Notes: generated by a model not told the origin, from the letters alone. A stretch of 64,000 bases of DNA from Flavobacteriales bacterium (GCA_018401695.1 JAGYKD010000003.1:248001-312000), one strand, 5' to 3'. Counted from the first letter of the stretch, positions 1 through 64,000 are shown. Numbers and translations are program-made.

Positions 1-62
1 CCGCACATGCCCATGCAGTGCAAACTACCGGCAAGTCCAAGTATAGGGGCCGTTAGGAGCAT
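1..62 (-). CDS. Sulfite exporter TauE/SafE-like membrane protein (N-terminal fragment)
   Basis: Only the first 20 codons are in the window; the gene runs off the left edge. The fragment reads MLLTAPILGLAGSLHCMGMC, with a hydrophobic start followed by the G-S-x-H-C-x-G-M-C signature that opens the SafE/UreH-like branch of the TauE/SafE membrane family. In many Bacteroidota a gene of this type closes the cbb3 oxidase operon and is thought to help copper or haem maturation; that role is inferred here from position. The start ATG lies one base after the ccoH stop codon (TAAGATG), so the two are very probably co-transcribed. The rest of the protein cannot be judged. Confidence 0.8.
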   Translation of the reverse strand, partial: MLLTAPILGLAGSLHCMGMC

Positions 63-63
63 C

Positions 64-492
64 TTAAATGGTTATTTCGCTTTGGAAAGCAGCCGCTTTC
101 CCCTCCACTTCCCAGTCTAATTTTATGGTCCATTGTCCGACTGGTGCCTCGTTCATAGATACCATCAGCTGGTTACCTTCGGTTCTGAAAAACAAGTCTT
201 CTTTGGAATTACTGGCCCTGTATAGGTGGCAGTTGAAGCCTTGGTCGGGAAGGGTTTTGCTAAACCAAACTTCCAGCCTTCGAGATTCTTGATTGAAGGA
301 AATTGAGGGCTTATGGCGCTCTTTTAATCCCTGCTTTAAGGCTTCCATTTGCTCGCCATAGCGTACCTCCTGCTCGTAATAATTTTCAACCACAAGATCT
401 ACTTGGGCGTGCTTAACCACGATACCTACCATGGTGGCCATAAACGCCACAAAAAATACCAATACAAGTACAATTCCTTTTCCCCAGTTCAT
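64..492 (-). CDS. ccoH: FixH/CcoH family cbb3 oxidase assembly protein
   Basis: A 142-residue protein with one N-terminal membrane segment (about residues 6-26) and a periplasmic domain. The family signature is visible just after the membrane span: DLVVENYYEQEVRYGEQM, the usual 'D-L-V-x-x-x-Y-Y-E...Y' pattern of FixH. CcoH is a membrane assembly factor that stays bound to cbb3 oxidase and stabilises CcoP in other bacteria. It lies six bases after the ccoG stop and one base before the SafE-like gene, inside the ccoS-to-ccoH operon. Length and topology are normal for the Bacteroidota form. I am confident of the family; the exact function is taken from homologues. Confidence 0.9.
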   Translation of the reverse strand: MNWGKGIVLVLVFFVAFMATMVGIVVKHAQVDLVVENYYEQEVRYGEQMEALKQGLKERHKPSISFNQESRRLEVWFSKTLPDQGFNCHLYRASNSKEDLFFRTEGNQLMVSMNEAPVGQWTIKLDWEVEGKAAAFQSEITI

Positions 493-498
493 AACTTC

Positions 499-1884
499 TT
501 ATTTAAATACCATTGGGCCGGCAAAATCAATGGCCAAATGTTGGCTTTCACCGCCCGCTTGTAAAGTAAAGGAAAGTGGCGTGGTGTGTCCTTTTAGGTC
601 TTTGGGAGCTACCGTAACCATAAAAATCAAATCCCTTTTTTCGCTTCCCCCCAACCATTGGGTGCCTCCTCCGGCCAATTCGAGGCCGACAAAGGAGTCA
701 TCCGGATTCAAAGTAAGGGGAATGGAGTCTCTGGTTTTATTGATTACCTGCAATTTATACAGGTTTTGAATGTTGCCTTCTTGAGTGGTAGTGTACAATT
801 TACCGGGAATTTTGGTAATGGTAGCTTCAACCGCAGACCTTGTGGCCAATAAAACTACAAATATGCCCACCAAAACAGATAAAACGCCGGTATATCCCCA
901 TTTTCGGGCATCCATTTTCGGTTTGGTTCCGTGGGTTATACTTTGTTGAGAGCCATAGCGTACCAAGCCTTCGGGTTTGCCCACTTTGCGCATGATATCG
1001 TCGCAGGCATCTATGCAGGCGGTACAATTGACGCAATCCAATTGTATGCCGTTTCGAATATCAATTCCTGTTGGGCAACTGGCCACACATTTAAAACAAT
1101 TGACGCAATCGCCGGAACCTTCTTTTTTCCCTCGGGGTTCTCCTCGGCTTTCGTCATAAATGACATGGAACGTGTCCGGAGTAATGAGTGCACCTTGCAA
1201 ACGACCGTAGGGACAAATGATGGTGCAAGCAATTTCGCGCAATTGAGAAAACACCAAATAAAAAACCGACGAAAAGGCCAAAAGGGCAATAAAACCACTT
1301 AAATGAGCAGCCGGGCCCTCCCAAACAATCCGTTTCATTTCATCCATGCCCACAATATATGCCATGGCCGTGTGGCCTATGGCTAATGAAATGGCTATGA
1401 ATAGGAAATGCTTAAGGCCTTTGCGCCATGCCTTATCAACATCCCAAGACCTTTTGTTCAACAGCTTTTGCTGACTGGCATTTCCTTCAATGGCGTATTC
1501 AATTTTGCGAAACACCATTTCCATAAACAGCGTTTGCGGGCAAGCCCAACCGCACCAAATGCGGCCAAAGGCAACCGTAAATAAAATGATGAACACAAAG
1601 AAGATAAGCGCAGCAAGGAGCAAATAAATAGTATCCTGTGGCCAAAAAATAACCCCGAACAAAATAAACTTTCGCTCCAAGAAATTTAAAAGGAAAAAGG
1701 GCTCCCCATTGACCCGAAACAGGGGCATGGCGAAAAAAAAGCTGAGCAATATGCCGGTAACCCACACCCTTCTTTTGTGCCATTTGCCGGAAGGTTTAAG
1801 GGGGTACAGCCATTTTCTCTTCCCGTCTTCGGTTACATTGGGAAGCAGGGAGCGATAGTCTTCGGCGTGTTCCAGAAAGTCCAT
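499..1884 (-). CDS. ccoG: CcoG, cytochrome c oxidase accessory ferredoxin-type protein
   Basis: A 461-residue polyferredoxin of the FixG/RdxA/CcoG family, which reduces copper for delivery to cbb3 oxidase in characterised bacteria. Several membrane segments lie between residues 40 and 210. The motif CGWACPQ is at 111-117, ICPYGRLQG at about 223-231, and two ferredoxin clusters follow: C260-x2-C263-x2-C266-x3-C270-P and C284-x2-C287-x2-C290-x3-C294, which should hold two [4Fe-4S] centres. Another membrane span at about 330-348 leads into a C-terminal immunoglobulin-like domain rich in beta strands. It sits seven bases after ccoP and six before ccoH. Nothing is missing from the family pattern. 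Confidence 0.95.
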   Translation of the reverse strand: MDFLEHAEDYRSLLPNVTEDGKRKWLYPLKPSGKWHKRRVWVTGILLSFFFAMPLFRVNGEPFFLLNFLERKFILFGVIFWPQDTIYLLLAALIFFVFIILFTVAFGRIWCGWACPQTLFMEMVFRKIEYAIEGNASQQKLLNKRSWDVDKAWRKGLKHFLFIAISLAIGHTAMAYIVGMDEMKRIVWEGPAAHLSGFIALLAFSSVFYLVFSQLREIACTIICPYGRLQGALITPDTFHVIYDESRGEPRGKKEGSGDCVNCFKCVASCPTGIDIRNGIQLDCVNCTACIDACDDIMRKVGKPEGLVRYGSQQSITHGTKPKMDARKWGYTGVLSVLVGIFVVLLATRSAVEATITKIPGKLYTTTQEGNIQNLYKLQVINKTRDSIPLTLNPDDSFVGLELAGGGTQWLGGSEKRDLIFMVTVAPKDLKGHTTPLSFTLQAGGESQHLAIDFAGPMVFK

Positions 1885-1891
1885 GGGTGTC

Positions 1892-2848
1892 TTATTGAGT
1901 TTGAGCTACCATAGACTCCTCGGTTACTTCCAGGGTGTCGGTGCTTTGCTTTGTGCTGTCTTGGCTTTGCGTTTCCTCCCCGGTCCATAGTTCCCCTTGA
2001 GGCTCCAAGGCATCGGGTGGATTGGTGCCTTCTAAGGTCAAAACAAATGAGGCAATGTTTCTAATTTCTCCGGGAGACATTTGGTCGTTCCAAGGAATCA
2101 TTCCTTTTTCAGGAACACCATAACTAATGGTTCTAAAAACGTTTCTAATTCCTCCCCCATGCAACCAATACAGGTCAGTAAGGTTGGGACCTGACCCTCC
2201 TTCTCCCAAGTTTCCATGGCAGGCTGCGCAATTGTCCAAAAACAATTGTTTTCCTTCGGCTAAGTCTTTGGGGTCATCGGAAAGGGTTACGTTTTCTTCG
2301 CTCATGGCATCGGCCATCTTTTTACGCCATGCATCTTTTATGGCATTGCCTTTTTCCATTTCGGCAGCATATTCTTCGTATTGGGTAGGGCCATACCCCA
2401 ACACCTGATACCAGGCCATGTAAATAACAGCAAAGGCAATGGTGCCCACAAACATCCATTTGAGCCAGGGCGGCATGCCATTATCCATTTCGTGTATGCC
2501 ATCGTAGGAGTGATCTTCCATAATCAAATCTTCCTCCATTTCGATGGGCTTTAGGCCAACGACTCTTTTTCGGTACCAGTCCATTAAGGTCATAGGTTCC
2601 GGCAAAGGCTCAAGTCCTTGGTTTTTCCGCTCCAAATTTTGCAAAGCTCGAATCTCGGTCCGAATTAGCCTCACCTGAGCCACCGCCAAAAGCACCAGCA
2701 CTAAGCCCAAGCTTACCAGCATGAGCAACACCAAATCATCCATGCCTATGCCGGTGGAGGCAACAGAAGCAGGTTCAGTGGAAGCTTCTTGCCCAATCAA
2801 TAAGGAGGGTAGGGCAGAAAGGAAAAGAAAATGCACAAACTTTTTCAT
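1892..2848 (-). CDS. ccoP: Cytochrome c subunit CcoP of cbb3 oxidase (single haem)
   Basis: A 318-residue membrane-anchored cytochrome c that feeds electrons to the cbb3 oxidase. The order is a signal-like N-terminus (1-20), a first membrane span at about 37-58, the CcoP N-terminal domain with its span at about 129-150 (after MPPWLKW), then one cytochrome c domain with CAACHG at 207-212 and the probable axial Met250 in KGMIPW. Proteobacterial CcoP has two CxxCH motifs; only one is present here, which is usual in Bacteroidota. The extra N-terminal span could also be a fused CcoQ-like segment, although a separate ccoQ lies directly upstream. The acidic, Gln-rich tail after residue 290 looks disordered. 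Confidence 0.93.
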   Translation of the reverse strand: MKKFVHFLFLSALPSLLIGQEASTEPASVASTGIGMDDLVLLMLVSLGLVLVLLAVAQVRLIRTEIRALQNLERKNQGLEPLPEPMTLMDWYRKRVVGLKPIEMEEDLIMEDHSYDGIHEMDNGMPPWLKWMFVGTIAFAVIYMAWYQVLGYGPTQYEEYAAEMEKGNAIKDAWRKKMADAMSEENVTLSDDPKDLAEGKQLFLDNCAACHGNLGEGGSGPNLTDLYWLHGGGIRNVFRTISYGVPEKGMIPWNDQMSPGEIRNIASFVLTLEGTNPPDALEPQGELWTGEETQSQDSTKQSTDTLEVTEESMVAQTQ

Positions 2849-2858
2849 GTCGCAGGTT

Positions 2859-3032
2859 TCAAAATTCGTTGGTTTCGTCCTCCAAGGGAATGTTTTTCTT
2901 TCGGTTCATTTCTTCCTTTTTGGCACGTAAAACATACCATCCAAGGCCTAAAAAGAAAAGAAAGAATATACTTAAGGATATGATGGGGTATACCTCAATA
3001 TTGGGTATGCTCCGGGCTACTTCTTTTATCAT
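2859..3032 (-). CDS. ccoQ: CcoQ-like small subunit of cbb3 oxidase
   Basis: A 57-residue reading frame in the gap between ccoNO and ccoP. Its ATG overlaps the ccoNO stop by four bases (ATGA) and its TGA lies 10 bases before the ccoP start. It has one membrane segment (about residues 15-35, rich in I, F and L, ending GLGWYVLRAKK) followed by a basic then acidic tail (ending LEDETNEF). This is the size, topology and position of CcoQ/FixQ, which stabilises the CcoP-CcoNO core. Sequence similarity in this family is weak, so the call rests on position, coupling and shape. Confidence 0.82.
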   Translation of the reverse strand: MIKEVARSIPNIEVYPIISLSIFFLFFLGLGWYVLRAKKEEMNRKKNIPLEDETNEF

Positions 3033-5152
3033 GGCTTTGTGTTTGAAGCAGTTTCTGATACTTTAATATCGGTGCCTAAGCGCTGCAAATAGGCTATGAG
3101 AGCTATAATTTCTCGATTGGCGGGTACCTCAATCTTTTGCTTCATCAAATTGGTGGCAATCGAATCGGCCTGGCGGCTCAAGTCGGCATTGGCTCGTTCA
3201 GCATATCCTTCCGGATAAGGAACGCCCAACTTCTGAAGGGTTTTAATCCGTGTGGCGGTTACGGAGGTATCCAATTCGTTTTCTACCAACCAAGGGTATC
3301 TTGGCATTATGGAACCTGTACTTGTACTGGTGGGATCCAGCATGTGGTTAAAGTGCCACCCGTCGGGATATTTTCCTCCTACCCGGTGTAAGTCAGGACC
3401 GGTGCGCTTAGAACCCCACAAAAAGGGTCGGTCATACACAAATTCGCCCGCCTTGGAATATTCTCCGTAGCGCTCGGTTTCGCTTCGGAAGGGCCGAATC
3501 ATTTGACTGTGGCATCCTACACAGCCCTCGCGTATGTATATGTCTCGGCCATGCAGCTCTAGCGCAGTATATGGCTTTACGCTTTCAATGGTAGGTACGT
3601 TGGATTTGATCAGAAAGGCCGGTACAAATTCTATGACTCCGCCAATCAATATGGCCAAAAAGGTCATTACCGTAAAGAAAACTGGCTTGCGCTCCCATAC
3701 ACGGTGCCAAAACTCTTTGCCACCGCTGCGCATAGGTGCCAAGGCAGGAGCAGAGGCCTCTTCTTCGGCCACAAATTTGCCGGAGTAGGCCGTCTTAACC
3801 AAATTATATACCATTAGGAAAACTCCTATCAAGTAAAGACTACCCCCAATACTCCGCACCATGTGCAAATCCAAAATTTGATTGGTGGTTTCCAAAAAGC
3901 TGTAGGCCAATTGACCGCTTTGCTCAAAGTTCTTCCACATCAAACCTTGCGTAACTGCTGCAGTATACATGGGCAAAGCGTAAAATATAATGCCCATGGT
4001 GCCAATCCAAAAGTGCCAGTTGGCCAAACTTTTGGAGTACAACTTGGTGTTCCACATTTTGGGAACCAACCAGTACAGCATACCAAAGGTCAGGAAGCCG
4101 TTCCAGCCTAAGGCCCCCACGTGTACGTGGGCCACAATCCAGTCGGTAAAGTGGGCTAAGGCATTCACCTCTTTGAGCGAAAGTAGAGGGCCTTCCAAAG
4201 TCGCCATACCGTAAGCGGTAACAGCTACTACCATGAATTTCAAAACCGGATTTTCCCGGACGCGATCCCAGGCGCCACGCAGGGTGAGTAATCCATTGAC
4301 CATACCTCCCCAGGAGGGAGCAATAAGCATTATAGAAAACGCGGTGCCCAAGGCCTGCGCCCATCCCGGCAAAGCAGTATAGAGCAAGTGGTGCGGACCC
4401 GCCCAGATGTAAATAAAAATCAAGGCCCAAAAGTGAACAATGGAGAGTTTGTAGGAGTATACCGGCCGCTCTGCCGCTTTGGGCAAGAAATAATACATAA
4501 GCCCCAAAAAGGGAGTGGTTAAGAAAAAGGCTACCGCATTGTGCCCATACCACCACTGCACCAAGGCATCTTGCACACCGGCATACAGCGAATAACTTTT
4601 CATACCGTCGGCCGGCAGGGCAAGGCTGTTTACCACATGAAGCACCGCAACGGTCACAAAAGAGGCCAGATAAAACCAAATGGCCACATACATGTGACGC
4701 ACCCGGCGCTTTATCATGGTCATGATCATGTTAATGCCAAAGGCCAACCAAACCAAAGTAATGGCAATGTCTATCGGCCACTCCAATTCGGCATACTCTT
4801 TTGAACTGGTATAGCCCAGAGGTAGGGTTATGGCTGCCGATAAAATAATGAGCTGCCAACCCCAAAAGTTAAACCAACTCAAAAACTTACTCCACATCGC
4901 CGCCTTAAGCAACCGGGGCATGGAATAATAAATGCCGGTAAAAATGGCGTTCCCTACAAAGGCAAAAATTACCGCATTGGTGTGCAGGGGACGAATGCGG
5001 CCAAAGGTGGTAAAGGAGGTGTCCATATTGGCCGGTACCCACCACAGCTGAAAAGCCGCAAGCAAGCCCACCAGCATGCCCACAACGCCCCACACAACAG
5101 TGGCAATTAAAAAGGCCTTGACAATTTTGTTGTCGTACTTAAAGTGCTCCAT
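3029..5152 (-). CDS. ccoNO: Fused CcoN-CcoO, catalytic and monohaem subunits of cbb3 oxidase
   Basis: A 707-residue fusion. Residues 1 to about 455 are CcoN, the haem-copper core, with twelve membrane spans expected. Visible ligand regions are RPLHTNAV (His57), WWYGHNAV (His204, copper B), GPHHLLYTALP (His254/255), HVHVGALGWNG (His342/344) and DLHMVRSIGG (His430). After a short linker with a membrane span (about 488-512), CcoO follows, with GRDIYIREGCVGCHSQ giving one c-type haem at 544-548 and the GSIMPRYPWL motif that carries its axial Met. Fusion of N and O is a known Bacteroidota arrangement. The start overlaps the ccoS end by 14 bases and the stop overlaps ccoQ by four, so translation is probably coupled. 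It reduces oxygen at low concentration. Confidence 0.96.
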   Translation of the reverse strand: MEHFKYDNKIVKAFLIATVVWGVVGMLVGLLAAFQLWWVPANMDTSFTTFGRIRPLHTNAVIFAFVGNAIFTGIYYSMPRLLKAAMWSKFLSWFNFWGWQLIILSAAITLPLGYTSSKEYAELEWPIDIAITLVWLAFGINMIMTMIKRRVRHMYVAIWFYLASFVTVAVLHVVNSLALPADGMKSYSLYAGVQDALVQWWYGHNAVAFFLTTPFLGLMYYFLPKAAERPVYSYKLSIVHFWALIFIYIWAGPHHLLYTALPGWAQALGTAFSIMLIAPSWGGMVNGLLTLRGAWDRVRENPVLKFMVVAVTAYGMATLEGPLLSLKEVNALAHFTDWIVAHVHVGALGWNGFLTFGMLYWLVPKMWNTKLYSKSLANWHFWIGTMGIIFYALPMYTAAVTQGLMWKNFEQSGQLAYSFLETTNQILDLHMVRSIGGSLYLIGVFLMVYNLVKTAYSGKFVAEEEASAPALAPMRSGGKEFWHRVWERKPVFFTVMTFLAILIGGVIEFVPAFLIKSNVPTIESVKPYTALELHGRDIYIREGCVGCHSQMIRPFRSETERYGEYSKAGEFVYDRPFLWGSKRTGPDLHRVGGKYPDGWHFNHMLDPTSTSTGSIMPRYPWLVENELDTSVTATRIKTLQKLGVPYPEGYAERANADLSRQADSIATNLMKQKIEVPANREIIALIAYLQRLGTDIKVSETASNTKP

Positions 5153-5324
5153 GGTTTTTTGATTCCGATTGTTTGCTTTGGGTCACCCCATCCTCCTGCA
5201 GCATGCGCAAAGCCGGAGTTTGCGTGTCCTCAAATTGACCTTTTTTTACCGCCGAAAAAAACAGCCACAAAAAAAGACCTGCAACACACAAACTAATTCC
5301 AATCAATACAAGCAATACGTGCAT
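5139..5324 (-). CDS. ccoS: CcoS, cbb3-type oxidase assembly protein
   Basis: A small membrane protein (61 residues from this ATG). One membrane span (about 2-24) is followed by the family signature: AVKKGQFEDTQTPALRMLQED, matching the 'A-x-x-x-G-Q-F-D-D-L-x-T-P-A-x-R-x-L' pattern of CcoS. CcoS is needed to insert haem and copper into CcoN. An in-frame GTG at 5354 would add ten residues, but it lies on top of the likely -7 promoter element (5345-5352), so the ATG at 5324 is preferred. It is the first gene of the ccoS-ccoNO-ccoQ-ccoP-ccoG-ccoH operon. Confidence 0.9.
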   Translation of the reverse strand: MHVLLVLIGISLCVAGLFLWLFFSAVKKGQFEDTQTPALRMLQEDGVTQSKQSESKNHGAL

Positions 5325-5344
5325 ATAATGGGCATTGAACACTC

Positions 5345-5387
5345 CAAAGGTCACCTTCTTTCTAGGCTTCAGGTATGAGCCACGTCA
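5345..5387 (-). promoter_or_regulatory. Crp/Fnr-type promoter of the ccoS-ccoNOQPGH operon
   Basis: On the minus strand a TGA-N6-TCA site (5376-5387, centre 5381.5) precedes GACCTTTG (5352 down to 5345), one base off the Bacteroidota -7 consensus TAnnTTTG. The site centre is 29.5 bp upstream of the first base of the -7 element. That would place it near -41.5, where class II Crp/Fnr activators bind. The same spacing occurs upstream of ccoI and of the gene at 9121. No good -33 element is present, as expected for an activator-dependent promoter. Confidence 0.65.
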
Positions 5388-5479
5388 GGGCAAAAAATGA
5401 TATTTCTCATGTTTTGCGCAAGGGCTTTATTAACAGTTTTTTAGAAAGCCGTTTGGACTGATTTTGGACTGTTTTTTTT

Positions 5480-5630
5480 GGGGCGCCGGGCGGGCCCTTG
5501 CCTTTACTCCAAAGCCCAAAGGCCTTATGCCCCTAAGCCGCCCGAGAGCTTCCTGTGGTCGCTTCGGCCGGCCAAGGGGCATTGGGCCTTTGGGCTTTGG
5601 GGTACCGGCGCGGTCCCTGCGCCTGCATCC
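5480..5630 (+). repeat. GC-rich intergenic stem-loop element A
   Basis: Starts GGGGCGCCGGGCGGGCCC and ends near CGGTCCCTGCGCC. Two 25-base arms, 5509-5533 and 5576-5600, pair with only two mismatches and enclose a 42-base loop rich in CG. It begins straight after a run of eight T and fills the gap between the ccoI stop and the ccoS promoter, so on the minus strand a ccoI transcript would run through a strong hairpin and then eight A. It is one of nine GC-rich intergenic elements in this window (see the elements at 8114, 16753, 19447, 30423, 38279, 38567, 52015 and 55738). Confidence 0.7.
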
Positions 5631-5635
5631 TCCGT

Positions 5636-8020
5636 TTATAGATTGCAGCTGTTTTTTTGACTTGTTCTAGCTATCCACCACGTCCGACTTATAGCCCAGG
5701 CTACAACCGTTAAACTGCTTATGGGCATTAGAATCGCCGCAATTACCGGGTGCAACCATCCGGCCAAGGCAACCCCTACACCTATGGTATTGTAAAGAAT
5801 ACTTAAGGTAAAACACTCTTTTATTATACGTGTAGTTGCTCTACTTAAGCGCAATATGTCGGGAAAGTCGGCTAAGTTTCCCGCCTCTAGAATGGCATCG
5901 CAGGCCGGAAAAAATCCATTCACTGTACCCGTTACCGCCACCCCAATATCGGCTTTTTTTAAGGCCGGGGCGTCGTTTAAACCATCGCCCAAAAAGCAGA
6001 CCTTGGCCCCCTGTTTTTGCACCTGTTCAATGGCTATTACTTTATCTTCGGGTTGTTGCCTAAACAGCAGTTGGGCGTTTGGCCCGGTCCATTTCCCCAA
6101 GGTTTCGGCTTCGCCTTCGTGGTCTCCACTAAGGATGCACAAGGCATGGCTTTTTCCCAACTTTTGCAACATGCCTTGCACCCCCGGTCGATATTGATTC
6201 TGAAAATGAAATCCCCCCAACACACCTTCGGGGCTTGCCAAAAGGGTTCGGCCTGTGCGCCAAGGGTCGGCCGGATGTTGGCTTACCCAGGCATAATGTC
6301 CCAGTTTCCAACCATCCTTGGTTTGCAATCCTTTTCCCGGTATTTCTTCTAAGGCTATGCCATTATGCGTTGCTATGTTTTGGCTTTCCAACCAATGTTT
6401 AATGGCCAAACTCACCGGATGCCGCGATTGCGAAACCATAGAAGCAAGCTGGTGCAGGGCCTCACCGGATAGCGGCTCACCCTTCCATAGCACTTTACCG
6501 GTTTTTCCTTCGGTTAGGGTACCGGTTTTGTCAAAAACCAGGGTTTGCGCATGCGCCAACTGCTCCAAAACCTTGGGTTCGCGCACAAAAAAACGGCGAC
6601 GGGCCAGCAGGCGGGCCATATTGCCCGTAGCAAATGGGGCGCTTAAGGCCAAAGCACAAGGACAAGCAATAATGAGGATAGAGCTTACAATTTCAAGCCA
6701 ACGGTCGGGCGATCGGAAATACCAAAAAATGCCCCCACCCAGGGCTACCAACAATACGGCCAAAATAAACCAGCCGGCTAAGGTATCGGTTAAGCCTTTG
6801 CCCTGAGCTTTAAGGGCATCTTGGGTGCCCTTGTTCCAAAGTCCTTTGAGGTAGCTTTGGTCGGCCCTTTGTTCCAATTGTATGTCAAAAACCTGACCGG
6901 CATTGCGTGCTCCGGCAAAAACCGGCGTTTGGGCATCCACCGAAAGGGCTTCACTTTCTCCGGTTACAAAACTGTAGTCCAAGGAGGCTTTGGGGCTAAG
7001 CAAAGTGCCGTCGGCAGGCACCAAATCGCCCGGAAATAAGCGCAGCTTATCTCCCTTTTTTAGTTGACTAACCGGTCGTTCTACCTCGGAATCGCCTTCA
7101 AGGGCCACGGCCGAAAGCGGGAGGTAAGCGGCCGGGTCCCGATCAAACCTAAGCGAATGAAATATGCGTGCCTGGTACCATTTGGCAAGCAATAGAAAGA
7201 AAATAAGACCGGCCAAGCTGTCGGCATAGCCCGGGCCGGTTTGGGTCAGGATGTCCCAGGCCGTGCGAATAAAAAGCACCAACATGCCTAATGCCAGAGG
7301 GATATCAATATGTACTTGTCGGTTTTTTATGGCCAACCAAGCTGTTTTGAGGTAATCGGCTCCGGAAAAAAACAGCAAAGGCAGGCAAAAAGCCAGGTTT
7401 AAGTATTGAAAACTCTGATAAAGCAAAGGGTCTTCGGATTCGGTAAAGCCTAAATATTCCGGAAAACTCAAGAGCATCACATTCCCTAAGGAAAACCCGG
7501 CCACGCCCAGCTGTTGTATTAAGGTATGGTTGCCTATAGCTTTTTTGCTGTTTTGTGCCTGGTCGGGTTGGGGTGGATAGCCAATGCTGCTGAGTAATAG
7601 GGCGAGTTCGGAGGCTTTGATGGCCTTGGGGTTTACCCAAAGGTCTATGGTTCGGTTGCTTAAATTGGCTTCTGCGGATAGGATTCCGGGGTGCAATTCG
7701 GGAAGTCGGTCAAGCAACCAAATGCACGAAGCGCAATGCATGCCGGGGAGATACCAGCGGGCACGTGCTTTATCTTCTTGCCTAAATTTCCAAACCGAGT
7801 TTAGGTGCTCCGGGGCATCCATCCAGGCAAAACGGGCCTTTTCGGGGCGGTTGGAGGAGCGCTCCGGAAGGGAATAATAGGCTTCTAAACCGCTGTGATG
7901 CAGCATATGGTATACCTCGGCGCAGGCTGTGCAACAAAAAAGTTCTTTTTCTTTTTGGACCGGGCTAGCACCAATAGGGTCGCCACAATGAAGACAGGGT
8001 TGTTCGGGCGCATGCTCCAT
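5636..8020 (-). CDS. ccoI: Copper-translocating P-type ATPase of the CcoI/FixI type
   Basis: A 794-residue P1B-type ATPase (from the ATG at 8020) that exports copper for cbb3 oxidase assembly. The N-terminus has a cysteine-rich zinc-ribbon-like segment (PCLHCGD...FCCTACAEVYHML) typical of CcoI, then a heavy-metal domain with GMHCASC. The membrane core carries the CPC metal site in IIACPCALALSAP. The phosphorylation motif is DKTGTLTEGKTG and the hinge GDGLNDAPALKKADIG. An in-frame TTG at 8050 would add ten residues but lies upstream of the likely -7 element at 8026-8033. The gene has its own promoter and is followed by GC-rich element A, so it is probably a separate unit from ccoS-ccoH although both serve the same oxidase. 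Confidence 0.95.
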   Translation of the reverse strand: MEHAPEQPCLHCGDPIGASPVQKEKELFCCTACAEVYHMLHHSGLEAYYSLPERSSNRPEKARFAWMDAPEHLNSVWKFRQEDKARARWYLPGMHCASCIWLLDRLPELHPGILSAEANLSNRTIDLWVNPKAIKASELALLLSSIGYPPQPDQAQNSKKAIGNHTLIQQLGVAGFSLGNVMLLSFPEYLGFTESEDPLLYQSFQYLNLAFCLPLLFFSGADYLKTAWLAIKNRQVHIDIPLALGMLVLFIRTAWDILTQTGPGYADSLAGLIFFLLLAKWYQARIFHSLRFDRDPAAYLPLSAVALEGDSEVERPVSQLKKGDKLRLFPGDLVPADGTLLSPKASLDYSFVTGESEALSVDAQTPVFAGARNAGQVFDIQLEQRADQSYLKGLWNKGTQDALKAQGKGLTDTLAGWFILAVLLVALGGGIFWYFRSPDRWLEIVSSILIIACPCALALSAPFATGNMARLLARRRFFVREPKVLEQLAHAQTLVFDKTGTLTEGKTGKVLWKGEPLSGEALHQLASMVSQSRHPVSLAIKHWLESQNIATHNGIALEEIPGKGLQTKDGWKLGHYAWVSQHPADPWRTGRTLLASPEGVLGGFHFQNQYRPGVQGMLQKLGKSHALCILSGDHEGEAETLGKWTGPNAQLLFRQQPEDKVIAIEQVQKQGAKVCFLGDGLNDAPALKKADIGVAVTGTVNGFFPACDAILEAGNLADFPDILRLSRATTRIIKECFTLSILYNTIGVGVALAGWLHPVIAAILMPISSLTVVAWAISRTWWIARTSQKNSCNL

Positions 8021-8025
8021 GGGGT

Positions 8026-8068
8026 CAAATGTCAGGATTTGGAGGTTCAAAAAGCATGATTTTGGTCA
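8026..8068 (-). promoter_or_regulatory. Crp/Fnr-type promoter of ccoI
   Basis: On the minus strand a TGA-N6-TCA site (8057-8068, centre 8062.5) lies in an extended palindrome, CATGA-N6-TCATG. It is followed by GACATTTG (8033 down to 8026), one base off TAnnTTTG. Centre to first base of the -7 element is 29.5 bp, identical to the ccoS promoter. The ATG at 8020 is six bases past the -7 element, giving a very short or absent leader. Confidence 0.68.
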
Positions 8069-8113
8069 TGCTGTGCAAAAGAAGGTCAACCACAGGAAGC
8101 TGCCTATGGAAGA

Positions 8114-8260
8114 CCGGGCCAGGGACAGCAGCGGCAGCCCGGAGGAGCCGGCCTTTGCTAGGGCGCAGCGGCCGGGCGGAGCGCAGCAAGCCCCGGGGGC
8201 TGCTTGCCCTAGCATAGGCCGGAGCCGAGGACTATAGCGGATGGCCCGTTTGGCCCCCAG
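8114..8260 (-). repeat. GC-rich intergenic stem-loop element B
   Basis: Lies between the divergent ccoI and Crp/Fnr genes. Arms 8148-8164 and 8206-8222 (17 bases each) pair with one mismatch. Read on the minus strand it contains GGCCATCCGCTATAG and a core of the form CGGGGCTTGC-x3-GCTCCGCCCGG. The core is shared with the element at 52015-52160, where the flanking helix has a different sequence but still pairs. Apparent open frames through it are products of high GC content, not genes. Confidence 0.7.
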
Positions 8261-8282
8261 AACGTTCAAATATCATTTATAC

Positions 8283-8313
8283 TTGCAAGCTTCCAACCGA
8301 AGTGCTACATTTA
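8283..8313 (+). promoter_or_regulatory. Probable promoter of the Crp/Fnr gene at 8338
   Basis: TTG at 8283-8285, a 20-base spacer, then TACATTTA at 8306-8313 (one base off TAnnTTTG). Transcription would start near 8320, which favours the ATG at 8338 over the GTG at 8302. Confidence 0.45.
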
Positions 8314-8337
8314 CCCCGAGCGCAACAACAACCTATT

Positions 8338-9045
8338 ATGAAGAAACTTGCCGATACGTTTCACTGTGCAGATTGCAAGGCACGGCACAGGTCGGTATTT
8401 AACCAAATTCCCTTAGATGCGGTAGATGAAGTAGATGTTGGAAAAACCTGCTTTCAGTTTAAGCGGGGGGAAAGCATTTTTTACGAAGGGCATACGCCTC
8501 AAGGGGTGTATTGCATTGAGACGGGCAAAGTAAAGATTTACCGCACCGGTCCTGACGGCAAAGACCAAATTGTGCGTCTGGCGCGAGAGGGAGATATGGT
8601 GGGTTATCGATCCTTGCTTAGCGGAGAAAAATACAGCAGTACCGCTTCGTGTTTGGATGAAACCACTGTCTGCTTTGTTCCAAAAACCCAACTAATGAGC
8701 TTGTTTGCCCAACAAAGTTGTCTTTCCATGCGGTTTATGCAACAGGCTTGTCATGAACTTGGCGAAGCAGGAAAGCTTATTACCAATCTGGCTCAAAAGA
8801 GTGTTCGGGAACGCATGGCCGAGATGCTGCTCATGCTCAAAGAAACCTTTGGTCTTACCGAAGATAACGCCTTAGATGTGCGCCTTTCGCGCGAGGAATT
8901 GTCCACCTTGGCAGGCACTGCAACGGAATCCTGCATAAGGGTGTTGTCTGATTTTCAACAGGAAGGCATGATTCGTTTGGACGGCAAACGGATAGTGCTG
9001 CAAAGCATTCCCCAGTTGGTGCGTACAGGAAGGGTAGAGGAGTAG
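8338..9045 (+). CDS. Crp/Fnr family transcriptional regulator
   Basis: A 235-residue cAMP-receptor-like regulator: cyclic-nucleotide-type beta-roll (about 30-120), dimerisation helix (about 125-150) and winged helix (about 160-225). The recognition helix region reads LAGTATESCIRVLSDF; the Glu and Arg that contact TGA half-sites in Fnr (E-x-x-S-R) are kept, with Ile in place of Ser. The N-terminus has FHCADCKARH, a C-x2-C pair placed like two of the four iron-sulfur cysteines of E. coli FNR, but the cysteine expected six residues further on is Ser. A full [4Fe-4S] oxygen sensor is therefore not evident. It is divergent from ccoI, so it is the likely regulator of the TGA-N6-TCA promoters of the cbb3 genes (inference). 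Confidence 0.88.
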   Translation: MKKLADTFHCADCKARHRSVFNQIPLDAVDEVDVGKTCFQFKRGESIFYEGHTPQGVYCIETGKVKIYRTGPDGKDQIVRLAREGDMVGYRSLLSGEKYSSTASCLDETTVCFVPKTQLMSLFAQQSCLSMRFMQQACHELGEAGKLITNLAQKSVRERMAEMLLMLKETFGLTEDNALDVRLSREELSTLAGTATESCIRVLSDFQQEGMIRLDGKRIVLQSIPQLVRTGRVEE

Positions 9046-9068
9046 CCTGCATTTTTTCATTTCTTTTC

Positions 9069-9112
9069 CTGATTTTAATCATGGTGTATGATTTTTGTCT
9101 TGATTAGCTTTG
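9069..9112 (+). promoter_or_regulatory. Crp/Fnr-type promoter of the second regulator gene
   Basis: The palindrome TGATTTTAATCA (9070-9081, centre 9075.5) is a near match to the Fnr consensus TTGAT-N4-ATCAA. It is followed by an exact -7 element, TAGCTTTG, at 9105-9112. Centre to first base of the -7 element is 29.5 bp, as at the two cbb3 promoters. Transcription would begin only a few bases before the ATG at 9121. Confidence 0.65.
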
Positions 9113-9120
9113 TGCTAAGC

Positions 9121-9750
9121 ATGGCAGAAACCACACAAATACGCAAGTTGCCATTTCATCTTTCGGGCTTTGCTTCTTTGGCCGGCGAAACGGTGCACCG
9201 AAAAATTACGGTGGACCGCCAATGTTGGTCTGGAGTAAAGGAGTTGGAACCCGAATCGGGAGCTGGTTATCGCTTGATTCGTGGGCGGATAGAACTATGC
9301 CACAAAGATGGGGCTTGCCTTTGGTTGGGGCCGGGCGACTTGTTTGGATTTGGTCATTGGCCTTTTATGGCGCCCGATTGGAAGCATGTAGTGGCCCGTT
9401 CTAGTTGCCTAGACTGCCTGGTAGAGGAAGATGTAAAAAGCATAAGCGTGGAAGCGCCTCATTTCGTGTTTAGTGCCATGCAAGAGGTGCTCCGGCAAAT
9501 TGCCGAGGTGGAGAAGCAAGCGGTTATGCTTCAAGGCGTAGTACAAGACGATCAGCTGTTTGCTTTGTTGCAAAGTTTGGCCCGCAAATTTGGGAGAGAT
9601 TCCGAAGGCTTTTTGAATGTGCAAGCCAGTAATCAGGAGTTGGCACAATATATGGGCGTTAGCCTGAGTACGCTAAGGCGTGGATTGCTTAGGTTAGAGC
9701 GAGCCGGCAAGGTATTTAGACGCCGTGGGCGTCTTAAAACCATACGCTGA
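9121..9750 (+). CDS. Crp/Fnr-like regulator with divergent sensor domain
   Basis: About 209 residues from the ATG at 9121; an in-frame ATG at 9088 would add eleven residues but overlaps the promoter. Residues 20-110 resemble a cyclic-nucleotide-type beta-roll (LIRGRIELC, then LGPGDLFGFG) with no conserved nucleotide pocket visible. A long helix follows, then a Crp-type winged helix (NQELAQYMGVSLSTLRRGLLRLERAGKV). The very basic end, FRRRGRLKTIR, is unusual. It follows the first Crp/Fnr gene, carries its own Fnr-like site, and ends three bases before the convergent thiL stop. It may be a secondary regulator in a cascade. What it senses is unknown. Confidence 0.75.
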   Translation: MAETTQIRKLPFHLSGFASLAGETVHRKITVDRQCWSGVKELEPESGAGYRLIRGRIELCHKDGACLWLGPGDLFGFGHWPFMAPDWKHVVARSSCLDCLVEEDVKSISVEAPHFVFSAMQEVLRQIAEVEKQAVMLQGVVQDDQLFALLQSLARKFGRDSEGFLNVQASNQELAQYMGVSLSTLRRGLLRLERAGKVFRRRGRLKTIR

Positions 9751-9753
9751 GCA

Positions 9754-10800
9754 TTAGCTTTCGGTGAAGCCATCCCAGCCTCCTGCTGTAATGGGATGCG
9801 CTTTTCCGCTGCTGTCTACCATATGGTAGTTGTTTTCTTGGTTTGTGGTGAATCCAATAATGTGTAGGTCGGGAATGGATTCCAATGCTTGGGCATGGCT
9901 CACGGGAACCGTAAATAGCAATTCATAATCTTCACCGCCATTTAAGGCCAACATAAAGGGGTCTAATTTCATGGTTTCGGCTAGCTTATATACCTCTTGG
10001 TCAATGGGAATACGCTCTGCATCCAATCGTACCCCAAGCTTGGAAGCTTTAGCCAATCGAAGCAAATCTGAGGCTAAACCATCGGAGACATCGGTCATGG
10101 CACTCACCGGAATGTTGGCTTCCTTTAAATGTCCGAGTACATCGAAGCGTGCTTCAGGCTTAAGTTGTTTTTCCAACAAAAAGGGAAACTCTTCTAAGTC
10201 GGGTTGTACTTCGGGGTTAGCTTTAAACACCTCTTTTTCCCTATCCAGCAGCAAAAAGCCGGCAAATGCAGCGCCCAGGCTTCCACTTACGCATATAATT
10301 TCGTTGGCTTTCGCCGTGTTTTGGCGAATGGCTTTACCGGGCTCAACCTCGCCTATGGCCGTTAAATTCAGGTGTAAATGTTGAAGGGAAGGGGAGGTGT
10401 CTCCGCCCACCAGGTCCACTTTATATATGTTACAAGCCAACAAAACCCCGGCAATGAGTTCTTCGTAAGCTTCTAAGGTAAATTTTGGAGGTAGGGCAAG
10501 GCTTAATAGAATTTGGGTGGGCTTGGCTCCCATGGCGGCAATGTCGCTTAAGTTCACCACCACGGCTTTGTATCCCAAATGCTTAATTGGGCTGTAAGAC
10601 AAGTCAAAATGGACTCCTTCGGTGAGTAAGTCCGTAGTAATGACTTGTTCCATATTTTTTGGTTGAATCAAAGCCGCATCGTCGCCTATACCAAAAATGG
10701 AGGAGGGGTGCTGTAAGTTCACTTTTTCACGAATGAGCTCAATAAGTTTGGCTTCTCCTATTTGACCTAAGGGGGTTTTTTCCGAATTTTCTAGCAACAT
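9754..10800 (-). CDS. thiL: Thiamine-monophosphate kinase
   Basis: A 348-residue enzyme of the AIR-synthase-like superfamily that phosphorylates thiamine monophosphate to the diphosphate cofactor. Family motifs in order are GIGDDAALI near the N-terminus, TTDLLTEGVHFD, NLSDIAAMGA, the metal/ATP region VGGDTS, MTDVSDGLASDL, and GGEDYELLF. Length is usual for ThiL. It stands alone, convergent with the second Crp/Fnr gene (three-base gap) and divergent from the SUF operon. The product would supply cofactor to enzymes such as the E1 dehydrogenase at 53-55 kb. No thiamine riboswitch is visible in the 116 bases upstream. Confidence 0.95.
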   Translation of the reverse strand: MLLENSEKTPLGQIGEAKLIELIREKVNLQHPSSIFGIGDDAALIQPKNMEQVITTDLLTEGVHFDLSYSPIKHLGYKAVVVNLSDIAAMGAKPTQILLSLALPPKFTLEAYEELIAGVLLACNIYKVDLVGGDTSPSLQHLHLNLTAIGEVEPGKAIRQNTAKANEIICVSGSLGAAFAGFLLLDREKEVFKANPEVQPDLEEFPFLLEKQLKPEARFDVLGHLKEANIPVSAMTDVSDGLASDLLRLAKASKLGVRLDAERIPIDQEVYKLAETMKLDPFMLALNGGEDYELLFTVPVSHAQALESIPDLHIIGFTTNQENNYHMVDSSGKAHPITAGGWDGFTES

Positions 10801-10858
10801 AGGGGCAAATATCGTTTGCTTATACCGATTGTGGGTTCTAATTTTGTGGCAAATAAAG

Positions 10859-10881
10859 TTATTTAGAACTTTTCTAAATAA
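10859..10881. promoter_or_regulatory. Perfect 23-bp dyad upstream of the SUF operon
   Basis: TTATTTAGAA (10859-10868), a three-base spacer CTT, then TTCTAAATAA (10872-10881): perfect ten-base inverted arms. It lies 36 bases before the sufA-like start. A weak -7 candidate, TTCTTTTG (10890-10897), would put the dyad over the -33 region, fitting an operator for a dimeric repressor. A Fur/PerR-like or Rrf2/IscR-like protein is the natural suspect for an iron-sulfur operon; this is inference. Confidence 0.6.
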
Positions 10882-10916
10882 GCTTAAACTTCTTTTGGAT
10901 TTATACGTTCAACCTA

Positions 10917-11258
10917 ATGCAACGCTATATGATTACCGTAACCGAAAAAGCAAAGAAGAGATTGAACGAGCTTATGCTTGCCGATTCCTTTGACCCGGCC
11001 TTACACTTTGTGCGTGTGGGTGTTAAGGGTGGAGGTTGTTCTGGTCTTTCCTACCAGTTGGTTTTCGATAAAGAATCTTCAGATCAAGACCAAGTCATTG
11101 AAGACAATGGCATGCGTATCGTAGTGGACAAAAAAAGCCTGTTGTATTTGGCCGGGACCTCCCTGGAGTTTTCGGATGGATTAAACGGCAAAGGTTTTGT
11201 CTTTCATAATCCCAATGCATCGCGCACCTGCGGTTGCGGGGAAAGTTTCTCCCTCTAA
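10917..11258 (+). CDS. sufA: A-type iron-sulfur carrier (SufA/IscA/HesB family)
   Basis: A 113-residue carrier that accepts Fe-S clusters from SufBCD and passes them to target proteins. The three cysteine ligands are present: Cys41 in GGGCSGLSY and Cys105/Cys107 in RTCGCGESFSL at the C-terminus. A start at the second ATG (10929, MITVTEKAKKRL) would give a more typical N-terminus; both are possible. It is the first gene of a seven-gene SUF operon, nine bases before sufB, behind the dyad at 10859-10881. Confidence 0.92.
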   Translation: MQRYMITVTEKAKKRLNELMLADSFDPALHFVRVGVKGGGCSGLSYQLVFDKESSDQDQVIEDNGMRIVVDKKSLLYLAGTSLEFSDGLNGKGFVFHNPNASRTCGCGESFSL

Positions 11259-11267
11259 ACAACTACC

Positions 11268-12713
11268 ATGACCGAACAAGATAAGCTACTTAACGAAGTC
11301 ACCACGAGAGAATACCAATACGGTTGGTCGACCGATTTAGACATGGAAAGCTTGCCACCGGGTCTAAACGAAGACACCGTGCGCTTTATTTCTGCCAAAA
11401 AGGAGGAGCCTGAATGGTTGTTGGAATGGCGCTTAAAGGCTTTTAGGTATTGGCAAACCATGCAAGAACCCCAATGGGCGCATGTATCCTATCCACCGGT
11501 GAACTTTCAAGACATCATATACTATGCTGCGCCTAAAACCAAACCTCAATATGAGTCTTTGGACGAGGTAGACCCCGAATTGCTCGAAACCTTTAATAAA
11601 TTGGGAATTTCCTTAGAGGAGCAAAAGATGCTGGCAGGGGTAGCCGTAGATGCAGTCATTGATTCGGTTTCCGTTAAAACTACCTTTAGAGAAAAGTTGG
11701 CCGAAGTAGGCATTATTTTTTGCTCCATGTCCGAGGCTGTAAAGGAACACCCCGAATTGGTCAAAAAATACCTGGGCTCGGTGGTTCCATACAAGGATAA
11801 CTTCTATGCAGCGCTCAATTCTGCAGTTTTTTCGGATGGCTCTTTTGTATACATTCCAAAAGGCGTGCGCTGTCCCATGGAATTAAGCACCTATTTCCGA
11901 ATCAATGCCATGAATACCGGTCAGTTTGAACGGACTCTAATTGTGGCCGAAGAAGCCTCCTATGTAAGTTATCTTGAAGGTTGCACAGCTCCCATGCGCG
12001 ACGAGAATCAGCTCCACGCAGCCGTTGTAGAATTGGTGGCCATGGAAGATGCAGAAATCAAATACTCTACCGTACAAAATTGGTATCCGGGCGATAAAGA
12101 CGGCAAAGGCGGAATTTACAATTTTGTGACCAAGCGTGGCATTTGCGCAGGTGACCGCTCGCGTATTTCATGGACTCAAGTAGAAACCGGCTCGGCCATT
12201 ACCTGGAAATACCCTTCCGTTATCTTAAAAGGCGACCACTCCGTTGGAGAGTTTTTCTCCGTCGCTGTTACCGGAAACAAACAACAAGCCGATACCGGAA
12301 CCAAAATGGTGCATTTGGGCAGAAACACCAAAAGCACCATCATAAGCAAAGGCATTAGTGCCGGAGAGTCTAACAACAGCTACCGGGGATTGGTAAAAAT
12401 GGCGCCAATGGCCAAAGGAGCGCGTAATTTTTCGCAATGCGACTCTTTGCTGCTCGGAAGCCGTTGCGGTGCCCATACCTTTCCTTATATTGAAGTAGAT
12501 AACGCTACCGGAAAGGTAGAGCACGAAGCTACCACCTCCAAAATTGCCGAAGACCAGATTTTTTATCTGAATCAACGGGGAATTCCTACCGAAAAGGCCG
12601 TTGCACTTATTGTAAACGGTTATTGCCGCGAAGTGCTCGATAAACTGCCCATGGAATTTGCCGTGGAGGCTAGGAAATTGTTGGAAATTTCCTTGGAAGG
12701 ATCGGTAGGATAA
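11268..12713 (+). CDS. sufB: SufB, Fe-S cluster scaffold subunit
   Basis: A 481-residue SufB, the scaffold protein on which Fe-S clusters are built in the SufBC2D complex. The beta-helix core is recognised by [60 protein letters not shown] and the C-terminal [19 protein letters not shown], the SufB/SufD signature. The cysteine in SRCGAH corresponds to a conserved SufB cysteine. Length is typical. It is followed by sufC after 28 bases. Confidence 0.97.
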
Positions 12714-12741
12714 TTTTTGTTAACGCTAAGAATCGAAATAC

Positions 12742-13506
12742 ATGTTGAACATCAAAAACCTCCATGCCGAAATCGAAGGCAAGGAGATTTTAAAAGGCTT
12801 GAACCTAAACGTCAAGCCCGGAGAAGTGCATGCCATAATGGGGCCAAATGGTTCGGGCAAGTCTACCTTGGCCTCTGTTTTGGCAGGCAAAGAAGCATAT
12901 GAAGTAACTCAAGGCCAAGTGCACTTTAATGGGAAAAATTTGCTGGAAATGGCACCCGAAGAAAGAGCCGGAGACGGTTTGTTTTTGGCCTTCCAGTATC
13001 CTGTAGAAATTCCCGGTGTTTCTATGATGAACTTTTTAAAAACCTCCATTCAGGAAGTGCGCAAATACAGAGGTCAAGACCCTTTGAACGCCAAAGACTT
13101 TCTAAAACTGGTTAAGGAAAGGCAAGCTCTGGTAGAATTGGATAAAAAACTGGCCAATCGTTCCGTAAACGAAGGTTTTTCAGGCGGAGAGAAAAAGCGC
13201 AATGAAGTTTTTCAAATGGCTATGTTGGAACCAACCCTTGCCATTTTGGACGAAACCGATTCCGGGCTAGACATTGACGCCCTGCGCATTGTGGCAGATG
13301 GGGTAAATAAACTCCGCAGCCCAAGCAATGCTTTTGTGGTCATTACCCACTACCAAAGATTGTTGGATTATATCGTGCCCGACGTAGTGCATGTGCTGTA
13401 CCAGGGCAGAATTGTGAAAACAGGCCCCAAAGAGCTGGCCTTAGAATTGGAAGAGAAAGGCTACGACTGGCTAAAACTCTCCGCAACCGAGCAAATTGAA
13501 GGATAA
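12742..13506 (+). CDS. sufC: SufC, ABC-type ATPase of the SUF complex
   Basis: A 254-residue ABC ATPase powering the SufBC2D scaffold. Walker A is GPNGSGKST (about 34-42), the ABC signature is SGGEKKRNE, Walker B is LAILDETDSGLD and the switch histidine lies in VVITHYQRLL. The SGGEKKRNE form and the DETDSGLD motif are specific to SufC rather than to transporter ATPases. There are no membrane segments. It ends two bases before the preferred sufD start. Confidence 0.97.
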   Translation: MLNIKNLHAEIEGKEILKGLNLNVKPGEVHAIMGPNGSGKSTLASVLAGKEAYEVTQGQVHFNGKNLLEMAPEERAGDGLFLAFQYPVEIPGVSMMNFLKTSIQEVRKYRGQDPLNAKDFLKLVKERQALVELDKKLANRSVNEGFSGGEKKRNEVFQMAMLEPTLAILDETDSGLDIDALRIVADGVNKLRSPSNAFVVITHYQRLLDYIVPDVVHVLYQGRIVKTGPKELALELEEKGYDWLKLSATEQIEG

Positions 13507-13507
13507 C

Positions 13508-14743
13508 ATGAGCATTAGCTTTGATACTTGGCTAAACCAAGCCGCTAAAGAAGCAAGCAGCCCTAAGGTTTTAGGGCGGCAATCGGAGGCTTTGCAACGG
13601 GCAAAAGCTTTAGGCAAGCCCACCCTAAAGCAAGAAATTTGGAAATACGCCCCCATTGAGTCCCTGCTTAACGAGTTGCCCTGGTTTCAAGAAGCTCCTT
13701 CCCCAAAACCCGTGCCCGTACCAGGGCATTCGCTTGGTTCTTGGCAATACCAAGATGTTGCATTTTGCCATAAAGACCCTTCCGGATGGTTCGTGGCCTC
13801 ACTGCCTTATATGGCTATGCACCAGCCAGAAATGCTGCATCATTTTTTTGGAGCGGCACCCACCCGAGAAGACGATGTTTTTGCCGAAATAAATACCGGC
13901 CATGCGCAAGCCGGGCTGTTTTTTCATGTGCCCAAAGGCCTGCACCTGAATGCGCCCCTCTCTTGGCTTGATAAGGGCCCCGATTTGAATCCGGTACGCT
14001 GCATTTTCCATTTGGAAGAAGATGCCTCCATGGCCTTGGACTATCGTTTGTTGGAAGGAAATGGATTGCCCGGCTTGCTGAATCATGCTTGGGAAATTCA
14101 TCTGGAGCGTGGTGCTAAACTCAGCCTACGCCGAAAATTGGCTCAAGGAAAGGAGCGGGGTTTGGTGCATCATACCCTCGCCAAGCTCCATACTAAATCT
14201 TGCCTGGAAATGCATACCAGCAGCTTGGATGCGCGGTTTCAACGCTTAAACTACTTCGTAGACCTGTGCGAAGAAGAAGCCCATGCAGCAATTATCGGAC
14301 TTCAAGTTCCGGAGTTTCAACAGCACATCAATACTCGGGTCGATTTAAGGCACTTGGCGCCCAATTGCACCAGCCACCAGGAGTATCGCTCCATTTCCAG
14401 AGGTAAGGCACAAGCGGTATTTTCCGGCAAAATCCTTGTGGCTAGAGATGCACAAAAAACCTTGGCTTACCAACATGCCGCCGGCTTAATTTTAGACGAG
14501 CAGGCTAAAGTATACGCCAAACCGGTTTTGGAAATTTATGCCGACGACGTTAAATGCAGCCATGGTGCTACTACCGGACAACTCGACGAAGAGGCCCTCT
14601 TTTATTTAAGGGCACGGGGCATTTCCGAAGCCCTAGCCCAAAGAATGCTCACCGAAGCTTTTTATGGAAGCGTGTTGGATAAATTACCCCAGGGAAGCCT
14701 AAAAGACGAAATCGAAAACGACCTGCGCAAAAAATGGAGCTAA
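13508..14743 (+). CDS. sufD: SufD, Fe-S cluster assembly subunit
   Basis: About 411 residues from MSISFDTWL; an ATG at 13496 inside sufC would add four residues but is less likely. The N-terminal helical domain is variable and the C-terminal beta-helix carries the SufD signature: DDVKCSHGATTGQLDEEALF, with Cys and His in place for SufB contact. SufD pairs with SufB in the scaffold complex and is needed for iron acquisition in E. coli. It overlaps or abuts sufS. Confidence 0.95.
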   Translation: MSISFDTWLNQAAKEASSPKVLGRQSEALQRAKALGKPTLKQEIWKYAPIESLLNELPWFQEAPSPKPVPVPGHSLGSWQYQDVAFCHKDPSGWFVASLPYMAMHQPEMLHHFFGAAPTREDDVFAEINTGHAQAGLFFHVPKGLHLNAPLSWLDKGPDLNPVRCIFHLEEDASMALDYRLLEGNGLPGLLNHAWEIHLERGAKLSLRRKLAQGKERGLVHHTLAKLHTKSCLEMHTSSLDARFQRLNYFVDLCEEEAHAAIIGLQVPEFQQHINTRVDLRHLAPNCTSHQEYRSISRGKAQAVFSGKILVARDAQKTLAYQHAAGLILDEQAKVYAKPVLEIYADDVKCSHGATTGQLDEEALFYLRARGISEALAQRMLTEAFYGSVLDKLPQGSLKDEIENDLRKKWS

Positions 14744-14745
14744 GC

Positions 14746-16023
14746 ATGAACGCTGAATTACCCGATATCCTATCTTGGCGCAAGGGAAGCTCTGCCCAAC
14801 CTGTAGACTGGGAAAAACTTCGAAACGATTTTCCCATACTACAAAGGCAAGTCAATGGACACCCCTTGGCTTATCTGGACAATGCTGCCTCCGCTCAAAA
14901 ACCCTGGCAGGTAAAGGAAGCCGAACAGGCCCTATACGACCAGTACTATGCTAACGTACACCGGGGAGTGCATACCTTAAGCCAAGAAGGGACCAACGCC
15001 TTCGAAGAGGCCCGCGCTTGGGTGGCTTCATTCATCAACGCTCCCGAAAAGGAGGAGGTGATTTTTACCAAAGGCACCACCGACGGCATCAATTTATTGG
15101 CCTATACCTTTGGCCTGGATTATCTGAAACCGGGCGATGAAATTTTGCTCACCGGCATGGAGCATCATGCCAATATTGTGCCTTGGCAATTGGCTGCCCG
15201 CAGAACCGGTGCAGTCATTAAAGTAGTGCCCGTGCTGGATAACGGCACCTTGGATCTCGAATCCTTTGACAAACTACTTAGCGAAAAAACCAAGCTTTTG
15301 AGCATGGTTTGGGTTTCCAATAGCTTAGGAACCATTAATCCGGTAGATTACATGGTTCCAAAGGCCAAGTCTCTGGGAGTACCGGTGCTGCTCGATGCTG
15401 CTCAGGCAGCGCCACATATGGCCATAGATGTTCAGGCCCTGGATATCGACTTTCTGGTTTTTTCGGCACACAAAGTCATCGGTCCCACGGGTTTTGGAGT
15501 CTTGTACGGCAAGCGCAGCTGGCTCGATATGCTGCCTCCTTTTATGGGAGGTGGTGACATGATTGACCAAGTGCGCTTCGAGGAAACCACCTTTAATGCC
15601 CTGCCCCATAAATTCGAAGCAGGAACTCCACACATTAGCGGTGCCATTGGTTTTTGTGCTGCACTAAAATATTTGGCCCAGATCGGAATGGATAGGGTGG
15701 CGGCAAGAGAACAGGAATTGGGCGAATTGTGCCGCACCAAGCTCCGGGAAGCATTTCCAAAGCTGCGCTTTATTGGCGAAGCAACGGAACGGGTTGCGGT
15801 AGTTAGTTTTCTTTTGGGAGAAGCCCATCCCTACGATGTTGGATTTATCCTCGACAAAGAAGGCGTTGCCGTGCGCACCGGACACCATTGCTGCCAACCT
15901 TTAATGGATCGTTTTCGAGTTCCCGGAACCGTGCGCGCTTCTTTTGCCTTTTACAATACGAAGTCCGAAATTGACCAACTCATAGCTGCCCTTGCCAAAG
16001 CTCAAAAAATGTTGTTGCCATGA
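14746..16023 (+). CDS. sufS: SufS, group II cysteine desulfurase
   Basis: A pyridoxal-phosphate enzyme of about 425 residues that takes sulfur from cysteine for cluster assembly. The PLP lysine is in FSAHKVIGPTGFG (about residue 241), HHANIVPW is the cofactor-contact region, and the active-site cysteine is in VRTGHHCCQPLM (about residue 380), where a second adjacent Cys replaces the usual Ala. The start is uncertain: the ATG at 14734 overlaps the sufD end by ten bases, and the ATG at 14746 begins two bases after it. Both give a longer N-terminus than E. coli SufS. The stop overlaps sufE by four bases (ATGA). Confidence 0.96.
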   Translation: MNAELPDILSWRKGSSAQPVDWEKLRNDFPILQRQVNGHPLAYLDNAASAQKPWQVKEAEQALYDQYYANVHRGVHTLSQEGTNAFEEARAWVASFINAPEKEEVIFTKGTTDGINLLAYTFGLDYLKPGDEILLTGMEHHANIVPWQLAARRTGAVIKVVPVLDNGTLDLESFDKLLSEKTKLLSMVWVSNSLGTINPVDYMVPKAKSLGVPVLLDAAQAAPHMAIDVQALDIDFLVFSAHKVIGPTGFGVLYGKRSWLDMLPPFMGGGDMIDQVRFEETTFNALPHKFEAGTPHISGAIGFCAALKYLAQIGMDRVAAREQELGELCRTKLREAFPKLRFIGEATERVAVVSFLLGEAHPYDVGFILDKEGVAVRTGHHCCQPLMDRFRVPGTVRASFAFYNTKSEIDQLIAALAKAQKMLLP

Positions 16024-16445
16024 GTCACCCCAGCATACAAGAAATTGGAGAAGAAATCGTAGAAGAGTTTTCCTGGTTTAGTTCTTGGGAAGAGAAATAC
16101 GAGCATTTGATTGAAATGGGCAGGCAACTGCCTATCATTGACGCAGCCTACAAAACCAACGAGAGATTGGTCCGCGGCTGTCAGTCCAAGGTTTGGTTGC
16201 ATGCCGAGTCCGAGGACCACAGGGTGGTATTCCGTGCCGACTCCGACGCAATCATTACCAAAGGCATTGTGGCACTTTTGGTGCGCGCATTGAGCCATCA
16301 AACCCCCGAAGACATTGTGCGCAGCGATTTGGGCTTTATAGACACCATTGGACTTAAAGCCCATTTATCGCCCACCCGAAGCAATGGCTTGGTGTCTATG
16401 ATTCATCAAATGAAGCAGTATGCCGGAAATCAATTAAACCATTGA
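16020..16445 (+). CDS. sufE: SufE, sulfur acceptor for SufS
   Basis: A 141-residue SufE-family protein that takes persulfide sulfur from SufS and passes it to SufB. The acceptor cysteine lies in the family motif RLVRGCQSKVWL (about residue 59), followed by the usual FRADSDAIITKGIVALLV. The ATG overlaps the sufS stop, as expected for two proteins that act as a pair. Length is typical. Confidence 0.95.
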   Translation: MSHPSIQEIGEEIVEEFSWFSSWEEKYEHLIEMGRQLPIIDAAYKTNERLVRGCQSKVWLHAESEDHRVVFRADSDAIITKGIVALLVRALSHQTPEDIVRSDLGFIDTIGLKAHLSPTRSNGLVSMIHQMKQYAGNQLNH

Positions 16446-16448
16446 ACC

Positions 16449-16748
16449 ATGCAAGAACAAATCATTGAACGCATCAAAACCGTCTACGACCCCGAAATTC
16501 CGGTGGACGTATACGAATTGGGCTTGATTTACGATATTGAATCCCGGAACCAGGGAAAGGCCGTGCATATTCTAATGACACTCACCAGTCCCAACTGCCC
16601 TGCTGCCGAAGAAATTCCGGCCGAAATCGAACAAAAAGTAAAAGAAATCGAGGGGGTTGAGCAGGTTACCGTGCAAATAACTTTTGATCCGCCCTGGGAC
16701 AAAGACATGATGAGCGAAGAGGCCCAATTGGAATTGGGCTTCTTATAG
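16449..16748 (+). CDS. sufT: SufT-type MIP18/DUF59 family protein
   Basis: A 99-residue MIP18/PaaD-like protein. The family pattern is complete: KTVYDPEIPVDVYELGLIYD near the N-terminus, then MTLTSPNCPAAEEIP with the conserved cysteine, and the hydrophobic beta strand VTVQITFDPPWDKDMMSEEA. SufT supports maturation or repair of Fe-S proteins under high demand. It is the last gene of the SUF operon, three bases after sufE, and is followed by GC-rich element C. Confidence 0.93.
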   Translation: MQEQIIERIKTVYDPEIPVDVYELGLIYDIESRNQGKAVHILMTLTSPNCPAAEEIPAEIEQKVKEIEGVEQVTVQITFDPPWDKDMMSEEAQLELGFL

Positions 16749-16752
16749 TTTT

Positions 16753-16908
16753 GGGGGGCTGAACCGCGCTGCTGCCTGCAAATCCTCGCCCGCAGACCAC
16801 TTGTGGCTAAAGGCTACGGGGTCCCACGAAGCATCGTGGGCCTCCGTTCCTTAAGCCACAAGGGCCTCCGAGCTCCGGGTTTTTCGGCGCATCGCTGCCC
16901 CGGGTTCC
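16753..16908 (+). repeat. GC-rich intergenic stem-loop element C
   Basis: Begins GGGGGGC right after the sufT stop and ends near GCCCCGGG. Nested arms are CTTGTGGCT (16800-16808) with AGCCACAAG (16854-16862), enclosing a second hairpin (about 16816-16848, loop AGCA). A small separate hairpin with arms AGGCTT/AAGCCT (16925-16939) inside ATTCT/AGAAT (16912-16948) follows. Together they could end the SUF transcript. The rest of the 363-base gap to topA is AT-rich and holds the topA promoter. Confidence 0.65.
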
Positions 16909-17056
16909 TTTATTCTTCGGCATTAGGCTTTCTAAGCCTTTCGAGAATAATTTAATATCCTTGTTAGTGGTTTGATTTTCAGACCTTAAACCAGTCCTCG
17001 CCCCGGCATTCATTTTTTTTCCTAAACCATGTCTTGATTTCTTTTTTCTTTCTTTG

Positions 17057-17087
17057 TTGACCTAATGCAGCAACTTGCCTTAATTTG
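17057..17087 (+). promoter_or_regulatory. Probable topA promoter
   Basis: TTG (17057-17059), a 20-base spacer, then TTAATTTG (17080-17087), one base off TAnnTTTG. Transcription would start about 18 bases before the ATG at 17112. Confidence 0.45.
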
Positions 17088-17111
17088 GCATTGCTTTGCA
17101 AACAATTGCCT

Positions 17112-19430
17112 ATGCCTAAACATTTAGTGATCGTCGAATCCCCCGCTAAAGCCAAAACCATTGAGGGCTACCTCGGTAAGGACTTTTTGGTACGTTCTTC
17201 TTACGGTCATGTGCGCGACCTAGCCTCCAAAGGCATTTCCGTGCGGATTGACGAAAACTTTGAACCCGAATACGAAGTGCCTGCCGACAAGAAAAAGTTG
17301 GTGGCCGAATTAAAAAAACTGGCCAAAGCAGCCGAAATCGTGTGGTTGGCTTCGGATGAAGACCGCGAAGGAGAAGCCATAGCATGGCATTTGTTTCAAT
17401 CGTTGGGCCTTAAAAAAGAAACTACCCGTCGCATCGTTTTTAACGAAATTACCAAAACGGCCATTCTTAAAGCTATAGACAATCCACGCCAAATAAATGA
17501 AGATTTGGTGAATGCACAGCAAGCCCGAAGGGTGTTGGACCGTTTGGTAGGCTACGAATTAAGTCCAGTCCTTTGGAAAAAGGTAAAACCCAGTTTGTCG
17601 GCAGGAAGGGTCCAATCGGTGGCCGTTCGGTTGGTGGTAGACCGGGAACGGGAAAGGCAAGCCTTTAGCCCTGAAACCTATTTTAGGGTGGTGGCTCATT
17701 TTACCAACGAGCAAGGAGCGCATGGCTTTAAGGCCGAACTCAATCAACGGCCCGAAGATGCAGCTACAGCTTCTGAATTTTTGAAGCATTGCACTTCGGC
17801 AAGTTATATGGTAAGCAGTTTGGAAACCAAACCGGCCAAACGCACTCCCGCGGCACCTTTTACTACCTCTACTTTGCAACAGGAAGCCTCACGCAAACTG
17901 GGTCTGCCGGTAGGAAGAACCATGCAACTGGCCCAAAGGCTCTACGAAAGCGGAAAAATCACCTATATGCGAACCGACTCGGTAAACTTGTCCGACTTTG
18001 CCCGCCAAAGCGCAGCCGAAGTGGTCCGCAATCAATACGGCGAGAATTACCATAAAGAAAGGCAATATTCCACCAAATCTAAAGGCGCACAAGAAGCCCA
18101 CGAGTGTATTCGCCCAACCAATTTTGCCACGGAACTGGCCAGCAGCGACGCTTCCGAACAGCGCTTGTATGAGCTCATCCGCAAACGTGCTTTGGCAAGC
18201 CAAATGGCCGATGCTCAACTCGAAAAAACCACCGCCAAAATTGCCGTGTCGGGTAGAGATGAGTTGTTTGTGGCCCGTGGTGAAGTCATTAAGTTCGAAG
18301 GTTTTTTAAGTCTTTATCTCGAAAGCACCGACGACGAAGAGGAGGACAAAGAAGATGCCGGCTTGTTGCCACCTATGAAAGAACAGCAAAACTTGCTTTT
18401 GGCCCAAATGCAAGCTACCCAGCGCTTTTCCCAAGCTCCCGCTCGATATACAGAGGCCTCTTTGGTCAAAAAATTGGAGGAATTAGGCATAGGACGGCCT
18501 TCGACCTATGCGCCCACCATATCTACCATACAAAAACGGGGCTATGTGGTAAAAGAAGAAAGGGAGGGCCATATTCGAAAATACCGGGTGTTTACGCTTC
18601 AACAAGGGGAGGTAAAAAGCAAGGAGGAAAGCGAAACCACCGGGGCAGAAAAAAACAAACTATTTCCTACCGACATTGGCATGGTGGTCAATGATTTTTT
18701 GGTGGAGCATTTTGAGCAAATCATGGACTACCATTTTACGGCTAGGGTAGAGCAGGAGTTTGATGAAATTGCCGAAGGCAAAAAAGCCTGGGACAAAATG
18801 ATTGAAAGTTTTTACGGACCTTTTCACCAAACGGTTAAAAACACCGAAGAAAACAGTGCAAAGGCCACCGGAAAGCGTTTGTTGGGAGAAGATCCAAAAT
18901 CCGGTAAACCGGTTTATGCTTTGGTAGGGCGTTATGGCCCCATGGTACAAATTGGGGATGTAGAAGACGAAGAGAAACCCAGTTTTTCTAGTTTGCAAAA
19001 AGGCCAAAGCATACAAAGTATTGAGTTGCAGGAAGCCTTAAAACTCTTTGCACTGCCGCGCAGTTTGGGCGATTTCGAGGAGAAAGAGGTTATTGTGGGT
19101 CGTGGCAGGTTTGGTCCTTATGTGCGCCATAACAGCAAGTTCGTTTCCATTCCAAAAGAAGAAGACCCCTTAGAAATAGATTTGGAAAGAGCGGTGGAGC
19201 TGATTAAGGCAAAACGAGAAGTGGAAGCCAATCGAATCATTCATGATTTTGGAGGCGATCCTGCGGTGCAGGTATTGAGAGGTCGGTATGGGCCATATAT
19301 TTCTATCGGAAAAGAGAATGTGCGGATTCCTAAAGATGTGGAACCGGAGCAATTGACCCGGGAGGCCTGCTTGGCTATTCAAAAGGAAGCCCCAAAGAAA
19401 AAAGCTAAGGCAAAGGGCAGTAAAAAATAA
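17112..19430 (+). CDS. topA: DNA topoisomerase I
   Basis: A 772-residue type IA topoisomerase that relaxes negative supercoils. The Toprim domain opens with HLVIVESPAKAKTIEGYLG, and the acidic residues in SDEDREGEAIAWH bind magnesium. The catalytic tyrosine lies in GKITYMRTDS. GIGRPSTYAPTISTIQKRGY is the central family motif. The C-terminal third has repeated Toprim-C domains (GRYGPMVQIGD, GRGRFGPYVRHNSKF, GRYGPYISIGKENVRI) instead of zinc fingers, and a lysine-rich tail, as usual in Bacteroidota. The TTG at 17085 is in frame but lies next to the promoter; the ATG at 17112 starts right at the Toprim domain. Confidence 0.96.
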   Translation: MPKHLVIVESPAKAKTIEGYLGKDFLVRSSYGHVRDLASKGISVRIDENFEPEYEVPADKKKLVAELKKLAKAAEIVWLASDEDREGEAIAWHLFQSLGLKKETTRRIVFNEITKTAILKAIDNPRQINEDLVNAQQARRVLDRLVGYELSPVLWKKVKPSLSAGRVQSVAVRLVVDRERERQAFSPETYFRVVAHFTNEQGAHGFKAELNQRPEDAATASEFLKHCTSASYMVSSLETKPAKRTPAAPFTTSTLQQEASRKLGLPVGRTMQLAQRLYESGKITYMRTDSVNLSDFARQSAAEVVRNQYGENYHKERQYSTKSKGAQEAHECIRPTNFATELASSDASEQRLYELIRKRALASQMADAQLEKTTAKIAVSGRDELFVARGEVIKFEGFLSLYLESTDDEEEDKEDAGLLPPMKEQQNLLLAQMQATQRFSQAPARYTEASLVKKLEELGIGRPSTYAPTISTIQKRGYVVKEEREGHIRKYRVFTLQQGEVKSKEESETTGAEKNKLFPTDIGMVVNDFLVEHFEQIMDYHFTARVEQEFDEIAEGKKAWDKMIESFYGPFHQTVKNTEENSAKATGKRLLGEDPKSGKPVYALVGRYGPMVQIGDVEDEEKPSFSSLQKGQSIQSIELQEALKLFALPRSLGDFEEKEVIVGRGRFGPYVRHNSKFVSIPKEEDPLEIDLERAVELIKAKREVEANRIIHDFGGDPAVQVLRGRYGPYISIGKENVRIPKDVEPEQLTREACLAIQKEAPKKKAKAKGSKK

Positions 19431-19446
19431 GGGTGCATAAGGATTT

Positions 19447-19596
19447 GGCGCCCGGATGGAACGGAAAGCCCGGAGCACGGCGGCCCCAAAGCCATGTGCT
19501 GAGGAGGCTTCCCCCCAATAAGGGGAAGACCCCGCAAGACATAGGCTTTGGAGGACGGTGTGCGAGGACTTGAAGAGACAGCCGGAAAAGCGCCCC
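19447..19596 (-). repeat. GC-rich intergenic stem-loop element D
   Basis: On the minus strand it starts GGGGCGCTTTTCCGGC and ends ATCCGGGCGCC. The outer arms 19486-19497 and 19539-19551 pair with one bulge; the inner arms CTTCCCC (19508-19514) and GGGGAAG (19522-19528) pair perfectly. It fills most of the gap between topA and the arginase-fold gene, both of which run on the plus strand. Confidence 0.65.
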
Positions 19597-19626
19597 AAAA
19601 ACAAAGAAAACTTCGATATTTAGGCT

Positions 19627-20820
19627 ATGGAAAACAGCTGGCAGGAGTGGGAAGAATGTTTTTTGCCGGTTTCGGGCCAGGTGCTGGCCGAAGACTACAA
19701 TGCCGCGCAATGGGGTGCCCATTTGAAATATTTTTCGGGTCAAGACGATTTTCCGGATGTTCCGGGTACGGGCTACGACATAGTTTTGTTGGGCTGTGGC
19801 TACGACATGGAGGACTTATCGGCTTCGTGCCATCAAACGCCGGATGCCGTCAGGTACTGGTTCTATCGCTTATATAAAGGCGATTATTCGGTGCGTGTGG
19901 CCGATTTAGGGAATTTTTCTTTGCGCCGCAGTGCGGAGGAAACCTGCCTTCAGTTGGGACGAATTATGGCCGAAATCCAAGAATCCGGAGCCGTCCCCCT
20001 ATTAATTGGCGGTGGCTCGGAGTTGAATTTTTCATTGTACCGGTCTTTTACTTTGGCGGGGCGTTATGCTAACTTATTGGAAGTTTCGCCTGTTTTGCAT
20101 TTTAGGGAAGTAAGTGATCAGCTGACTCCGGAGAATGTGTTGGGCCGCATGCTCGGGGAAGACCCCCAAATGCTTTTTCATTATTGCAATTTAGGCTATC
20201 AAACCTATTTTAATCCACCCGAGTTGTTGGGTTTGTTTAAACAGTTTCATTTTGATTTGATGCGCCTCGGGGAGGTGCGCAGCCGCGTGGAAACCACCGA
20301 ACCCTTAATCCGCGATGCACATTTAGTGGGCTTAAATATGGCCGCAGTTCGGAAAGCCGATGTGCCTCATGCGCCGGGAGCTTCGCCCAATGGCTTGGCC
20401 GCCGATGAAATTTGTAGATTGGCCAGGTATGCGGGTTTGAGTCATAAATTACGGGCAGTTGCACTGACCGGCTTAGCGCCCGATTTGGCTCAGCAAAGTC
20501 CGGATGGGCACTTGGCAGCGCAAGTAATTTGGCATGTATTGGAAGGTTTTTATGTGCGCAAACCCGAAACCTTAGAAGTGGATGCTGATCCCTACCTGCG
20601 TTTTACGGTACCTATGAAAGGTTTTCCGGAGGAAATTACCTTTTATAAGAACCAGGTTTCGGAAAAGTGGTGGATGGGTGTTCCTGTGGCCGGCAAATGG
20701 CAATCGCAAATGAAGCTGGAAGAGTACTTAGTGCCCTGTGGAATGGAAGATTATGAAGCGGCTGTTGGGCAAGATTTGCCCGAAAGATGGCTGCAAAGGT
20801 TTCATAAGTTAAATGATTGA
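19627..20820 (+). CDS. Arginase/formimidoylglutamase-fold protein with lost metal ligands
   Basis: A 397-residue protein of the ureohydrolase fold, resembling the 'formimidoylglutamase' that Bacteroidota often carry beside gld genes. The fold is recognised by VPLLIGGGSELNFSLYRSF and by NGLAADEICRLARYAGLSHKLRAVALTG... (about 255-290). The manganese-binding motifs are not intact: GGGH reads GGGS, the DAHxD loop is replaced by EVSPVLHFREV, and the DxDxxDP strand reads GLNMAAVRKADVPH. Arginase or formimidoylglutamase activity is therefore unlikely. The position between topA and the PorP/gldKLMN genes suggests a link with secretion or gliding, but this is only context. Confidence 0.75.
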   Translation: MENSWQEWEECFLPVSGQVLAEDYNAAQWGAHLKYFSGQDDFPDVPGTGYDIVLLGCGYDMEDLSASCHQTPDAVRYWFYRLYKGDYSVRVADLGNFSLRRSAEETCLQLGRIMAEIQESGAVPLLIGGGSELNFSLYRSFTLAGRYANLLEVSPVLHFREVSDQLTPENVLGRMLGEDPQMLFHYCNLGYQTYFNPPELLGLFKQFHFDLMRLGEVRSRVETTEPLIRDAHLVGLNMAAVRKADVPHAPGASPNGLAADEICRLARYAGLSHKLRAVALTGLAPDLAQQSPDGHLAAQVIWHVLEGFYVRKPETLEVDADPYLRFTVPMKGFPEEITFYKNQVSEKWWMGVPVAGKWQSQMKLEEYLVPCGMEDYEAAVGQDLPERWLQRFHKLND

Positions 20821-20963
20821 AAAAATTTAAACAGCACACTATTAGCAACTTAACACTTGGGTGCTAAAATTTATATCCCTAAGGTTTGGTGTGTACGCAA
20901 AAAAAAATCCATATATTTACGCTTTAAGTGTATGAACATAAGCCTAAAATTATCAGGCCGTTT

Positions 20964-21950
20964 ATGAGAAAATACCTCCTTACCGCCCTAGTAGCGACCG
21001 GACTTGCCCAGGGAGTTTCTGCCCAGCAAGATCCCCAATTTACCCAGTTTTTTTACAATAAGCTGGTAATGAATCCGGCCTATGCTGGGTCAAAAGAATT
21101 ATTGTGTTTTACCGGTTTGTTCCGCTCTCAATGGGTTGGATTGGACGGTGCACCAACATCCTTTTTGTTTTCCGGAGATGCTCCTATAAGGCTTGCAGGT
21201 CAAGAATTTGGTGTTGGGGCAACATTTATAGGCGACTATATTGGATTCGAAAGCAACCATAGCCTAAGATTGGCCGCCAACTGGAAAGCTCCCAATATGA
21301 TAGGTCCCGGGTACTTGCGTGCAGGACTTGATTTAGGATTTACCAATAAAAGTATTGGTGGGGCTACATGGATTTACCCAACGCCACAAAATGAGCCGGA
21401 TATTGACGCCCTCAACAACAATTCCAATATGGCCATGGAATTGGGTGTGGGAGCGTATTGGTATAACACTAATTTTTACGCCGGTATCTCTGCCTTGCAC
21501 TTGGCAGGAATGCGCTACGCCGATGTAAACATCACACAAGCCCGCCATATGTTTATTATGGGTGGCTACACTTGGGAGGAGCCTTTTCACCAAGATTGGG
21601 ATTTTAATCCCAACGTATTGATAAAAACAGACTTTGCAACGGCTACTGCAGATTTTAACGTGAATGCCATTTGGAGGAATTTTGTTTGGGGTGGTGTAAC
21701 CTATCGGTTAGAAGATGCTGTTGCTATTAATGTGGGTGCAGACCTAGGCATATGGAAGCCTTCTTTGGAGTCCCTCCAAATCGGTTACAGCTACGATATC
21801 AACTTATCTAGGTTGAGTTCATACAACTCCGGTTCACACGAGGTTTCGGTGCGCTATTGTTTGAATTTAAGTAAACCTCAAGTGATTATTCCGGGGTATT
21901 CTGTACGATATACCGATACCAGCGACCGAGTAGCACCTGAGTTCAAATAA
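20964..21950 (+). CDS. PorP/SprF family type IX secretion membrane protein
   Basis: About 328 residues with a signal peptide (MRKYLLTALVATGLAQGVSAQ) followed at once by the family hallmark QDPQFTQFFYNKLVMNPAYAGS. The rest is rich in alternating aromatic and polar strands ending in an outer-membrane-type region, fitting the PorP/SprF beta-barrel family. Members help T9SS export or retain specific adhesins such as SprB at the outer membrane. An in-frame GTG at 20928 precedes the true signal peptide and is unlikely. A -7-like TATATTTA lies at 20912-20919. The gene leads directly into gldK, the classic T9SS gene order. Confidence 0.92.
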   Translation: MRKYLLTALVATGLAQGVSAQQDPQFTQFFYNKLVMNPAYAGSKELLCFTGLFRSQWVGLDGAPTSFLFSGDAPIRLAGQEFGVGATFIGDYIGFESNHSLRLAANWKAPNMIGPGYLRAGLDLGFTNKSIGGATWIYPTPQNEPDIDALNNNSNMAMELGVGAYWYNTNFYAGISALHLAGMRYADVNITQARHMFIMGGYTWEEPFHQDWDFNPNVLIKTDFATATADFNVNAIWRNFVWGGVTYRLEDAVAINVGADLGIWKPSLESLQIGYSYDINLSRLSSYNSGSHEVSVRYCLNLSKPQVIIPGYSVRYTDTSDRVAPEFK

Positions 21951-22020
21951 CCCGTAAGGCAATAAAGCAAAGGTCTCTCTCGTTTAAGCCATGAACACAT
22001 TCGCCAAAAACAATCTTCCC

Positions 22021-23331
22021 ATGAAACAACTGATCATATTTGCCAGCCTTATTTGGTTGCTCACCAGTTGCGCTGGGTCCGACCATGGCCAGCTGGTTGG
22101 GGTGCAAGGTCGCCCGCGCTGGTACCAAGCCGATCCTTATGGCATGGTGTATTTGCCAATGGGCAGCTACAACATGGGCAATAGCGATCAAGACGTGCCT
22201 TCGTCTTTTTATGCTCCTGCCAAAACGGTGTCGGTACAGGCCTTGTATATGGACCAAACCGAAATTTCGAACAACGAGTACCGGCAGTTCGTGTATTATG
22301 TGCGTGACTCCTTAGCCCGTCGTCTCATTGCAGAAAACTTGGACGAGGATTACCATATCATGGAAAACGATTATGAGGAAATTCTTGATCCGCCATTGTT
22401 GGTATGGGATATGCGTATTTATTGGGACGATCCCGAATTCCGTGAGATTCTTGAGGAATTGTACTACGTAGAAGACCAACGCTATTTCCGCAAGCGTGAA
22501 ATCAACGTAGATAAGTTGGTGTACACCTACTGGTGGATTGATTTTCAGGAAGCCGCTAAGTACAAATACCGCCGAAATTCAGACGATATCGAAACACCCA
22601 TGCATGACCGTAAAGAGTTTTTGCGCAAAGAAGCGGTGCGGATTTATCCCGATACCTTGGTATGGGTTGCTGATTTCTCTTACAGCTACAACGAGCCCAT
22701 GACCAAAATGTACTTTTGGCACCCGGCATACGATAATTACCCGGTAGTAGGTGTAGATTGGTTGCAAGCCAATGCCTTCTGCAACTGGCGGACAGAATAC
22801 ATGAACAATTATTTGGTTTGGAACGGTGATTTTCCGGTACACGATTTCCGTTTGCCTACCGAATCGGAATGGGAATACGGAGCTAGAGGTGGTCGCGATT
22901 TGGCTGCCTATCCTTGGGGCTCAAATTATATCCGTAACAACCGCGGTTGTTTCTTAGGGAACTTTAAGCCCATGCGTGGTAACTATATCGACGATGGTGG
23001 TTTCCATACCGTACCTGTAGATTCCTACAACCCGAACGATTTTGGATTGTATTGTATGGCCGGTAATGTGGCCGAGTGGACTTCCGGCTCCTTTGAAGAA
23101 GCCGGTTACAATTGGTCTCATGACTTGAACCCGGATTTGAAGTATTTGAGTCAAGATAACGATCCACCCGCTCTTAAAAGGAAAGTAGTTCGTGGTGGCA
23201 GCTGGAAGGATGTTGGTTTTTACTTACAAGTAAGCACCCGCTCCTACGAGTATGAGGATACCGCAAAAAGTTATGTTGGCTTCCGTTGTGTGCAAACCTT
23301 CATGGGCCGTGACAAGGCAGATTTTGAATAA
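22021..23331 (+). CDS. gldK: GldK, T9SS outer-membrane ring lipoprotein (FGE-sulfatase fold)
   Basis: A lipoprotein of about 436 residues: signal peptide MKQLIIFASLIWLLTSC with the lipobox cysteine at 17. The body is a formylglycine-generating-enzyme-like (SUMF1) domain, seen in MVYLPMGSYNMGNSDQD, QTEISNNEYRQFV, RLPTESEWEYGARGG, GLYCMAGNVAEWTSG and VVRGGSWKDVGFYL at the expected order. GldK (PorK) forms, with GldN, the periplasmic ring of the type IX secretion system. An upstream ATG at 21991 would spoil the signal peptide. It is followed 92 bases later by gldL. Confidence 0.95.
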   Translation: MKQLIIFASLIWLLTSCAGSDHGQLVGVQGRPRWYQADPYGMVYLPMGSYNMGNSDQDVPSSFYAPAKTVSVQALYMDQTEISNNEYRQFVYYVRDSLARRLIAENLDEDYHIMENDYEEILDPPLLVWDMRIYWDDPEFREILEELYYVEDQRYFRKREINVDKLVYTYWWIDFQEAAKYKYRRNSDDIETPMHDRKEFLRKEAVRIYPDTLVWVADFSYSYNEPMTKMYFWHPAYDNYPVVGVDWLQANAFCNWRTEYMNNYLVWNGDFPVHDFRLPTESEWEYGARGGRDLAAYPWGSNYIRNNRGCFLGNFKPMRGNYIDDGGFHTVPVDSYNPNDFGLYCMAGNVAEWTSGSFEEAGYNWSHDLNPDLKYLSQDNDPPALKRKVVRGGSWKDVGFYLQVSTRSYEYEDTAKSYVGFRCVQTFMGRDKADFE

Positions 23332-23423
23332 TATTGATCTGTCGTTAAAATATGTGAACGTTTATTGCGTTTACTACTGTTGAAATCTCTATTCATTTAC
23401 GTTAACCTAATCTTAAAAGCAAG

Positions 23424-24242
23424 ATGAAATTCCTGCAATCACGCAAAGGTAAAGTGGTAATGAACTTCGTTTACGGGTTTGGAGCCGCCATTGTAATTCT
23501 CGGTGCTATGTTTAAAATTATGCACTGGCCTGGTGCATCGGTAATGATTGTTGCCGGTCTGTCTACAGAAGCGGTTATTTTTGCCATCTCAGCCTTTGAA
23601 CCCCCTCATGAAGAATTGGATTGGACTCTTGCCTATCCTGAGTTAGCAGGAATTCCATCAGAAGATGGCGAAGGTGGCCATGGCCACGGTCACGGGCGAG
23701 CCCTTGCCAAAGCCTCTTCCGATCCTGTAAGCCAAGAATTGGATAAGATGCTTGAAGAAGCTAAAATTGGTCCCGAACTTATCGAAAGCTTAGGTAGCGG
23801 TATGCGTCGCTTAAGCGATGCCACCACCAAATTGGCCGATATGTCCGATGCCGGTGAAGCCACCAACGAATATATTTCTAATGTGCGCAAAGCCAGCAGC
23901 ACCGTTAACGAGCTTTCGGATTCGTATGTTAAAGCCGCTGAATCTCTCACAGGCTTGTCCTCCGAAGACGGGGCTTCGTACGGTGAGCAATTGCAACGGG
24001 TAAGCAAAAACCTGGAAGTGCTCAATAGCGTGTATGAATTGCAAATCCAAGGAAGCAAAGATTACATCGAATCTTCCAGCAAAGCCTACGGAAATATTGC
24101 CGAGCTTTTAGAGAATTTGAATGCTTCGGTCGAAGATACCAAGCGGTACAAAGAAGAAATCCATGTGTTGGGCAATAACCTGAATGCCTTGAATACCGTG
24201 TATGGCAACATGCTTTCTGCCATGAACATGAACCGCGGTTAA
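23424..24242 (+). CDS. gldL: GldL, inner-membrane motor subunit of T9SS and gliding
   Basis: A 272-residue motor subunit. Two membrane spans lie at about 11-32 and 38-58, joined by the conserved MHWPGAS loop. Glu49 in GLSTEAVIF matches the buried glutamate described as essential for proton use in the F. johnsoniae GldLM motor. A His-rich stretch (HGHGHGR, about residue 90) and a long helical cytoplasmic domain (about 100-270, rich in Ser, Leu and Glu) follow. GldL with GldM converts proton flow into rotation that drives T9SS and gliding. Confidence 0.95.
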   Translation: MKFLQSRKGKVVMNFVYGFGAAIVILGAMFKIMHWPGASVMIVAGLSTEAVIFAISAFEPPHEELDWTLAYPELAGIPSEDGEGGHGHGHGRALAKASSDPVSQELDKMLEEAKIGPELIESLGSGMRRLSDATTKLADMSDAGEATNEYISNVRKASSTVNELSDSYVKAAESLTGLSSEDGASYGEQLQRVSKNLEVLNSVYELQIQGSKDYIESSSKAYGNIAELLENLNASVEDTKRYKEEIHVLGNNLNALNTVYGNMLSAMNMNRG

Positions 24243-24290
24243 TTTCGGGTTGATTCATTTTTGATTGTTCAATACTAAAATTTAATATCC

Positions 24291-25934
24291 ATGGCAGGAG
24301 GAAACGCCAGTCCAAGACAGAAGATGATCAACATGATGTACCTCGTGTTGACTGCGCTTCTGGCCTTGAACGTATCCAAAGAAGTACTCGATGCGTTCGT
24401 TAAAGCCAACATTGCACTGAATCAACAAAATGGTGTATTGGTCTCTAAGAACAGCGGTACCTATAATGAGTTGAGCCAGCAGGTGCTGCTTAATCCCAAA
24501 GACCCTAAGTACAAACAAGCCGAGGCCAATGCCAACCAGCTTAGCCAGTACGTTAGGGATATGGTTGACTATATCGAAAAGACCAAAGTGGAATTGTTGG
24601 TCAACGTAGACGGAGTTGACGAAGCCACGGCTAAGGAGTTGATAGAAGACCCATTTCGTGTCAATAAAAAAGACGACTACGATATGCCAACAAACTTTTT
24701 TGGCACCGGTGAGCCCCCAGGCGATAAGGGGCGTGCCAATGAGTTAAAGAAGAAACTCCAGGAATTTAAGGACAATTTAGCCGGAATCGCGATTCCGGGT
24801 GTTGCTGATACTTTGGTAGCAAAGGCCCTTGCAACCATTCATTTGGATGATCCAGACCCAAACAGCGAAACGGTTAAGAAACATCGGTTGGTTACCTGGG
24901 AACTTCAAAACTTCTACCATTTACCGCTGTCGGCTGCGCTTATGGAGCTTGCCCGTTGGCAAAACGTAGTGCGTGGAGCAGAAGCCGAAGTCCTCAAGCT
25001 TATTTGGGATGGTATTTCTGCCAATGCCGTAAAGTTCGATGCCGTAGAAGCTAAAGTGGTACCCAAATCCACTTTTGTGGTTGCCGGAGGGGAATTCGAA
25101 GCCGATGTTTTCCTTGCCGCATACAACACTACCCTCAAACCAGAAATCGTGTATGGCTCTGCCGTGGATTCTGCCTCCGGAGAGGTAGCCAATCCCAACG
25201 TTTTGGATACCACCAATATTAACAATGGAGTGGGGCTGATAAAAGTTCCTGCCAGCGGCACCGGAGAGCGCACCTTTGCAGGGGTTATTAACCTTATGGA
25301 TAAGGCAACAGGAGATAAACGCCCATACCCTTTCCAAACCAAATACACGGTTTCTCCACCCATGGCTTCTGTGGCGGCAGATAAAATGAATGTATTCTAC
25401 GTGGGTCTGGAAAATCCCATCACCGTTTCTGTACCCGGTTATGCCCCGGAAAATTTGGTAGTTACTACCTCAGGTCCTATCTCTGTGAGCGGATCCAATG
25501 GTAAATACACCGTAAAAGCATCAAATACCGGCGCAGCAAAGGTCAATGTATCCGTTAAAACCGAAGATGGAAAAAGCATTTCTATGGGTGCCCAGGAATT
25601 CCGGTGCAAAGCCATTCCTACACCAGTGGTAAAGTGGGCCGGGGTCAAAAGCGGTGAGTTGGTTGCTGCCGGCTTGGCTTCTCAGTCTCCACTTATTCCG
25701 GAAATGGAAAACTTTGACTTCGAAGTATATTCTAAAATTCTAAGCTTTACCGTTACCTATTTTGAACAAGGTGTGCCTCGAGACAAAACCGTTAACGGGA
25801 ACGTGCTCCCTGGTGACGTTGCCGGTCAAATTAGAGGAATGCGCCGCGGGCAAAAGGTGTATTTCGACGATATCGTAGTGCAATTGCCCTCCGGTGAGCG
25901 TCGTAAGGTAAACGCCCAATTTAAAATCAAGTAA
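24291..25934 (+). CDS. gldM: GldM, periplasmic-spanning motor subunit of T9SS and gliding
   Basis: A 547-residue partner of GldL. It starts MAGGNASPRQKMINMMYLV, keeping Arg9, which is thought to pair with the GldL glutamate. One membrane span follows (about 14-34), then a helical domain and three immunoglobulin-like domains that reach across the periplasm to the GldK/GldN ring. The D2-D4 region shows beta-rich segments such as KVVPKSTFVVAGGEFEADVF and VPGYAPENLVVTTSGPISV. Length is normal. It is followed 11 bases later by gldN. Confidence 0.95.
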   Translation: MAGGNASPRQKMINMMYLVLTALLALNVSKEVLDAFVKANIALNQQNGVLVSKNSGTYNELSQQVLLNPKDPKYKQAEANANQLSQYVRDMVDYIEKTKVELLVNVDGVDEATAKELIEDPFRVNKKDDYDMPTNFFGTGEPPGDKGRANELKKKLQEFKDNLAGIAIPGVADTLVAKALATIHLDDPDPNSETVKKHRLVTWELQNFYHLPLSAALMELARWQNVVRGAEAEVLKLIWDGISANAVKFDAVEAKVVPKSTFVVAGGEFEADVFLAAYNTTLKPEIVYGSAVDSASGEVANPNVLDTTNINNGVGLIKVPASGTGERTFAGVINLMDKATGDKRPYPFQTKYTVSPPMASVAADKMNVFYVGLENPITVSVPGYAPENLVVTTSGPISVSGSNGKYTVKASNTGAAKVNVSVKTEDGKSISMGAQEFRCKAIPTPVVKWAGVKSGELVAAGLASQSPLIPEMENFDFEVYSKILSFTVTYFEQGVPRDKTVNGNVLPGDVAGQIRGMRRGQKVYFDDIVVQLPSGERRKVNAQFKIK

Positions 25935-25945
25935 ACCGCATAGCT

Positions 25946-26821
25946 ATGTTGCGTCTCACTGCTTTTTCTCTTTGTTTTTTCCTCGGTATGCAGCTTTCTG
26001 CCCAAACGGGCGGGGGTAATACCGGTGGTGGTCAAACCCTTGAACCTGAATTTCGCGACAGTCCCTACGAAAGGATCCACGGCGAAAACAGAAGGGTGGT
26101 GCCTTATCCGCACCTTAGAGAAGCAGATGTGACCAAGCAATGGCGCGTTTGGAGGGAAATTGACCTTCGCGAGAAGATGAATCAGGTGTATTATTATCCC
26201 TTAACGCCTACCAATCAGCGGAAGAACTTCATTACCATAGTGCGTGATGCGGTGCTTACCAATGAATCCATGACGCCTTTCGATGCTATTTCTGACGATT
26301 TTATCGCAGAAATTACCACCTCGGATGTCGCGGCCATGGGGGCTTATAGAGATACCCAAATGATTCCTGATCCTGAACCTCCCTATGAGCTTAAGCCTAA
26401 AGTTATTGACGAGCCCTTTAGACCCGAAACGGTAAAAAAGATTTGGCTCAAAGAAGACTGGTTCTTTGATCGTCAACGCTCCGTTATGGAAGCCCGTATT
26501 TTAGGCATCTGTCCCGTAATGCAGGTGTTTGACCGAACTACCGGTGAATTCCGCTACAACAAACCCATGTTTTGGGTGTATTTCCCCCAAGCTAGGAATA
26601 CCTTTGCTCAGGAAGAAGTATACAACACCAATAACTTTGGTCAGCGACTCACCTACGACGATGTGTTCATGAAACGGATTTTCGCTTCCAAGATTCGAAA
26701 AATCGACAACGTGCACGACCGTAGAATTGAGGAATACCTAAAAGGTATACATGCCTTATTGCGTGGAGAGGAAATCAAAGATGAGCTCTTTACCTTCGAA
26801 CACGACATGTGGGAACAATAA
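25946..26821 (+). CDS. gldN: GldN, periplasmic ring protein of T9SS
   Basis: A 291-residue secreted protein with a signal peptide (about 1-20, ending QLSAQ). Family features are EADVTKQWRVWREIDLREKMN, PLTPTNQRKNFITIV and IKKIWLKEDWFFDRQRSVME-like segments, then FWVYFPQARNTFAQ and DDVFMKRIFASKI near the end. GldN (PorN) joins GldK in the ring of the type IX secretion system. It is the last gene of the porP-like/gldKLMN run and is followed by a clear terminator. Confidence 0.95.
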   Translation: MLRLTAFSLCFFLGMQLSAQTGGGNTGGGQTLEPEFRDSPYERIHGENRRVVPYPHLREADVTKQWRVWREIDLREKMNQVYYYPLTPTNQRKNFITIVRDAVLTNESMTPFDAISDDFIAEITTSDVAAMGAYRDTQMIPDPEPPYELKPKVIDEPFRPETVKKIWLKEDWFFDRQRSVMEARILGICPVMQVFDRTTGEFRYNKPMFWVYFPQARNTFAQEEVYNTNNFGQRLTYDDVFMKRIFASKIRKIDNVHDRRIEEYLKGIHALLRGEEIKDELFTFEHDMWEQ

Positions 26822-26840
26822 GCCTCCCAAAATTTTAGAG

Positions 26841-26866
26841 AAAGAGTCCTTCGGGGCTCTTTTTTT
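26841..26866 (+). terminator. Rho-independent terminator after gldN
   Basis: Arms AAAGAGTCC (26841-26849) and GGGCTCTTT (26854-26862) pair with one G-T wobble around a TTCG tetraloop, followed by a run of T. It ends the gld transcript. Confidence 0.9.
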
Positions 26867-27129
26867 ATGGACCTTTATCCTGAAGATTTTTGGGATCTCA
26901 TTTTGGTGACGGCTTTTTATCCAAGTGTATCTACTTGTTTTATTAATGCTTTTGAAATTTTTTGGTTTTCCTAGGCTTTAATCCTTTTTTGGTACTTTGT
27001 TTTGGTAAAATAAAGGACCAATGGATTGCCTTGCTATTCTCAAAAAATATCTAATATTAAGCTATTATTGGATGCCTCTAAACTTCAATGATAGTATCCA
27101 CCCTTTAATCAGTGAATAGGCCTTAGAAT
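26867..27129. other. AT-rich intergenic region after the gld terminator
   Basis: No coding frame, tRNA or repeat element is seen. It is noticeably more AT-rich than the surrounding genes. It presumably holds the promoter for the epimerase at 27130, but no full TTTG-N19-TAnnTTTG match was found. Confidence 0.5.
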
Positions 27130-27954
27130 ATGCGCATAATCTTAACCGGCGGTACCGGATTCGTTGGTTCTGCCTTAGTTCCCAAACTCTTGGAGCATGG
27201 CCATAGCTTGTGCATAGGAACCAGTAGGTCTAATGAGGTGCACCACTTGCCCTATTCCAATCAAGTCGACTGGTTTCCTTTGGACCTATGTGTGCATGGC
27301 AACTATACCCTTCCCCAAGGAAGCTTTGACATGCTCATCCATTTGGCTTGGCCTAAGCTGAATAATTACCTTGATGCTGCGCATCTCACCCATATTCTTC
27401 CTGCACAGCTCGATTTTACTAGTCAAGTGCTGAAGCGTGGAGTTTCACGCATTTTAAGTTTGGGTACCTGTATGGAATATGGCCTAGTGGAGGGAGCTAT
27501 TCCTTCTTCTCATCCAACACTGCCTGTTACCCCCTATGGCTTGGCCAAAGACAGCCTCCATAAAGCATTAACTTTTTTGGCACCCATACACAATGCCCGT
27601 CTTCAGTGGCTTAGGGTTTTTTATTTGTATGGTAATCCCCCAAGGAAAGGAACTTTGCTCCATAAACTGCATGCGGCTATTGAAGAAAAATTGCCCGGAT
27701 TCCCCATGAGCAAAGGCAACCAAATCCGCGATTTTATTTCCATGGATCAATTGATTCATGAGGTATTTTGGTATTTAAACCACCCCGATTCTACAGGGTG
27801 CTTTAACCTGTGTTCAGGAACACCTATTTCTGTCCTAGACTTTGTGCAGAATTATTTGGATAAGCATAACTTAAACATTGATTTGGAACCGGGAAAAGTG
27901 GCTTATCCCGAATACGAGCCTTTTGCCTTTTGGGGAGTCCCCGATTCCAAATAA
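27130..27954 (+). CDS. NAD-dependent epimerase/dehydratase family protein
   Basis: A 274-residue short-chain extended dehydrogenase. The NAD-binding motif is at the N-terminus (ILTGGTGFVGSALVPKLL), the catalytic Tyr-x3-Lys is in TPYGLAKDSLHKAL, and the supporting residues are in SLGTCMEYG. Members modify nucleotide sugars for surface polysaccharide or glycan synthesis. It is followed after 70 bases by a cephalosporin-hydroxylase-like methyltransferase-fold gene on the same strand; that pairing is common in sugar-modification clusters. The substrate cannot be told from the sequence. Confidence 0.85.
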   Translation: MRIILTGGTGFVGSALVPKLLEHGHSLCIGTSRSNEVHHLPYSNQVDWFPLDLCVHGNYTLPQGSFDMLIHLAWPKLNNYLDAAHLTHILPAQLDFTSQVLKRGVSRILSLGTCMEYGLVEGAIPSSHPTLPVTPYGLAKDSLHKALTFLAPIHNARLQWLRVFYLYGNPPRKGTLLHKLHAAIEEKLPGFPMSKGNQIRDFISMDQLIHEVFWYLNHPDSTGCFNLCSGTPISVLDFVQNYLDKHNLNIDLEPGKVAYPEYEPFAFWGVPDSK

Positions 27955-28024
27955 GTGGTAGTTCCCAAATTTCTAGGACTTTGCAGTAGATACCTTTTAA
28001 GTTATATTAGCGCAAATTTTGCCC

Positions 28025-28756
28025 ATGGATCCCATACAGGAGTTTAAAGACGAGAAAAAAGTACGCATAGCCTCTTATGCCCAAAACCAAGAGCTGCAAA
28101 ATGCCAGCAAAGATTTTTTAATCAGCTCCAACAAAGAACAGTATTCCTACAACTTCACCTGGATGGGAAGACCAATCATTCAATATCCCCAAGATATGTT
28201 GGCCATGCAGGAGCTTATTTGGGATATTCAACCCGACTTAATTATTGAAACCGGTATTGCCCATGGCGGCTCTTTGATTTTCTATGCCTCCATTATGGAG
28301 CTTATAGGTAAAGGAAAGGTTCTGGGTATCGATATCGATATTCGTCCACATAACCGAAAAGAAATTGAGCAACATCCGATGTTTAAACGCATCGAAATGA
28401 TTCAAGGTTCTTCCACCTCCCAGGAAACCTACGAACAGGTAAAAGCCCATGCCGATAGGGCAACAACCATAATGGTTTGTCTGGATTCCAACCACACCCA
28501 CGACCATGTGCTCAAAGAGTTGGAACTCTATGCTCCTTTTACTTCCGTGGGTTCCTATTGCGTTGTTTTTGATACCGTAGTGGAACTTCTACCGGACGAT
28601 ATGTTCCCCAACCGTCCCTGGTCCGTAGGCGACAATCCCATGACCGCTATGGATGCGTATCTGAATGACCACCCCGAATTTGAAATCGATCAGCAAATCG
28701 ACAACAAATTGCTGGTGTCTGTAGCTCCTCGCGGCTACCTTAAGCGTCTCCGCTAA
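28025..28756 (+). CDS. Cephalosporin hydroxylase (CmcI/RhmM-like) family protein
   Basis: About 243 residues from the ATG at 28025 (a TTG six bases earlier is in frame). The S-adenosylmethionine-binding pattern is visible in DLIIETGIAHGGSLIFYAS and GKVLGIDIDIRPHNR, followed by LDSNHTHDHVLKELELYAP, the signature of the CmcI/RhmM family with its conserved Asp and His metal ligands. Despite the family name, most members are sugar O-methyltransferases. With the epimerase upstream it may modify a surface glycan. The last four bases overlap the convergent FG-GAP gene. Confidence 0.87.
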   Translation: MDPIQEFKDEKKVRIASYAQNQELQNASKDFLISSNKEQYSYNFTWMGRPIIQYPQDMLAMQELIWDIQPDLIIETGIAHGGSLIFYASIMELIGKGKVLGIDIDIRPHNRKEIEQHPMFKRIEMIQGSSTSQETYEQVKAHADRATTIMVCLDSNHTHDHVLKELELYAPFTSVGSYCVVFDTVVELLPDDMFPNRPWSVGDNPMTAMDAYLNDHPEFEIDQQIDNKLLVSVAPRGYLKRLR

Positions 28757-30357
28757 GGCGCTCCAACTACGGACAACAAACTTCTTGAGCCGGTTTTTTC
28801 AGGAATTACTAGGTACAGGCTTGGCGCCAGATCCTCAGTGGCCACAGTACCCCTGCCGCACCAACGCTTAATTGCTGTTCCGCTAAGGCCAACTAAACGA
28901 TAGCATGCATCCTCAGGTCCTGACATGCTAAAAAAAGCGTGGCAAGGATTGGGGTAGGGAAAAGACTCTTGTGCATTTGCGTGAGTATTTAAAGATTGTG
29001 TACCACATGCTTCATTTATTTCTAGGGGCGATAGAAATCCGCTTCTTTGCGCATCTTGACGGAACATAGTCCATTCGGGGCATTGGCCTTTGCCTGCTTC
29101 CATCATAAAAGCCTTGCCTATATTTTGTGCATCCGGCGTGTAGGTGCCGTAACCGGCAGCAACAAATACATCCATCGTACCATTGCCGTCAAAATCGGCA
29201 CAAATGGGGGCATTATCGGTAAGCACATACGGCAAATTAGAAGGAAGGCTGTCGGCCAATGAAATTTCCCAAATAAGTCCTTCAAAAGGTTCCACCGCCA
29301 AAACCCTACCCATAAACGTGGAAAAAACCAGGTCCAAGGTATCGTTTCCATTGATGTCGGCCACAGCACAACCCCTAAAAGAAGAATAAGTGGTGGCAAA
29401 GCTCCATAAGGTTTGCCCGGTAGCAGCATCCAATACCCAAACCCGCTCGTCCAGCTGCACCCAATCGTTGTTGAATACCACCAGCTCTAATGTGCCATTA
29501 CCGTCCAAATCTGCCACGGAAACAGCTCCCATAGTACTTTCCGGGATGTGCATACTCCAAAGCTCCGAACCGTCTTCTACATGCAATGCCCGCACATAAC
29601 CGTTATTGGTCCCAATCAAATACTCTTTATTTCCATCGCCGTCCACATCCGCCACAGCACCGGCATGGTAAGCATTGAAGCTTGAGCTGTCGGTTTGTTG
29701 AACGGTCCAAAGATTTTGACCGCTTTGCCAATCGTAGGCCCAAATAAATAAATCGTTGTTGAAATAATTGCCCACAATCACATCCAACCTCCCATCTCCG
29801 TTTACATCTACCGGACTTGGAGCCGTTTGGATGGGGCCTTGTAGCGGATCGGCCTGTACCGTGGCCAGCGTAGTTCCATCGGAGCCATTGAGCACCAGCA
29901 CTTGTCCCTGAAAATTTCCCAAGAGAATTTCAATTGTACCATTTCCATCTGTATCCACGGCAACAGGAGGCGAGTCTCCACCGCCGGTGCTAACCGCCCA
30001 TTCCTGCTGCCCCGTGGCACCATCCACACAAAATAAGGTGGGTACGCAGGAACCTTGCAGTAAAACCTCCAAAGCGCCATCTCCATCCACATCATAAATC
30101 AAGGGCGCAACATCGCCGCAACCACCCATGTCGAATACCCACGCCACGGTTCCGTCCTCCGCATGCAAGCAATGGGCCTTTCCATCATTGGTGTAGGTGG
30201 TAAACACCATTTCTAATTTACCGTCTCCGTCCAAATCTGCGGCAGCAGCAGAACCAAATACAGGAGCAGGTAAATCATAACTCCATTTGCCTATCGGGTA
30301 GTTGCCCTGCGCCAAACCCAGCTTTACCAAAAAAAGACACACCATCGTATATTTCAT
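28753..30357 (-). CDS. Secreted FG-GAP/VCBS repeat protein with T9SS sorting tail
   Basis: A 534-residue secreted protein. The signal peptide covers about residues 1-17. Eight FG-GAP-like calcium-loop repeats follow, each of the form D-x-D-G-D/N-G-x-x-E/D, for example DLDGDGKLEMVF, DVDGDGALEVLL, DTDGNGTIEILL, DVNGDGRLDVIV, DVDGDGNKEYLI, DLDGNGTLELVV, DINGNDTLDLVF and DFDGNGTMDVFV. Between them are PQQ-propeller-like strands (GTVAWVF, GSELWSM, GQTLWSF), so the fold is an eight-blade-like propeller. The C-terminal 75 residues (YPNPCHAFFSMSG...LAPSLYLVIP) match the type A T9SS sorting domain. Its ligand is unknown. Confidence 0.85.
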   Translation of the reverse strand: MKYTMVCLFLVKLGLAQGNYPIGKWSYDLPAPVFGSAAAADLDGDGKLEMVFTTYTNDGKAHCLHAEDGTVAWVFDMGGCGDVAPLIYDVDGDGALEVLLQGSCVPTLFCVDGATGQQEWAVSTGGGDSPPVAVDTDGNGTIEILLGNFQGQVLVLNGSDGTTLATVQADPLQGPIQTAPSPVDVNGDGRLDVIVGNYFNNDLFIWAYDWQSGQNLWTVQQTDSSSFNAYHAGAVADVDGDGNKEYLIGTNNGYVRALHVEDGSELWSMHIPESTMGAVSVADLDGNGTLELVVFNNDWVQLDERVWVLDAATGQTLWSFATTYSSFRGCAVADINGNDTLDLVFSTFMGRVLAVEPFEGLIWEISLADSLPSNLPYVLTDNAPICADFDGNGTMDVFVAAGYGTYTPDAQNIGKAFMMEAGKGQCPEWTMFRQDAQRSGFLSPLEINEACGTQSLNTHANAQESFPYPNPCHAFFSMSGPEDACYRLVGLSGTAIKRWCGRGTVATEDLAPSLYLVIPEKTGSRSLLSVVGAP

Positions 30358-30422
30358 ACCTAAACATACGAAATCTGCACCGTCCCTATTTCTTTAAACC
30401 TCAATTACCCGTCCCATTTTTT

Positions 30423-30606
30423 GGGGGGCCTTATCATCTGGGGCCTGCCCATAGGATTTTTGCGCGCTGTGTGGGCCCTCCCTGCTGCCCTGTTTAGCCA
30501 AAGGCAGGGGCAAATGCTTGGTTCTGTGTTCCGCAAAGCTCCACAAGCCCCAAGCAGTGCCCCTAAGCCTTTGGCCTGCACAGGGGCATTCGTTCGGTCC
30601 CGGGCC
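30423..30606 (+). repeat. GC-rich intergenic stem-loop element E
   Basis: Begins GGGGGGCC after a T run and ends CGGTCCCGGGCC. Arms 30497-30521 and 30550-30575 pair over about 22 of 25 bases (GCCAAAGGC with GCCTTTGGC, GGGGCA with TGCCCC, TGCTTGG with CCAAGCA). The loop contains GCAAAGCTCC, also found in the core of the element at 52015-52160. It occupies the middle of the 390-base gap between the divergent FG-GAP gene and purL. Confidence 0.7.
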
Positions 30607-30723
30607 AAACACTCTGTTGTTCATGTACGCTAAACAAAATCCTATTGTTTCTGCTCAAACCTTCTTCCACAAAATGTCTTAGGATTATTCCTAAAATATG
30701 CCTGCGAAACGCCCTTTGCTACG

Positions 30724-30731
30724 TACTTTTG
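30724..30731 (+). promoter_or_regulatory. -7 element of the purL promoter
   Basis: TACTTTTG is an exact TAnnTTTG match 16 bases before the purL ATG. No clear TTTG lies 19 bases upstream, so the -33 element is weak. Confidence 0.5.
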
Positions 30732-30747
30732 TGCAAACACCGCCGGT

Positions 30748-32994
30748 ATGAGCCAAACGCCACATGCACACCCCACCGACCTCAACACAGCAAAGCAATT
30801 GGGCCTTTTGCCCGAAGAGTTTCAACATATTGTGGAGGCCCTAGGACGGGTGCCAAACTTTACCGAACTGTGCGCCTTTTCCGGTATGTGGAGCGAGCAT
30901 TGCTCCTATAAAAATTCCATAAAGTGGCTCAAAACTTTGCCGCGCACCGGTCCCGATATGTTGGCCGAGGCAGGGAAAGAAAATGCCGGTTTAATCGATA
31001 TCGGCGATGGCCTGGCCTGTGCCTTTAAAATTGAATCGCACAACCATCCCTCAGCTATTGAGCCCTACCAAGGTGCTGCCACAGGTGTTGGAGGAATCAA
31101 CCGCGATATTTTTACCATGGGAGCCCGCCCAATAGCCCAACTCAATGCCTTGTTCTTTAGTCATCCTGCCGAAACCAAATCTCAATGGCTCATGCGGGGT
31201 GTGGTTAAGGGTATTGGCGACTACGGAAATGCCTTTGGTGTTCCCACCGTCGCCGGACAAGTGTTTTTTGACGATTCCTTCCGACAAAACCCTTTGGTGA
31301 ATGCCATGTCCGCAGGTATTGTTGAGCACCACAAAGTCATGAGTGCTATTGCCACCGGCGCAGGAAATCCTGTGTACATTGTAGGCTCAGCCACAGGCAA
31401 GGATGGAATTCATGGCGCTTCCTTTGCTTCCGGAGATATTACCGAGTCCAGCGCAGACAATCTACCCGCTGTTCAAGTGGGTGACCCTTTTCAAGAAAAA
31501 CTGCTTTTAGAAGCAACCCTCGAACTTATTGACTCAGGAGCAGCAGTTGGCATTCAAGATATGGGAGCCGCCGGAATCATTTGCTCCACCTCCGAAATGT
31601 CAGAGAAAGGCGGCCACGGCATGGATATCTACTTAGACCGTGTCCCTACACGCGGTGGGGAAATGCAGCCTTACGAGTTGCTGCTTTCAGAATCTCAAGA
31701 GCGTATGTTGGTTGTGGTGCATAAGGGCCGCGAAAAAGAGGTAGAAGCTATTTTTGATCGCTGGGATTTGCAATGTGCCTGTATCGGTGAAGTAACTGGA
31801 CAAGATCGCCTTCGTTTTTATATGCATGGGACCTTGGAAGCCGAGCTTCCGGCCTCCCTCCTTGTTCTTGGTGGAGGGGCTCCCGTTTACGAAAGAGAGT
31901 TTGCAGAACCTGCTTATATTAAAACGGCCAAGCAATTCTCCCCAAGTCAAATTCCGCAACCCAAAAACTTAAAAGACACTGCCCTAAAGCTGCATGCCCA
32001 GCCCAATTTGGTCAGCCGCACCTGGGTCACTCGCCAATATGATTCTACGATTGGAACCGCCAACCTAAGCGCCAACAAACCCTCGGATGCAGCCATAATT
32101 TGGGTAAAGGGTACCCAAAAAGCGCTGGCCTTAACGGTGGACGTAAACCCAAGGTATGTGCAAGCCGATCCCAAAAAAGGTGCCATGATTGCGGTAGCCG
32201 AGGCCGCAAGAAACATTGCCTGTTCCGGTGCCACTCCCAAAGCCATTACCAACTGCCTGAATTTTGGCAACCCATACCAACCCGAGGCGTATTGGCAGTT
32301 CGTACACGCCGTAAAGGGCATGGGAGAGGCATGTAAGGCCTTTGGAACTCCTGTAACGGGAGGTAATGTGAGTTTTTACAACCAGTTTACCAAAGGCAAT
32401 CAAACCATTCCTGTAGCGCCCTCCCCGTCCATTGGTATGTTGGGTTTGCTCCATGACTTAAAGCATCATACCGGCTTGGCCTTTCAAAAGCCCGGCGAGG
32501 CTATTTTCTTGCTCGGTGAGGCAACCAACGATATAGCAAGCTCCGAATACTTGCGTTGCTTTTATCCCGATTTGCTTTCTCCGGCTCCTTATTTTGTCTT
32601 GGAAAAAGAAATTGTGCTCTGTACGCTTATTCAACATGCCATTGCTCAAGGTTTGGTGGCTTCTGCACATGATGTTAGTGAGGGAGGTCTTTGGCAATGC
32701 TTGCTGGAGTCTGCTTATCCCAATATGCTTGGCTTTGAGGCTTTTCTCGACGATAGTTTCCGACCCGATGCCTATTTGTTTGGGGAGGGTCAAGGCCGTA
32801 TTTTGATTTCGGCTGATCCCGAAAATGAAGAGGCTTTGCTCGACTTGGCGTCAGAAGCGGGGGTGCCTTTAACGCTCATTGGCCACACCTTGCCCAATAA
32901 AGTCCGGGTGGAGGGAGAAGATTGGGGTAATATTGAGGATTGGTATACAATATATACCGAAAGTTTAGAGAAATACTTACAAGTGACTCAATAG
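30748..32994 (+). CDS. purL: Phosphoribosylformylglycinamidine synthase subunit PurL
   Basis: A 748-residue small-type PurL, which makes FGAM from FGAR and ATP in purine synthesis and needs PurS and PurQ partners that are not in this window. Motifs are FSGMWSEHCSYKNS near the N-terminus, KIESHNHPSAIEPYQGAATGVGG (ATP/metal site), TMGARPIAQL, GASFASGDITE, the paired GIQDMGAAGI and, in the second half, CLNFGNPYQPE and VTGGNVSFYNQ. Both AIR-synthase-like halves are complete. It stands alone on the plus strand; its end overlaps the convergent esterase by 18 bases. Confidence 0.96.
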   Translation: MSQTPHAHPTDLNTAKQLGLLPEEFQHIVEALGRVPNFTELCAFSGMWSEHCSYKNSIKWLKTLPRTGPDMLAEAGKENAGLIDIGDGLACAFKIESHNHPSAIEPYQGAATGVGGINRDIFTMGARPIAQLNALFFSHPAETKSQWLMRGVVKGIGDYGNAFGVPTVAGQVFFDDSFRQNPLVNAMSAGIVEHHKVMSAIATGAGNPVYIVGSATGKDGIHGASFASGDITESSADNLPAVQVGDPFQEKLLLEATLELIDSGAAVGIQDMGAAGIICSTSEMSEKGGHGMDIYLDRVPTRGGEMQPYELLLSESQERMLVVVHKGREKEVEAIFDRWDLQCACIGEVTGQDRLRFYMHGTLEAELPASLLVLGGGAPVYEREFAEPAYIKTAKQFSPSQIPQPKNLKDTALKLHAQPNLVSRTWVTRQYDSTIGTANLSANKPSDAAIIWVKGTQKALALTVDVNPRYVQADPKKGAMIAVAEAARNIACSGATPKAITNCLNFGNPYQPEAYWQFVHAVKGMGEACKAFGTPVTGGNVSFYNQFTKGNQTIPVAPSPSIGMLGLLHDLKHHTGLAFQKPGEAIFLLGEATNDIASSEYLRCFYPDLLSPAPYFVLEKEIVLCTLIQHAIAQGLVASAHDVSEGGLWQCLLESAYPNMLGFEAFLDDSFRPDAYLFGEGQGRILISADPENEEALLDLASEAGVPLTLIGHTLPNKVRVEGEDWGNIEDWYTIYTESLEKYLQVTQ

Positions 32995-33867
32995 CCAGGT
33001 CCCGGCCTTATTCAAGGCCCTTGTGGCCTCCGGCAACAAGCCATCTCCGGCCTGAAATACATGAAACATACCAGGGTAGACTTCTAAATCTACGGCCGTT
33101 TTTCCTTCCTTAAGCAAGCGCTCCATAGCTAAGGCGTCGGGCAAAAGTAATTCGTCCCCACCTGCTTGCAATAGGATTGGGCCTAAGTCTCTAGCCTCAT
33201 TAAATACAGGCGAAACTTCAGGGTTTTTGGTCTGTGTTCCTGCATAAAACTTGGCAAATCTCGCCAAGGATTGCCTATCTAAATAAGGGTCTTTTTGCTC
33301 TTGTCGGTCATATCCCGGCAATTGGCCGCTTAAATCACACCACGGGGATATCAAGTAGGTGGCTGTGGGCATAGCTTTTTGCCTTTCCTTTAATCTATAC
33401 AATAGCGAAAGTGCTAAACCTCCGCCTGCAGAATCTCCAGCCAAAAACAGCTTTTGGTGCGGAAATCTTTGTTCCATGGCTTCCCATGCAGCCAAGGCAT
33501 CTTCTAATGCCGCAGGGTAGGGGTGTTCCGGTGCCAATCTGTAATTGGGTATCCAAACTTCAAAATGGGTTCTTCGAGCAATTCTGCCGGCCATTTTCCA
33601 GTGGGTATGGGCACTCCCCATAGCATAGCCTCCCCCATGCAAATAAAGCAGAGGGGCTTTGGGCTTTTTGTTATTGGCCTGCACAACAAGCGCTTCCAAG
33701 TGTGCTAATTTTTCCCAAGTCTTAGTGCAGCCTTTGGGAGAAGGAAGCAAACGCATCAGTCGTTCCATGCCCGGACGCATGTGGTATAAGGGCATGCGTT
33801 GGTGGTAGCCATGTTTTTTATACCAACGAAAGAGTTTCTTTGCAACTTTAGATTGAAACGAAGCCAT
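32977..33867 (-). CDS. Alpha/beta hydrolase of the hormone-sensitive lipase (HSL) family
   Basis: About 296 residues from MASFQSKVAKKLF. Longer in-frame starts run into the symporter gene and are out of character. The oxyanion motif HGGGYAMGS, the nucleophile elbow GDSAGGGLAL, the acid GGDELLLPDA and the catalytic His in YPGMFHVFQ are all present, as is NYRLAPEHPYPAALED. Members hydrolyse short-chain esters. There is no signal peptide. It starts four bases after the symporter stop, so the two are probably co-transcribed with aroC. Confidence 0.88.
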   Translation of the reverse strand: MASFQSKVAKKLFRWYKKHGYHQRMPLYHMRPGMERLMRLLPSPKGCTKTWEKLAHLEALVVQANNKKPKAPLLYLHGGGYAMGSAHTHWKMAGRIARRTHFEVWIPNYRLAPEHPYPAALEDALAAWEAMEQRFPHQKLFLAGDSAGGGLALSLLYRLKERQKAMPTATYLISPWCDLSGQLPGYDRQEQKDPYLDRQSLARFAKFYAGTQTKNPEVSPVFNEARDLGPILLQAGGDELLLPDALAMERLLKEGKTAVDLEVYPGMFHVFQAGDGLLPEATRALNKAGTWLLSHL

Positions 33868-33871
33868 CTGC

Positions 33872-35197
33872 CTACTTCTCGTGACTATCAACGATATAGG
33901 CCACCATGGCATCCGAAGTAACGTTGGCGGTGGTTCTAAACATATCCAGCAATCGATCGGGCGCCAATATAAGAGCAATACCTTCGGGAGCCATACCCAC
34001 CGACTTAAGCACGATAACCAACATAATGATTCCCGCTCCCGGAACTGCCGCAGAACCAATACTGGCCAATACTGCCGTCAATACTACCATCAATTGCTGC
34101 GAAAAACTTAAATCTAAGCCAAAAGATTGAGCAATAAACAAAGCAGCAATGGCCTGGTATAATGAGGTTCCATCCATATTTATGGTGGCTCCTAACGGAA
34201 GCACAAAACCGGAGGTTTTCGGCGAAATCTTTAAGTGGTTTTCCACGCGGTCTAAAGTCACAGGTAAGGTGGCCGCCGAACTGGAGGTGCTAAAAGCCAC
34301 CAATTGAGCCGGAAAAATCTCTCGATAAAAGCGGAAAATCTTTTTGGGACTGGTTTTCTTTACAAATAAGAATATAATGAGCGGGTTCACAGCAAAAATC
34401 AATAGCAAAACCCCCGCCAATACTACCGCCGTATACTTTCCTAAGGCAAACAAAATGTCCTGCACTTCGCCGGCATTGTCGGCCACCGAAGTCAAAACCC
34501 CCGCCAGCAAGGCGGTAACGCCAATGGGAGCATAGCGCATAATGAGGTCCACCATTTTTAAAATTACCTCATTCAGGCTATCAAAAAAGTCAAGCAGGGG
34601 CGCCGCCTTGTTTCCGGGCACCATCATTAAAGCGATACCCATAAGCAGGGCAAAAAAGATAACTTGCAACATATACTGGTTGTCCGAAGCTGCTCCAAAT
34701 ATGTTTTTGGGAACCATATCCACCAAAAACTGAAGCGCAGGCTCCGACTGCTTTTTGCTTGCTTTATCCAACACCGTTTCCTTAGATAGTGCTTGGTCTT
34801 TTTCCATTTGGCTGGCAAAGTTCTCTTGCATGCGCACTTGCATCTCGGCAGGAAACGATTTGCCGGGTTGAAAGGTATTGGCCAACCCAAGCCCTAAGCT
34901 AATGGCCGTGACTGTGGTAAGCATATACAGACCTAAGGTCCTTAAACCCATCCTGGAAAGGCTGGCTAAGTCTTTTAAGGAGGCAACCCCTGTAATTAAG
35001 GAAGCCAAAACCAAGGGCACAGCAATCACTTGCAAAAGTCTGGTAAATACATCCCCCCAAGGACTAATCCAATCTCTGGTGAAATCTTGCCATCCTTGCT
35101 GTACGGCCAATATACCGTAAATCAAGCCAAGGACCATGCCCAGTAAAATCTGAACATACAAGGGCAAGCGCCGCTTTTTATGCTTTTGTTCCTTCAT
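33872..35197 (-). CDS. Dicarboxylate/amino acid:cation symporter (DAACS family)
   Basis: About 441 residues with eight membrane spans and two re-entrant loops expected. The family hallmarks are STSSSAATLPVTL (serine-rich hairpin), LGATINMDGTSLYQ (the NMDGT motif) and SIGSAAVPGAGIIML. It transports glutamate, aspartate or C4-dicarboxylates with protons or sodium; the substrate is not clear from sequence alone. The ATG at 35197 lies inside the end of aroC (20-base overlap), which points to coupling. An upstream in-frame ATG at 35242 would add 15 residues with no family similarity. Confidence 0.92.
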   Translation of the reverse strand: MKEQKHKKRRLPLYVQILLGMVLGLIYGILAVQQGWQDFTRDWISPWGDVFTRLLQVIAVPLVLASLITGVASLKDLASLSRMGLRTLGLYMLTTVTAISLGLGLANTFQPGKSFPAEMQVRMQENFASQMEKDQALSKETVLDKASKKQSEPALQFLVDMVPKNIFGAASDNQYMLQVIFFALLMGIALMMVPGNKAAPLLDFFDSLNEVILKMVDLIMRYAPIGVTALLAGVLTSVADNAGEVQDILFALGKYTAVVLAGVLLLIFAVNPLIIFLFVKKTSPKKIFRFYREIFPAQLVAFSTSSSAATLPVTLDRVENHLKISPKTSGFVLPLGATINMDGTSLYQAIAALFIAQSFGLDLSFSQQLMVVLTAVLASIGSAAVPGAGIIMLVIVLKSVGMAPEGIALILAPDRLLDMFRTTANVTSDAMVAYIVDSHEK

Positions 35198-36278
35198 GAA
35201 GTGCTTTACTTTGCTGAATAAGCCACATATCGGCCAAAACAAGCGCTGCCATGGCCTCTACAATGGGCACCGCTCTGGGTACCACGCAAGGATCATGCCT
35301 TCCCTTGGCCTCTATTGCTATGGTTTCTTTGGTTTGGGACAGGGTTTCTTGCGGTTTTCTTATCGTCGCTGTTGGTTTAAAGGCCACCCGAAATTGCACC
35401 GGCATACCGTTGCTTATACCACCCTGAATACCGGCCGAATGGTTGCTCCGCGTCTTAACTTTTCCCTCTTTTGCATAAAAAAGATCGTTTACCTCAGAAC
35501 CTTTGTGGCGGGTGAGCTCAAAACCACGGCCCATTTCAAATCCTTTTACGGCATTTATAGACAACATAGCAGCTCCTAATGCGGCATGCAATTTATAATA
35601 GATGGGCTCGCCCAAACCTGCCGGAACTCCGGTAATCTTGGCGGAGATAATGCCCCCTAAACTGTCGCCCTCATCCCGCGCAAGGGCTATGGCTTTTATC
35701 ATGGCCTGGCTGCATTTTTGGTCCGGACAATACACTATGCTTTGGCGTATCTGCTCCTTGGTCCAATCTCCAAAATCTTGCGGCATTTCGTGTTGGTGTA
35801 TGGAGCTAACCCAAGCCCTAATTTCTATGCCTAAAGACTCCAACCAAGGCATGAGCAAGGCTCCTGCAGCTACCCGACATGCCGTTTCTCGAGCCGAAGC
35901 CCGTCCGCCACCGCGGTAATCGCGAATGCCATATTTGGCCCAATAGGTATAATCGGCGTGAGAAGGTCTGAAAACCTCCTTGAGGGCTTCATAATCTCCC
36001 GACCGTTGGTCGGTATTCCGTATTAAAAAGCCTATTGGGCTTCCGGTAGTTTTTCCTTCAAAAATGCCGGACAGCCACTCAACTTCATCCGATTCATTTC
36101 TTGGGCTGCGCAAAGCATTTGCTCCCGGTCTTCGGGCCTCCATTTCGGTTTTTACACGGGCAAAGTCTACCGGAATCCCTGCCGGAACGCCGGACAGGAT
36201 ACCCCCAATGGCAGGCCCATGTGATTCTCCAAAGGTTTGCAAGCTCAACAATTCTCCTATTTGGCTCAAGCTTCCCAT
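35178..36278 (-). CDS. aroC: Chorismate synthase
   Basis: A 366-residue enzyme that converts EPSP to chorismate in aromatic amino acid synthesis, using reduced flavin. The family signatures are TFGESHGPAIGGILSGVPAG at the N-terminus, YRGGGRASARETACRVAAGA in the middle, and GISNGMPVQFRVAFKPTATI followed by GRHDPCVVPRAVPIVEAM near the C-terminus. All are complete. It leads a probable operon with the symporter and the esterase. About 136 bases of unremarkable DNA separate it from the gene at 36415. Confidence 0.97.
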   Translation of the reverse strand: MGSLSQIGELLSLQTFGESHGPAIGGILSGVPAGIPVDFARVKTEMEARRPGANALRSPRNESDEVEWLSGIFEGKTTGSPIGFLIRNTDQRSGDYEALKEVFRPSHADYTYWAKYGIRDYRGGGRASARETACRVAAGALLMPWLESLGIEIRAWVSSIHQHEMPQDFGDWTKEQIRQSIVYCPDQKCSQAMIKAIALARDEGDSLGGIISAKITGVPAGLGEPIYYKLHAALGAAMLSINAVKGFEMGRGFELTRHKGSEVNDLFYAKEGKVKTRSNHSAGIQGGISNGMPVQFRVAFKPTATIRKPQETLSQTKETIAIEAKGRHDPCVVPRAVPIVEAMAALVLADMWLIQQSKALHEGTKA

Positions 36279-36414
36279 CTGCTCGTTTCCACAGCTTTTT
36301 CAGGCTTAGGCACACCTATCCTTGGTATTTTGCCTCTCCCCGGGCTTTGGCATAGCTCAAAGGTATCAATTTTAAAGCAGGGCTACATGCCCTTTCTTCA
36401 GGTGGCATGGATTG

Positions 36415-37266
36415 CTAAGCTCCCTTTGGGGCATTTAGCTCTTGTGGACTTGGCTTGCCTAAATCCAATTCTAGTCCGTCCCAGGCTACCTTAAACCCAA
36501 ATGGATGTACCAGGGCTTCCAATTCCTCATGAAGAATGTTGTCTTGGTGTTGAAGCTGAGTCAAATACCACAAGGTCTTGGACTGGCTGATGCCCTCTTT
36601 TTCGAACCTACGTTTCAAAGCTAGGGCTTCCGGAAAGCCCATACCGTAGGGGTCACCCGATTGACGTGCTCCATATCGGCACCCACACAAAACCAAATCT
36701 AGGTTGTGGTACTTTAAAAACCGAAAACTAGGCTCTCCATATATGCCTGTATCGCTTGCATAGAGCATGCTGTACTTCCCTTTTCGTATAAGGTAGTTCA
36801 GGGGCTCTCTGTCGCCGTTGTTGTTGGCCCGAATGGGATGAACCAAATAGTTCCCCAAAGATAAGGTCTGAAAAGCCTGAATCTCGAACAAGGAGGCTGA
36901 CGTTTGCCCCAAATTTGCTTTTAGTTTTGCTACCGTTTCGGTGTTTCCAAAAACGTTAAGAGGCGAAATTCTTTTTAAATCCTGGCCGTTTTGTAATACT
37001 AAACTTAATTCTTCCGGCGCTATGTTGTGGTACGACGACCTAGTCAAAAGCAAATACTTTACTTGGTCCAGCATGAGCTGCTGGGTAACTGCTTGATGAA
37101 AGGTATCTGCCGGAAAGTCAATTTTTAAGCAGGCATCAATGAGCAGGCTGCTCCTGGAACGCACATGCTTGCCTCCCAACTCCAAGGAACGGTGGCTTCC
37201 ATGCGATTTGCTAAACAATCGAGGCCAGCCTTGTTCAGCAGCAGTTCCTAAAATCTGTATACGCAT
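36415..37266 (-). CDS. Metallo-beta-lactamase-fold protein lacking metal-ligand motifs
   Basis: About 283 residues from MRIQILGTAAEQGWPRLF; a longer frame from 37314 runs over the promoter. The fold is recognised by the N-terminal strand LGTAAEQGWPRLF, by LLIDACLKIDF, by MLYASDTGIYGEPSF and by the C-terminal LHEELEALVHPFGFKVAWDGLEL. The T-H-x-H-x-D-H zinc motif reads TRSSYHN and the later T-H-x-S-H strand reads TQLQH, so almost all metal ligands are gone while the fold signature remains. It is unlikely to be a normal hydrolase; it could be a binding or structural protein. It is divergent from the protease-like gene at 37362. Confidence 0.72.
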   Translation of the reverse strand: MRIQILGTAAEQGWPRLFSKSHGSHRSLELGGKHVRSRSSLLIDACLKIDFPADTFHQAVTQQLMLDQVKYLLLTRSSYHNIAPEELSLVLQNGQDLKRISPLNVFGNTETVAKLKANLGQTSASLFEIQAFQTLSLGNYLVHPIRANNNGDREPLNYLIRKGKYSMLYASDTGIYGEPSFRFLKYHNLDLVLCGCRYGARQSGDPYGMGFPEALALKRRFEKEGISQSKTLWYLTQLQHQDNILHEELEALVHPFGFKVAWDGLELDLGKPSPQELNAPKGA

Positions 37267-37289
37267 AATTGACCTTCCATATCTCTGTA

Positions 37290-37297
37290 CAAAGGTA
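37290..37297 (-). promoter_or_regulatory. -7 element for the gene at 36415-37266
   Basis: TACCTTTG on the minus strand exactly fits TAnnTTTG and lies 23 bases before the ATG at 37266. No clear -33 element was found. Confidence 0.45.
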
Positions 37298-37349
37298 GCA
37301 TTCGCAGTAGCCAAGCATTTTAAGCAAGCGTTACCATGCTTTAAATTTT

Positions 37350-37357
37350 TACCTTTG
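37350..37357 (+). promoter_or_regulatory. -7 element for the gene at 37362
   Basis: TACCTTTG exactly fits TAnnTTTG and ends four bases before the GTG start at 37362, so the transcript would be almost leaderless. Confidence 0.45.
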
Positions 37358-37361
37358 TAAG

Positions 37362-37760
37362 GTGGAAATCATAGGGCGCAGCGCATATATTTATTTCCCC
37401 GATTTTTCGGAGCAAGGAGTTCCCGCCAAAATAGATACCGGTGCTTATCGATCGGCCCTGCACGGCGAAGTCATAGAAGAGCGCGGAAAAAAACTCCTGG
37501 TGCGTGCCTATTTTTTATCCTTAAACCAAGCTCCTGAAATTTGGTTGCCCGGAATCCGCAAAAAAAACATCATCAGCAGCAATGGCCAATCTCAAGAACG
37601 CTGGCTGGTGCGCATCCGCCTTAAATTAGGACAGTTTGAAGGTGTAGCCGAGTGCAGCCTGGCCAATAGGGAAGGCTTAACTTTTCCGGTATTGGTGGGG
37701 CGCAGATTGCTGCGCAACAGATTTCTAGTAGATGTTTCTCAAAACCAATTGCAGCCATGA
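37362..37760 (+). CDS. RimK-associated retropepsin-like 'ATP-dependent zinc protease' family protein
   Basis: A 132-residue protein of the family annotated as ATP-dependent zinc protease or RimB, which has a retropepsin-like fold. The active-site motif D-T-G-A is in AKIDTGAYRSALHG (Asp about residue 25), with the flap-side pattern FPVLVGRRLLRNRFLVDVS near the end; both match the family. It starts with GTG; no ATG fits. The stop overlaps the next gene by four bases (ATGA). In other bacteria relatives sit beside RimK-type glutamate ligases, but none is seen here. Confidence 0.8.
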   Translation: MEIIGRSAYIYFPDFSEQGVPAKIDTGAYRSALHGEVIEERGKKLLVRAYFLSLNQAPEIWLPGIRKKNIISSNGQSQERWLVRIRLKLGQFEGVAECSLANREGLTFPVLVGRRLLRNRFLVDVSQNQLQP

Positions 37761-38272
37761 GTTTTGGACCGGAACGCAGAATCCTCGAAACTGCCAACAT
37801 GCAGCGGTGTGTGCAACGTATGGCCGCCGAGTTGCTGGAAATCTTGGACACCCAAAAACCTCTTTTTTTAGTGGCCATTCTTCGAAACGGACTGCCTTTG
37901 GCCAAAGGTTTGATGGCTTATTTGGAGCCTGAATTTCCTGAGGGGGTTCAATTGATACCAACCAATCCCAATAAATCGGCTCCTTGGGAGCAGCCCGGTC
38001 TTCCATCGTCGGCGGGTTCTTTTACCCATGCTCAAGTGGTAATAGTAGACGACGTTTTGAATACCGGAAAAACGGTAAGCTATGTTATGTCAGCCCTTTT
38101 GCAGCAGAAGCCGCGGTGCATTCGCTTGGCGGTTTTGGTAGATCGAGCCCATAAAACCTTTCCATTAATCGCCGACGTGGCTGGTTTTCGCCTTTCGACG
38201 TTGCCTGGACAATTTGTGCAGGTGGACATGGAGCAGCCGATTCCCCAAATTTGGATTAGCGATTCCCTTTAG
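37757..38272 (+). CDS. Phosphoribosyltransferase (PyrR-like)
   Basis: A 171-residue type I phosphoribosyltransferase. The PRPP-binding motif is VVIVDDVLNTGKTVSYVM, preceded by FLVAILRNGLPLAKGL, and followed by RLAVLVDRAHKTFPLIADVAG, which resembles the PyrR/uracil phosphoribosyltransferase subgroup. It could act in pyrimidine salvage or regulation. The ATG overlaps the protease-like gene, so the two are translated together. A long repeat-filled gap follows. Confidence 0.85.
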   Translation: MSFGPERRILETANMQRCVQRMAAELLEILDTQKPLFLVAILRNGLPLAKGLMAYLEPEFPEGVQLIPTNPNKSAPWEQPGLPSSAGSFTHAQVVIVDDVLNTGKTVSYVMSALLQQKPRCIRLAVLVDRAHKTFPLIADVAGFRLSTLPGQFVQVDMEQPIPQIWISDSL

Positions 38273-38278
38273 GTTTTT

Positions 38279-38330
38279 GGGCGCCCGGCCTTTTGGGTCG
38301 GCCTGGCTTTCAGCCATAGCTTCGGGCTAT
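38279..38330 (+). repeat. Truncated GC-rich element F1
   Basis: GGGCGCCCGGCC directly after the phosphoribosyltransferase stop resembles the 5' end of the other GC-rich elements, with short arms (TGGCTTTCAGCCATAGC) but no long stem. It runs into the second repeat type at 38341. Confidence 0.45.
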
Positions 38331-38340
38331 TTGAGACTTT

Positions 38341-38530
38341 TGATGCGATGCTATTCTGGCGGCAATCCTGTCCTGACCGCAGCGTCAGGAATCCTCATTT
38401 ACAATCAGTAAACTGCGGCCTGCCCTGACCGAAGCGTCGGAGGCCTTTCTATTTGCCTGCGCCTTAGTTTGTACCGACGGTTTGGTCGGCATTAAAAAAC
38501 CTTGAAAACGCAAGGGACCAAAAGTCTCTA
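38341..38530 (+). repeat. Dispersed TTTAC/GTAAA repeat, copy 1
   Basis: Contains GCTATTCTGGCGGC (38350-38363), TCCTCATTTAC (38392-38402), a five-base spacer, GTAAACTGCGGCCT (38408-38421), a GCCTTAG segment and CCTTGAAAAC (38500-38509). The same blocks in the same order occur at 52184-52320. The TTTAC...GTAAA dyad is the centre. No reading frame is conserved between the copies. Confidence 0.7.
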
Positions 38531-38566
38531 TTTGCTTCAATGCTTGGTTCGGGTGGATTTTCCCAT

Positions 38567-38736
38567 GGGCGCTTTTGGAAAACGAATAAAAGAGAATGGC
38601 CCCCCGGCCGGACGGAGGGCCGTACGCAGCCCACAGCCAGCCAAACCGGGAGCGAGGAGGCCCCGAATCTTCGGGGACCCCACAGCCCCTGGTTTGGCGG
38701 CTTTGGGCAATTACGACCGGAGACAGGGCCGGATAG
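38567..38736 (-). repeat. GC-rich intergenic stem-loop element G
   Basis: Arms GCCAAACC (38640-38647) and GGTTTGGC (38691-38698) enclose the hairpin CCCCGAATCTTCGGGG (38661-38676). On the minus strand it opens CTATCCGGCCCTG and ends CTCCGTCCGGCCGGGGGGCC, the theme of the other elements. It sits in the 580-base gap between two convergent genes. Confidence 0.65.
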
Positions 38737-38830
38737 AATAGCTAGACTCCTTAAAAGGAAGGGCCCAAAAAGACCAAAAAAAATGTGTAATTTTATAGGG
38801 TAAGCATGAGGCCTTACCTGAACCTTGCAG

Positions 38831-38860
38831 GGCAGAATTTTTCTGCCTTGTTTTATTTTG
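38831..38860 (+). terminator. Terminator-like hairpin beside the glycosyltransferase 3' end
   Basis: GGCAGAA (38831-38837), loop TTT, TTCTGCC (38841-38847), then the T-rich tail TTGTTTTATTTTG on the plus strand. A second hairpin, GGTAAG...CTTACC (38799-38818), lies just before it. The T tail faces plus, although no plus-strand gene directly precedes it, so it may end a small transcript or act in both directions. Confidence 0.5.
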
Positions 38861-39791
38861 GGTCGCCCTTAAATATGCTACGGATGCGGTAGGGGCGTTT
38901 TTTCTGGCTTTCGAAATAGGTGCGCATTTGGACTTCGGCCATAAGCCCAAAGGTGACCAGTTGAATGCCTGCAAGAATGCACAAAACGCCCAAAATAAGG
39001 AGGGGTCTCCCTCCGATTTCGTTTCCTAGAGTTTTTATTACCAGTAAGTAGGCGTTAATGGCTAGGCCTACCAGAAAGAGGAGTATTCCGGACTTTCCAA
39101 ACAAATGCATGGGCTTTTGAAAGTACTTTTGCATAAATACCATAAGCACTAAATCGCTCAGAACTTTAAAGGTTCGGCCCAATCCATATTTGGAGGTTCC
39201 TGCGGTTCTGGCTCGGTGGTTCACATTCATTTGATGAATTCGAGCCCCTTGGAGGCTGGCCAGCACGGGAATAAAGCGGTGCAATTCACCATACATGCTC
39301 AGGTTTTTGGCAATGTCTGCCCGAAATACCTTTAGTGTGCAGCCATAGTCGCGGATATGTACCCCGGTAAGGTGCCGAATCATGCTATTGGCCAGGCGGC
39401 TAGGAATTTTGCGCAACACCATTCCGTCTTTGCGGTTGGCTCTGTTGCCGGCTACTACATCAAATTCACCTTGTTCCAAAGCCTCAATCATGGCCGGAAT
39501 ATCGGCCGGGTCGTTTTGAAGATCGCCATCCAAGGTTACAATAAGGTCTCCGGTAGCATGCTCAATTCCGGCAGACATGGCCTGTGTTTGGCCATAATTT
39601 TTTTGAAAAATAAGTAGATGCGTATTTGGCCCAGCGTGTTTTTTGACCTGCAACACGGTGTCGTCGGTAGAGCCGTCGTCTACCAGAATGATTTCGTGAT
39701 CAAAGGCACTTAGCGCGGTTTCTATTTGGTAAATTAGGGCTTCAATATTTGGCCCTTCATTCATTACAGCAACAACGACGGAGACTTTCAT
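38853..39791 (-). CDS. Glycosyltransferase family 2 (DPM1/ArnC-like)
   Basis: A 312-residue membrane-anchored glycosyltransferase. The GT-A domain covers residues 1 to about 225: VVVAVMNEGPNIEAL, DHEIILVDDGSTDDT, the metal motif TLDGDLQNDP, and SGDLIV-like and GNRANRKDG segments. Two C-terminal membrane spans (about 230-252 and 262-284) follow, then a basic tail. This layout matches polyprenyl-phosphate sugar transferases that build lipid-linked sugars for surface glycans. A -7-like TTACTTTG lies five bases before the ATG on the minus strand. It is followed by a 580-base repeat region. Confidence 0.9.
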   Translation of the reverse strand: MKVSVVVAVMNEGPNIEALIYQIETALSAFDHEIILVDDGSTDDTVLQVKKHAGPNTHLLIFQKNYGQTQAMSAGIEHATGDLIVTLDGDLQNDPADIPAMIEALEQGEFDVVAGNRANRKDGMVLRKIPSRLANSMIRHLTGVHIRDYGCTLKVFRADIAKNLSMYGELHRFIPVLASLQGARIHQMNVNHRARTAGTSKYGLGRTFKVLSDLVLMVFMQKYFQKPMHLFGKSGILLFLVGLAINAYLLVIKTLGNEIGGRPLLILGVLCILAGIQLVTFGLMAEVQMRTYFESQKKRPYRIRSIFKGDPK

Positions 39792-39817
39792 GGCACAAAG
39801 TAACCAAAAAAGAACCG

Positions 39818-40765
39818 TTAGGGTTGCATGTTCTTAAGCATAGATATGATTCTGAGGCGTTGGTAAAGGCAGTCCAATCTTGCCGGGGCTTCGCCGGCAT
39901 AGGATTCGTCCAAAGCCAAGGGCAAAGCTTGTGGAGCATTAACTTCTATTTGTTCGCCCTGCCAACTTTTGGCCAAAGGCTCTTGCAAAAAACTGCTTTG
40001 ACGAATGGCCGACCATTTGCTGTATCTTTCAAAGGTGCTTAGCTTAGGAATAAGCTGGATTTCAAAAAGCCCGTCGTCGGGAATGGCCTTGGGTGCATGC
40101 ACAAATCCTTGGCCATGTGCTTGGCCCAAATGGACCGATAAAGAAAAGCATGGACCTTGGTACACCAAGGTTCCGTCAATCGAAATTTCTACTTCGGTAC
40201 CTTTCCATTGGTGCAACTGGTTTTTGATTTCGCTAAGACTTTTGGCATTTTTTCCTTTGGCTTTCTTTGCGCTAAGGTTCTGACTTGCCTTGCCTAACCA
40301 ACCTAAAGCAGCGGCATTTAAAAAATAAGATTGGTCTACTTGTCCATCCTTTATGTAGGTTGCCAAACCAAGGTCTTGATAAAAGTAATGACCAAGCTTT
40401 AGGTTTCGGGCGGCTTCTTCCGGGGTAGAGGGTATACCCACGGAGGGGTGCCAATTTTTGGCTTCCCCGGATGGGATGAAACCCAATACATGGTCGGCAG
40501 GAACTTTTAGCTCGTCCTCAAGCATACCATTCATTGTGGCGTGCACGGCTTCTTCTCTTGCGGCGGCAAGAAATTTCTTTTTGCCTTCCTTAGCTAGGGC
40601 TCGAGCCATTCGACGCAGGGCGTCGGGGCTATCGAAGCCAAATGATTCGAAAGGAATATGAAGTTTTTGTAGGGCTTCTTGAATGCGCTTAATGGCTTTC
40701 TGGTCGGATTTGGTTTGATCCAAAAAAAATAGGGACCAAGGGGAGTCGTCGGGAGGATTTACCAT
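39818..40765 (-). CDS. Diacylglycerol kinase/YegS-fold protein without the GGDGT motif
   Basis: A 315-residue protein with the layout of YegS/DagK lipid kinases. The second half-motif LGFIPSGEAKNWHPSVGIP keeps the 'P-x-G-x-x-N...G-I-P' pattern, and the C-terminal beta domain shows DGTLVYQGPCFSLSVHLGQ, GGFVHAP-like and DDGLFEIQLIPK segments. The nucleotide-binding GGDGT is missing: the equivalent stretch reads FLAAAREEAVHATMNGM. It is therefore probably not an active kinase, or uses an altered site. The start overlaps the preceding gene's end by seven bases, suggesting coupling. Confidence 0.7.
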   Translation of the reverse strand: MVNPPDDSPWSLFFLDQTKSDQKAIKRIQEALQKLHIPFESFGFDSPDALRRMARALAKEGKKKFLAAAREEAVHATMNGMLEDELKVPADHVLGFIPSGEAKNWHPSVGIPSTPEEAARNLKLGHYFYQDLGLATYIKDGQVDQSYFLNAAALGWLGKASQNLSAKKAKGKNAKSLSEIKNQLHQWKGTEVEISIDGTLVYQGPCFSLSVHLGQAHGQGFVHAPKAIPDDGLFEIQLIPKLSTFERYSKWSAIRQSSFLQEPLAKSWQGEQIEVNAPQALPLALDESYAGEAPARLDCLYQRLRIISMLKNMQP

Positions 40766-42018
40766 GAGCGAATGAGTCGAATCCAGCTTTCCGGTGCATG
40801 TTCCGGAGAAATGTGAAGCAAATAGGGACCTGGTGCCAAATCAACCACCGAAATGGGAAAACCCTGCCCTGTTTTAATGGTTTGGCCGCTTAGGCTTACT
40901 ATACTCCAGGCTGCAGGTTGCAGGTTTGCTTCTTTGGTGTTTAGCCAGTCTTTGGCAGGGTTTGGGAAAATAAGTTCTTGGGATGAGGCCTCTAAGGAGG
41001 CAATACCCACTCCGGGTTGGTCTTTATTGATCGAAAGTCCCATAAAGTGTCCAACAAATACAAAACCACTGTCGGCTGGAGCTAGTGAATAAACCAAATC
41101 GGTAATGGATTGGTTTTGAAAAGCGCTTTGTGCATGAAAGCCCAAGCTATCGTAGTAGGCAAGCCCATAACCATTGCCGTTGCAGGCAAACCAAAAGCGC
41201 CCTAAACTGTCTTTTTGGATGTCCCAAACATTGGTATGGCTAAGTCCTGTATTGCTTTGGTTAAATATTTCGAATTGACTGTTTTGTCGATTGAAGCGCA
41301 TGAGGTGGTTGCTGCCTGTTTGTCCGGCAAAGCCAAGCCACATCCATTCGTTGCCATCCAAGGACAAACGCTGAACATGCTGATGGGTTAGGCCCGAGTC
41401 GGTATTGAAGAAGAAGGTACTGCCATTGTTTTTTAACGCATACAAACCGGCCGATGATGTGGCAATCCAAAGGTCACCTGCTTCGTCTAGTTCCAGATCC
41501 GGAATGTCCGAAAAAGGCAATAAGCCATTGGTGGTTTGGTTGTTGAACAATTGCCAGGTAATGCCATCGAAGCGGTACAAACCTCCCCCGGAGGTTCCAA
41601 TCCAAACCAGATTATTGTCAAAGGCAAAAGAAAGGATATGGTCGTGATTAAATCCTCCCGGTCCACCCAAATTGTTGGAAGAAAACTCCGAAAAAGTACC
41701 ATCAAGATTTCTTCTAAAGGCTCCTTGACTTGAGGTTCCTATCCACAATCTGCCTTGTTGGTCAATTTCTAGGGCGGTAACAAACCACCCGGAAGAGACA
41801 CCCACGACTTGTATGGTACTGTCCACCAAGTATGCCAGGCCATTACTGGTACCTATCCAAAGCGTATCTCCCACAGATTTGGTTAGCTGAGTCACTTGGG
41901 CTGCGGGTAAATTCGAATTTTCGGGTTGAAAAGTTTCCCAAGAATAATTGATTTGGGCTTTTGCCGACAAACCAAAAATCCAAAGAAATAATAACCAGAC
42001 TAATATTTGGCGTTTCAT
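40759..42018 (-). CDS. Secreted two-component-regulator-propeller protein with T9SS tail
   Basis: A 419-residue secreted protein. The signal peptide is about residues 1-21 (ending SAKAQ). It is followed by about seven Reg_prop-like repeats of the form L-W-I-G-T-x-x-G-L/A, for example TLWIGTSNGLAYL, RLWIGTSSQGAF, LVWIGTSGGGLYRFDG and DLWIATSSAGLYAL, which form a beta-propeller. The C-terminal 75 residues (FPNPAKDWLNTK...VDLAPGPYLLHI) match the T9SS type A sorting domain. There is no kinase or DNA-binding part, so the name refers only to the repeat type. Function unknown. Confidence 0.85.
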   Translation of the reverse strand: MKRQILVWLLFLWIFGLSAKAQINYSWETFQPENSNLPAAQVTQLTKSVGDTLWIGTSNGLAYLVDSTIQVVGVSSGWFVTALEIDQQGRLWIGTSSQGAFRRNLDGTFSEFSSNNLGGPGGFNHDHILSFAFDNNLVWIGTSGGGLYRFDGITWQLFNNQTTNGLLPFSDIPDLELDEAGDLWIATSSAGLYALKNNGSTFFFNTDSGLTHQHVQRLSLDGNEWMWLGFAGQTGSNHLMRFNRQNSQFEIFNQSNTGLSHTNVWDIQKDSLGRFWFACNGNGYGLAYYDSLGFHAQSAFQNQSITDLVYSLAPADSGFVFVGHFMGLSINKDQPGVGIASLEASSQELIFPNPAKDWLNTKEANLQPAAWSIVSLSGQTIKTGQGFPISVVDLAPGPYLLHISPEHAPESWIRLIRSW

Positions 42019-42042
42019 GGTACTGCGAATTTAGGCATTCGG

Positions 42043-43851
42043 TCACATAGTCCATACCCTTCCTCCTGTTTTTGAAAGAAAAATGCACCTTCTGCAGCCA
42101 TCCATGGGATAAAGAACAAACCAGAGGGTATGCGGGGGAAACTGGCGCACAAAGGCATCTGTCGGTGGTTTAAAGGGCAGCCAAAGTATTATATCGGCTT
42201 TAAAATCAGGAATTTCTTCTTTTATTAAGGAAGCAATCTTGTAGTTTTGGACTTGGTAGGCTTTGGAGTTTTGGTTCGGCTGGGCCTGTAGTTGAAACCA
42301 AAGTTCTGAGTCCTTATACAGGCTAAATCCATTACCCTGAGGCTCTAAGTAAAAGAAAGTTCCTTTATTGGCCTGCTCCAAACTTAAACTAATTCCCCAA
42401 GCCCAAACCAGCCCAAAGGCTAGTTTTTTATGCATTGTTTTTTTAAAAGCAAAACTTAGCATAAAGAACAGGGCATACAGCCATAACACCCATATCAGGG
42501 AAATGGAAGCTCCCTCCAAACTGACCCAATCGTGAGCTCCTGTTATGGATACCCAGTATATCAAGAGTCTTGCCGGAAGTTCCCAAAACCAATCTATAGG
42601 CAACAAAACTTGGAACCCGACGGCCTGCCAAAGGAGCCAGGCATTTGCAAAATAAAGCGTTAGCGCGCCTAAGGGAATTCCTACAAGGTTATTGAGTAAA
42701 AATAGCCAGGGAAAACTTCCAAAATGATACAGGGCAAGTGGAGTAGTAAATAGCTGGGCAGCAAGTGTTGCAGACATTCCTGACCAAAGCCATTTAGGAA
42801 TAACTTTTGGGCGCTTAGATTCCAATTTAGGCACCCAAATCAAGATTCCGGCAACGGCCAAAAAGGAAAGCTGAAAACCGGGAAGGCTTAGGTATGTATA
42901 ATCTATCGCAATCATAAATAAAGCGGCTAAGCCTAGGCTATGAAGGGTGTCTACTTTCCTTCTTCCCAAACCGGCCATTGCATACAGGTTCATCATGAGG
43001 CAAACCCTTGTTACCGATGCGCTAAAGCCTGTAAGCCAAGCATAGGCCCAAAGGGCTAAACTCAGTAAAACAAAACGCAAAATCCTGTAAGTGAGTTTAT
43101 GGTTGGGCAATGGTTTAAGTAGCCATATAAATAAACCGAAAATCAAACCCGCATGCAAGCCAGAAACGGCTAGTACATGAGAGAGGCCGGCCTGAGCAAA
43201 CCAGTTTTTTATTTCCTTGGGAAGCATACTTTTTTCGCCCATAGCCATGGCCAGCATTAGTGATTTGGCAGGGCTTCCATTGGCTTTGGAAGACATAAAC
43301 CCTACCCATCTTTTTCTAATGCCGGGTGTTGGGCTAGGGTATAGGTTAAGGCAGCGAATGTTTTGTTTTTTTGCTGACAAAAGGTATTCCACATTTAGGT
43401 GTTGAAGCCAATTCCGGATTTGAAATGCATTGGGTCTTTGCATAAGAGCAGGCCATTCCAAAAAGCCCTCCACTTGCCATAGTTCTCCGGGTTTAGGATC
43501 CAGGCTGCTTTTATAGGGGAGTTTCCACAGAATAGCAGTTCCCTCGGGTGCTGTAGAACCGGAAAGCACCGTGGCCGTTAAATAGCGCTTTTTTGGATGT
43601 TCGTACTGGCCATTTGGGCTGAGCAACAGTTTTGCGGAAATTCTTTCGTATGATCTTTCGGCCTCTTGTTTTGGTTTGAGGTAAAATCCGAATAAGGGTA
43701 TGGCCAAATAAGCTAGGCACAGGATTAAAGCATTTCTTTTGAACCCTTGCCAAAAAAAGGGTAGGGCAATTAAAAGGCCAATTCCGTTTGCAGGGCCATA
43801 AAATCCAAGGAAAAATAGGGCGAGGAACTTCCAAGACAAAGGAAGCACCAT
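42043..43851 (-). CDS. comEC: ComEC/Rec2 family DNA-uptake channel
   Basis: About 602 residues, polytopic. The N-terminal soluble domain (about 95-170) is the DUF4131 type, and the competence domain follows with MGEKSMLPKEIKNWFAQAGLSHVLAVSGLHAGLIFG, the family signature (A-G-L-x-H-x-L-A-V-S-G-L-H). About ten membrane spans are expected. No beta-lactamase-like C-terminal domain is present; the last 110 residues are short and beta-rich. The in-frame ATG at 43887 is inside a terminator hairpin, so the ATG at 43851 (MVLPLSWKFL) is preferred. It carries single-stranded DNA across the inner membrane in competent bacteria. Confidence 0.88.
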   Translation of the reverse strand: MVLPLSWKFLALFFLGFYGPANGIGLLIALPFFWQGFKRNALILCLAYLAIPLFGFYLKPKQEAERSYERISAKLLLSPNGQYEHPKKRYLTATVLSGSTAPEGTAILWKLPYKSSLDPKPGELWQVEGFLEWPALMQRPNAFQIRNWLQHLNVEYLLSAKKQNIRCLNLYPSPTPGIRKRWVGFMSSKANGSPAKSLMLAMAMGEKSMLPKEIKNWFAQAGLSHVLAVSGLHAGLIFGLFIWLLKPLPNHKLTYRILRFVLLSLALWAYAWLTGFSASVTRVCLMMNLYAMAGLGRRKVDTLHSLGLAALFMIAIDYTYLSLPGFQLSFLAVAGILIWVPKLESKRPKVIPKWLWSGMSATLAAQLFTTPLALYHFGSFPWLFLLNNLVGIPLGALTLYFANAWLLWQAVGFQVLLPIDWFWELPARLLIYWVSITGAHDWVSLEGASISLIWVLWLYALFFMLSFAFKKTMHKKLAFGLVWAWGISLSLEQANKGTFFYLEPQGNGFSLYKDSELWFQLQAQPNQNSKAYQVQNYKIASLIKEEIPDFKADIILWLPFKPPTDAFVRQFPPHTLWFVLYPMDGCRRCIFLSKTGGRVWTM

Positions 43852-43862
43852 GGGTATAAAAA

Positions 43863-43898
43863 TAAAAAAAGCGGATTGCATGTGCAACCCGCTTTTTT
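43863..43898 (-). terminator. Rho-independent terminator of the gene at 43915
   Basis: On the minus strand, arms of 15-16 bases (AAAAAAGCGGGTTGCA and its partner TGCAATCCGCTTTTTT, one mismatch) surround the two-base loop CA and run into a T tract. It follows the stop codon at 43915 directly. Confidence 0.9.
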
Positions 43899-43914
43899 GG
43901 AATATGCTTAAAAA

Positions 43915-45783
43915 TTAGTGTTGGACAATAAACTTCAAGCTTAAGCGGTTCTCGCCTTCGGTAGCTTCTAGGATATAGGTTCCATTGCTCAGGGTAGCTA
44001 ATTCTACGCCAAATGAGTTTTGATTGGTTTTACCAAAGTCGGCCACCATTCTTCCATTCAGGTCATAAGCTTTCAGCTCCACGGTTTTTCCCTCAAAGGC
44101 AGTTAAGTCTATTTGCATGCTTTGATTTGCCGGGTTGGGGTATACAGACCAATTCACTTTGTCTTGCGTATGGTTTTCAATAGAGACGTTTTCGCAGAAT
44201 TGGTAGTTATAGCATCCTCCATTAAAGCTGTAGGTGTAATCGAGGGTAGTGGGGTCTTTAAAGTCCTCATCGCAGAGGGTGGCAATTTGTCCTAAATAGT
44301 GGTATTCCACCGGACCATTGGCATTGGAAATAAGCCGAGCGGAAACTACGGGGAGGGTATATTGAACATTTTCTTTTAGGACCAATGGCGACATGGTCGG
44401 GGTCAAAACTCCGTCTTCGTTGATATTGCCCTCGATTCGCTTGTAGCAAGTTTGGAAACCATCAGCAATGCGTAGCGCCGCAATACGCAAATTGGGTGCA
44501 ATATTGTCTATAGTTGAACCGGCCAACAGGGTATCTGTGTCTGACCAAGAATAGAATATATGATTACCGGTTTGGTCTCGAGCAATTTGTGGGAAAGCGT
44601 CGATAGACACATCGTCGGGCACATCGGTTCTAAAGCTGTTGAGTGGAGAAATGTAGTGGGCATCCCAAGTGAGTCCTCCATCGGTAGAATAAATATCTAC
44701 CATCATAGGAGTGTAAAAGGGGTAAATGGAGTATTGCTTTCCTGCTCCCTGCACGGCTCCTGTAGTTGCGCGCACTTCTGCTGCTCCCACCGTACAGAAA
44801 AAGTGGGGATTGCCATTGGCATCTACCGTAAGGTCAAAGTCAAAAGTGGTGGTTGGAGCGGTAACCAAAACCGTATCCAAGGACTGCGATAGGTAGGCGG
44901 TTGCTGTAAGGGAGTCCATAATCCAAGAAATGTTTTCCAATTGGACTTCGATAGCAGCCCCCCAGGTGACCCCGCCGTCGGTGGAGCGATACAAAATGGG
45001 ATGATAGACGGAGTCTGCACCACCTATTAAGTCGCCAAGAGCTCCTATCCAAGCGGTATTGCCATCCGGAGAAAAGGCCAAATTGGGGCTGTTTTGTCGA
45101 CCGGCACCATCAAATCCTTTGTAGGTATTTGCGGTGAGCACTTGGTCGCGAGACCAATCTACGTTAGCGGTTTGGCTGTTATAGACCCCTTTATAAAGAA
45201 AAATGGAGTCGGCAATACTTGAATCGTTGCGCAAAGGGGTTTCCACCATAAAAAACTCATCACTTCCGGGACGTTGGCTAAGCCCGCCGGGTAATCCACT
45301 CATCATAGACTGAAATTGGTAATTTTCAGTGGAACTTGGGGTGGTGAGGGAGGTGGCGCTTAGGCCATTGGCATGCCCGTCCCAGCCGGATAAACTGGGT
45401 TGAAGGCTGGGTGCAGCCCAAACCAGTTCGGTATTTAGTCCGTCTGTTGCATTATTGGGATTGTATATAAGTACTTGAGGGTACCTTGCTACGCGCGTGT
45501 AAGTATTGTTCAAAATGCCCACATCTTCTGTAATGGAACTTCCGCCATCGGTAGAAATAGAGTAACGAAGCCGGCCATTGTCTGCCGCTACACCACCAAA
45601 GAGGTTGATGTCTTGCCTGTGAATAAAAACAATCGTACCCGAGGCCGGGTCTGCGAAAACCTGATTCTGACTAGGTCTTAGCGAAGTAAAAATATTTGAG
45701 GCGTGACCACTGGGAACCGAAGATTGTGCCATCAAGCTTCCGGCCATTAATACACCAAAACTGCTTAGTAAGGTTTTTCTCAT
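43915..45783 (-). CDS. Secreted BNR/sialidase-like repeat protein with T9SS tail
   Basis: About 622 residues from MRKTLLSSFGVLMAGSLMAQ, a clear signal peptide; the longer frame from 45831 is less likely. The body contains BNR/Asp-box-like motifs: SISTDGGSSITEDVG, RSTDGGVTWGAAIEV and YSTDGGLTWDAHYIS, typical of propeller proteins of the sialidase superfamily, though no sialidase active-site Arg/Tyr set can be assigned. The C-terminal 75 residues (VYPNPANQSMQIDL...ATLSNGTYILEA) are a T9SS type A sorting domain. It is probably a surface or secreted protein of unknown target. Confidence 0.85.
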   Translation of the reverse strand: MRKTLLSSFGVLMAGSLMAQSSVPSGHASNIFTSLRPSQNQVFADPASGTIVFIHRQDINLFGGVAADNGRLRYSISTDGGSSITEDVGILNNTYTRVARYPQVLIYNPNNATDGLNTELVWAAPSLQPSLSGWDGHANGLSATSLTTPSSTENYQFQSMMSGLPGGLSQRPGSDEFFMVETPLRNDSSIADSIFLYKGVYNSQTANVDWSRDQVLTANTYKGFDGAGRQNSPNLAFSPDGNTAWIGALGDLIGGADSVYHPILYRSTDGGVTWGAAIEVQLENISWIMDSLTATAYLSQSLDTVLVTAPTTTFDFDLTVDANGNPHFFCTVGAAEVRATTGAVQGAGKQYSIYPFYTPMMVDIYSTDGGLTWDAHYISPLNSFRTDVPDDVSIDAFPQIARDQTGNHIFYSWSDTDTLLAGSTIDNIAPNLRIAALRIADGFQTCYKRIEGNINEDGVLTPTMSPLVLKENVQYTLPVVSARLISNANGPVEYHYLGQIATLCDEDFKDPTTLDYTYSFNGGCYNYQFCENVSIENHTQDKVNWSVYPNPANQSMQIDLTAFEGKTVELKAYDLNGRMVADFGKTNQNSFGVELATLSNGTYILEATEGENRLSLKFIVQH

Positions 45784-45810
45784 GGTTTGGTATTTATGTT
45801 TCTTAGCTAT

Positions 45811-45818
45811 CAAATATA
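45811..45818 (-). promoter_or_regulatory. -7 element for the gene at 43915-45783
   Basis: TATATTTG on the minus strand exactly fits TAnnTTTG, 27 bases before the ATG at 45783. No -33 match was found. Confidence 0.45.
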
Positions 45819-45831
45819 CGTTAAAACTCAA

Positions 45832-46060
45832 TTAAGTTCTTACATGAATGATTCATTTGTCTGATTTTTTCGTTTTCCGTATGCCGGGGTACGTTGGGTG
45901 CTTAGGCAAGTTTAATCAAAAGACGGCAAGTACTGCTCTATAGGCAAAGCACAAAGTTCCTCAGGCCTACTGGTTGCTTAAACAGGTATAGGCCTTTTCA
46001 TTCCATTTAAAATCAATATTTTGGAATAATAAGAGGTACAAAGAAACGGGGTTTAGATGG
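45832..46060. other. Intergenic region between two minus-strand genes
   Basis: No gene is seen. It holds one inverted repeat, AGGCCTA (45963-45969) with TAGGCCT (45989-45995), spaced 19 bases. There is a short T run on the plus side only, with no plus-strand gene to end. No GC-rich element is present. Confidence 0.4.
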
Positions 46061-48172
46061 TCAATTATTCCGGTTGGGAGATTTAGGAGTATATCCTTTA
46101 CACTTCCATTCATTTAACGGCAAATAAAATAGTACCTCTCTCAAACGGTCATTGGCAAAAAGAGCAGTTTGGTCATTGTAGTGCGCACTTGAGCTGTTAT
46201 TTGAGTTACCAAAAGCTTGGACAGCTCGAGCTTCCACACGGTCTTTTGAGGTAAAACATACCTCCATTATGAAAGAGTCTCCACCGTTTGCTGCATAGTA
46301 GCCATTGGATAAGGGTCGGGTTTCGGTGGGCGCTAAGGTTTCTTTGATACCTCCCCTGGGGAAAATCTCTGACCCACGACCCACTCTTTGAACTTCTCCC
46401 AAGCTAATATCTACCCGATTAAAATGTTCCATAAATCGGTGTTGGGTTTCACCGAGTGCCTGGTGGATTTGTGCTTGAGGCGGTTGGTGATTTCTTAAAT
46501 ACATGAATTGAAGTGGAACCCCAGTAATTTGACTCAATCGTTTGGCAAATTCTACAAATTGGGCAGCGCCTACACTTTCTTTCTCGGCATTCCCATTCCA
46601 GGCATACAATACCTCATATATTGGCTTTAGGTCTTCAGGAACGGGTTTGGCTGCTTCTAAATGATTCCGAAACCCATTCCACACATATCCGTCTTTGGGG
46701 TACTGTCTATCGTATTTGATGTGTCGAATGGCTTCCGGAGAATCCGGGCAACCCAAACTATCTAAGAGCTCTTGAATTCTATGACTTCTGTTGGTTTCTA
46801 TGGTCTGGATTCCCGGAAAGTATTGGGTGGAATCTGGGGCCTTTTCAATTCCTTCGCAGGTGCAGCTGTATGGACTGTTGTTGGCATTGAACAAAAAACC
46901 GGGAATAGGATTCTTAATCACGGGCCGACTTGTATAAGGAATTGGCTTGTGCCAAATGTAGTTGGTGTCGACTCCCCAAAGCACCCCATTCCAATCGGGG
47001 CCCATTTTTCTTTGGGGAAGGTGCGTTTGAGAGCGCAGCATAAGGTTGTCTTTTTGGTCGACATAGACAATGTTTAGCATCGGAAAGCCGTCCATGGCTA
47101 AGGCTTCTTCGAATTGTTCAAGGCTTTTTGATGCACCCATATGCCACCATTGTTCTGCTGCTTTAATTCCATATATGGCGGCATTTCTAATGGCATAAAT
47201 GCCTTGGGGACCTTCCATAGCCGGACCAAATAGGGTATTGTATTTAGTACGCTTAACCGGAACTCTGATGGGGCCTGCCTTTACTTTAATTTTCACTTCT
47301 ACCGCTTCTAATGGAAGCCATTGGTTGTTTACTTTATATTGAGTTTTTTCTGGGTTGGTTTCCAATGTATACACGTCAACCATATCGTGATAATTGAAGG
47401 TGTGCGCCCAAGCCAGATATTGATTAAAACCATGAAAAATGGTAACTCCTCCCGGAAACAGCGCCCCATACATTTCGGTTCCGGTCCCACTTTTGGTGTG
47501 TGCCTCGTACCATGAGTAGCGACCTTTGTAACTATTGTGTGGATTTAAGAACAACCAGGTATTCCCGTCCTTGCTTTGATTTTTGCTAAGGGCAAAGGCA
47601 TTGCTCCCGCCTGGAAGCTCTTGGGCTTTTGGTAGGCTGCCCTGCAATAAATCTCCTAAATCACCGGCGGTACCTGTAAACAGCAAAAACGAAAGCATAT
47701 AACCTCCCAGGATATCTTCCGGAGTATAGGGCAATGCGCGCTTATACAGTACTTCTTTTGGATGCTGCACCGCATAGGCATTTAATCCGGCACAATACCC
47801 ATAAAGCACCTCCTGAAACTCCGGGCTAATGTGACTTTTCCATTCCAAAGAAATGGTAGAGGGAATTTCAAAGAATCGGATAAAAAAATCTAGCATGGCA
47901 GCGTCTTTTCCTTTTGCTTCTGCCAATATCCCACGGCCGCTTAACATGGTCTCCTCAATGGTGGAAAAATCATCTTCTGCATGTGCCCAGGCCAAACCAT
48001 AAGCTACTTCTCCATCCGTTGGCCCATAAATGTGGGGAACCCCCCAGTTGTCGCGGTAAATAAAAATGGAATCTGGCCTGAATTCGGTTTTTTGCCCATA
48101 GGCGAGCAATGGACAAAAAGAACCCAAAACCGTAAGTGCAAAAAGGGAAGTTGGAATGGGGAAGCGTTTCAT
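46061..48172 (-). CDS. Penicillin acylase family protein (N-terminal nucleophile amidase)
   Basis: A 703-residue secreted amidase. A signal peptide (about 1-27, ending AYGQ) leads to IYRDNWGVPHIYGPTDGEVAYGLAWAHAEDD, the start of the alpha chain. The autocleavage site is GGSNAFALSKNQSKDG at about residue 196, where the Ser becomes the N-terminal nucleophile of the beta chain. FNYHDMVDVYTLETNPEK and MLNIVYVDQKDNL are further family segments. Members hydrolyse penicillins or acyl-homoserine lactones; the substrate here is unknown. Length is usual. Confidence 0.9.
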   Translation of the reverse strand: MKRFPIPTSLFALTVLGSFCPLLAYGQKTEFRPDSIFIYRDNWGVPHIYGPTDGEVAYGLAWAHAEDDFSTIEETMLSGRGILAEAKGKDAAMLDFFIRFFEIPSTISLEWKSHISPEFQEVLYGYCAGLNAYAVQHPKEVLYKRALPYTPEDILGGYMLSFLLFTGTAGDLGDLLQGSLPKAQELPGGSNAFALSKNQSKDGNTWLFLNPHNSYKGRYSWYEAHTKSGTGTEMYGALFPGGVTIFHGFNQYLAWAHTFNYHDMVDVYTLETNPEKTQYKVNNQWLPLEAVEVKIKVKAGPIRVPVKRTKYNTLFGPAMEGPQGIYAIRNAAIYGIKAAEQWWHMGASKSLEQFEEALAMDGFPMLNIVYVDQKDNLMLRSQTHLPQRKMGPDWNGVLWGVDTNYIWHKPIPYTSRPVIKNPIPGFLFNANNSPYSCTCEGIEKAPDSTQYFPGIQTIETNRSHRIQELLDSLGCPDSPEAIRHIKYDRQYPKDGYVWNGFRNHLEAAKPVPEDLKPIYEVLYAWNGNAEKESVGAAQFVEFAKRLSQITGVPLQFMYLRNHQPPQAQIHQALGETQHRFMEHFNRVDISLGEVQRVGRGSEIFPRGGIKETLAPTETRPLSNGYYAANGGDSFIMEVCFTSKDRVEARAVQAFGNSNNSSSAHYNDQTALFANDRLREVLFYLPLNEWKCKGYTPKSPNRNN

Positions 48173-48238
48173 GCCTCCAAATTAGCCATTCCTTGCTGCC
48201 AAGAGAAACCGCAACCTAGGTTAAAGCCCAAATTTTCC

Positions 48239-48246
48239 TAAATTTG
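48239..48246 (+). promoter_or_regulatory. -7 element for the lipoprotein gene at 48270
   Basis: TAAATTTG exactly fits TAnnTTTG, 23 bases before the ATG at 48270. No clear -33 element was found. Confidence 0.4.
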
Positions 48247-48269
48247 AATTAATTAATAACTTATTCTTT

Positions 48270-49169
48270 ATGAAATGGTTTATCCTAGCCTCCACATTTT
48301 TCATTTTAGCCTCCTGTTCTGAGGATGTTACCGATAATCTTCCTACCGATGAGCCGGAGTTGGTGTTTGTTATGAAATTGGATCCGAACCAAGAACGTCT
48401 GAATAACATCGGTCAAGCCTCTCCCATGCCCGCCAATCATCGTGGACAAAATCCTCGATTCAACGCCATTGGAGTGCACTACATAGAACTAAGTCCGCAA
48501 GCCACCACGCTATTAGGGGAGGGAGAAGTACTTTACCAAACTCCTTCTACCTCTATTGGAGGGAATGAGGCCATTGATTTTGATAGTTTGCCCTTAGTCA
48601 ATAACGGAGAGGTGTTTTATCGAATCCCCTTAAGCAAGGTGCCTAAAGGCAATTATACTTGGATTCGGGTTTCTTTGGCCTACCAAAACTACGAGGTAGA
48701 TTTTAGGGTTGGGCCTCCCCAAGTGCCTGTTACCCTTGATGGAACCGCTACTCTGGCCAGTTTTATAGGCTACAATTCTTACGTTAGAGACTTTACTGTA
48801 CACACAAAAAGCTTGACTTTAAATCAAAACAAGCTCCAGGGATTTTGGGCCTTTGAGGCTCAGGTGCCCGGGCAAACCGAGCCAAGCCTAAGCACAGGCC
48901 AGGTGCCCGCCGGTGGAATTACTGTACCTAATCCCATTTGGCAGTCCTCTCCCATACCACAAGGAAGCTGCGTGGTTACCGGACCTTTTGATCAAACCCT
49001 AGAAATTACTGGCAACGAAACCAAAGACATTCGTGTTGAAGTAAGCCTGGCCACCAATAAAAGCTTTGAATGGAAAGAGGCAGGGAACAATAATTATTAT
49101 GAACCCCTTGCCGGAGATACGGTGGTGGATATGGGTATTCGAGGCCTCAAAACTTATGTGATTTATTAA
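48270..49169 (+). CDS. Lipoprotein of unknown function
   Basis: A 299-residue predicted lipoprotein. The signal peptide MKWFILASTFFILASC ends in a lipobox with the cysteine at 16, followed by an acidic linker (SEDVTDNLPTDEPEL), typical of surface-exposed Bacteroidota lipoproteins. The rest looks all-beta (GEVFYRIPLSKVPKGNYTW, LEITGNETKDIRVEVSLATN) and could be a carbohydrate- or protein-binding fold. The N-Y-T-W-I-R-V segment resembles strands of DUF4382-like lipoproteins, but I do not recognise the family. It lies alone between the penicillin acylase (divergent) and the ribosomal protein genes. Confidence 0.7.
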   Translation: MKWFILASTFFILASCSEDVTDNLPTDEPELVFVMKLDPNQERLNNIGQASPMPANHRGQNPRFNAIGVHYIELSPQATTLLGEGEVLYQTPSTSIGGNEAIDFDSLPLVNNGEVFYRIPLSKVPKGNYTWIRVSLAYQNYEVDFRVGPPQVPVTLDGTATLASFIGYNSYVRDFTVHTKSLTLNQNKLQGFWAFEAQVPGQTEPSLSTGQVPAGGITVPNPIWQSSPIPQGSCVVTGPFDQTLEITGNETKDIRVEVSLATNKSFEWKEAGNNNYYEPLAGDTVVDMGIRGLKTYVIY

Positions 49170-49239
49170 GGTATTTGGAACAAAACTAAGCCCACCCAAA
49201 CAAATGGTCGGTTTTTTTTGTCCTATGGCATACATATCT

Positions 49240-49270
49240 TTTGAAAATTCAAAGCTAAGCCTTACTTTTG
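49240..49270 (+). promoter_or_regulatory. Consensus promoter of the rpmG-DUF4295 transcript
   Basis: TTTG (49240-49243), a spacer of exactly 19 bases, then TACTTTTG (49263-49270): a full match to the Bacteroidota housekeeping promoter. It lies 29 bases before the rpmG ATG. Confidence 0.8.
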
Positions 49271-49298
49271 CAGTCCCTAAAATTGAAAGCTCAGCGCT

Positions 49299-49481
49299 AT
49301 GGCGAAGAAAGGTAATCGAGTGCAAGTTATAATGGAGTGCACCGAACATAAAGAAAGTGGAGTACCGGGTACCTCTCGTTATATTACCACTAAAAATAAG
49401 AAAAACACGCCCGACCGGCTAGAAATGAAGAAGTACAACCCCGTTCTTCGCAAAGTAACCGTGCACAAAGAAATAAAATAA
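49299..49481 (+). CDS. rpmG: Ribosomal protein L33
   Basis: A 60-residue ribosomal protein of the large subunit. The family pattern is clear: [20 protein letters not shown], then [25 protein letters not shown] and the C-terminal V-T-V-H-K-E-I-K. Of the four zinc cysteines found in some L33 proteins only one remains (MECTEH), so this is a largely cysteine-free form. In many Bacteroidota L28 (rpmB) lies just before it; here the 129-base gap upstream holds only the promoter. Confidence 0.95.
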
Positions 49482-49487
49482 TATCCC

Positions 49488-49640
49488 ATGGCAAAGAAAA
49501 CCGTAGCGACCCTCCGTACAGGCCAAGGCCGAGATTTTACCAAGGTAATTAAAATGGTGAAGGGCGAAAAAGGAAATTACCAGTTTAAAGAAGAAATGGT
49601 GCACAAAGACCATATCAAGGATTTCCTTGGTGAAAAGTAA
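49488..49640 (+). CDS. DUF4295 small basic protein
   Basis: A 50-residue protein, MAKKTVATLRTGQGRDFTKV to KDFLGEK, seven bases after rpmG. It matches DUF4295, a short basic Bacteroidota protein found almost always between L33 and ftsY; it is likely a ribosome-associated protein, but the role is unproven. It is followed by a terminator hairpin before ftsY, so it closes the ribosomal transcript. Confidence 0.9.
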   Translation: MAKKTVATLRTGQGRDFTKVIKMVKGEKGNYQFKEEMVHKDHIKDFLGEK

Positions 49641-49669
49641 AACCGCACCGGCAAACATTGTACTTTTGT

Positions 49670-49694
49670 AAGCTTCTTTCGGGAAGCTTTTTTT
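49670..49694 (+). terminator. Terminator between DUF4295 and ftsY
   Basis: AAGCTTC (49670-49676) pairs with GAAGCTT (49683-49689) around TTTCGG, followed by a T run. TACTTTTG (49661-49668), an exact -7 match, lies just before it, so a ftsY promoter may overlap or precede the terminator. Confidence 0.8.
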
Positions 49695-49709
49695 GTTTAT
49701 ACCCTCACA

Positions 49710-50669
49710 ATGGCAATTTTCGGTTTCCTCAATAAAGACAAAAAGAAAAAGCTCGACGACGGGCTTTCCAAAACGCGCGACAACATCTTCGGCCAAATCA
49801 AACGCAGTCTGCTTGGAAAAAAGCAAGTAGATGCTCAGGTTTTGGACCAACTCGAAGAAATTCTCATAGGGGCCGACGTAGGTGTGCAAACCACCCTCAA
49901 CATTATTCAGCGTATTGAAGAAAGGGCCGCAAAAGATAAATTTATGAATGCCTCGGAGTTGGATGCCATTCTGAAAGAAGAAATATCGTCCCTGCTTCGC
50001 GAAAATAAAGCCCTGGATGGCCACCTCGGACTACCCCAAGACCAAAAGCCCTATGTTATTATGGTGGTGGGCGTTAATGGGGTCGGAAAAACCACCACCA
50101 TTGGAAAATTGGCCTGGCAATTTAAGCAGGCAGGAAAAGAAGTACTCCTTGGAGCTGCCGATACGTTTCGCGCCGCCGCCGTAGACCAACTCCGCATTTG
50201 GTCCCAACGGGCCGGAGTACCTATTGTAGATAAAGGCATGGGCGCAGACCCGGCTTCTGTAGCTTTCGATACCCTTAATTCCGCAGTGGCTAAAGGAACC
50301 GAGGTTGTGCTTATCGATACGGCCGGAAGGCTTCACAACAAGGTCAATTTAATGAACGAACTTGCCAAAGTGAAAAAAGTTATGGATAGGGTAGTGCCCG
50401 GAGCACCCCATGAGGTTTTATTGGTTCTGGACGGATCTACCGGACAAAATGCCTTTGAACAAGCCAAACAATTTGCTCAGGTAACACAAATTACCGCCCT
50501 GGCAATTACCAAGCTCGATGGCACAGCGCGTGGGGGAGTAGTGATTGGTATTTCGGATCAACTTGAGGTGCCCGTAAAATATATTGGCGTGGGTGAAGGT
50601 ATGGAAGACTTGCAATTGTTCGATAGAGACCAGTTTGTAGAGTCGCTCTTTAATGCATCCCACCTATGA
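49710..50669 (+). CDS. ftsY: FtsY, signal recognition particle receptor
   Basis: A 319-residue SRP-family GTPase that docks signal recognition particles at the membrane. The N domain (1-95) is followed by the G domain with GVNGVGKTTTIGKLA (P loop), DTFRAAAVDQLRIWSQRAGV, the switch DTAGRLHNK and TKLDGTARGG. The acidic A domain of E. coli is missing, leaving a short basic N-terminus (KDKKKKLDDGLSKTRD), as common outside Proteobacteria. The stop overlaps rimO by four bases. Confidence 0.96.
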   Translation: MAIFGFLNKDKKKKLDDGLSKTRDNIFGQIKRSLLGKKQVDAQVLDQLEEILIGADVGVQTTLNIIQRIEERAAKDKFMNASELDAILKEEISSLLRENKALDGHLGLPQDQKPYVIMVVGVNGVGKTTTIGKLAWQFKQAGKEVLLGAADTFRAAAVDQLRIWSQRAGVPIVDKGMGADPASVAFDTLNSAVAKGTEVVLIDTAGRLHNKVNLMNELAKVKKVMDRVVPGAPHEVLLVLDGSTGQNAFEQAKQFAQVTQITALAITKLDGTARGGVVIGISDQLEVPVKYIGVGEGMEDLQLFDRDQFVESLFNASHL

Positions 50670-51982
50670 AAGCCAAAACCCTAAAGGCAAACCGAGTAAA
50701 TGTAGTTACCCTGGGCTGCTCAAAAAATCTGTTCGATTCCGAAGTTCTATTAGGCCAGCTCAAGGCCAACGGCATGGAAGCTTTTCATGAATCCTCAGAG
50801 AATATAGAAGTTGTAGTGGTCAATACCTGTGGGTTTATTGATAAAGCCAAAGAAGAATCCATTCAAACTATTTTAAAATATGCCCAAGCAAAAGTCGATG
50901 GGCAGATTGAAAAAGTTTACGTTACCGGATGCCTTTCCGAACGCTATAAGGACGAACTCAAAGCCGAAATTCCTGAAGTAGATGCTTGGTTTGGTACCCG
51001 TGATTTGCCCAGACTCCTTAAAACGCTTAAAGCCAATTACAAAAAAGAGCTTTTGGGCGAACGCTTGCTCACAACTCCGGCGCACTTTGCCTACCTTAAA
51101 ATCTCAGAAGGCTGCGACAGACCATGTTCTTTTTGCGCCATTCCGCTCATGCGCGGAAAGCACCGTTCCACACCCATCGAAGATTTGGTGAAACAGGCCG
51201 AATCGCTCGCCGCTCAAGGAACCAAAGAACTGCTATTGATTGCCCAAGACAGCACCTACTACGGACTGGATTTGTACAAGAAACGCAATTTGAACGAACT
51301 GCTGAGGGCTTTGTCGGAGGTGGACGGCATAGAATGGATTCGCCTTCATTATGCCTTTCCTACCGGATTTCCGGAAGATGTTTTGGATGAAATGGCCGCC
51401 AATCCCAAGATTTGCAATTACTTGGACATGCCCTTGCAGCACGCCTCCGATGCCATGCTCAAAAGCATGCGCAGAGGAACTACCTTGGAGCGTACCAACC
51501 GCCTGCTAAAGCTTTGCCGGGAAAAGGTGCCGGGCATTGCCTTACGAACCACCATGATTGTGGGCTACCCCGGAGAAACCCAAGAAGATTTTGACACCTT
51601 GTGTCGCTTTGTAGAAGAAAACCGCTTTGAACGTTTGGGGGTATTTACCTACTCCCACGAAGAAAATACCCATGCAGCCCTTTTGAACGACGATGTGCCG
51701 CAAGAAGTTAAAGAAGAACGGGCGGCGCAATTGATGGAAATTCAAGAGCGCATTTCCTCCGAAATTCAAGAAGCCAAAATAGGAACCGTCCAAAAGGTGC
51801 TCATAGACAAATACGAAAACGGCTTTTTTGTAGGAAGAACCGAAGCCGACAGCCCCGAAGTGGATTGCGAGGTATTGATTGAATCGGGCGACCAGGATTA
51901 CCTTAGAATGGGTGATTTTGCACAAGTCCGCATCACCGATGCGGAAGCTTTTGATTTGTTTGCGGAAATTTGTTCCGAATAG
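50666..51982 (+). CDS. rimO: RimO, ribosomal protein S12 methylthiotransferase
   Basis: A 438-residue radical SAM enzyme that methylthiolates an aspartate of ribosomal protein S12. The N-terminal UPF0004 domain holds the three cluster cysteines (VTLGCSKNLFDSE, VVNTCGFID, VYVTGCLSER), the radical SAM motif is GCDRPCSFCAIP (C-x3-C-x2-C), and a TRAM domain ends the protein (GTVQKVLID...MGDFAQVRITDAEAFDL). The CSKN and CSFCAIP variants separate RimO from MiaB. It is coupled to ftsY by an ATGA overlap. Confidence 0.95.
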   Translation: MKAKTLKANRVNVVTLGCSKNLFDSEVLLGQLKANGMEAFHESSENIEVVVVNTCGFIDKAKEESIQTILKYAQAKVDGQIEKVYVTGCLSERYKDELKAEIPEVDAWFGTRDLPRLLKTLKANYKKELLGERLLTTPAHFAYLKISEGCDRPCSFCAIPLMRGKHRSTPIEDLVKQAESLAAQGTKELLLIAQDSTYYGLDLYKKRNLNELLRALSEVDGIEWIRLHYAFPTGFPEDVLDEMAANPKICNYLDMPLQHASDAMLKSMRRGTTLERTNRLLKLCREKVPGIALRTTMIVGYPGETQEDFDTLCRFVEENRFERLGVFTYSHEENTHAALLNDDVPQEVKEERAAQLMEIQERISSEIQEAKIGTVQKVLIDKYENGFFVGRTEADSPEVDCEVLIESGDQDYLRMGDFAQVRITDAEAFDLFAEICSE

Positions 51983-52014
51983 GCCGAAACTCGCATAATT
52001 ATTGGAGTTTTCAT

Positions 52015-52160
52015 CGGCCCCGGATGGACGCGATAGCCTGCCGAAGGGGCTGCCCAGTTTTGGCCGATGAGCCGGGCGGAGCTTTGCAAGCCCCGGCGAA
52101 GACTAGCCAAAACGGGCAGGCACTAGGCAGCTATAGCGGAGAGCCGGATAAGGCCGCCCC
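52015..52160 (-). repeat. GC-rich intergenic stem-loop element H
   Basis: Arms TGCCCAGTTTTGGC (52051-52064) and GCCAAAACGGGCA (52106-52118) pair with a one-base bulge. On the minus strand it contains GGCTCTCCGCTATAG and the core CCGGGGCTTGC-AAA-GCTCCGCCCGG, shared with element B, although the flanking stems differ in sequence. It lies just after the rimO stop, between convergent genes. Confidence 0.72.
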
Positions 52161-52183
52161 ATAAAAAAGATCGTTGACCCGTT

Positions 52184-52320
52184 GCTATTCTGGCGGCGAC
52201 TTTGCGTTACGGCCAAACCTCAAGGTCCTCATTTACCATTGGTAAACTCCGGCCTTTCGATTTGTCCGTGCCTTAATTCGCCTTGAAAACACAACGTGTC
52301 AACGGTCTCTAAAAGTCAAT
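52184..52320 (+). repeat. Dispersed TTTAC/GTAAA repeat, copy 2
   Basis: GCTATTCTGGCGGC (52184-52197), TCCTCATTTAC (52226-52236), GTAAACTCCGGCCT (52242-52255), a GCCTTAATT segment and CCTTGAAAAC (52281-52290) match the repeat at 38341-38530 in order and orientation. Here the dyad is longer, TTTACC-ATT-GGTAAA. As at 38 kb, it follows a GC-rich element immediately and lies between convergent genes. Confidence 0.72.
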
Positions 52321-52342
52321 CCGTTCCCGCCATACCCGGCGC

Positions 52343-52978
52343 TTACTTGCGTTCGGTGGGACCTACCAGACCGCTGAGCTCTCTAAACACCTCGGCCGAT
52401 TTGAATTTGCGCGCTTCTTTGCCGTTGCGGATGACTATCATGTGCAGAATGGTGTCGCCCTGAGCAATGCTGTTTACCACATCCAGGCCTTGAATTACTT
52501 TGCCAAACACGCTGTGTTTGTTGTCGAGCCAAGGCGTTTCTTTGTGGGTAATAAAAAACTGACTGCCGTTGGTGGCGGGGCCTGCGTTGGCCATGGACAG
52601 TATGCCGGCGGTGTCGTGCTTGAGTTCGGGGTGGAATTCGTCTTTGAATGCATAGCCTGGGCCTCCCATACCGTTTCCGTCGGGATCACCTCCCTGAATT
52701 ACAAAATTGGGCACCACCCGGTGAAACTTAATGCCGTCAAAATAGGGCGTTTTAAGCGGTTTGGCACTGTTGGGAATGCGGCCCTCCGCCAAGCCGGTAA
52801 AATTGGCCACCGTCATGGGGGTTAAGGTATAATACAAGGTGCAAAGCATATTGCCCTTGTTGGTTTGAATTTCCACGTACAAGCCCTTTTCTTTGGGTTT
52901 AAAAGTGGCTTTGGGTTTTTGAGCGAAAGTAGCAAGGCTTAAGCTAATGCCTAAAAGCAAACAAAGGCTGGATTTCAT
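52343..52978 (-). CDS. Periplasmic peptidyl-prolyl isomerase (cyclophilin type)
   Basis: A 211-residue cyclophilin with a signal peptide (about 1-19, ending ATFAQ). The fold signature is TPMTVANFTGLAEG, then FDGIKFHRVVPNFVIQGGDP, which carries the catalytic Arg in FHRV, GNGMGGPGYAFKDEF, LSMANAGPATNGSQFFIT, and HSVFGKVIQGLDVV. All active-site residues are in place. It assists folding of exported proteins. Confidence 0.93.
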   Translation of the reverse strand: MKSSLCLLLGISLSLATFAQKPKATFKPKEKGLYVEIQTNKGNMLCTLYYTLTPMTVANFTGLAEGRIPNSAKPLKTPYFDGIKFHRVVPNFVIQGGDPDGNGMGGPGYAFKDEFHPELKHDTAGILSMANAGPATNGSQFFITHKETPWLDNKHSVFGKVIQGLDVVNSIAQGDTILHMIVIRNGKEARKFKSAEVFRELSGLVGPTERK

Positions 52979-52994
52979 TTTATTCGATTTTGCT

Positions 52995-53002
52995 CAAAGA
53001 TA
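52995..53002 (-). promoter_or_regulatory. -7 element of the cyclophilin promoter
   Basis: TATCTTTG on the minus strand exactly fits TAnnTTTG, 16 bases before the ATG at 52978. The divergent E1 gene has its own -7 element 36 bases away. Confidence 0.5.
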
Positions 53003-53038
53003 CAAGACCCGCGGATTCATGACCGCCTAGCTTTTTGT

Positions 53039-53046
53039 TATTTTTG
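53039..53046 (+). promoter_or_regulatory. -7 element of the E1 dehydrogenase promoter
   Basis: TATTTTTG exactly fits TAnnTTTG and lies nine bases before the ATG at 53056, implying a very short leader. It also overlaps the in-frame TTG at 53035, which argues against that start. Confidence 0.45.
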
Positions 53047-53055
53047 GCAAAATTT

Positions 53056-55134
53056 ATGGCTATGGCAGGTTCAAAGGTTGGAGCAAAAGGTTTTTCGTTT
53101 GACCCCGAAAGGGTTTGGCAACTGATGTGCACCGCCCAAGCCATGGCCGAGCTTTACGAGGCCAATGCGGCGGTAACTGCAAAATACGTGCATGCTACCT
53201 CCCGTGGCCACGAAGCCATTCAGCTTGCCGCCGGCATGTTGCTCAAACCTCAGGATTTTGCTTTTCCCTATTACCGCGACGACAGTATGCTCCTTGGCAT
53301 GCGCCTTAGGCCTTACGACCTTATGCTCCAACTTTTGGCACGAAAAGACGACCCTTTTAGTGGTGGTCGAACCTATTACAGCCATCCCAGCCTAAACGAT
53401 CCGGATAAACCCAAAATTCCCCACCAAAGCTCGGCCACCGGCATGCAAGCCATTCCGGCCACCGGCGTTGGTTTGGGGCTTCGGTACCGCGAAAAACAAA
53501 AATTAGACACCTTTGAAGAGGGAGAAGCCCCCATTTGCCTGTGTTCCTTGGGCGATGCCTCAATTACGGAAGGAGAAGTAGCCGAAGCCTTTCAAATGGC
53601 GGTGCTAAAATCCCTCCCGGTATTGTATTTGGTGCAAGACAACGAATGGGACATTTCAGCCCATGCCTCCGAATTTCGTGCCATGGACGCCACCGCCTAT
53701 GCCCAGGGATTTAAAGGCTTAGAAGTGCGCACCATAGACGGCACCGATGCCGAAGCCTGCTTCCAAACTATGAATGAGGTGATAGGAATCATGCGCAAGG
53801 AACGCCGTCCCTTTTTGGTGCACGCCAAAGTACCTTTGCTAAACCACCACACTTCGGGCGTACGCAAAGAATGGTACCGCCACGACTTGAGCGAGCAGGC
53901 CCTGCGCGACCCTTTGCCCCGCTTGGCCCAAGACTTGCTTAAGGCAGGATGGACCCAAAGCACCTTGGATGCCCTGCAACAAGAGGCCAAATTACAGGTG
54001 GAACAAGATTATGCCCTGGCTTTGCAAGCCCCCAATCCGGAACCCGAAGATTTGTTTACCCATGCTTTTTTGCCCAGTCCTGTTACGGAGGAACTCGGCG
54101 AACGAAGCCCTAAAGGAAAGCAAGCTACCGTAATGGTAGATTGCGCCCTTTTTGCCGTTCGTGAACTGATGGAACAATACCCCGAATGTTTGCTCTATGG
54201 GCAAGACGTGGGTGCTCGCCTCGGAGGCGTGTTTCGCGAGGCGGCTACCTTGGCCAAAACCTTTGGCGACGAAAGGGTGTTTAACACCCCCATTCAAGAA
54301 GCGTTTATCATTGGAAGCACCGTGGGCATGTCTGCCGTGGGACTCAAACCCATAGTAGAAGTTCAGTTTGCCGACTACATTTGGCCGGGATTGAACCAAT
54401 TGTTTACGGAGGTAAGCCGTTCCCTATATCTTTCTAACGGCAAATGGCCCGTTTCCTGTGTTATTCGCGTACCTATTGGAGCCTATGGCTCGGGTGGCCC
54501 TTACCACTCTTCCAGCGTAGAAACTGTACTTATGCAAATTCGCGGAGTTAAGGTTGCCTTTCCCTCCAACGGAGCCGACCTAAAAGGTTTGCTTAAATCG
54601 GCCTGGTTGGATCCCAATCCGGTAGTGATTTTTGAGCACAAAGGCTTATACTGGAGCAAAATCAAAGGCACCGAAGGGGCCAAAACCATTGAGCCGGATG
54701 CCGACTATGTGGTTCCTTTTGGCAAAGGCCGTATAGTGCAAGAGGCACAACCGCAATCAACAGAGGCCACTGCCGTAATTATTACCTACGGTAGAGGAGT
54801 ATATTGGGCGCTAGAAGCTTCTAAGAACTGGCCCGGTAGGGTAGAGGTTCTCGATTTGCGGACCTTAAACCCATGGGATAAAGACTTGGTTATGGCCCGT
54901 GTAAAGGCCCACGGCCGAGCTTTGGTTTTGGTAGAAGAGTCCCTACCGCATTCCTTTGGTATGGCACTGACCGGCGAAATCCAAAAAGCTTGTTTTGCTT
55001 ACCTTGATGCTCCTGTAGCCTCGGTGGGAGCCGAAAATTTACCGGCCATACCCCTAAACTCAATTTTGGAAGAGGCCATGATTCCCAATGCGCATAAAGT
55101 GGCCACGGCTTTAAAGGAATTGCTCGAATTTTAA
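53056..55134 (+). CDS. Fused E1 alpha-beta thiamine diphosphate dehydrogenase (2-oxo acid type)
   Basis: About 692 residues joining both E1 subunits. The alpha part (1 to about 345) has YVHATSRGHEAIQLAAGMLL, YYRDDSMLL and the thiamine diphosphate motif CLGDASITEGEVAEAF...VQDNEWDIS, with GDA in place of GDG. The beta part (about 350 on) has LLYGQDVGARLGGVFREA, NTPIQEAFIIGSTVGMSAVG, VEVQFADYIWPGLNQLF and GAYGSGGPYHSSSVE. It most resembles the branched-chain 2-oxoisovalerate dehydrogenase type. The E2 and E3 partners are not in this window. The end overlaps the convergent gene at 55131 by four bases. Confidence 0.88.
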   Translation: MAMAGSKVGAKGFSFDPERVWQLMCTAQAMAELYEANAAVTAKYVHATSRGHEAIQLAAGMLLKPQDFAFPYYRDDSMLLGMRLRPYDLMLQLLARKDDPFSGGRTYYSHPSLNDPDKPKIPHQSSATGMQAIPATGVGLGLRYREKQKLDTFEEGEAPICLCSLGDASITEGEVAEAFQMAVLKSLPVLYLVQDNEWDISAHASEFRAMDATAYAQGFKGLEVRTIDGTDAEACFQTMNEVIGIMRKERRPFLVHAKVPLLNHHTSGVRKEWYRHDLSEQALRDPLPRLAQDLLKAGWTQSTLDALQQEAKLQVEQDYALALQAPNPEPEDLFTHAFLPSPVTEELGERSPKGKQATVMVDCALFAVRELMEQYPECLLYGQDVGARLGGVFREAATLAKTFGDERVFNTPIQEAFIIGSTVGMSAVGLKPIVEVQFADYIWPGLNQLFTEVSRSLYLSNGKWPVSCVIRVPIGAYGSGGPYHSSSVETVLMQIRGVKVAFPSNGADLKGLLKSAWLDPNPVVIFEHKGLYWSKIKGTEGAKTIEPDADYVVPFGKGRIVQEAQPQSTEATAVIITYGRGVYWALEASKNWPGRVEVLDLRTLNPWDKDLVMARVKAHGRALVLVEESLPHSFGMALTGEIQKACFAYLDAPVASVGAENLPAIPLNSILEEAMIPNAHKVATALKELLEF

Positions 55135-55700
55135 ACCAAAACCGGACGCCGTTTAAACCATTCTGCCAAATCCGGAGGCAGGTCGGTGAGTTGATCCATA
55201 AATTGGTCGTAGTTTTCTTTGGTTTCTTTGGACAAGCATTGCTGCATTTGCTCTAATGCTTCGCCCGACAAACAGATAGGACTCATGGTCTGTTTCAAAT
55301 CATATAGGGGGTAGCCATCGCGCATAAGGCACTCTACTTGGAATTCCAAACAGTCATCCACTTGTTTGTTTGTAACCGCACAACGATCAAGCCATGTTTC
55401 CAATGCGGCAGGATGCTTTTCGGACAGCAAAGCCTTTTTTCTCGTTTCTAAATCAAAGGCCTCTTCCATAAAGGCTTGTAAATTCTTCCTCGAGCTTTCA
55501 GAAATACTCCTTGCCATATTTAATTGGCAGGTGCTGCATATAACCGCTTCCAGGTCGGCGACTACCATATCTTGGTTGGGATACCTCCGAAAATGCTTCA
55601 TAAGCGCATAGCTTTGGCCTTGCACCATGGTTTCGCATAAGTGGCAATGCGTGTAAGGCAAGTTGCTTGAGCTGTCCATAAAGAGCTTTGTCCAATCCAT
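55131..55700 (-). CDS. Conserved-looking protein with two C-x2-C pairs, function unknown
   Basis: About 189 residues from MDWTKLFMDSSSNLPYTHCHLCE. A longer frame to 55805 would run through the repeat element at 55738 and over the promoter. CHLC (about residue 19) and CSTC (about residue 55) look like a zinc-ribbon pair, followed by a helical segment (ARSISESSRKNLQAFMEEAF), ETWLDRCAVTNKQVDDCLEF and a Glu-rich end. No family is recognised. It ends four bases inside the E1 gene and is separated from comB by a repeat element. Confidence 0.65.
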   Translation of the reverse strand: MDWTKLFMDSSSNLPYTHCHLCETMVQGQSYALMKHFRRYPNQDMVVADLEAVICSTCQLNMARSISESSRKNLQAFMEEAFDLETRKKALLSEKHPAALETWLDRCAVTNKQVDDCLEFQVECLMRDGYPLYDLKQTMSPICLSGEALEQMQQCLSKETKENYDQFMDQLTDLPPDLAEWFKRRPVLV

Positions 55701-55704
55701 AAAA

Positions 55705-55712
55705 CAAAGGTA
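55705..55712 (-). promoter_or_regulatory. -7 element for the gene at 55131-55700
   Basis: TACCTTTG on the minus strand exactly fits TAnnTTTG and is followed by TTTT and then the ATG, so the transcript would be leaderless or nearly so. This also fixes the start at 55700. Confidence 0.5.
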
Positions 55713-55737
55713 GGCAATCGTTTTGGCTAGGAAGGCT

Positions 55738-55908
55738 TTGGGCCCTGCTTCCATGTGGGGTATTTCTTTCTTAGCCGGGGCCGGCTCCCGCCCTGCTTTA
55801 GGCAAAGCTCGTCATGCCAAGGCTTGCGGTGGCTTGCATGCGCGCCGCCTCCTCAGCCGGGCATGTCGGCCTTGCCTTGTGCATGGCGTCCACCTTCCCG
55901 GGGGGCCA
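55738..55908 (+). repeat. GC-rich intergenic stem-loop element J
   Basis: Nested arms are CATGCC (55813-55818) with GGCATG (55860-55865), and GGTGGC (55828-55833) with GCCGCC (55844-55849), plus outer GGCAAAG with CTTGCC. It ends TCCCGGGGGGCC. It fills the gap between comB and the small gene at 55131, both on the minus strand. Confidence 0.6.
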
Positions 55909-55936
55909 TTCTTTGGAAATCAATGTAAACTTTGAG

Positions 55937-56680
55937 TTAAAAATCTGCGGCTACTAATAGCCCATATTCATTTAAAAGTGGAACTACGGGGGCGGTATTC
56001 TCTTTCAAGCAGTAGTCAATATCTTCACTCAGTTGCAAGTGCTTGAGTCGAGTTCTATGGGAACTGAACCTCAAAAAATGCGCTCGATTTTCTCCGGCAA
56101 TTTCATGGAGATGCAATGCCATAAGTGGGGCATCTGCATCAGAATCCAATCCAAAACCCTTAAGGCTAAGTTCTTTGACCAAACTGCCGGCAAAAAGAGA
56201 GTCTTCTAAATTGATTCGACCTTTCCACCCGGCGCACAAAATCATCACGTCTTGCTGTTGATCTACAAGGTATTTGCTTAAAACACCGAGGTTAACAAAG
56301 GCACCGGTAACCAAGGGGCCATCGTGGCGTGCCACCTCAATGGCTTGGGTGCCGTTGGTGGTGCTTAGAACCAATTCTTTCCCTAGGATTTCGGGTCGAT
56401 TTACATAACTCAAAGGCGAGTTGCCAAGGTCAAAGCCCTCTACTACTTCACCTCCACGTTCGGCTGCCATGAGCCTATGTTCGGATTTAGGAATCTTGGC
56501 CATCGCTTCCAAGCCGGCCACGGGGCGAACCGCTTTAATTCCATGGTGAAGGGCGGCGGCAATGGCCGTAGTAGCTCTAAATACATCTACTACTACCGTA
56601 ATGCTAGGGCGTTCCCTATATCTAGGATATAAGTCGGGGCTTAAGCAAACGCTAATTATGGGGCCCTCCGGGCGCAACAT
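55937..56680 (-). CDS. comB: ComB family 2-phosphosulfolactate phosphatase
   Basis: A 247-residue protein of the ComB family, named for the coenzyme M step in archaea and widespread in bacteria. Visible motifs are VVVDVFRATTAIAAALHHG, MAAERGGEVVEGFDLGNSPL, VLSTTNGTQAIEVA and LCAGWKGRINLEDSLFAG. Its bacterial role is not settled; 2-phosphosulfolactate phosphatase is the family annotation. The start shares one base with the gcvT stop (TGATG), so the two are translationally coupled. Confidence 0.9.
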   Translation of the reverse strand: MLRPEGPIISVCLSPDLYPRYRERPSITVVVDVFRATTAIAAALHHGIKAVRPVAGLEAMAKIPKSEHRLMAAERGGEVVEGFDLGNSPLSYVNRPEILGKELVLSTTNGTQAIEVARHDGPLVTGAFVNLGVLSKYLVDQQQDVMILCAGWKGRINLEDSLFAGSLVKELSLKGFGLDSDADAPLMALHLHEIAGENRAHFLRFSSHRTRLKHLQLSEDIDYCLKENTAPVVPLLNEYGLLVAADF

Positions 56681-57774
56681 CAGGAATTGTCTTTTTTAAG
56701 GAAGGGAAATGTGGTGGTTAGTGCCTTAAGCTGCTTTCCCCTAATTTCTACAAAAACTTCCTGTCCCGCTTTGTTCATAGGCACTTGAATGTATCCCATG
56801 CCAATGGCTTGACCCAAGCTGGGGCTTTGGGTTCCACTGGTCACTTGGCCAATGGCATTCCCTTCGGCATCTCTTATGGGGTAGCCTTGCCTTGGAATTC
56901 CTCTCTCTTGCATTATAAAACCACAAAGCCTGCGACTCAGACCTTCCTCTTTTTGCTTAATAAGCAGTTCTGAGGCTACAAAACCGGTATCTAATTTGGT
57001 AATCCAACCCAAACCGGCTTCCAAAGGACTGGTTTCGTCGGTAATGTCGTTGCCGTATAGGCAAAAGCCCATTTCCATGCGAAGGGTGTCACGAGCTCCC
57101 AATCCTGCGGGCACCAAACCTACATTTTGGCCGGCTTCCATTACTGCCTCCCAAAGATTTTCGGCATCTTCATTGGCTACATAAAGCTCAAAGCCTCCGG
57201 CACCCGTATAGCCGGTATTGGAAATAAGCACGTCTTCCATTCCTGCCATTTCGCCTAGGGCAAAATTATAATATGGAATGCCGGCCAAGTCTACCTTAGT
57301 AAGTGTTTGAAGCACTTCTGTTGCTTTAGGACCTTGCACTGCCAGTAGGCTTATTTGGTCGCTTCGGTTTTCGAGTTCAGCACCAAAATCTTGGTTTAAC
57401 TCTACCAACCTTTGCCAATCTTTTTCAATGTTGGAGGCGTTTACCACCAACAAAAATTGGGCGTTAGACAAGCGATACACCAATAAATCATCTACAATTC
57501 CGCCACGATCGTTTGGGAGGCAGGAGTATTGGATGTTTCCGGGCTTTAGTTTTTGTACATCGTTGCTGGTGGCGTACTGCAACAAGGCCTCAGCTTGGGG
57601 CCCTTGCACATAAAACTCGCCCATGTGTGATACATCAAACATGCCGGCAGCATCCCTCACGGCATGGTGTTCAGGCAAAAGTCCCTTGTATTGAAGGGGC
57701 ATATGGTAGCCAGCAAAGGGTACCATTTTGGCACCTAAGGCAAGATGTTTGGCGTGTAATGCGGTTTGTTTCAT
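56680..57774 (-). CDS. gcvT: Glycine cleavage system aminomethyltransferase (T protein)
   Basis: A 364-residue tetrahydrofolate-dependent enzyme that releases ammonia and forms methylene-THF in glycine cleavage. The motifs MVPFAGYHMPLQYKG, HAVRDAAGMFDVSHMGEF and the catalytic region YTGAGGFELYVANEDAENLW are intact, followed by GLGARDTLRMEMGFCLYGND and the C-terminal barrel (GTQSPSLGQAIGMGYI). The P and H proteins are not in this window. It is first in a two-gene unit with comB. Confidence 0.95.
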   Translation of the reverse strand: MKQTALHAKHLALGAKMVPFAGYHMPLQYKGLLPEHHAVRDAAGMFDVSHMGEFYVQGPQAEALLQYATSNDVQKLKPGNIQYSCLPNDRGGIVDDLLVYRLSNAQFLLVVNASNIEKDWQRLVELNQDFGAELENRSDQISLLAVQGPKATEVLQTLTKVDLAGIPYYNFALGEMAGMEDVLISNTGYTGAGGFELYVANEDAENLWEAVMEAGQNVGLVPAGLGARDTLRMEMGFCLYGNDITDETSPLEAGLGWITKLDTGFVASELLIKQKEEGLSRRLCGFIMQERGIPRQGYPIRDAEGNAIGQVTSGTQSPSLGQAIGMGYIQVPMNKAGQEVFVEIRGKQLKALTTTFPFLKKDNS

Positions 57775-57936
57775 AGCAAATATTCGCTCAAATATAGCAG
57801 CTTTTCGAGTAGAGCCCTAAATAGCAGGTCTCCTTGAGGCCTTCTTTGATCTTTTTGGGGGTTAAGCTTGTGTTTAGGTAGCTGAATCCTCAACCGCTGT
57901 GCTGCGGCTTCCTCACTTTTTTTGTAACATTGACCT

Positions 57937-59190
57937 ATGAAGTATGCATGGATTTTGGCTGTTTTATGGATTTCAGCAGCAGGCCTCCAAGGCCAGGTAA
58001 GTCAGCAAATTGAGCAATTAGAAGCAAAACGCTCGGCCTTGGCCAAGCAAGATGAGGCATGGAGAGACTCCCTTCATAGACTTAAACTTGACGATATTCA
58101 GCATAAGCTGGCACAAATGGGTTGGCCTAGTGCCGATACCCCGGTAATTAGCCACCCGGGCTTTGCCTTGAGTTATTCCGAGGAACACGAACAAGCACGT
58201 TGGGTGGCGCATATGGTGCTTACCGATATTCAAGAAGGGAACGAAGGTCGTACCAACAAGTTTATGGAAGATCCTAAAGTAGCCACAGGTAGTGCTCAAG
58301 AGCTTGATTACTTCTTGAAAACCCCCAAACCTTCCGGTGGGTATAGCTACGACGGGTATGGATTTGACCGGGGCCACTTAGCGCCCTCGGCTGATTTTAA
58401 ATGGAGCGCAGAGGCACTGGCGGCTTCTTACTTCTATTCCAATATGTCTCCCCAGCGTCCTGGCTTTAACCGCGGAAAATGGGCAAGGCTGGAAGGTTTT
58501 GTGCGCGAAAACGTGTACCGATTCCAAACCGACCTTTATGTAGTTACAGGCCCTGTATTGTATGAAGCTATGCCTAAAGTCGAACGCAGTCCAAACGGCA
58601 TGAGCCTTCCGGACCAATACTGGAAAGTGGTATACAATCCCCTTATTGGTGCAGGTATCGCTTTTTTAATGCCCAATCAAAGTTTGCCCAATCCCGTAGA
58701 ATGGTATGCGGTACCTATCGATTCCATTGAAACCCTTACCGGGTTTGATTTCTTTTCGGCGCTTCCCGACACCTTGGAGCAACGAATGGAAGCTTCTTTT
58801 AGCTTACAACAATGGTTGCCCGAAAAGCAGTTGGGAGAGGCCCTTCCTATAAAAAACAGCGAGCTTCCTGAGGGTGCTTTTAATACCAAAACCCTAAAAG
58901 ATCTCTATTACGAGCAAGAAAAAGAAATTACGGTTTGTGGCACGGTTGTAAGCACCAATAAAAGCAAAAAGGGGAATGTCTTTCTAAATTTAGACAAGCG
59001 GTTCCCCAACCAAGTATTCAGTATTTCAATTTGGAGCTCCAACGTAAAAAATTTCAGCTATGCTCCGGAAGAGGAACTCATGGGTCAAAAAATCTGCGTT
59101 ACCGGAGAGGTTAGAGATTATAACGATACTCCCTCCACAAATATTAGTGGAGAAGAACAATTATTTTTGCTTGGGGAAGTTCCTGATTAA
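57937..59190 (+). CDS. Secreted DNA/RNA non-specific endonuclease with C-terminal OB-fold-like domain
   Basis: A 417-residue secreted nuclease. The signal peptide is about residues 1-19. The beta-beta-alpha-metal nuclease domain is clear in YGFDRGHLAPSADFKW (catalytic His in DRGH) and YFYSNMSPQRPGFNRGKWARLEG (metal Asn), followed by VYVVTGPVLY-like and VVYNPLIGAGIAFLMPN segments. The last 100 residues (KEITVCGTVVSTNKS...QKICVTGEVRDYNDTPST) resemble a small OB-fold nucleic-acid-binding domain. It may serve nutrient scavenging from extracellular DNA. It shares one base (TAATG) with the next gene. Confidence 0.88.
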   Translation: MKYAWILAVLWISAAGLQGQVSQQIEQLEAKRSALAKQDEAWRDSLHRLKLDDIQHKLAQMGWPSADTPVISHPGFALSYSEEHEQARWVAHMVLTDIQEGNEGRTNKFMEDPKVATGSAQELDYFLKTPKPSGGYSYDGYGFDRGHLAPSADFKWSAEALAASYFYSNMSPQRPGFNRGKWARLEGFVRENVYRFQTDLYVVTGPVLYEAMPKVERSPNGMSLPDQYWKVVYNPLIGAGIAFLMPNQSLPNPVEWYAVPIDSIETLTGFDFFSALPDTLEQRMEASFSLQQWLPEKQLGEALPIKNSELPEGAFNTKTLKDLYYEQEKEITVCGTVVSTNKSKKGNVFLNLDKRFPNQVFSISIWSSNVKNFSYAPEEELMGQKICVTGEVRDYNDTPSTNISGEEQLFLLGEVPD

Positions 59191-59948
59191 TGCCTTTGAA
59201 TATGCGTTGTGTTAGTTCTTGTGGTTTTTTACTTTGCTTTGGTTTAGTCCTGGGTTTTAGTTCGTGCAGCAACGAATCTGAGTTGGTTGCACTGGAAGAT
59301 ATAAACTACTTCCCTCTGCAACCCGGAGCAACTTGGGTGTATCAGGTCGATTCCATTTGGGTGGATTGTTTGGCGGACCGATTTGATACCGCCAGGTTTC
59401 AAATAAAAGAAGAGATGGAAGCTTGGGTGAATGGTGCTAACGGCGATAGCCTGATGCGCATAGCCCGTTACTACAGAGCCGACAGCAATAGCCCGTGGGG
59501 AGCGCCAAGCATTTGGACCGCTCGACGAAATAATTTACACGCCATTCGAACCGAAGAGAACCGCGCTTTGATTAAATTGACTTTTCCCATTGAATTGGAG
59601 AAGACCTGGGACGGTCATGCCTATTTAGCCGAACCGACCCAAGAGTGGCAATATCAAGAAGTGGATGCGCCTTATGACAGCTTAAGCCGCACGGTTTTGG
59701 TGGTGCAGCAGAAGGAAGAAAACCTTCTGGAGAAAAAGCTATTTTCTGAACGATATGCTTTTTCCATAGGGTTGGTGCATGCCATAAAAATTGATGTGGT
59801 AGGTATAGTGACGGACCCAAACGACCCCAACGATTGCGCAGAATATCTGCCTCCTTCGGTTCCATGGAATTCCCTTCCCATTTTAGAGCGCGTTAAATTC
59901 GGATACATATATGAAATGCAATTGCTTTCTTTTGATTCAGGCCTTTAG
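59190..59948 (+). CDS. Lipoprotein of unknown function in a secreted-protein cassette
   Basis: A 252-residue predicted lipoprotein. The signal sequence (MPLNMRCVSSCGFLLCFGL, then VLGFSSC) ends in a lipobox; a start at 59202 would also work. The body reads YFPLQPGATWVYQVDSIWVD, a pattern seen in DUF-type Bacteroidota lipoproteins with 'Y-F-P-L-x-x-G-x-x-W-x-Y-x-V-D'. It starts on the last base of the nuclease gene and overlaps the subtilase by 38 bases, so the three are expressed together. No enzyme motif is visible. Confidence 0.7.
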   Translation: MPLNMRCVSSCGFLLCFGLVLGFSSCSNESELVALEDINYFPLQPGATWVYQVDSIWVDCLADRFDTARFQIKEEMEAWVNGANGDSLMRIARYYRADSNSPWGAPSIWTARRNNLHAIRTEENRALIKLTFPIELEKTWDGHAYLAEPTQEWQYQEVDAPYDSLSRTVLVVQQKEENLLEKKLFSERYAFSIGLVHAIKIDVVGIVTDPNDPNDCAEYLPPSVPWNSLPILERVKFGYIYEMQLLSFDSGL

Positions 59949-61605
59949 CCTATGTTTTGGTACGTTATGGGCCCAACAAGAAGAATACCGATTTGCGGTT
60001 TTTTTTGCAGACAAGGGTGGCAATGAAGCCCAATTTAGCTTAGAGTCTCCTCAACAATTTCTTAGTTCTCGTGCTTTGGACCGCCGAGAACGCCAAAAAT
60101 TAGCACTAAACGCTTCCGATTTGCCCGTTCACGAAGCCTATCGTGCGTTGGTGCTTGGTTTAGATGCCGATATTCGAGAGGTGGCTATCTCCAAATGGAT
60201 GAATTTTCAAATGGTAAGCACTGCCGATTCCAGCCTTTCAACCGCCTTAGCCTCCTTAGATTTTGTTGAAAGGGTGGTATGTGTTTACCGTGGAAGTGCC
60301 CTTTGGGAACCAGGTATTAGAACCGAGTATTTGAGCCCTAAGGAAGGGACAGCCGACACCATGACCATGAAATTGAGGGCTATGGGAGAGGATTTTTATG
60401 GAGCTTCTGACCGGCAACAACGCATGCTCGGCATGGATTTTGTGCATCATTTAGGGGGCTGGGGCCAAAATTTGGTGATTGCCGTTATGGATGGTGGTTT
60501 TAGGAATTACGATAAAATCACCTCTTTTCAACCTTTGTTGAGCCAACAGCGCTTGCTGGGGACTTGGGATTTTGTAGCCGGTCATGCATCGGTAAGTGAA
60601 GATGCTTCGCATGGTATGCAAGTCTTAAGTTGCATGGCCAGTTGGACCCCCGGAGAAATGGTGGGAACCGCTCCTGCGGCACAATACTTGCTTTTCCGGA
60701 CCGAGCATACTGCGGCAGAAACTCCTATGGAGCCTTACCTGTGGATTTGCGCGGCCGAGTTGGCAGATAGTTTAGGAGCCGATGTGCTAAATACCTCCTT
60801 AGGTTATACCACCTTTGATGCCCCATTTGAGAGTTACAGCTATTCAGATTTGGATGGCAAAACGCTATTGGTTTCCAAGGCGGCACAAATGGCCGCAGAG
60901 AAAGGAATGTTGGTGTTCAATAGCGCCGGTAACTCCGGCAACAGTTCTTGGAAGTATATCGGTGCCCCTGCCGATGCCAAAGATATTATTGCCGTAGGAG
61001 CCGTAGATTCCAATCGAGAAAAGGCGGGATTTAGCTCTTTTGGTCCTTCGGCAGATGAAAGAGTAAAGCCGGAACTCGCCGCCATGGGACGTAAAACCGT
61101 ATTGTATGGTGCCGGGGATGCACTTACCAATTCTAACGGTACTTCATTTTCTTCTCCTGTTTTGGCAGGAGGCGGTGCTGCCTTTTGGAGTTTACATCCT
61201 TCCGAATCTGCAAGCGCCATTCGAACCGTTATGATTGAAAGTGGGCATCTTTTTGCAGCGCCCGGGCCGGATTTGGGCTATGGCATTCCTCATTTTGGCA
61301 ATGCCCATGCGCGTTTGTCTCGTCCTGAGCTACTATTGGCTGAAACTTTTATGGTTGCCCCAAATCCGGTAGAAAAATCTGAAATGGTTACCTTCTTTTT
61401 TCATGCCACAGATACCGGTGTGTACCAACTCCAGTTTTTTATGGTGAATGGGGCAGAGGCTTTTTCGACAGAAATAGGGGTGAGCGATAAAGGGCCGGTG
61501 GCCTATCCTCTTTCTTTGGCCGGCATGGGTTTGAATACCGGAGTATACTCGGTGCGTTTGAGTATGCATGGGCTGGCCAAAGAGACTCGTTTAGTGTTAA
61601 ATTAG
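59911..61605 (+). CDS. Secreted subtilisin-like (S8) protease with T9SS tail
   Basis: A 564-residue serine protease. The signal peptide (about 1-21) leads to an inhibitor-like prodomain (YRFAVFFADKGG...FLSSRALDRRERQ), common in Bacteroidota S8 proteases. The catalytic Asp lies in VIAVMDGGFRNY, the His in ASHGMQVLSCMAS, the oxyanion Asn in FNSAGNSG and the Ser in NGTSFSSPVLAGGGAAF. The last 80 residues (APNPVEKSEMV...MGLNTGVYSVRL) are a T9SS type A sorting domain. It overlaps the lipoprotein gene by 38 bases and ends 34 bases before the convergent priA. Confidence 0.93.
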   Translation: MKCNCFLLIQAFSLCFGTLWAQQEEYRFAVFFADKGGNEAQFSLESPQQFLSSRALDRRERQKLALNASDLPVHEAYRALVLGLDADIREVAISKWMNFQMVSTADSSLSTALASLDFVERVVCVYRGSALWEPGIRTEYLSPKEGTADTMTMKLRAMGEDFYGASDRQQRMLGMDFVHHLGGWGQNLVIAVMDGGFRNYDKITSFQPLLSQQRLLGTWDFVAGHASVSEDASHGMQVLSCMASWTPGEMVGTAPAAQYLLFRTEHTAAETPMEPYLWICAAELADSLGADVLNTSLGYTTFDAPFESYSYSDLDGKTLLVSKAAQMAAEKGMLVFNSAGNSGNSSWKYIGAPADAKDIIAVGAVDSNREKAGFSSFGPSADERVKPELAAMGRKTVLYGAGDALTNSNGTSFSSPVLAGGGAAFWSLHPSESASAIRTVMIESGHLFAAPGPDLGYGIPHFGNAHARLSRPELLLAETFMVAPNPVEKSEMVTFFFHATDTGVYQLQFFMVNGAEAFSTEIGVSDKGPVAYPLSLAGMGLNTGVYSVRLSMHGLAKETRLVLN

Positions 61606-61639
61606 GTATCTGGCAGCTTGCTTCTTCCCCTGAATTGAC

Positions 61640-64000
61640 TCAATTAGGGTCCACATTTACCGTAATTCTTGGTGGGGATTTTTCAGCAGTAATGTGTTCC
61701 AAATGCTGCTTTAAAAACTGACGCAATGGGGCAAAAGGGGTTTGAACCGGAATTTTAAGAATAATCCGCAATTGGAATAGGTTTCGAAGGCGCTCCGGCC
61801 CGGGAGCCTCCGGTCCCAAAACCCTCCAACCGGTGTAGGTTTCAAGATTTTTTTTGAGCCTAAGTGCAGCTTTTTCTAAGCGATGGGGATCTTTGTGTTT
61901 TAAATCGAGGTATATCAATCGGCAAAAGGGAGGATATACATACTGTTGACGCTCGGCGAGCTCTCTTTGGTAAAAATCCTCCAAATTGTCCTCTGCTACT
62001 GCTTGAATCACAGAGTGTCCCGGGGAATACGTTTGAATGAGCACCAAGCCTCTGTTATGTCTTCGGCCCGCCCTACCGCTAACTTGCAAAAGCAATTGAA
62101 AGGCGCGCTCTTGAGCTCTGAAATCCGGAAAGTACAAAAGGGTGTCGGCTTGAAGCACACCCACTAAATGTAGCCTTTCAAAATCAAGGCCCTTGCTTAC
62201 CATTTGGGTTCCGGTCAAAATATCGGTTTCCCCACAGGCGAATCTGCCAATGATTTCTTTGAATGCATTTTTTTTGCGTGTTGTATCCAGATCCAGACGC
62301 TCCACCGAGGCTTTTGGGAAATAATGGTTGAGTTGTTCTTCTACTTTTTCGGTCCCTAAGCCAATGCGCAGCAGTCTTTGGCTTTGGCAGGATGGACATT
62401 TTTCGGGAACCTGAATGCTGTAGCCGCAATAATGGCAACGCAGCTCTCTGCTGCTTTTATGAAAAGTAAGACTAATGTCGCAATGCGCGCACTGAGGGAC
62501 TTCGCGGCAATCCAGGCATTTGAGCATCTGAGAAAAGCCGCGCCGATTTTGAAAAATAATGGTCTGTTTTTTCTGCTGGAGACACTGAGTAATTTTTTCG
62601 AGTAATTCCGGGCTAAATTGTTTGTCTTCGTGCTCTTCGGGGGTTCTGGATAAATCTACTATTTGGATTTGAGGCAATTGAACCTCTCCAAACCGCTCGG
62701 TAAGGGTCACTTTGTGGTAGTTGCCTTTGGATGCCAAATGCCAGCTTTCGAGGGATGGAGTGGCCGAACCTAAAAGAATAGGGATTTCGAGGTGTTTTGC
62801 CAACCAAAGCGCCACATGTACCCCATGATACCTTGGGGCCGGGTCTTGTTGTTTGAATCCGGGGTCATGGGCCTCATCTACCAGAATTAAACCCGGACGT
62901 TCGAGGGGTAAAAATAAGGCCGAACGAGGACCAAGTACAATGGAGGGTTGTTTTTCTTTGTTTCCCAAGCATTGCAAAAATACCTCGGCACGTTCGGCTT
63001 CCGACAAATGAGAATGGTATACGGTTACTTCGCCGGGAAATCGTTCGGCTACACGGTCTATAAGTTGAGTGGTAAGGGCAATTTCAGGAATCAGATACCA
63101 GACTTGTTTGCCGGCAGCAATGGCTTTGGCAATCAATTCGAAATAAATGGCTGTTTTTCCGCTGCCCGTAACCCCATGAAATAAAACCGGGAGCTGAGCT
63201 TCGATGCCTAGGTTTATTTCTTTAAGTGCTTTTTGTTGTGCATCGCTCAACTGAAACAACTCTCCTTTGCTGCTCCCAAAAGTAGCCATGCGGGCTACCG
63301 TAGACTCTTCGCTTACCAAAATTTCTTTTTCTATTAAGGCTTTTATGGCAGGAGCACCGTTGGAAACCGAGGAACTAAGCCTTTGGCTATTTACGGGCAG
63401 AGGATTGGGGCTAAAGGCATCGGAAAGTGAAAGGAACTGCATTAAGACCTCCAACTGTTTGGGCGCTTTGGTGAGCTCATCCATTACTTTCCTTAATCGG
63501 TCCGGATCGTGCATTTCGGACCGAAGCCTAATCATTTTTACGGTTTTGGGTTTGTACTGGTTTTTTACCTCAACTTGCATGGATATTAATCCCTGATCCA
63601 GGAAGGTTTTTAATAAGGGCTGAACGCGTTTTTGGTTGAGGATAGACTGTATTTCTTTCAGGCTCAACTTTTCTTGAATTTGAAAAGCCTCCCATAAAAT
63701 ATAGGCTTTATCGCTTAGGCTTTCTTCAACGGGTTGTGCATGAGGTTTTCGTACAAAAACCTGCTCGGAGCTGGGCTTTAATCCAGCGGGGAGAGCCGCA
63801 GTCAAAAGATCTCCCGGGCGACACAAATAGTAGCTTAGCATCCATTCAAACAAAGGCCATTGATAGGGTTGAAAAACCGGAAATTCATCCGGGATTTCAT
63901 GTATGGTTTTTAAGCCTGTTGCATGTTCGGGAGGTGTGGAAAAAACCGAGTGAATAACTCCGGTTACCAGTTTATTTCCCCCTAAAGGGACCAATACCCT
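61640..64000 (-). CDS. priA: Primosomal helicase PriA (N-terminus cut by window edge)
   Basis: At least 787 residues; the frame stays open to the right edge, where it reads RVLVPLGGNKLVTGVI, close to the usual PriA N-terminus. PriA restarts stalled replication forks. The helicase motifs are GVTGSGKTAIYFELI (Walker A), LVDEAHDPGFKQQD (DEAH box) and GTQMVSKGLDF (motif V region). The zinc-binding insert has paired cysteines: LDCREVPQCAHCDISL and LRCHYCGYSIQVPEKCPSC. The C-terminal domain ends at PRITVNVDPN. Only the first few residues are missing. Confidence 0.94.
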   Translation of the reverse strand, partial: RVLVPLGGNKLVTGVIHSVFSTPPEHATGLKTIHEIPDEFPVFQPYQWPLFEWMLSYYLCRPGDLLTAALPAGLKPSSEQVFVRKPHAQPVEESLSDKAYILWEAFQIQEKLSLKEIQSILNQKRVQPLLKTFLDQGLISMQVEVKNQYKPKTVKMIRLRSEMHDPDRLRKVMDELTKAPKQLEVLMQFLSLSDAFSPNPLPVNSQRLSSSVSNGAPAIKALIEKEILVSEESTVARMATFGSSKGELFQLSDAQQKALKEINLGIEAQLPVLFHGVTGSGKTAIYFELIAKAIAAGKQVWYLIPEIALTTQLIDRVAERFPGEVTVYHSHLSEAERAEVFLQCLGNKEKQPSIVLGPRSALFLPLERPGLILVDEAHDPGFKQQDPAPRYHGVHVALWLAKHLEIPILLGSATPSLESWHLASKGNYHKVTLTERFGEVQLPQIQIVDLSRTPEEHEDKQFSPELLEKITQCLQQKKQTIIFQNRRGFSQMLKCLDCREVPQCAHCDISLTFHKSSRELRCHYCGYSIQVPEKCPSCQSQRLLRIGLGTEKVEEQLNHYFPKASVERLDLDTTRKKNAFKEIIGRFACGETDILTGTQMVSKGLDFERLHLVGVLQADTLLYFPDFRAQERAFQLLLQVSGRAGRRHNRGLVLIQTYSPGHSVIQAVAEDNLEDFYQRELAERQQYVYPPFCRLIYLDLKHKDPHRLEKAALRLKKNLETYTGWRVLGPEAPGPERLRNLFQLRIILKIPVQTPFAPLRQFLKQHLEHITAEKSPPRITVNVDPN

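Follow-up and report, generated by a model that had tools for sequence, protein, structure and literature searches.

In a 64,000-nt stretch of a Flavobacteriales bacterium genome (GCA_018401695.1, JAGYKD010000003.1:248001-312000; hereafter the window), three promoters around a gene for a Crp/Fnr family protein, Fnr1, carry an Fnr-type site (TGA-N6-TCA) at one exact distance from the promoter element, and this geometry marks a genome-wide regulon of about 13 promoters, not a local one. The shared geometry is real, well conserved and functionally coherent. We consider it probable that Fnr1 is an Fnr-type iron-sulfur activator that acts in the class II position at sigma-A promoters, using a single site at the majority of targets, whereas two dimers would abut at the ccoS promoter. 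Class II Fnr activation is textbook knowledge in Proteobacteria, and this part of our findings is of a known kind; what is new is a phylum-wide grammar of tandem sites 22 bp apart, together with an altered set of cysteines in the regulator.

Three promoters in the window share one geometry

Exact TGA-N6-TCA sequences lie at 5376-5387, 8057-8068 and 9070-9081, before ccoS, ccoI and a second Crp/Fnr gene (crp2), respectively. At each of these promoters, the gap between the TGA-N6-TCA site and an nAnnTTTG octamer is exactly 23 nt, equivalent to 29.5 bp from the site center to the first base of the -7 element, which upholds the identical spacing claimed in the preliminary description. The features of the region are as follows.

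67..492, minus strand: ccoH (FixH; Pfam)
502..1884, minus strand: ccoG (FixG-like; Pfam)
1895..2848, minus strand: ccoP (FixP_N and cytochrome c; Pfam)
3032..5152, minus strand: fused ccoN-ccoO (COX1 and FixO; Pfam)
5142..5324, minus strand: ccoS (FixS family, Pfam PF03597), first gene of the operon; predicted leader of ~16 nt
5345..5352, minus strand: -7 element of the ccoS promoter, GACCTTTG; position from PMC9723704, predicted +1 at 5340
5376..5387, minus strand: promoter of the ccoS-ccoNO operon, proximal Fnr-type site, reading TGACGTGGCTCA on the minus strand; predicted center at -41.5
5398..5409, minus strand: distal member of the tandem at the ccoS promoter, reading TGAGAAATATCA on the minus strand, farther upstream than the proximal site by exactly 22 bp; predicted center at -63.5
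5639..8020, minus strand: ccoI, copper-type P-ATPase for cbb3 assembly (Pfam)
8026..8033, minus strand: -7 element of ccoI, GACATTTG; predicted +1 at 8021
8057..8068, minus strand: the one Fnr-type site upstream of ccoI, reading TGACCAAAATCA on the minus strand; predicted center at -41.5
8338..9042, plus strand: fnr1, predicted Crp/Fnr activator (C10xxC13, C59, C112; recognition helix E197-x3-R201)
9070..9081, plus strand: the one Fnr-type site upstream of crp2; predicted center at -41.5
9105..9112, plus strand: -7 element of the second Crp/Fnr gene, TAGCTTTG; predicted +1 at 9117
9121..9747, plus strand: crp2, the second gene of Crp/Fnr type; its product has a degenerate effector domain that gave no cNMP_binding match and a recognition helix without E-x3-R

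The predicted ccoI start (8021) is one nucleotide ahead of the ATG, which would make this transcript nearly leaderless.

By itself, TGA-N6-TCA occurs in the window at chance level (14 found, 12 expected). The 23-nt gap is common to four oriented sites, namely those of the three promoters and an intragenic site at 12900, in a sufC-like gene, that is probably a chance match. When the window was shuffled 400 times with dinucleotide composition preserved, three sites shared one gap in a single shuffle and four did so in none, in agreement with the earlier statement that the identical spacing is very unlikely to be accidental.

In Flavobacterium psychrophilum, TAnnTTTG was measured at -12 to -5 (PMC9723704). 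Because of this position and the 23-nt gap, the site centers would fall at -41.5, the class II position, in which an activator overlaps the -35 region; the placement near -41.5 in the preliminary description agrees with this geometry, which extends to 13 promoters when the element position is taken from this relative. The promoters have the TAnnTTTG-type -7 element of Bacteroidota sigma-A, of which A at -11 and TTTG were imposed by the search pattern.

The geometry marks a probable genome-wide regulon

We searched the 3.0-Mb genome for TGA-N6-TCA in combination with each of the two elements, TAnnTTTG and nAnnTTTG. When TAnnTTTG was used and the gap was allowed to range over 8-38, gap 23 accounted for eight of 19 matches and the remaining 11 were scattered over 30 gaps; the expectation is 0.37 per gap (P ~6e-9). 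With nAnnTTTG, 15 matches were identified at gap 23 genome-wide, compared with 2.2 expected (P ~2e-8), so about two of the 15 are expected by chance. A reversed-pattern control based on TTTG alone (21 vs 2) was set aside as overstating the signal; approximately 9.5 such matches per gap are expected in the genome, and we therefore relied on the stricter elements and on gap profiles. Matches that were intragenic or lacked a fitting gene start nearby (L002, L007, L012, L013, L017, L018, L019 and L021) were dropped, leaving 13 promoters; in every one of these, the element is followed at a short distance by a start codon. These gap-23 promoters precede the following genes.

1-3: ccoS operon; ccoI; second Crp/Fnr gene
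4-5: UspA; a cytochrome c
6: homogentisate-dioxygenase-like gene, followed by 4-HPPD
7: rhodanese operon with a Dps-like gene
8-9: DUF2147; 2OG-Fe(II) oxygenase
10: MBL-rhodanese/thioredoxin/SQR-like operon (persulfide/sulfide oxidation)
11-13: small membrane protein; HlyD-type efflux operon; 1-Cys peroxiredoxin

The dioxygenases and some other members are not obvious low-oxygen genes. The preliminary description had spoken of a local cbb3 regulon and asked whether a genome scan would return respiratory genes. The class II geometry, the cbb3 targets, the adjoining Fnr-type gene and the conservation described below support the core of that proposal, and cbb3 and cytochrome c genes are among the 13 promoters, but the geometry recurs throughout the genome and many of the targets are not respiratory. 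Two marks that had been put forward for the cbb3 promoters, G at the first base of the -7 element and the missing -33 element, do not distinguish them: base -12 is T in 8/13 promoters, G in 4/13 and C in 1/13, with G also found in two non-cbb3 promoters, and a -33 element is absent from all 13.

The dioxygenase and sulfide-oxidation targets would fit repression at low oxygen, in which case the -41.5 site would be a repressor or dual site whose occupant blocks sigma-A. Repressor sites usually differ in position, whereas the sites here lie exactly at the class II position with a fixed gap, and a -33 element is found in none of the 13 promoters. In addition, genes with tandem promoters across the phylum (see below) are typically induced by low oxygen (cbb3, hemN), and cbb3 of F. 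psychrophilum is induced by oxygen limitation (PMC9723704). We regard repression as very unlikely.

Conservation in related genomes

All but one of the 13 promoters recur in the closest relative, G007, in which the ccoI and crp2 sites are kept; across the orthologous promoters, none of the 36 -7 positions outside the search pattern had changed, compared with 37/276 spacer positions (P = 0.008). The proximal ccoS site is conserved in a relative with 99%-identical CcoNO. In more distant members of the family, with Fnr1 sequences 53-64% identical, a site with the same gap occurs before ccoI (G004 and G014) and before the downstream crp2-like gene (G004, G001 and G008). Two genomes with a more distant Fnr, G011 and G010, keep the same-gap site before ccoS, and G011 also has one before ccoI. 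G008 has no cbb3, yet fnr1, crp2 and the crp2 site are kept. The preliminary description had made its proposal dependent on conservation in relatives, and the sites are thus found both in G007 and more widely in the family.

Family genomes with a cysteine-bearing Fnr1 homologue hold 85 gap-23 matches (28.5 expected), whereas those without one hold 29 (17.1 expected). A weak gap-23 excess is present in some relatives in which no Fnr1 was detected (G002 and G006); in G006, it partly reflects coding sites shared with G008.

A tandem site 22 bp upstream

A second site in the ccoS promoter, TGATATTTCTCA at 5398-5409, was absent from the preliminary description; it lies farther upstream than the proximal site by exactly 22 bp. 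We examined 80 named loci around Fnr1 homologues in Bacteroidota-type genomes in a single scan. The gap profile of these loci has 54 matches at gap 23, 24 at gap 24, 36 at gap 45 and 12 at gap 46, with 0-5 at every other gap; such a promoter is present in 58/80 loci, and 32/80 have the tandem. The peak at 45/46 arises from the second site 22 bp upstream: TGA-N6-TCA pairs occur 52 times at 22 bp, no other distance up to 63 has more than two, and a control with the inverted word gave no pairs at 22 bp in the 80 loci. In tandems whose lower site has gap 24, the upper has gap 46; it is therefore the distance between the sites that is fixed, not the distance of the upper site to the promoter. A pair peak at 69 bp in Chitinophaga was rejected as a site, as it corresponds to the ccoS start codon region.

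Across 296 genomes of the phylum, the full tandem promoter was identified 76 times, in 31 genomes, where chance predicts less than one instance; the reversed tandem pattern did not occur in the same 296 genomes. The downstream genes include cco genes (ccoS/ccoNO, ccoI), identified by BLAST, and uspA, hemN, hemA, ldhA-like, nosZ-like and hsp20 genes, recognized from their sequences alone.

These profiles bear on whether the shared spacing could be accidental, arising from short words that occur often. The words are short and intragenic chance matches such as that at 12900 do occur, but a large excess at one exact gap, with neighboring gaps nearly empty, was found in the genome, in the 80 loci and in the phylum. 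The gap profiles refute this explanation, to which we assign practically no probability.

Because Crp/Fnr homologues are present in nearly all of the genomes, the presence or absence of Fnr homologues does not separate genomes with tandem sites from those without. At several tandem promoters outside the family of the window, the regulator encoded next door is a ~355-aa receiver-Crp fusion whose helix reads E-T-V/I-S-R; other tandem promoters adjoin a cysteine Fnr (L185 and L186). Given these fusions, proteins other than Fnr1 could also read such sites, and the operator layout seems to outlast a change of sensor, with adjacency as the sole link between the two. It is an evenly balanced question whether the Bacteroidota share one low-oxygen operator grammar, in which two abutting TGA-N6-TCA sites 22 bp apart, the lower at -41.5, would be read cooperatively by two activator dimers and the sensor would be swapped between a cysteine Fnr and a two-component receiver-Crp fusion.

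Fnr1 as the candidate reader

Pfam identified Crp/Fnr domains with HTH_Crp in Fnr1, which has the Crp/Fnr fold of FNR; the AlphaFold model (pLDDT 90) aligned to A. fischeri holo-FNR with a TM score of 0.83 and is also close to P. gingivalis 2GAU. C10, C13, C59 and C112 are nearly invariant across the 80 Fnr1 homologues, and E197, I200 and R201 are kept in all homologues covered at these residues. C38 is present in 69/81 Fnr1 sequences and missing in about 12. C10, C13 and C112 align with C20, C23 and C122 of E. coli FNR, and a serine occupies the position of C29, such that three of the four cluster cysteines have equivalents. Fnr1 scored 84.6 bits against the NCBIfam model for Fnr, NF008365, below the cut-off of 228. 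C38 is a possible replacement for the C29 ligand, and a variant Fe-S ligand set that includes C38 or C59 may reasonably be proposed.

The genome holds three Crp-type HTH proteins, including a third paralogue at G000:C1:600365, and either this paralogue or the second Crp/Fnr protein could read the sites with Fnr1 as a bystander; one of the sites precedes the second Crp/Fnr gene, and receiver-Crp fusions lie beside similar promoters in other genomes. Because it has no recognizable effector pocket and no E-x3-R, the second Crp/Fnr protein is likely a target and not a reader of the sites, whereas Fnr1 keeps E-x3-R in all of its homologues. The sites also cluster around Fnr1 homologues, and genomes that have Fnr1 show the greater excess at gap 23. 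A different Crp/Fnr reader is, in our judgment, unlikely.

We thus favor a model in which Fnr1, the product of 8338-9042, is an Fnr-type, probably iron-sulfur, oxygen-responsive activator. At low oxygen, an Fnr1 dimer would bind TGA-N6-TCA centered at -41.5 and recruit sigma-A RNA polymerase to nAnnTTTG promoters without a -33 element (class II activation). Fnr1 would activate the operon for the cbb3 oxidase, the gene for the copper ATPase CcoI and, as a feed-forward step, the second Crp/Fnr gene, along with about ten more promoters, including those for UspA, cytochrome c, sulfide/persulfide oxidation, peroxiredoxin and dioxygenases. At ccoS, two dimers would occupy abutting sites 22 bp (approximately two helical turns) apart, probably cooperatively, and could provide a stronger or more switch-like response of the structural oxidase operon.

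Implications and comparison with known systems

Our searches of the open-access literature returned no account, for Bacteroidota, of an operator of the Fnr type or a regulon for low oxygen that is arranged in this way. The Bacteroidota are a dominant phylum with their own promoter code, and an exact code that can be read from sequence predicts low-oxygen regulons in many uncultured genomes. The tandem promoter also offers a clean test case of two abutting activator dimers acting on a polymerase unlike that of E. coli.

The proposed arrangement resembles class II activation by E. coli FNR in its dimer site at -41.5, TGA/TCA half sites, E-x3-R helix and three of the four cluster cysteines. It differs in that the polymerase site is the TAnnTTTG of Bacteroidota sigma-A, the outer TT..AA of TTGAT-N4-ATCAA shows no conservation, and Fnr1 has serine in place of C29, with an extra Cys38 in most homologues. 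Class III CRP promoters, at which two activator dimers lie upstream of one promoter, likewise combine a class II dimer with a second dimer farther upstream, whereas the second site described here is strictly fixed at 22 bp (center -63.5) and directly abuts the first.

In a metatranscriptome study of 2021, MalR-like Crp/Fnr homologues of Flavobacteriales and Ignavibacteria were predicted to sense carbon (PMC8510549). These taxa and this protein superfamily are the same as here, where CxxC homologues lie at oxygen-type genes; our results raise a question about the carbon-sensing assignment, should the two sets of proteins coincide.

The control of cbb3 by proteobacterial Fnr1, FixK and Anr is similar in the placement of fnr beside the cbb3 operon (in Herbaspirillum seropedicae, fnr1 beside fixNOP) and in the induction of cbb3 and uspA (PMC5934665). 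The class II promoter examined in H. seropedicae has its site near -42, as here. At co-activated promoters of that species, the authors sought tandem Fnr sites and found none (PMC5934665), whereas a fixed 22-bp tandem is common in the genomes described here.

Features of the DNA around fnr1 and ccoI:

5492-5617, intergenic between ccoI and the ccoS promoter, inverted repeat with 54-nt arms
8018-8033, ccoI start region
8148-8222, intergenic between ccoI and fnr1, inverted repeat with 17-nt arms spaced by 41 nt
8283-8313, candidate constitutive fnr1 promoter (TTG, 20 nt, TACATTTA)

The 8283-8313 element is possibly the constitutive promoter of fnr1; no Fnr-type site lies at its -41.5 position, and autoregulation of fnr1 is therefore not visible. 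The ccoI transcript appears to be near-leaderless, with an inferred start 1 nt ahead of the ATG, and a close relative has the identical layout. The 8148-8222 repeat is rich in G+C, and the arms of the 5492-5617 repeat, 80% complementary and spaced by 18 nt, form either a putative strong hairpin or a REP-like element.

Relatives

Relative G008 (L075) lacks cbb3 and retains fnr1, crp2 and the crp2 site. In G012:C34 (~8-31 kb, partly in L077), eight gap-23 promoters (Fnr-type site 23 nt from the -7 element) cluster around one Crp/Fnr gene, whose product lacks the N-terminal cysteines. Receiver-cNMP-Crp HTH fusions of ~355 aa adjoin promoters with two Fnr-type sites 22 bp apart at L192, L193, L196, L197 and L199.
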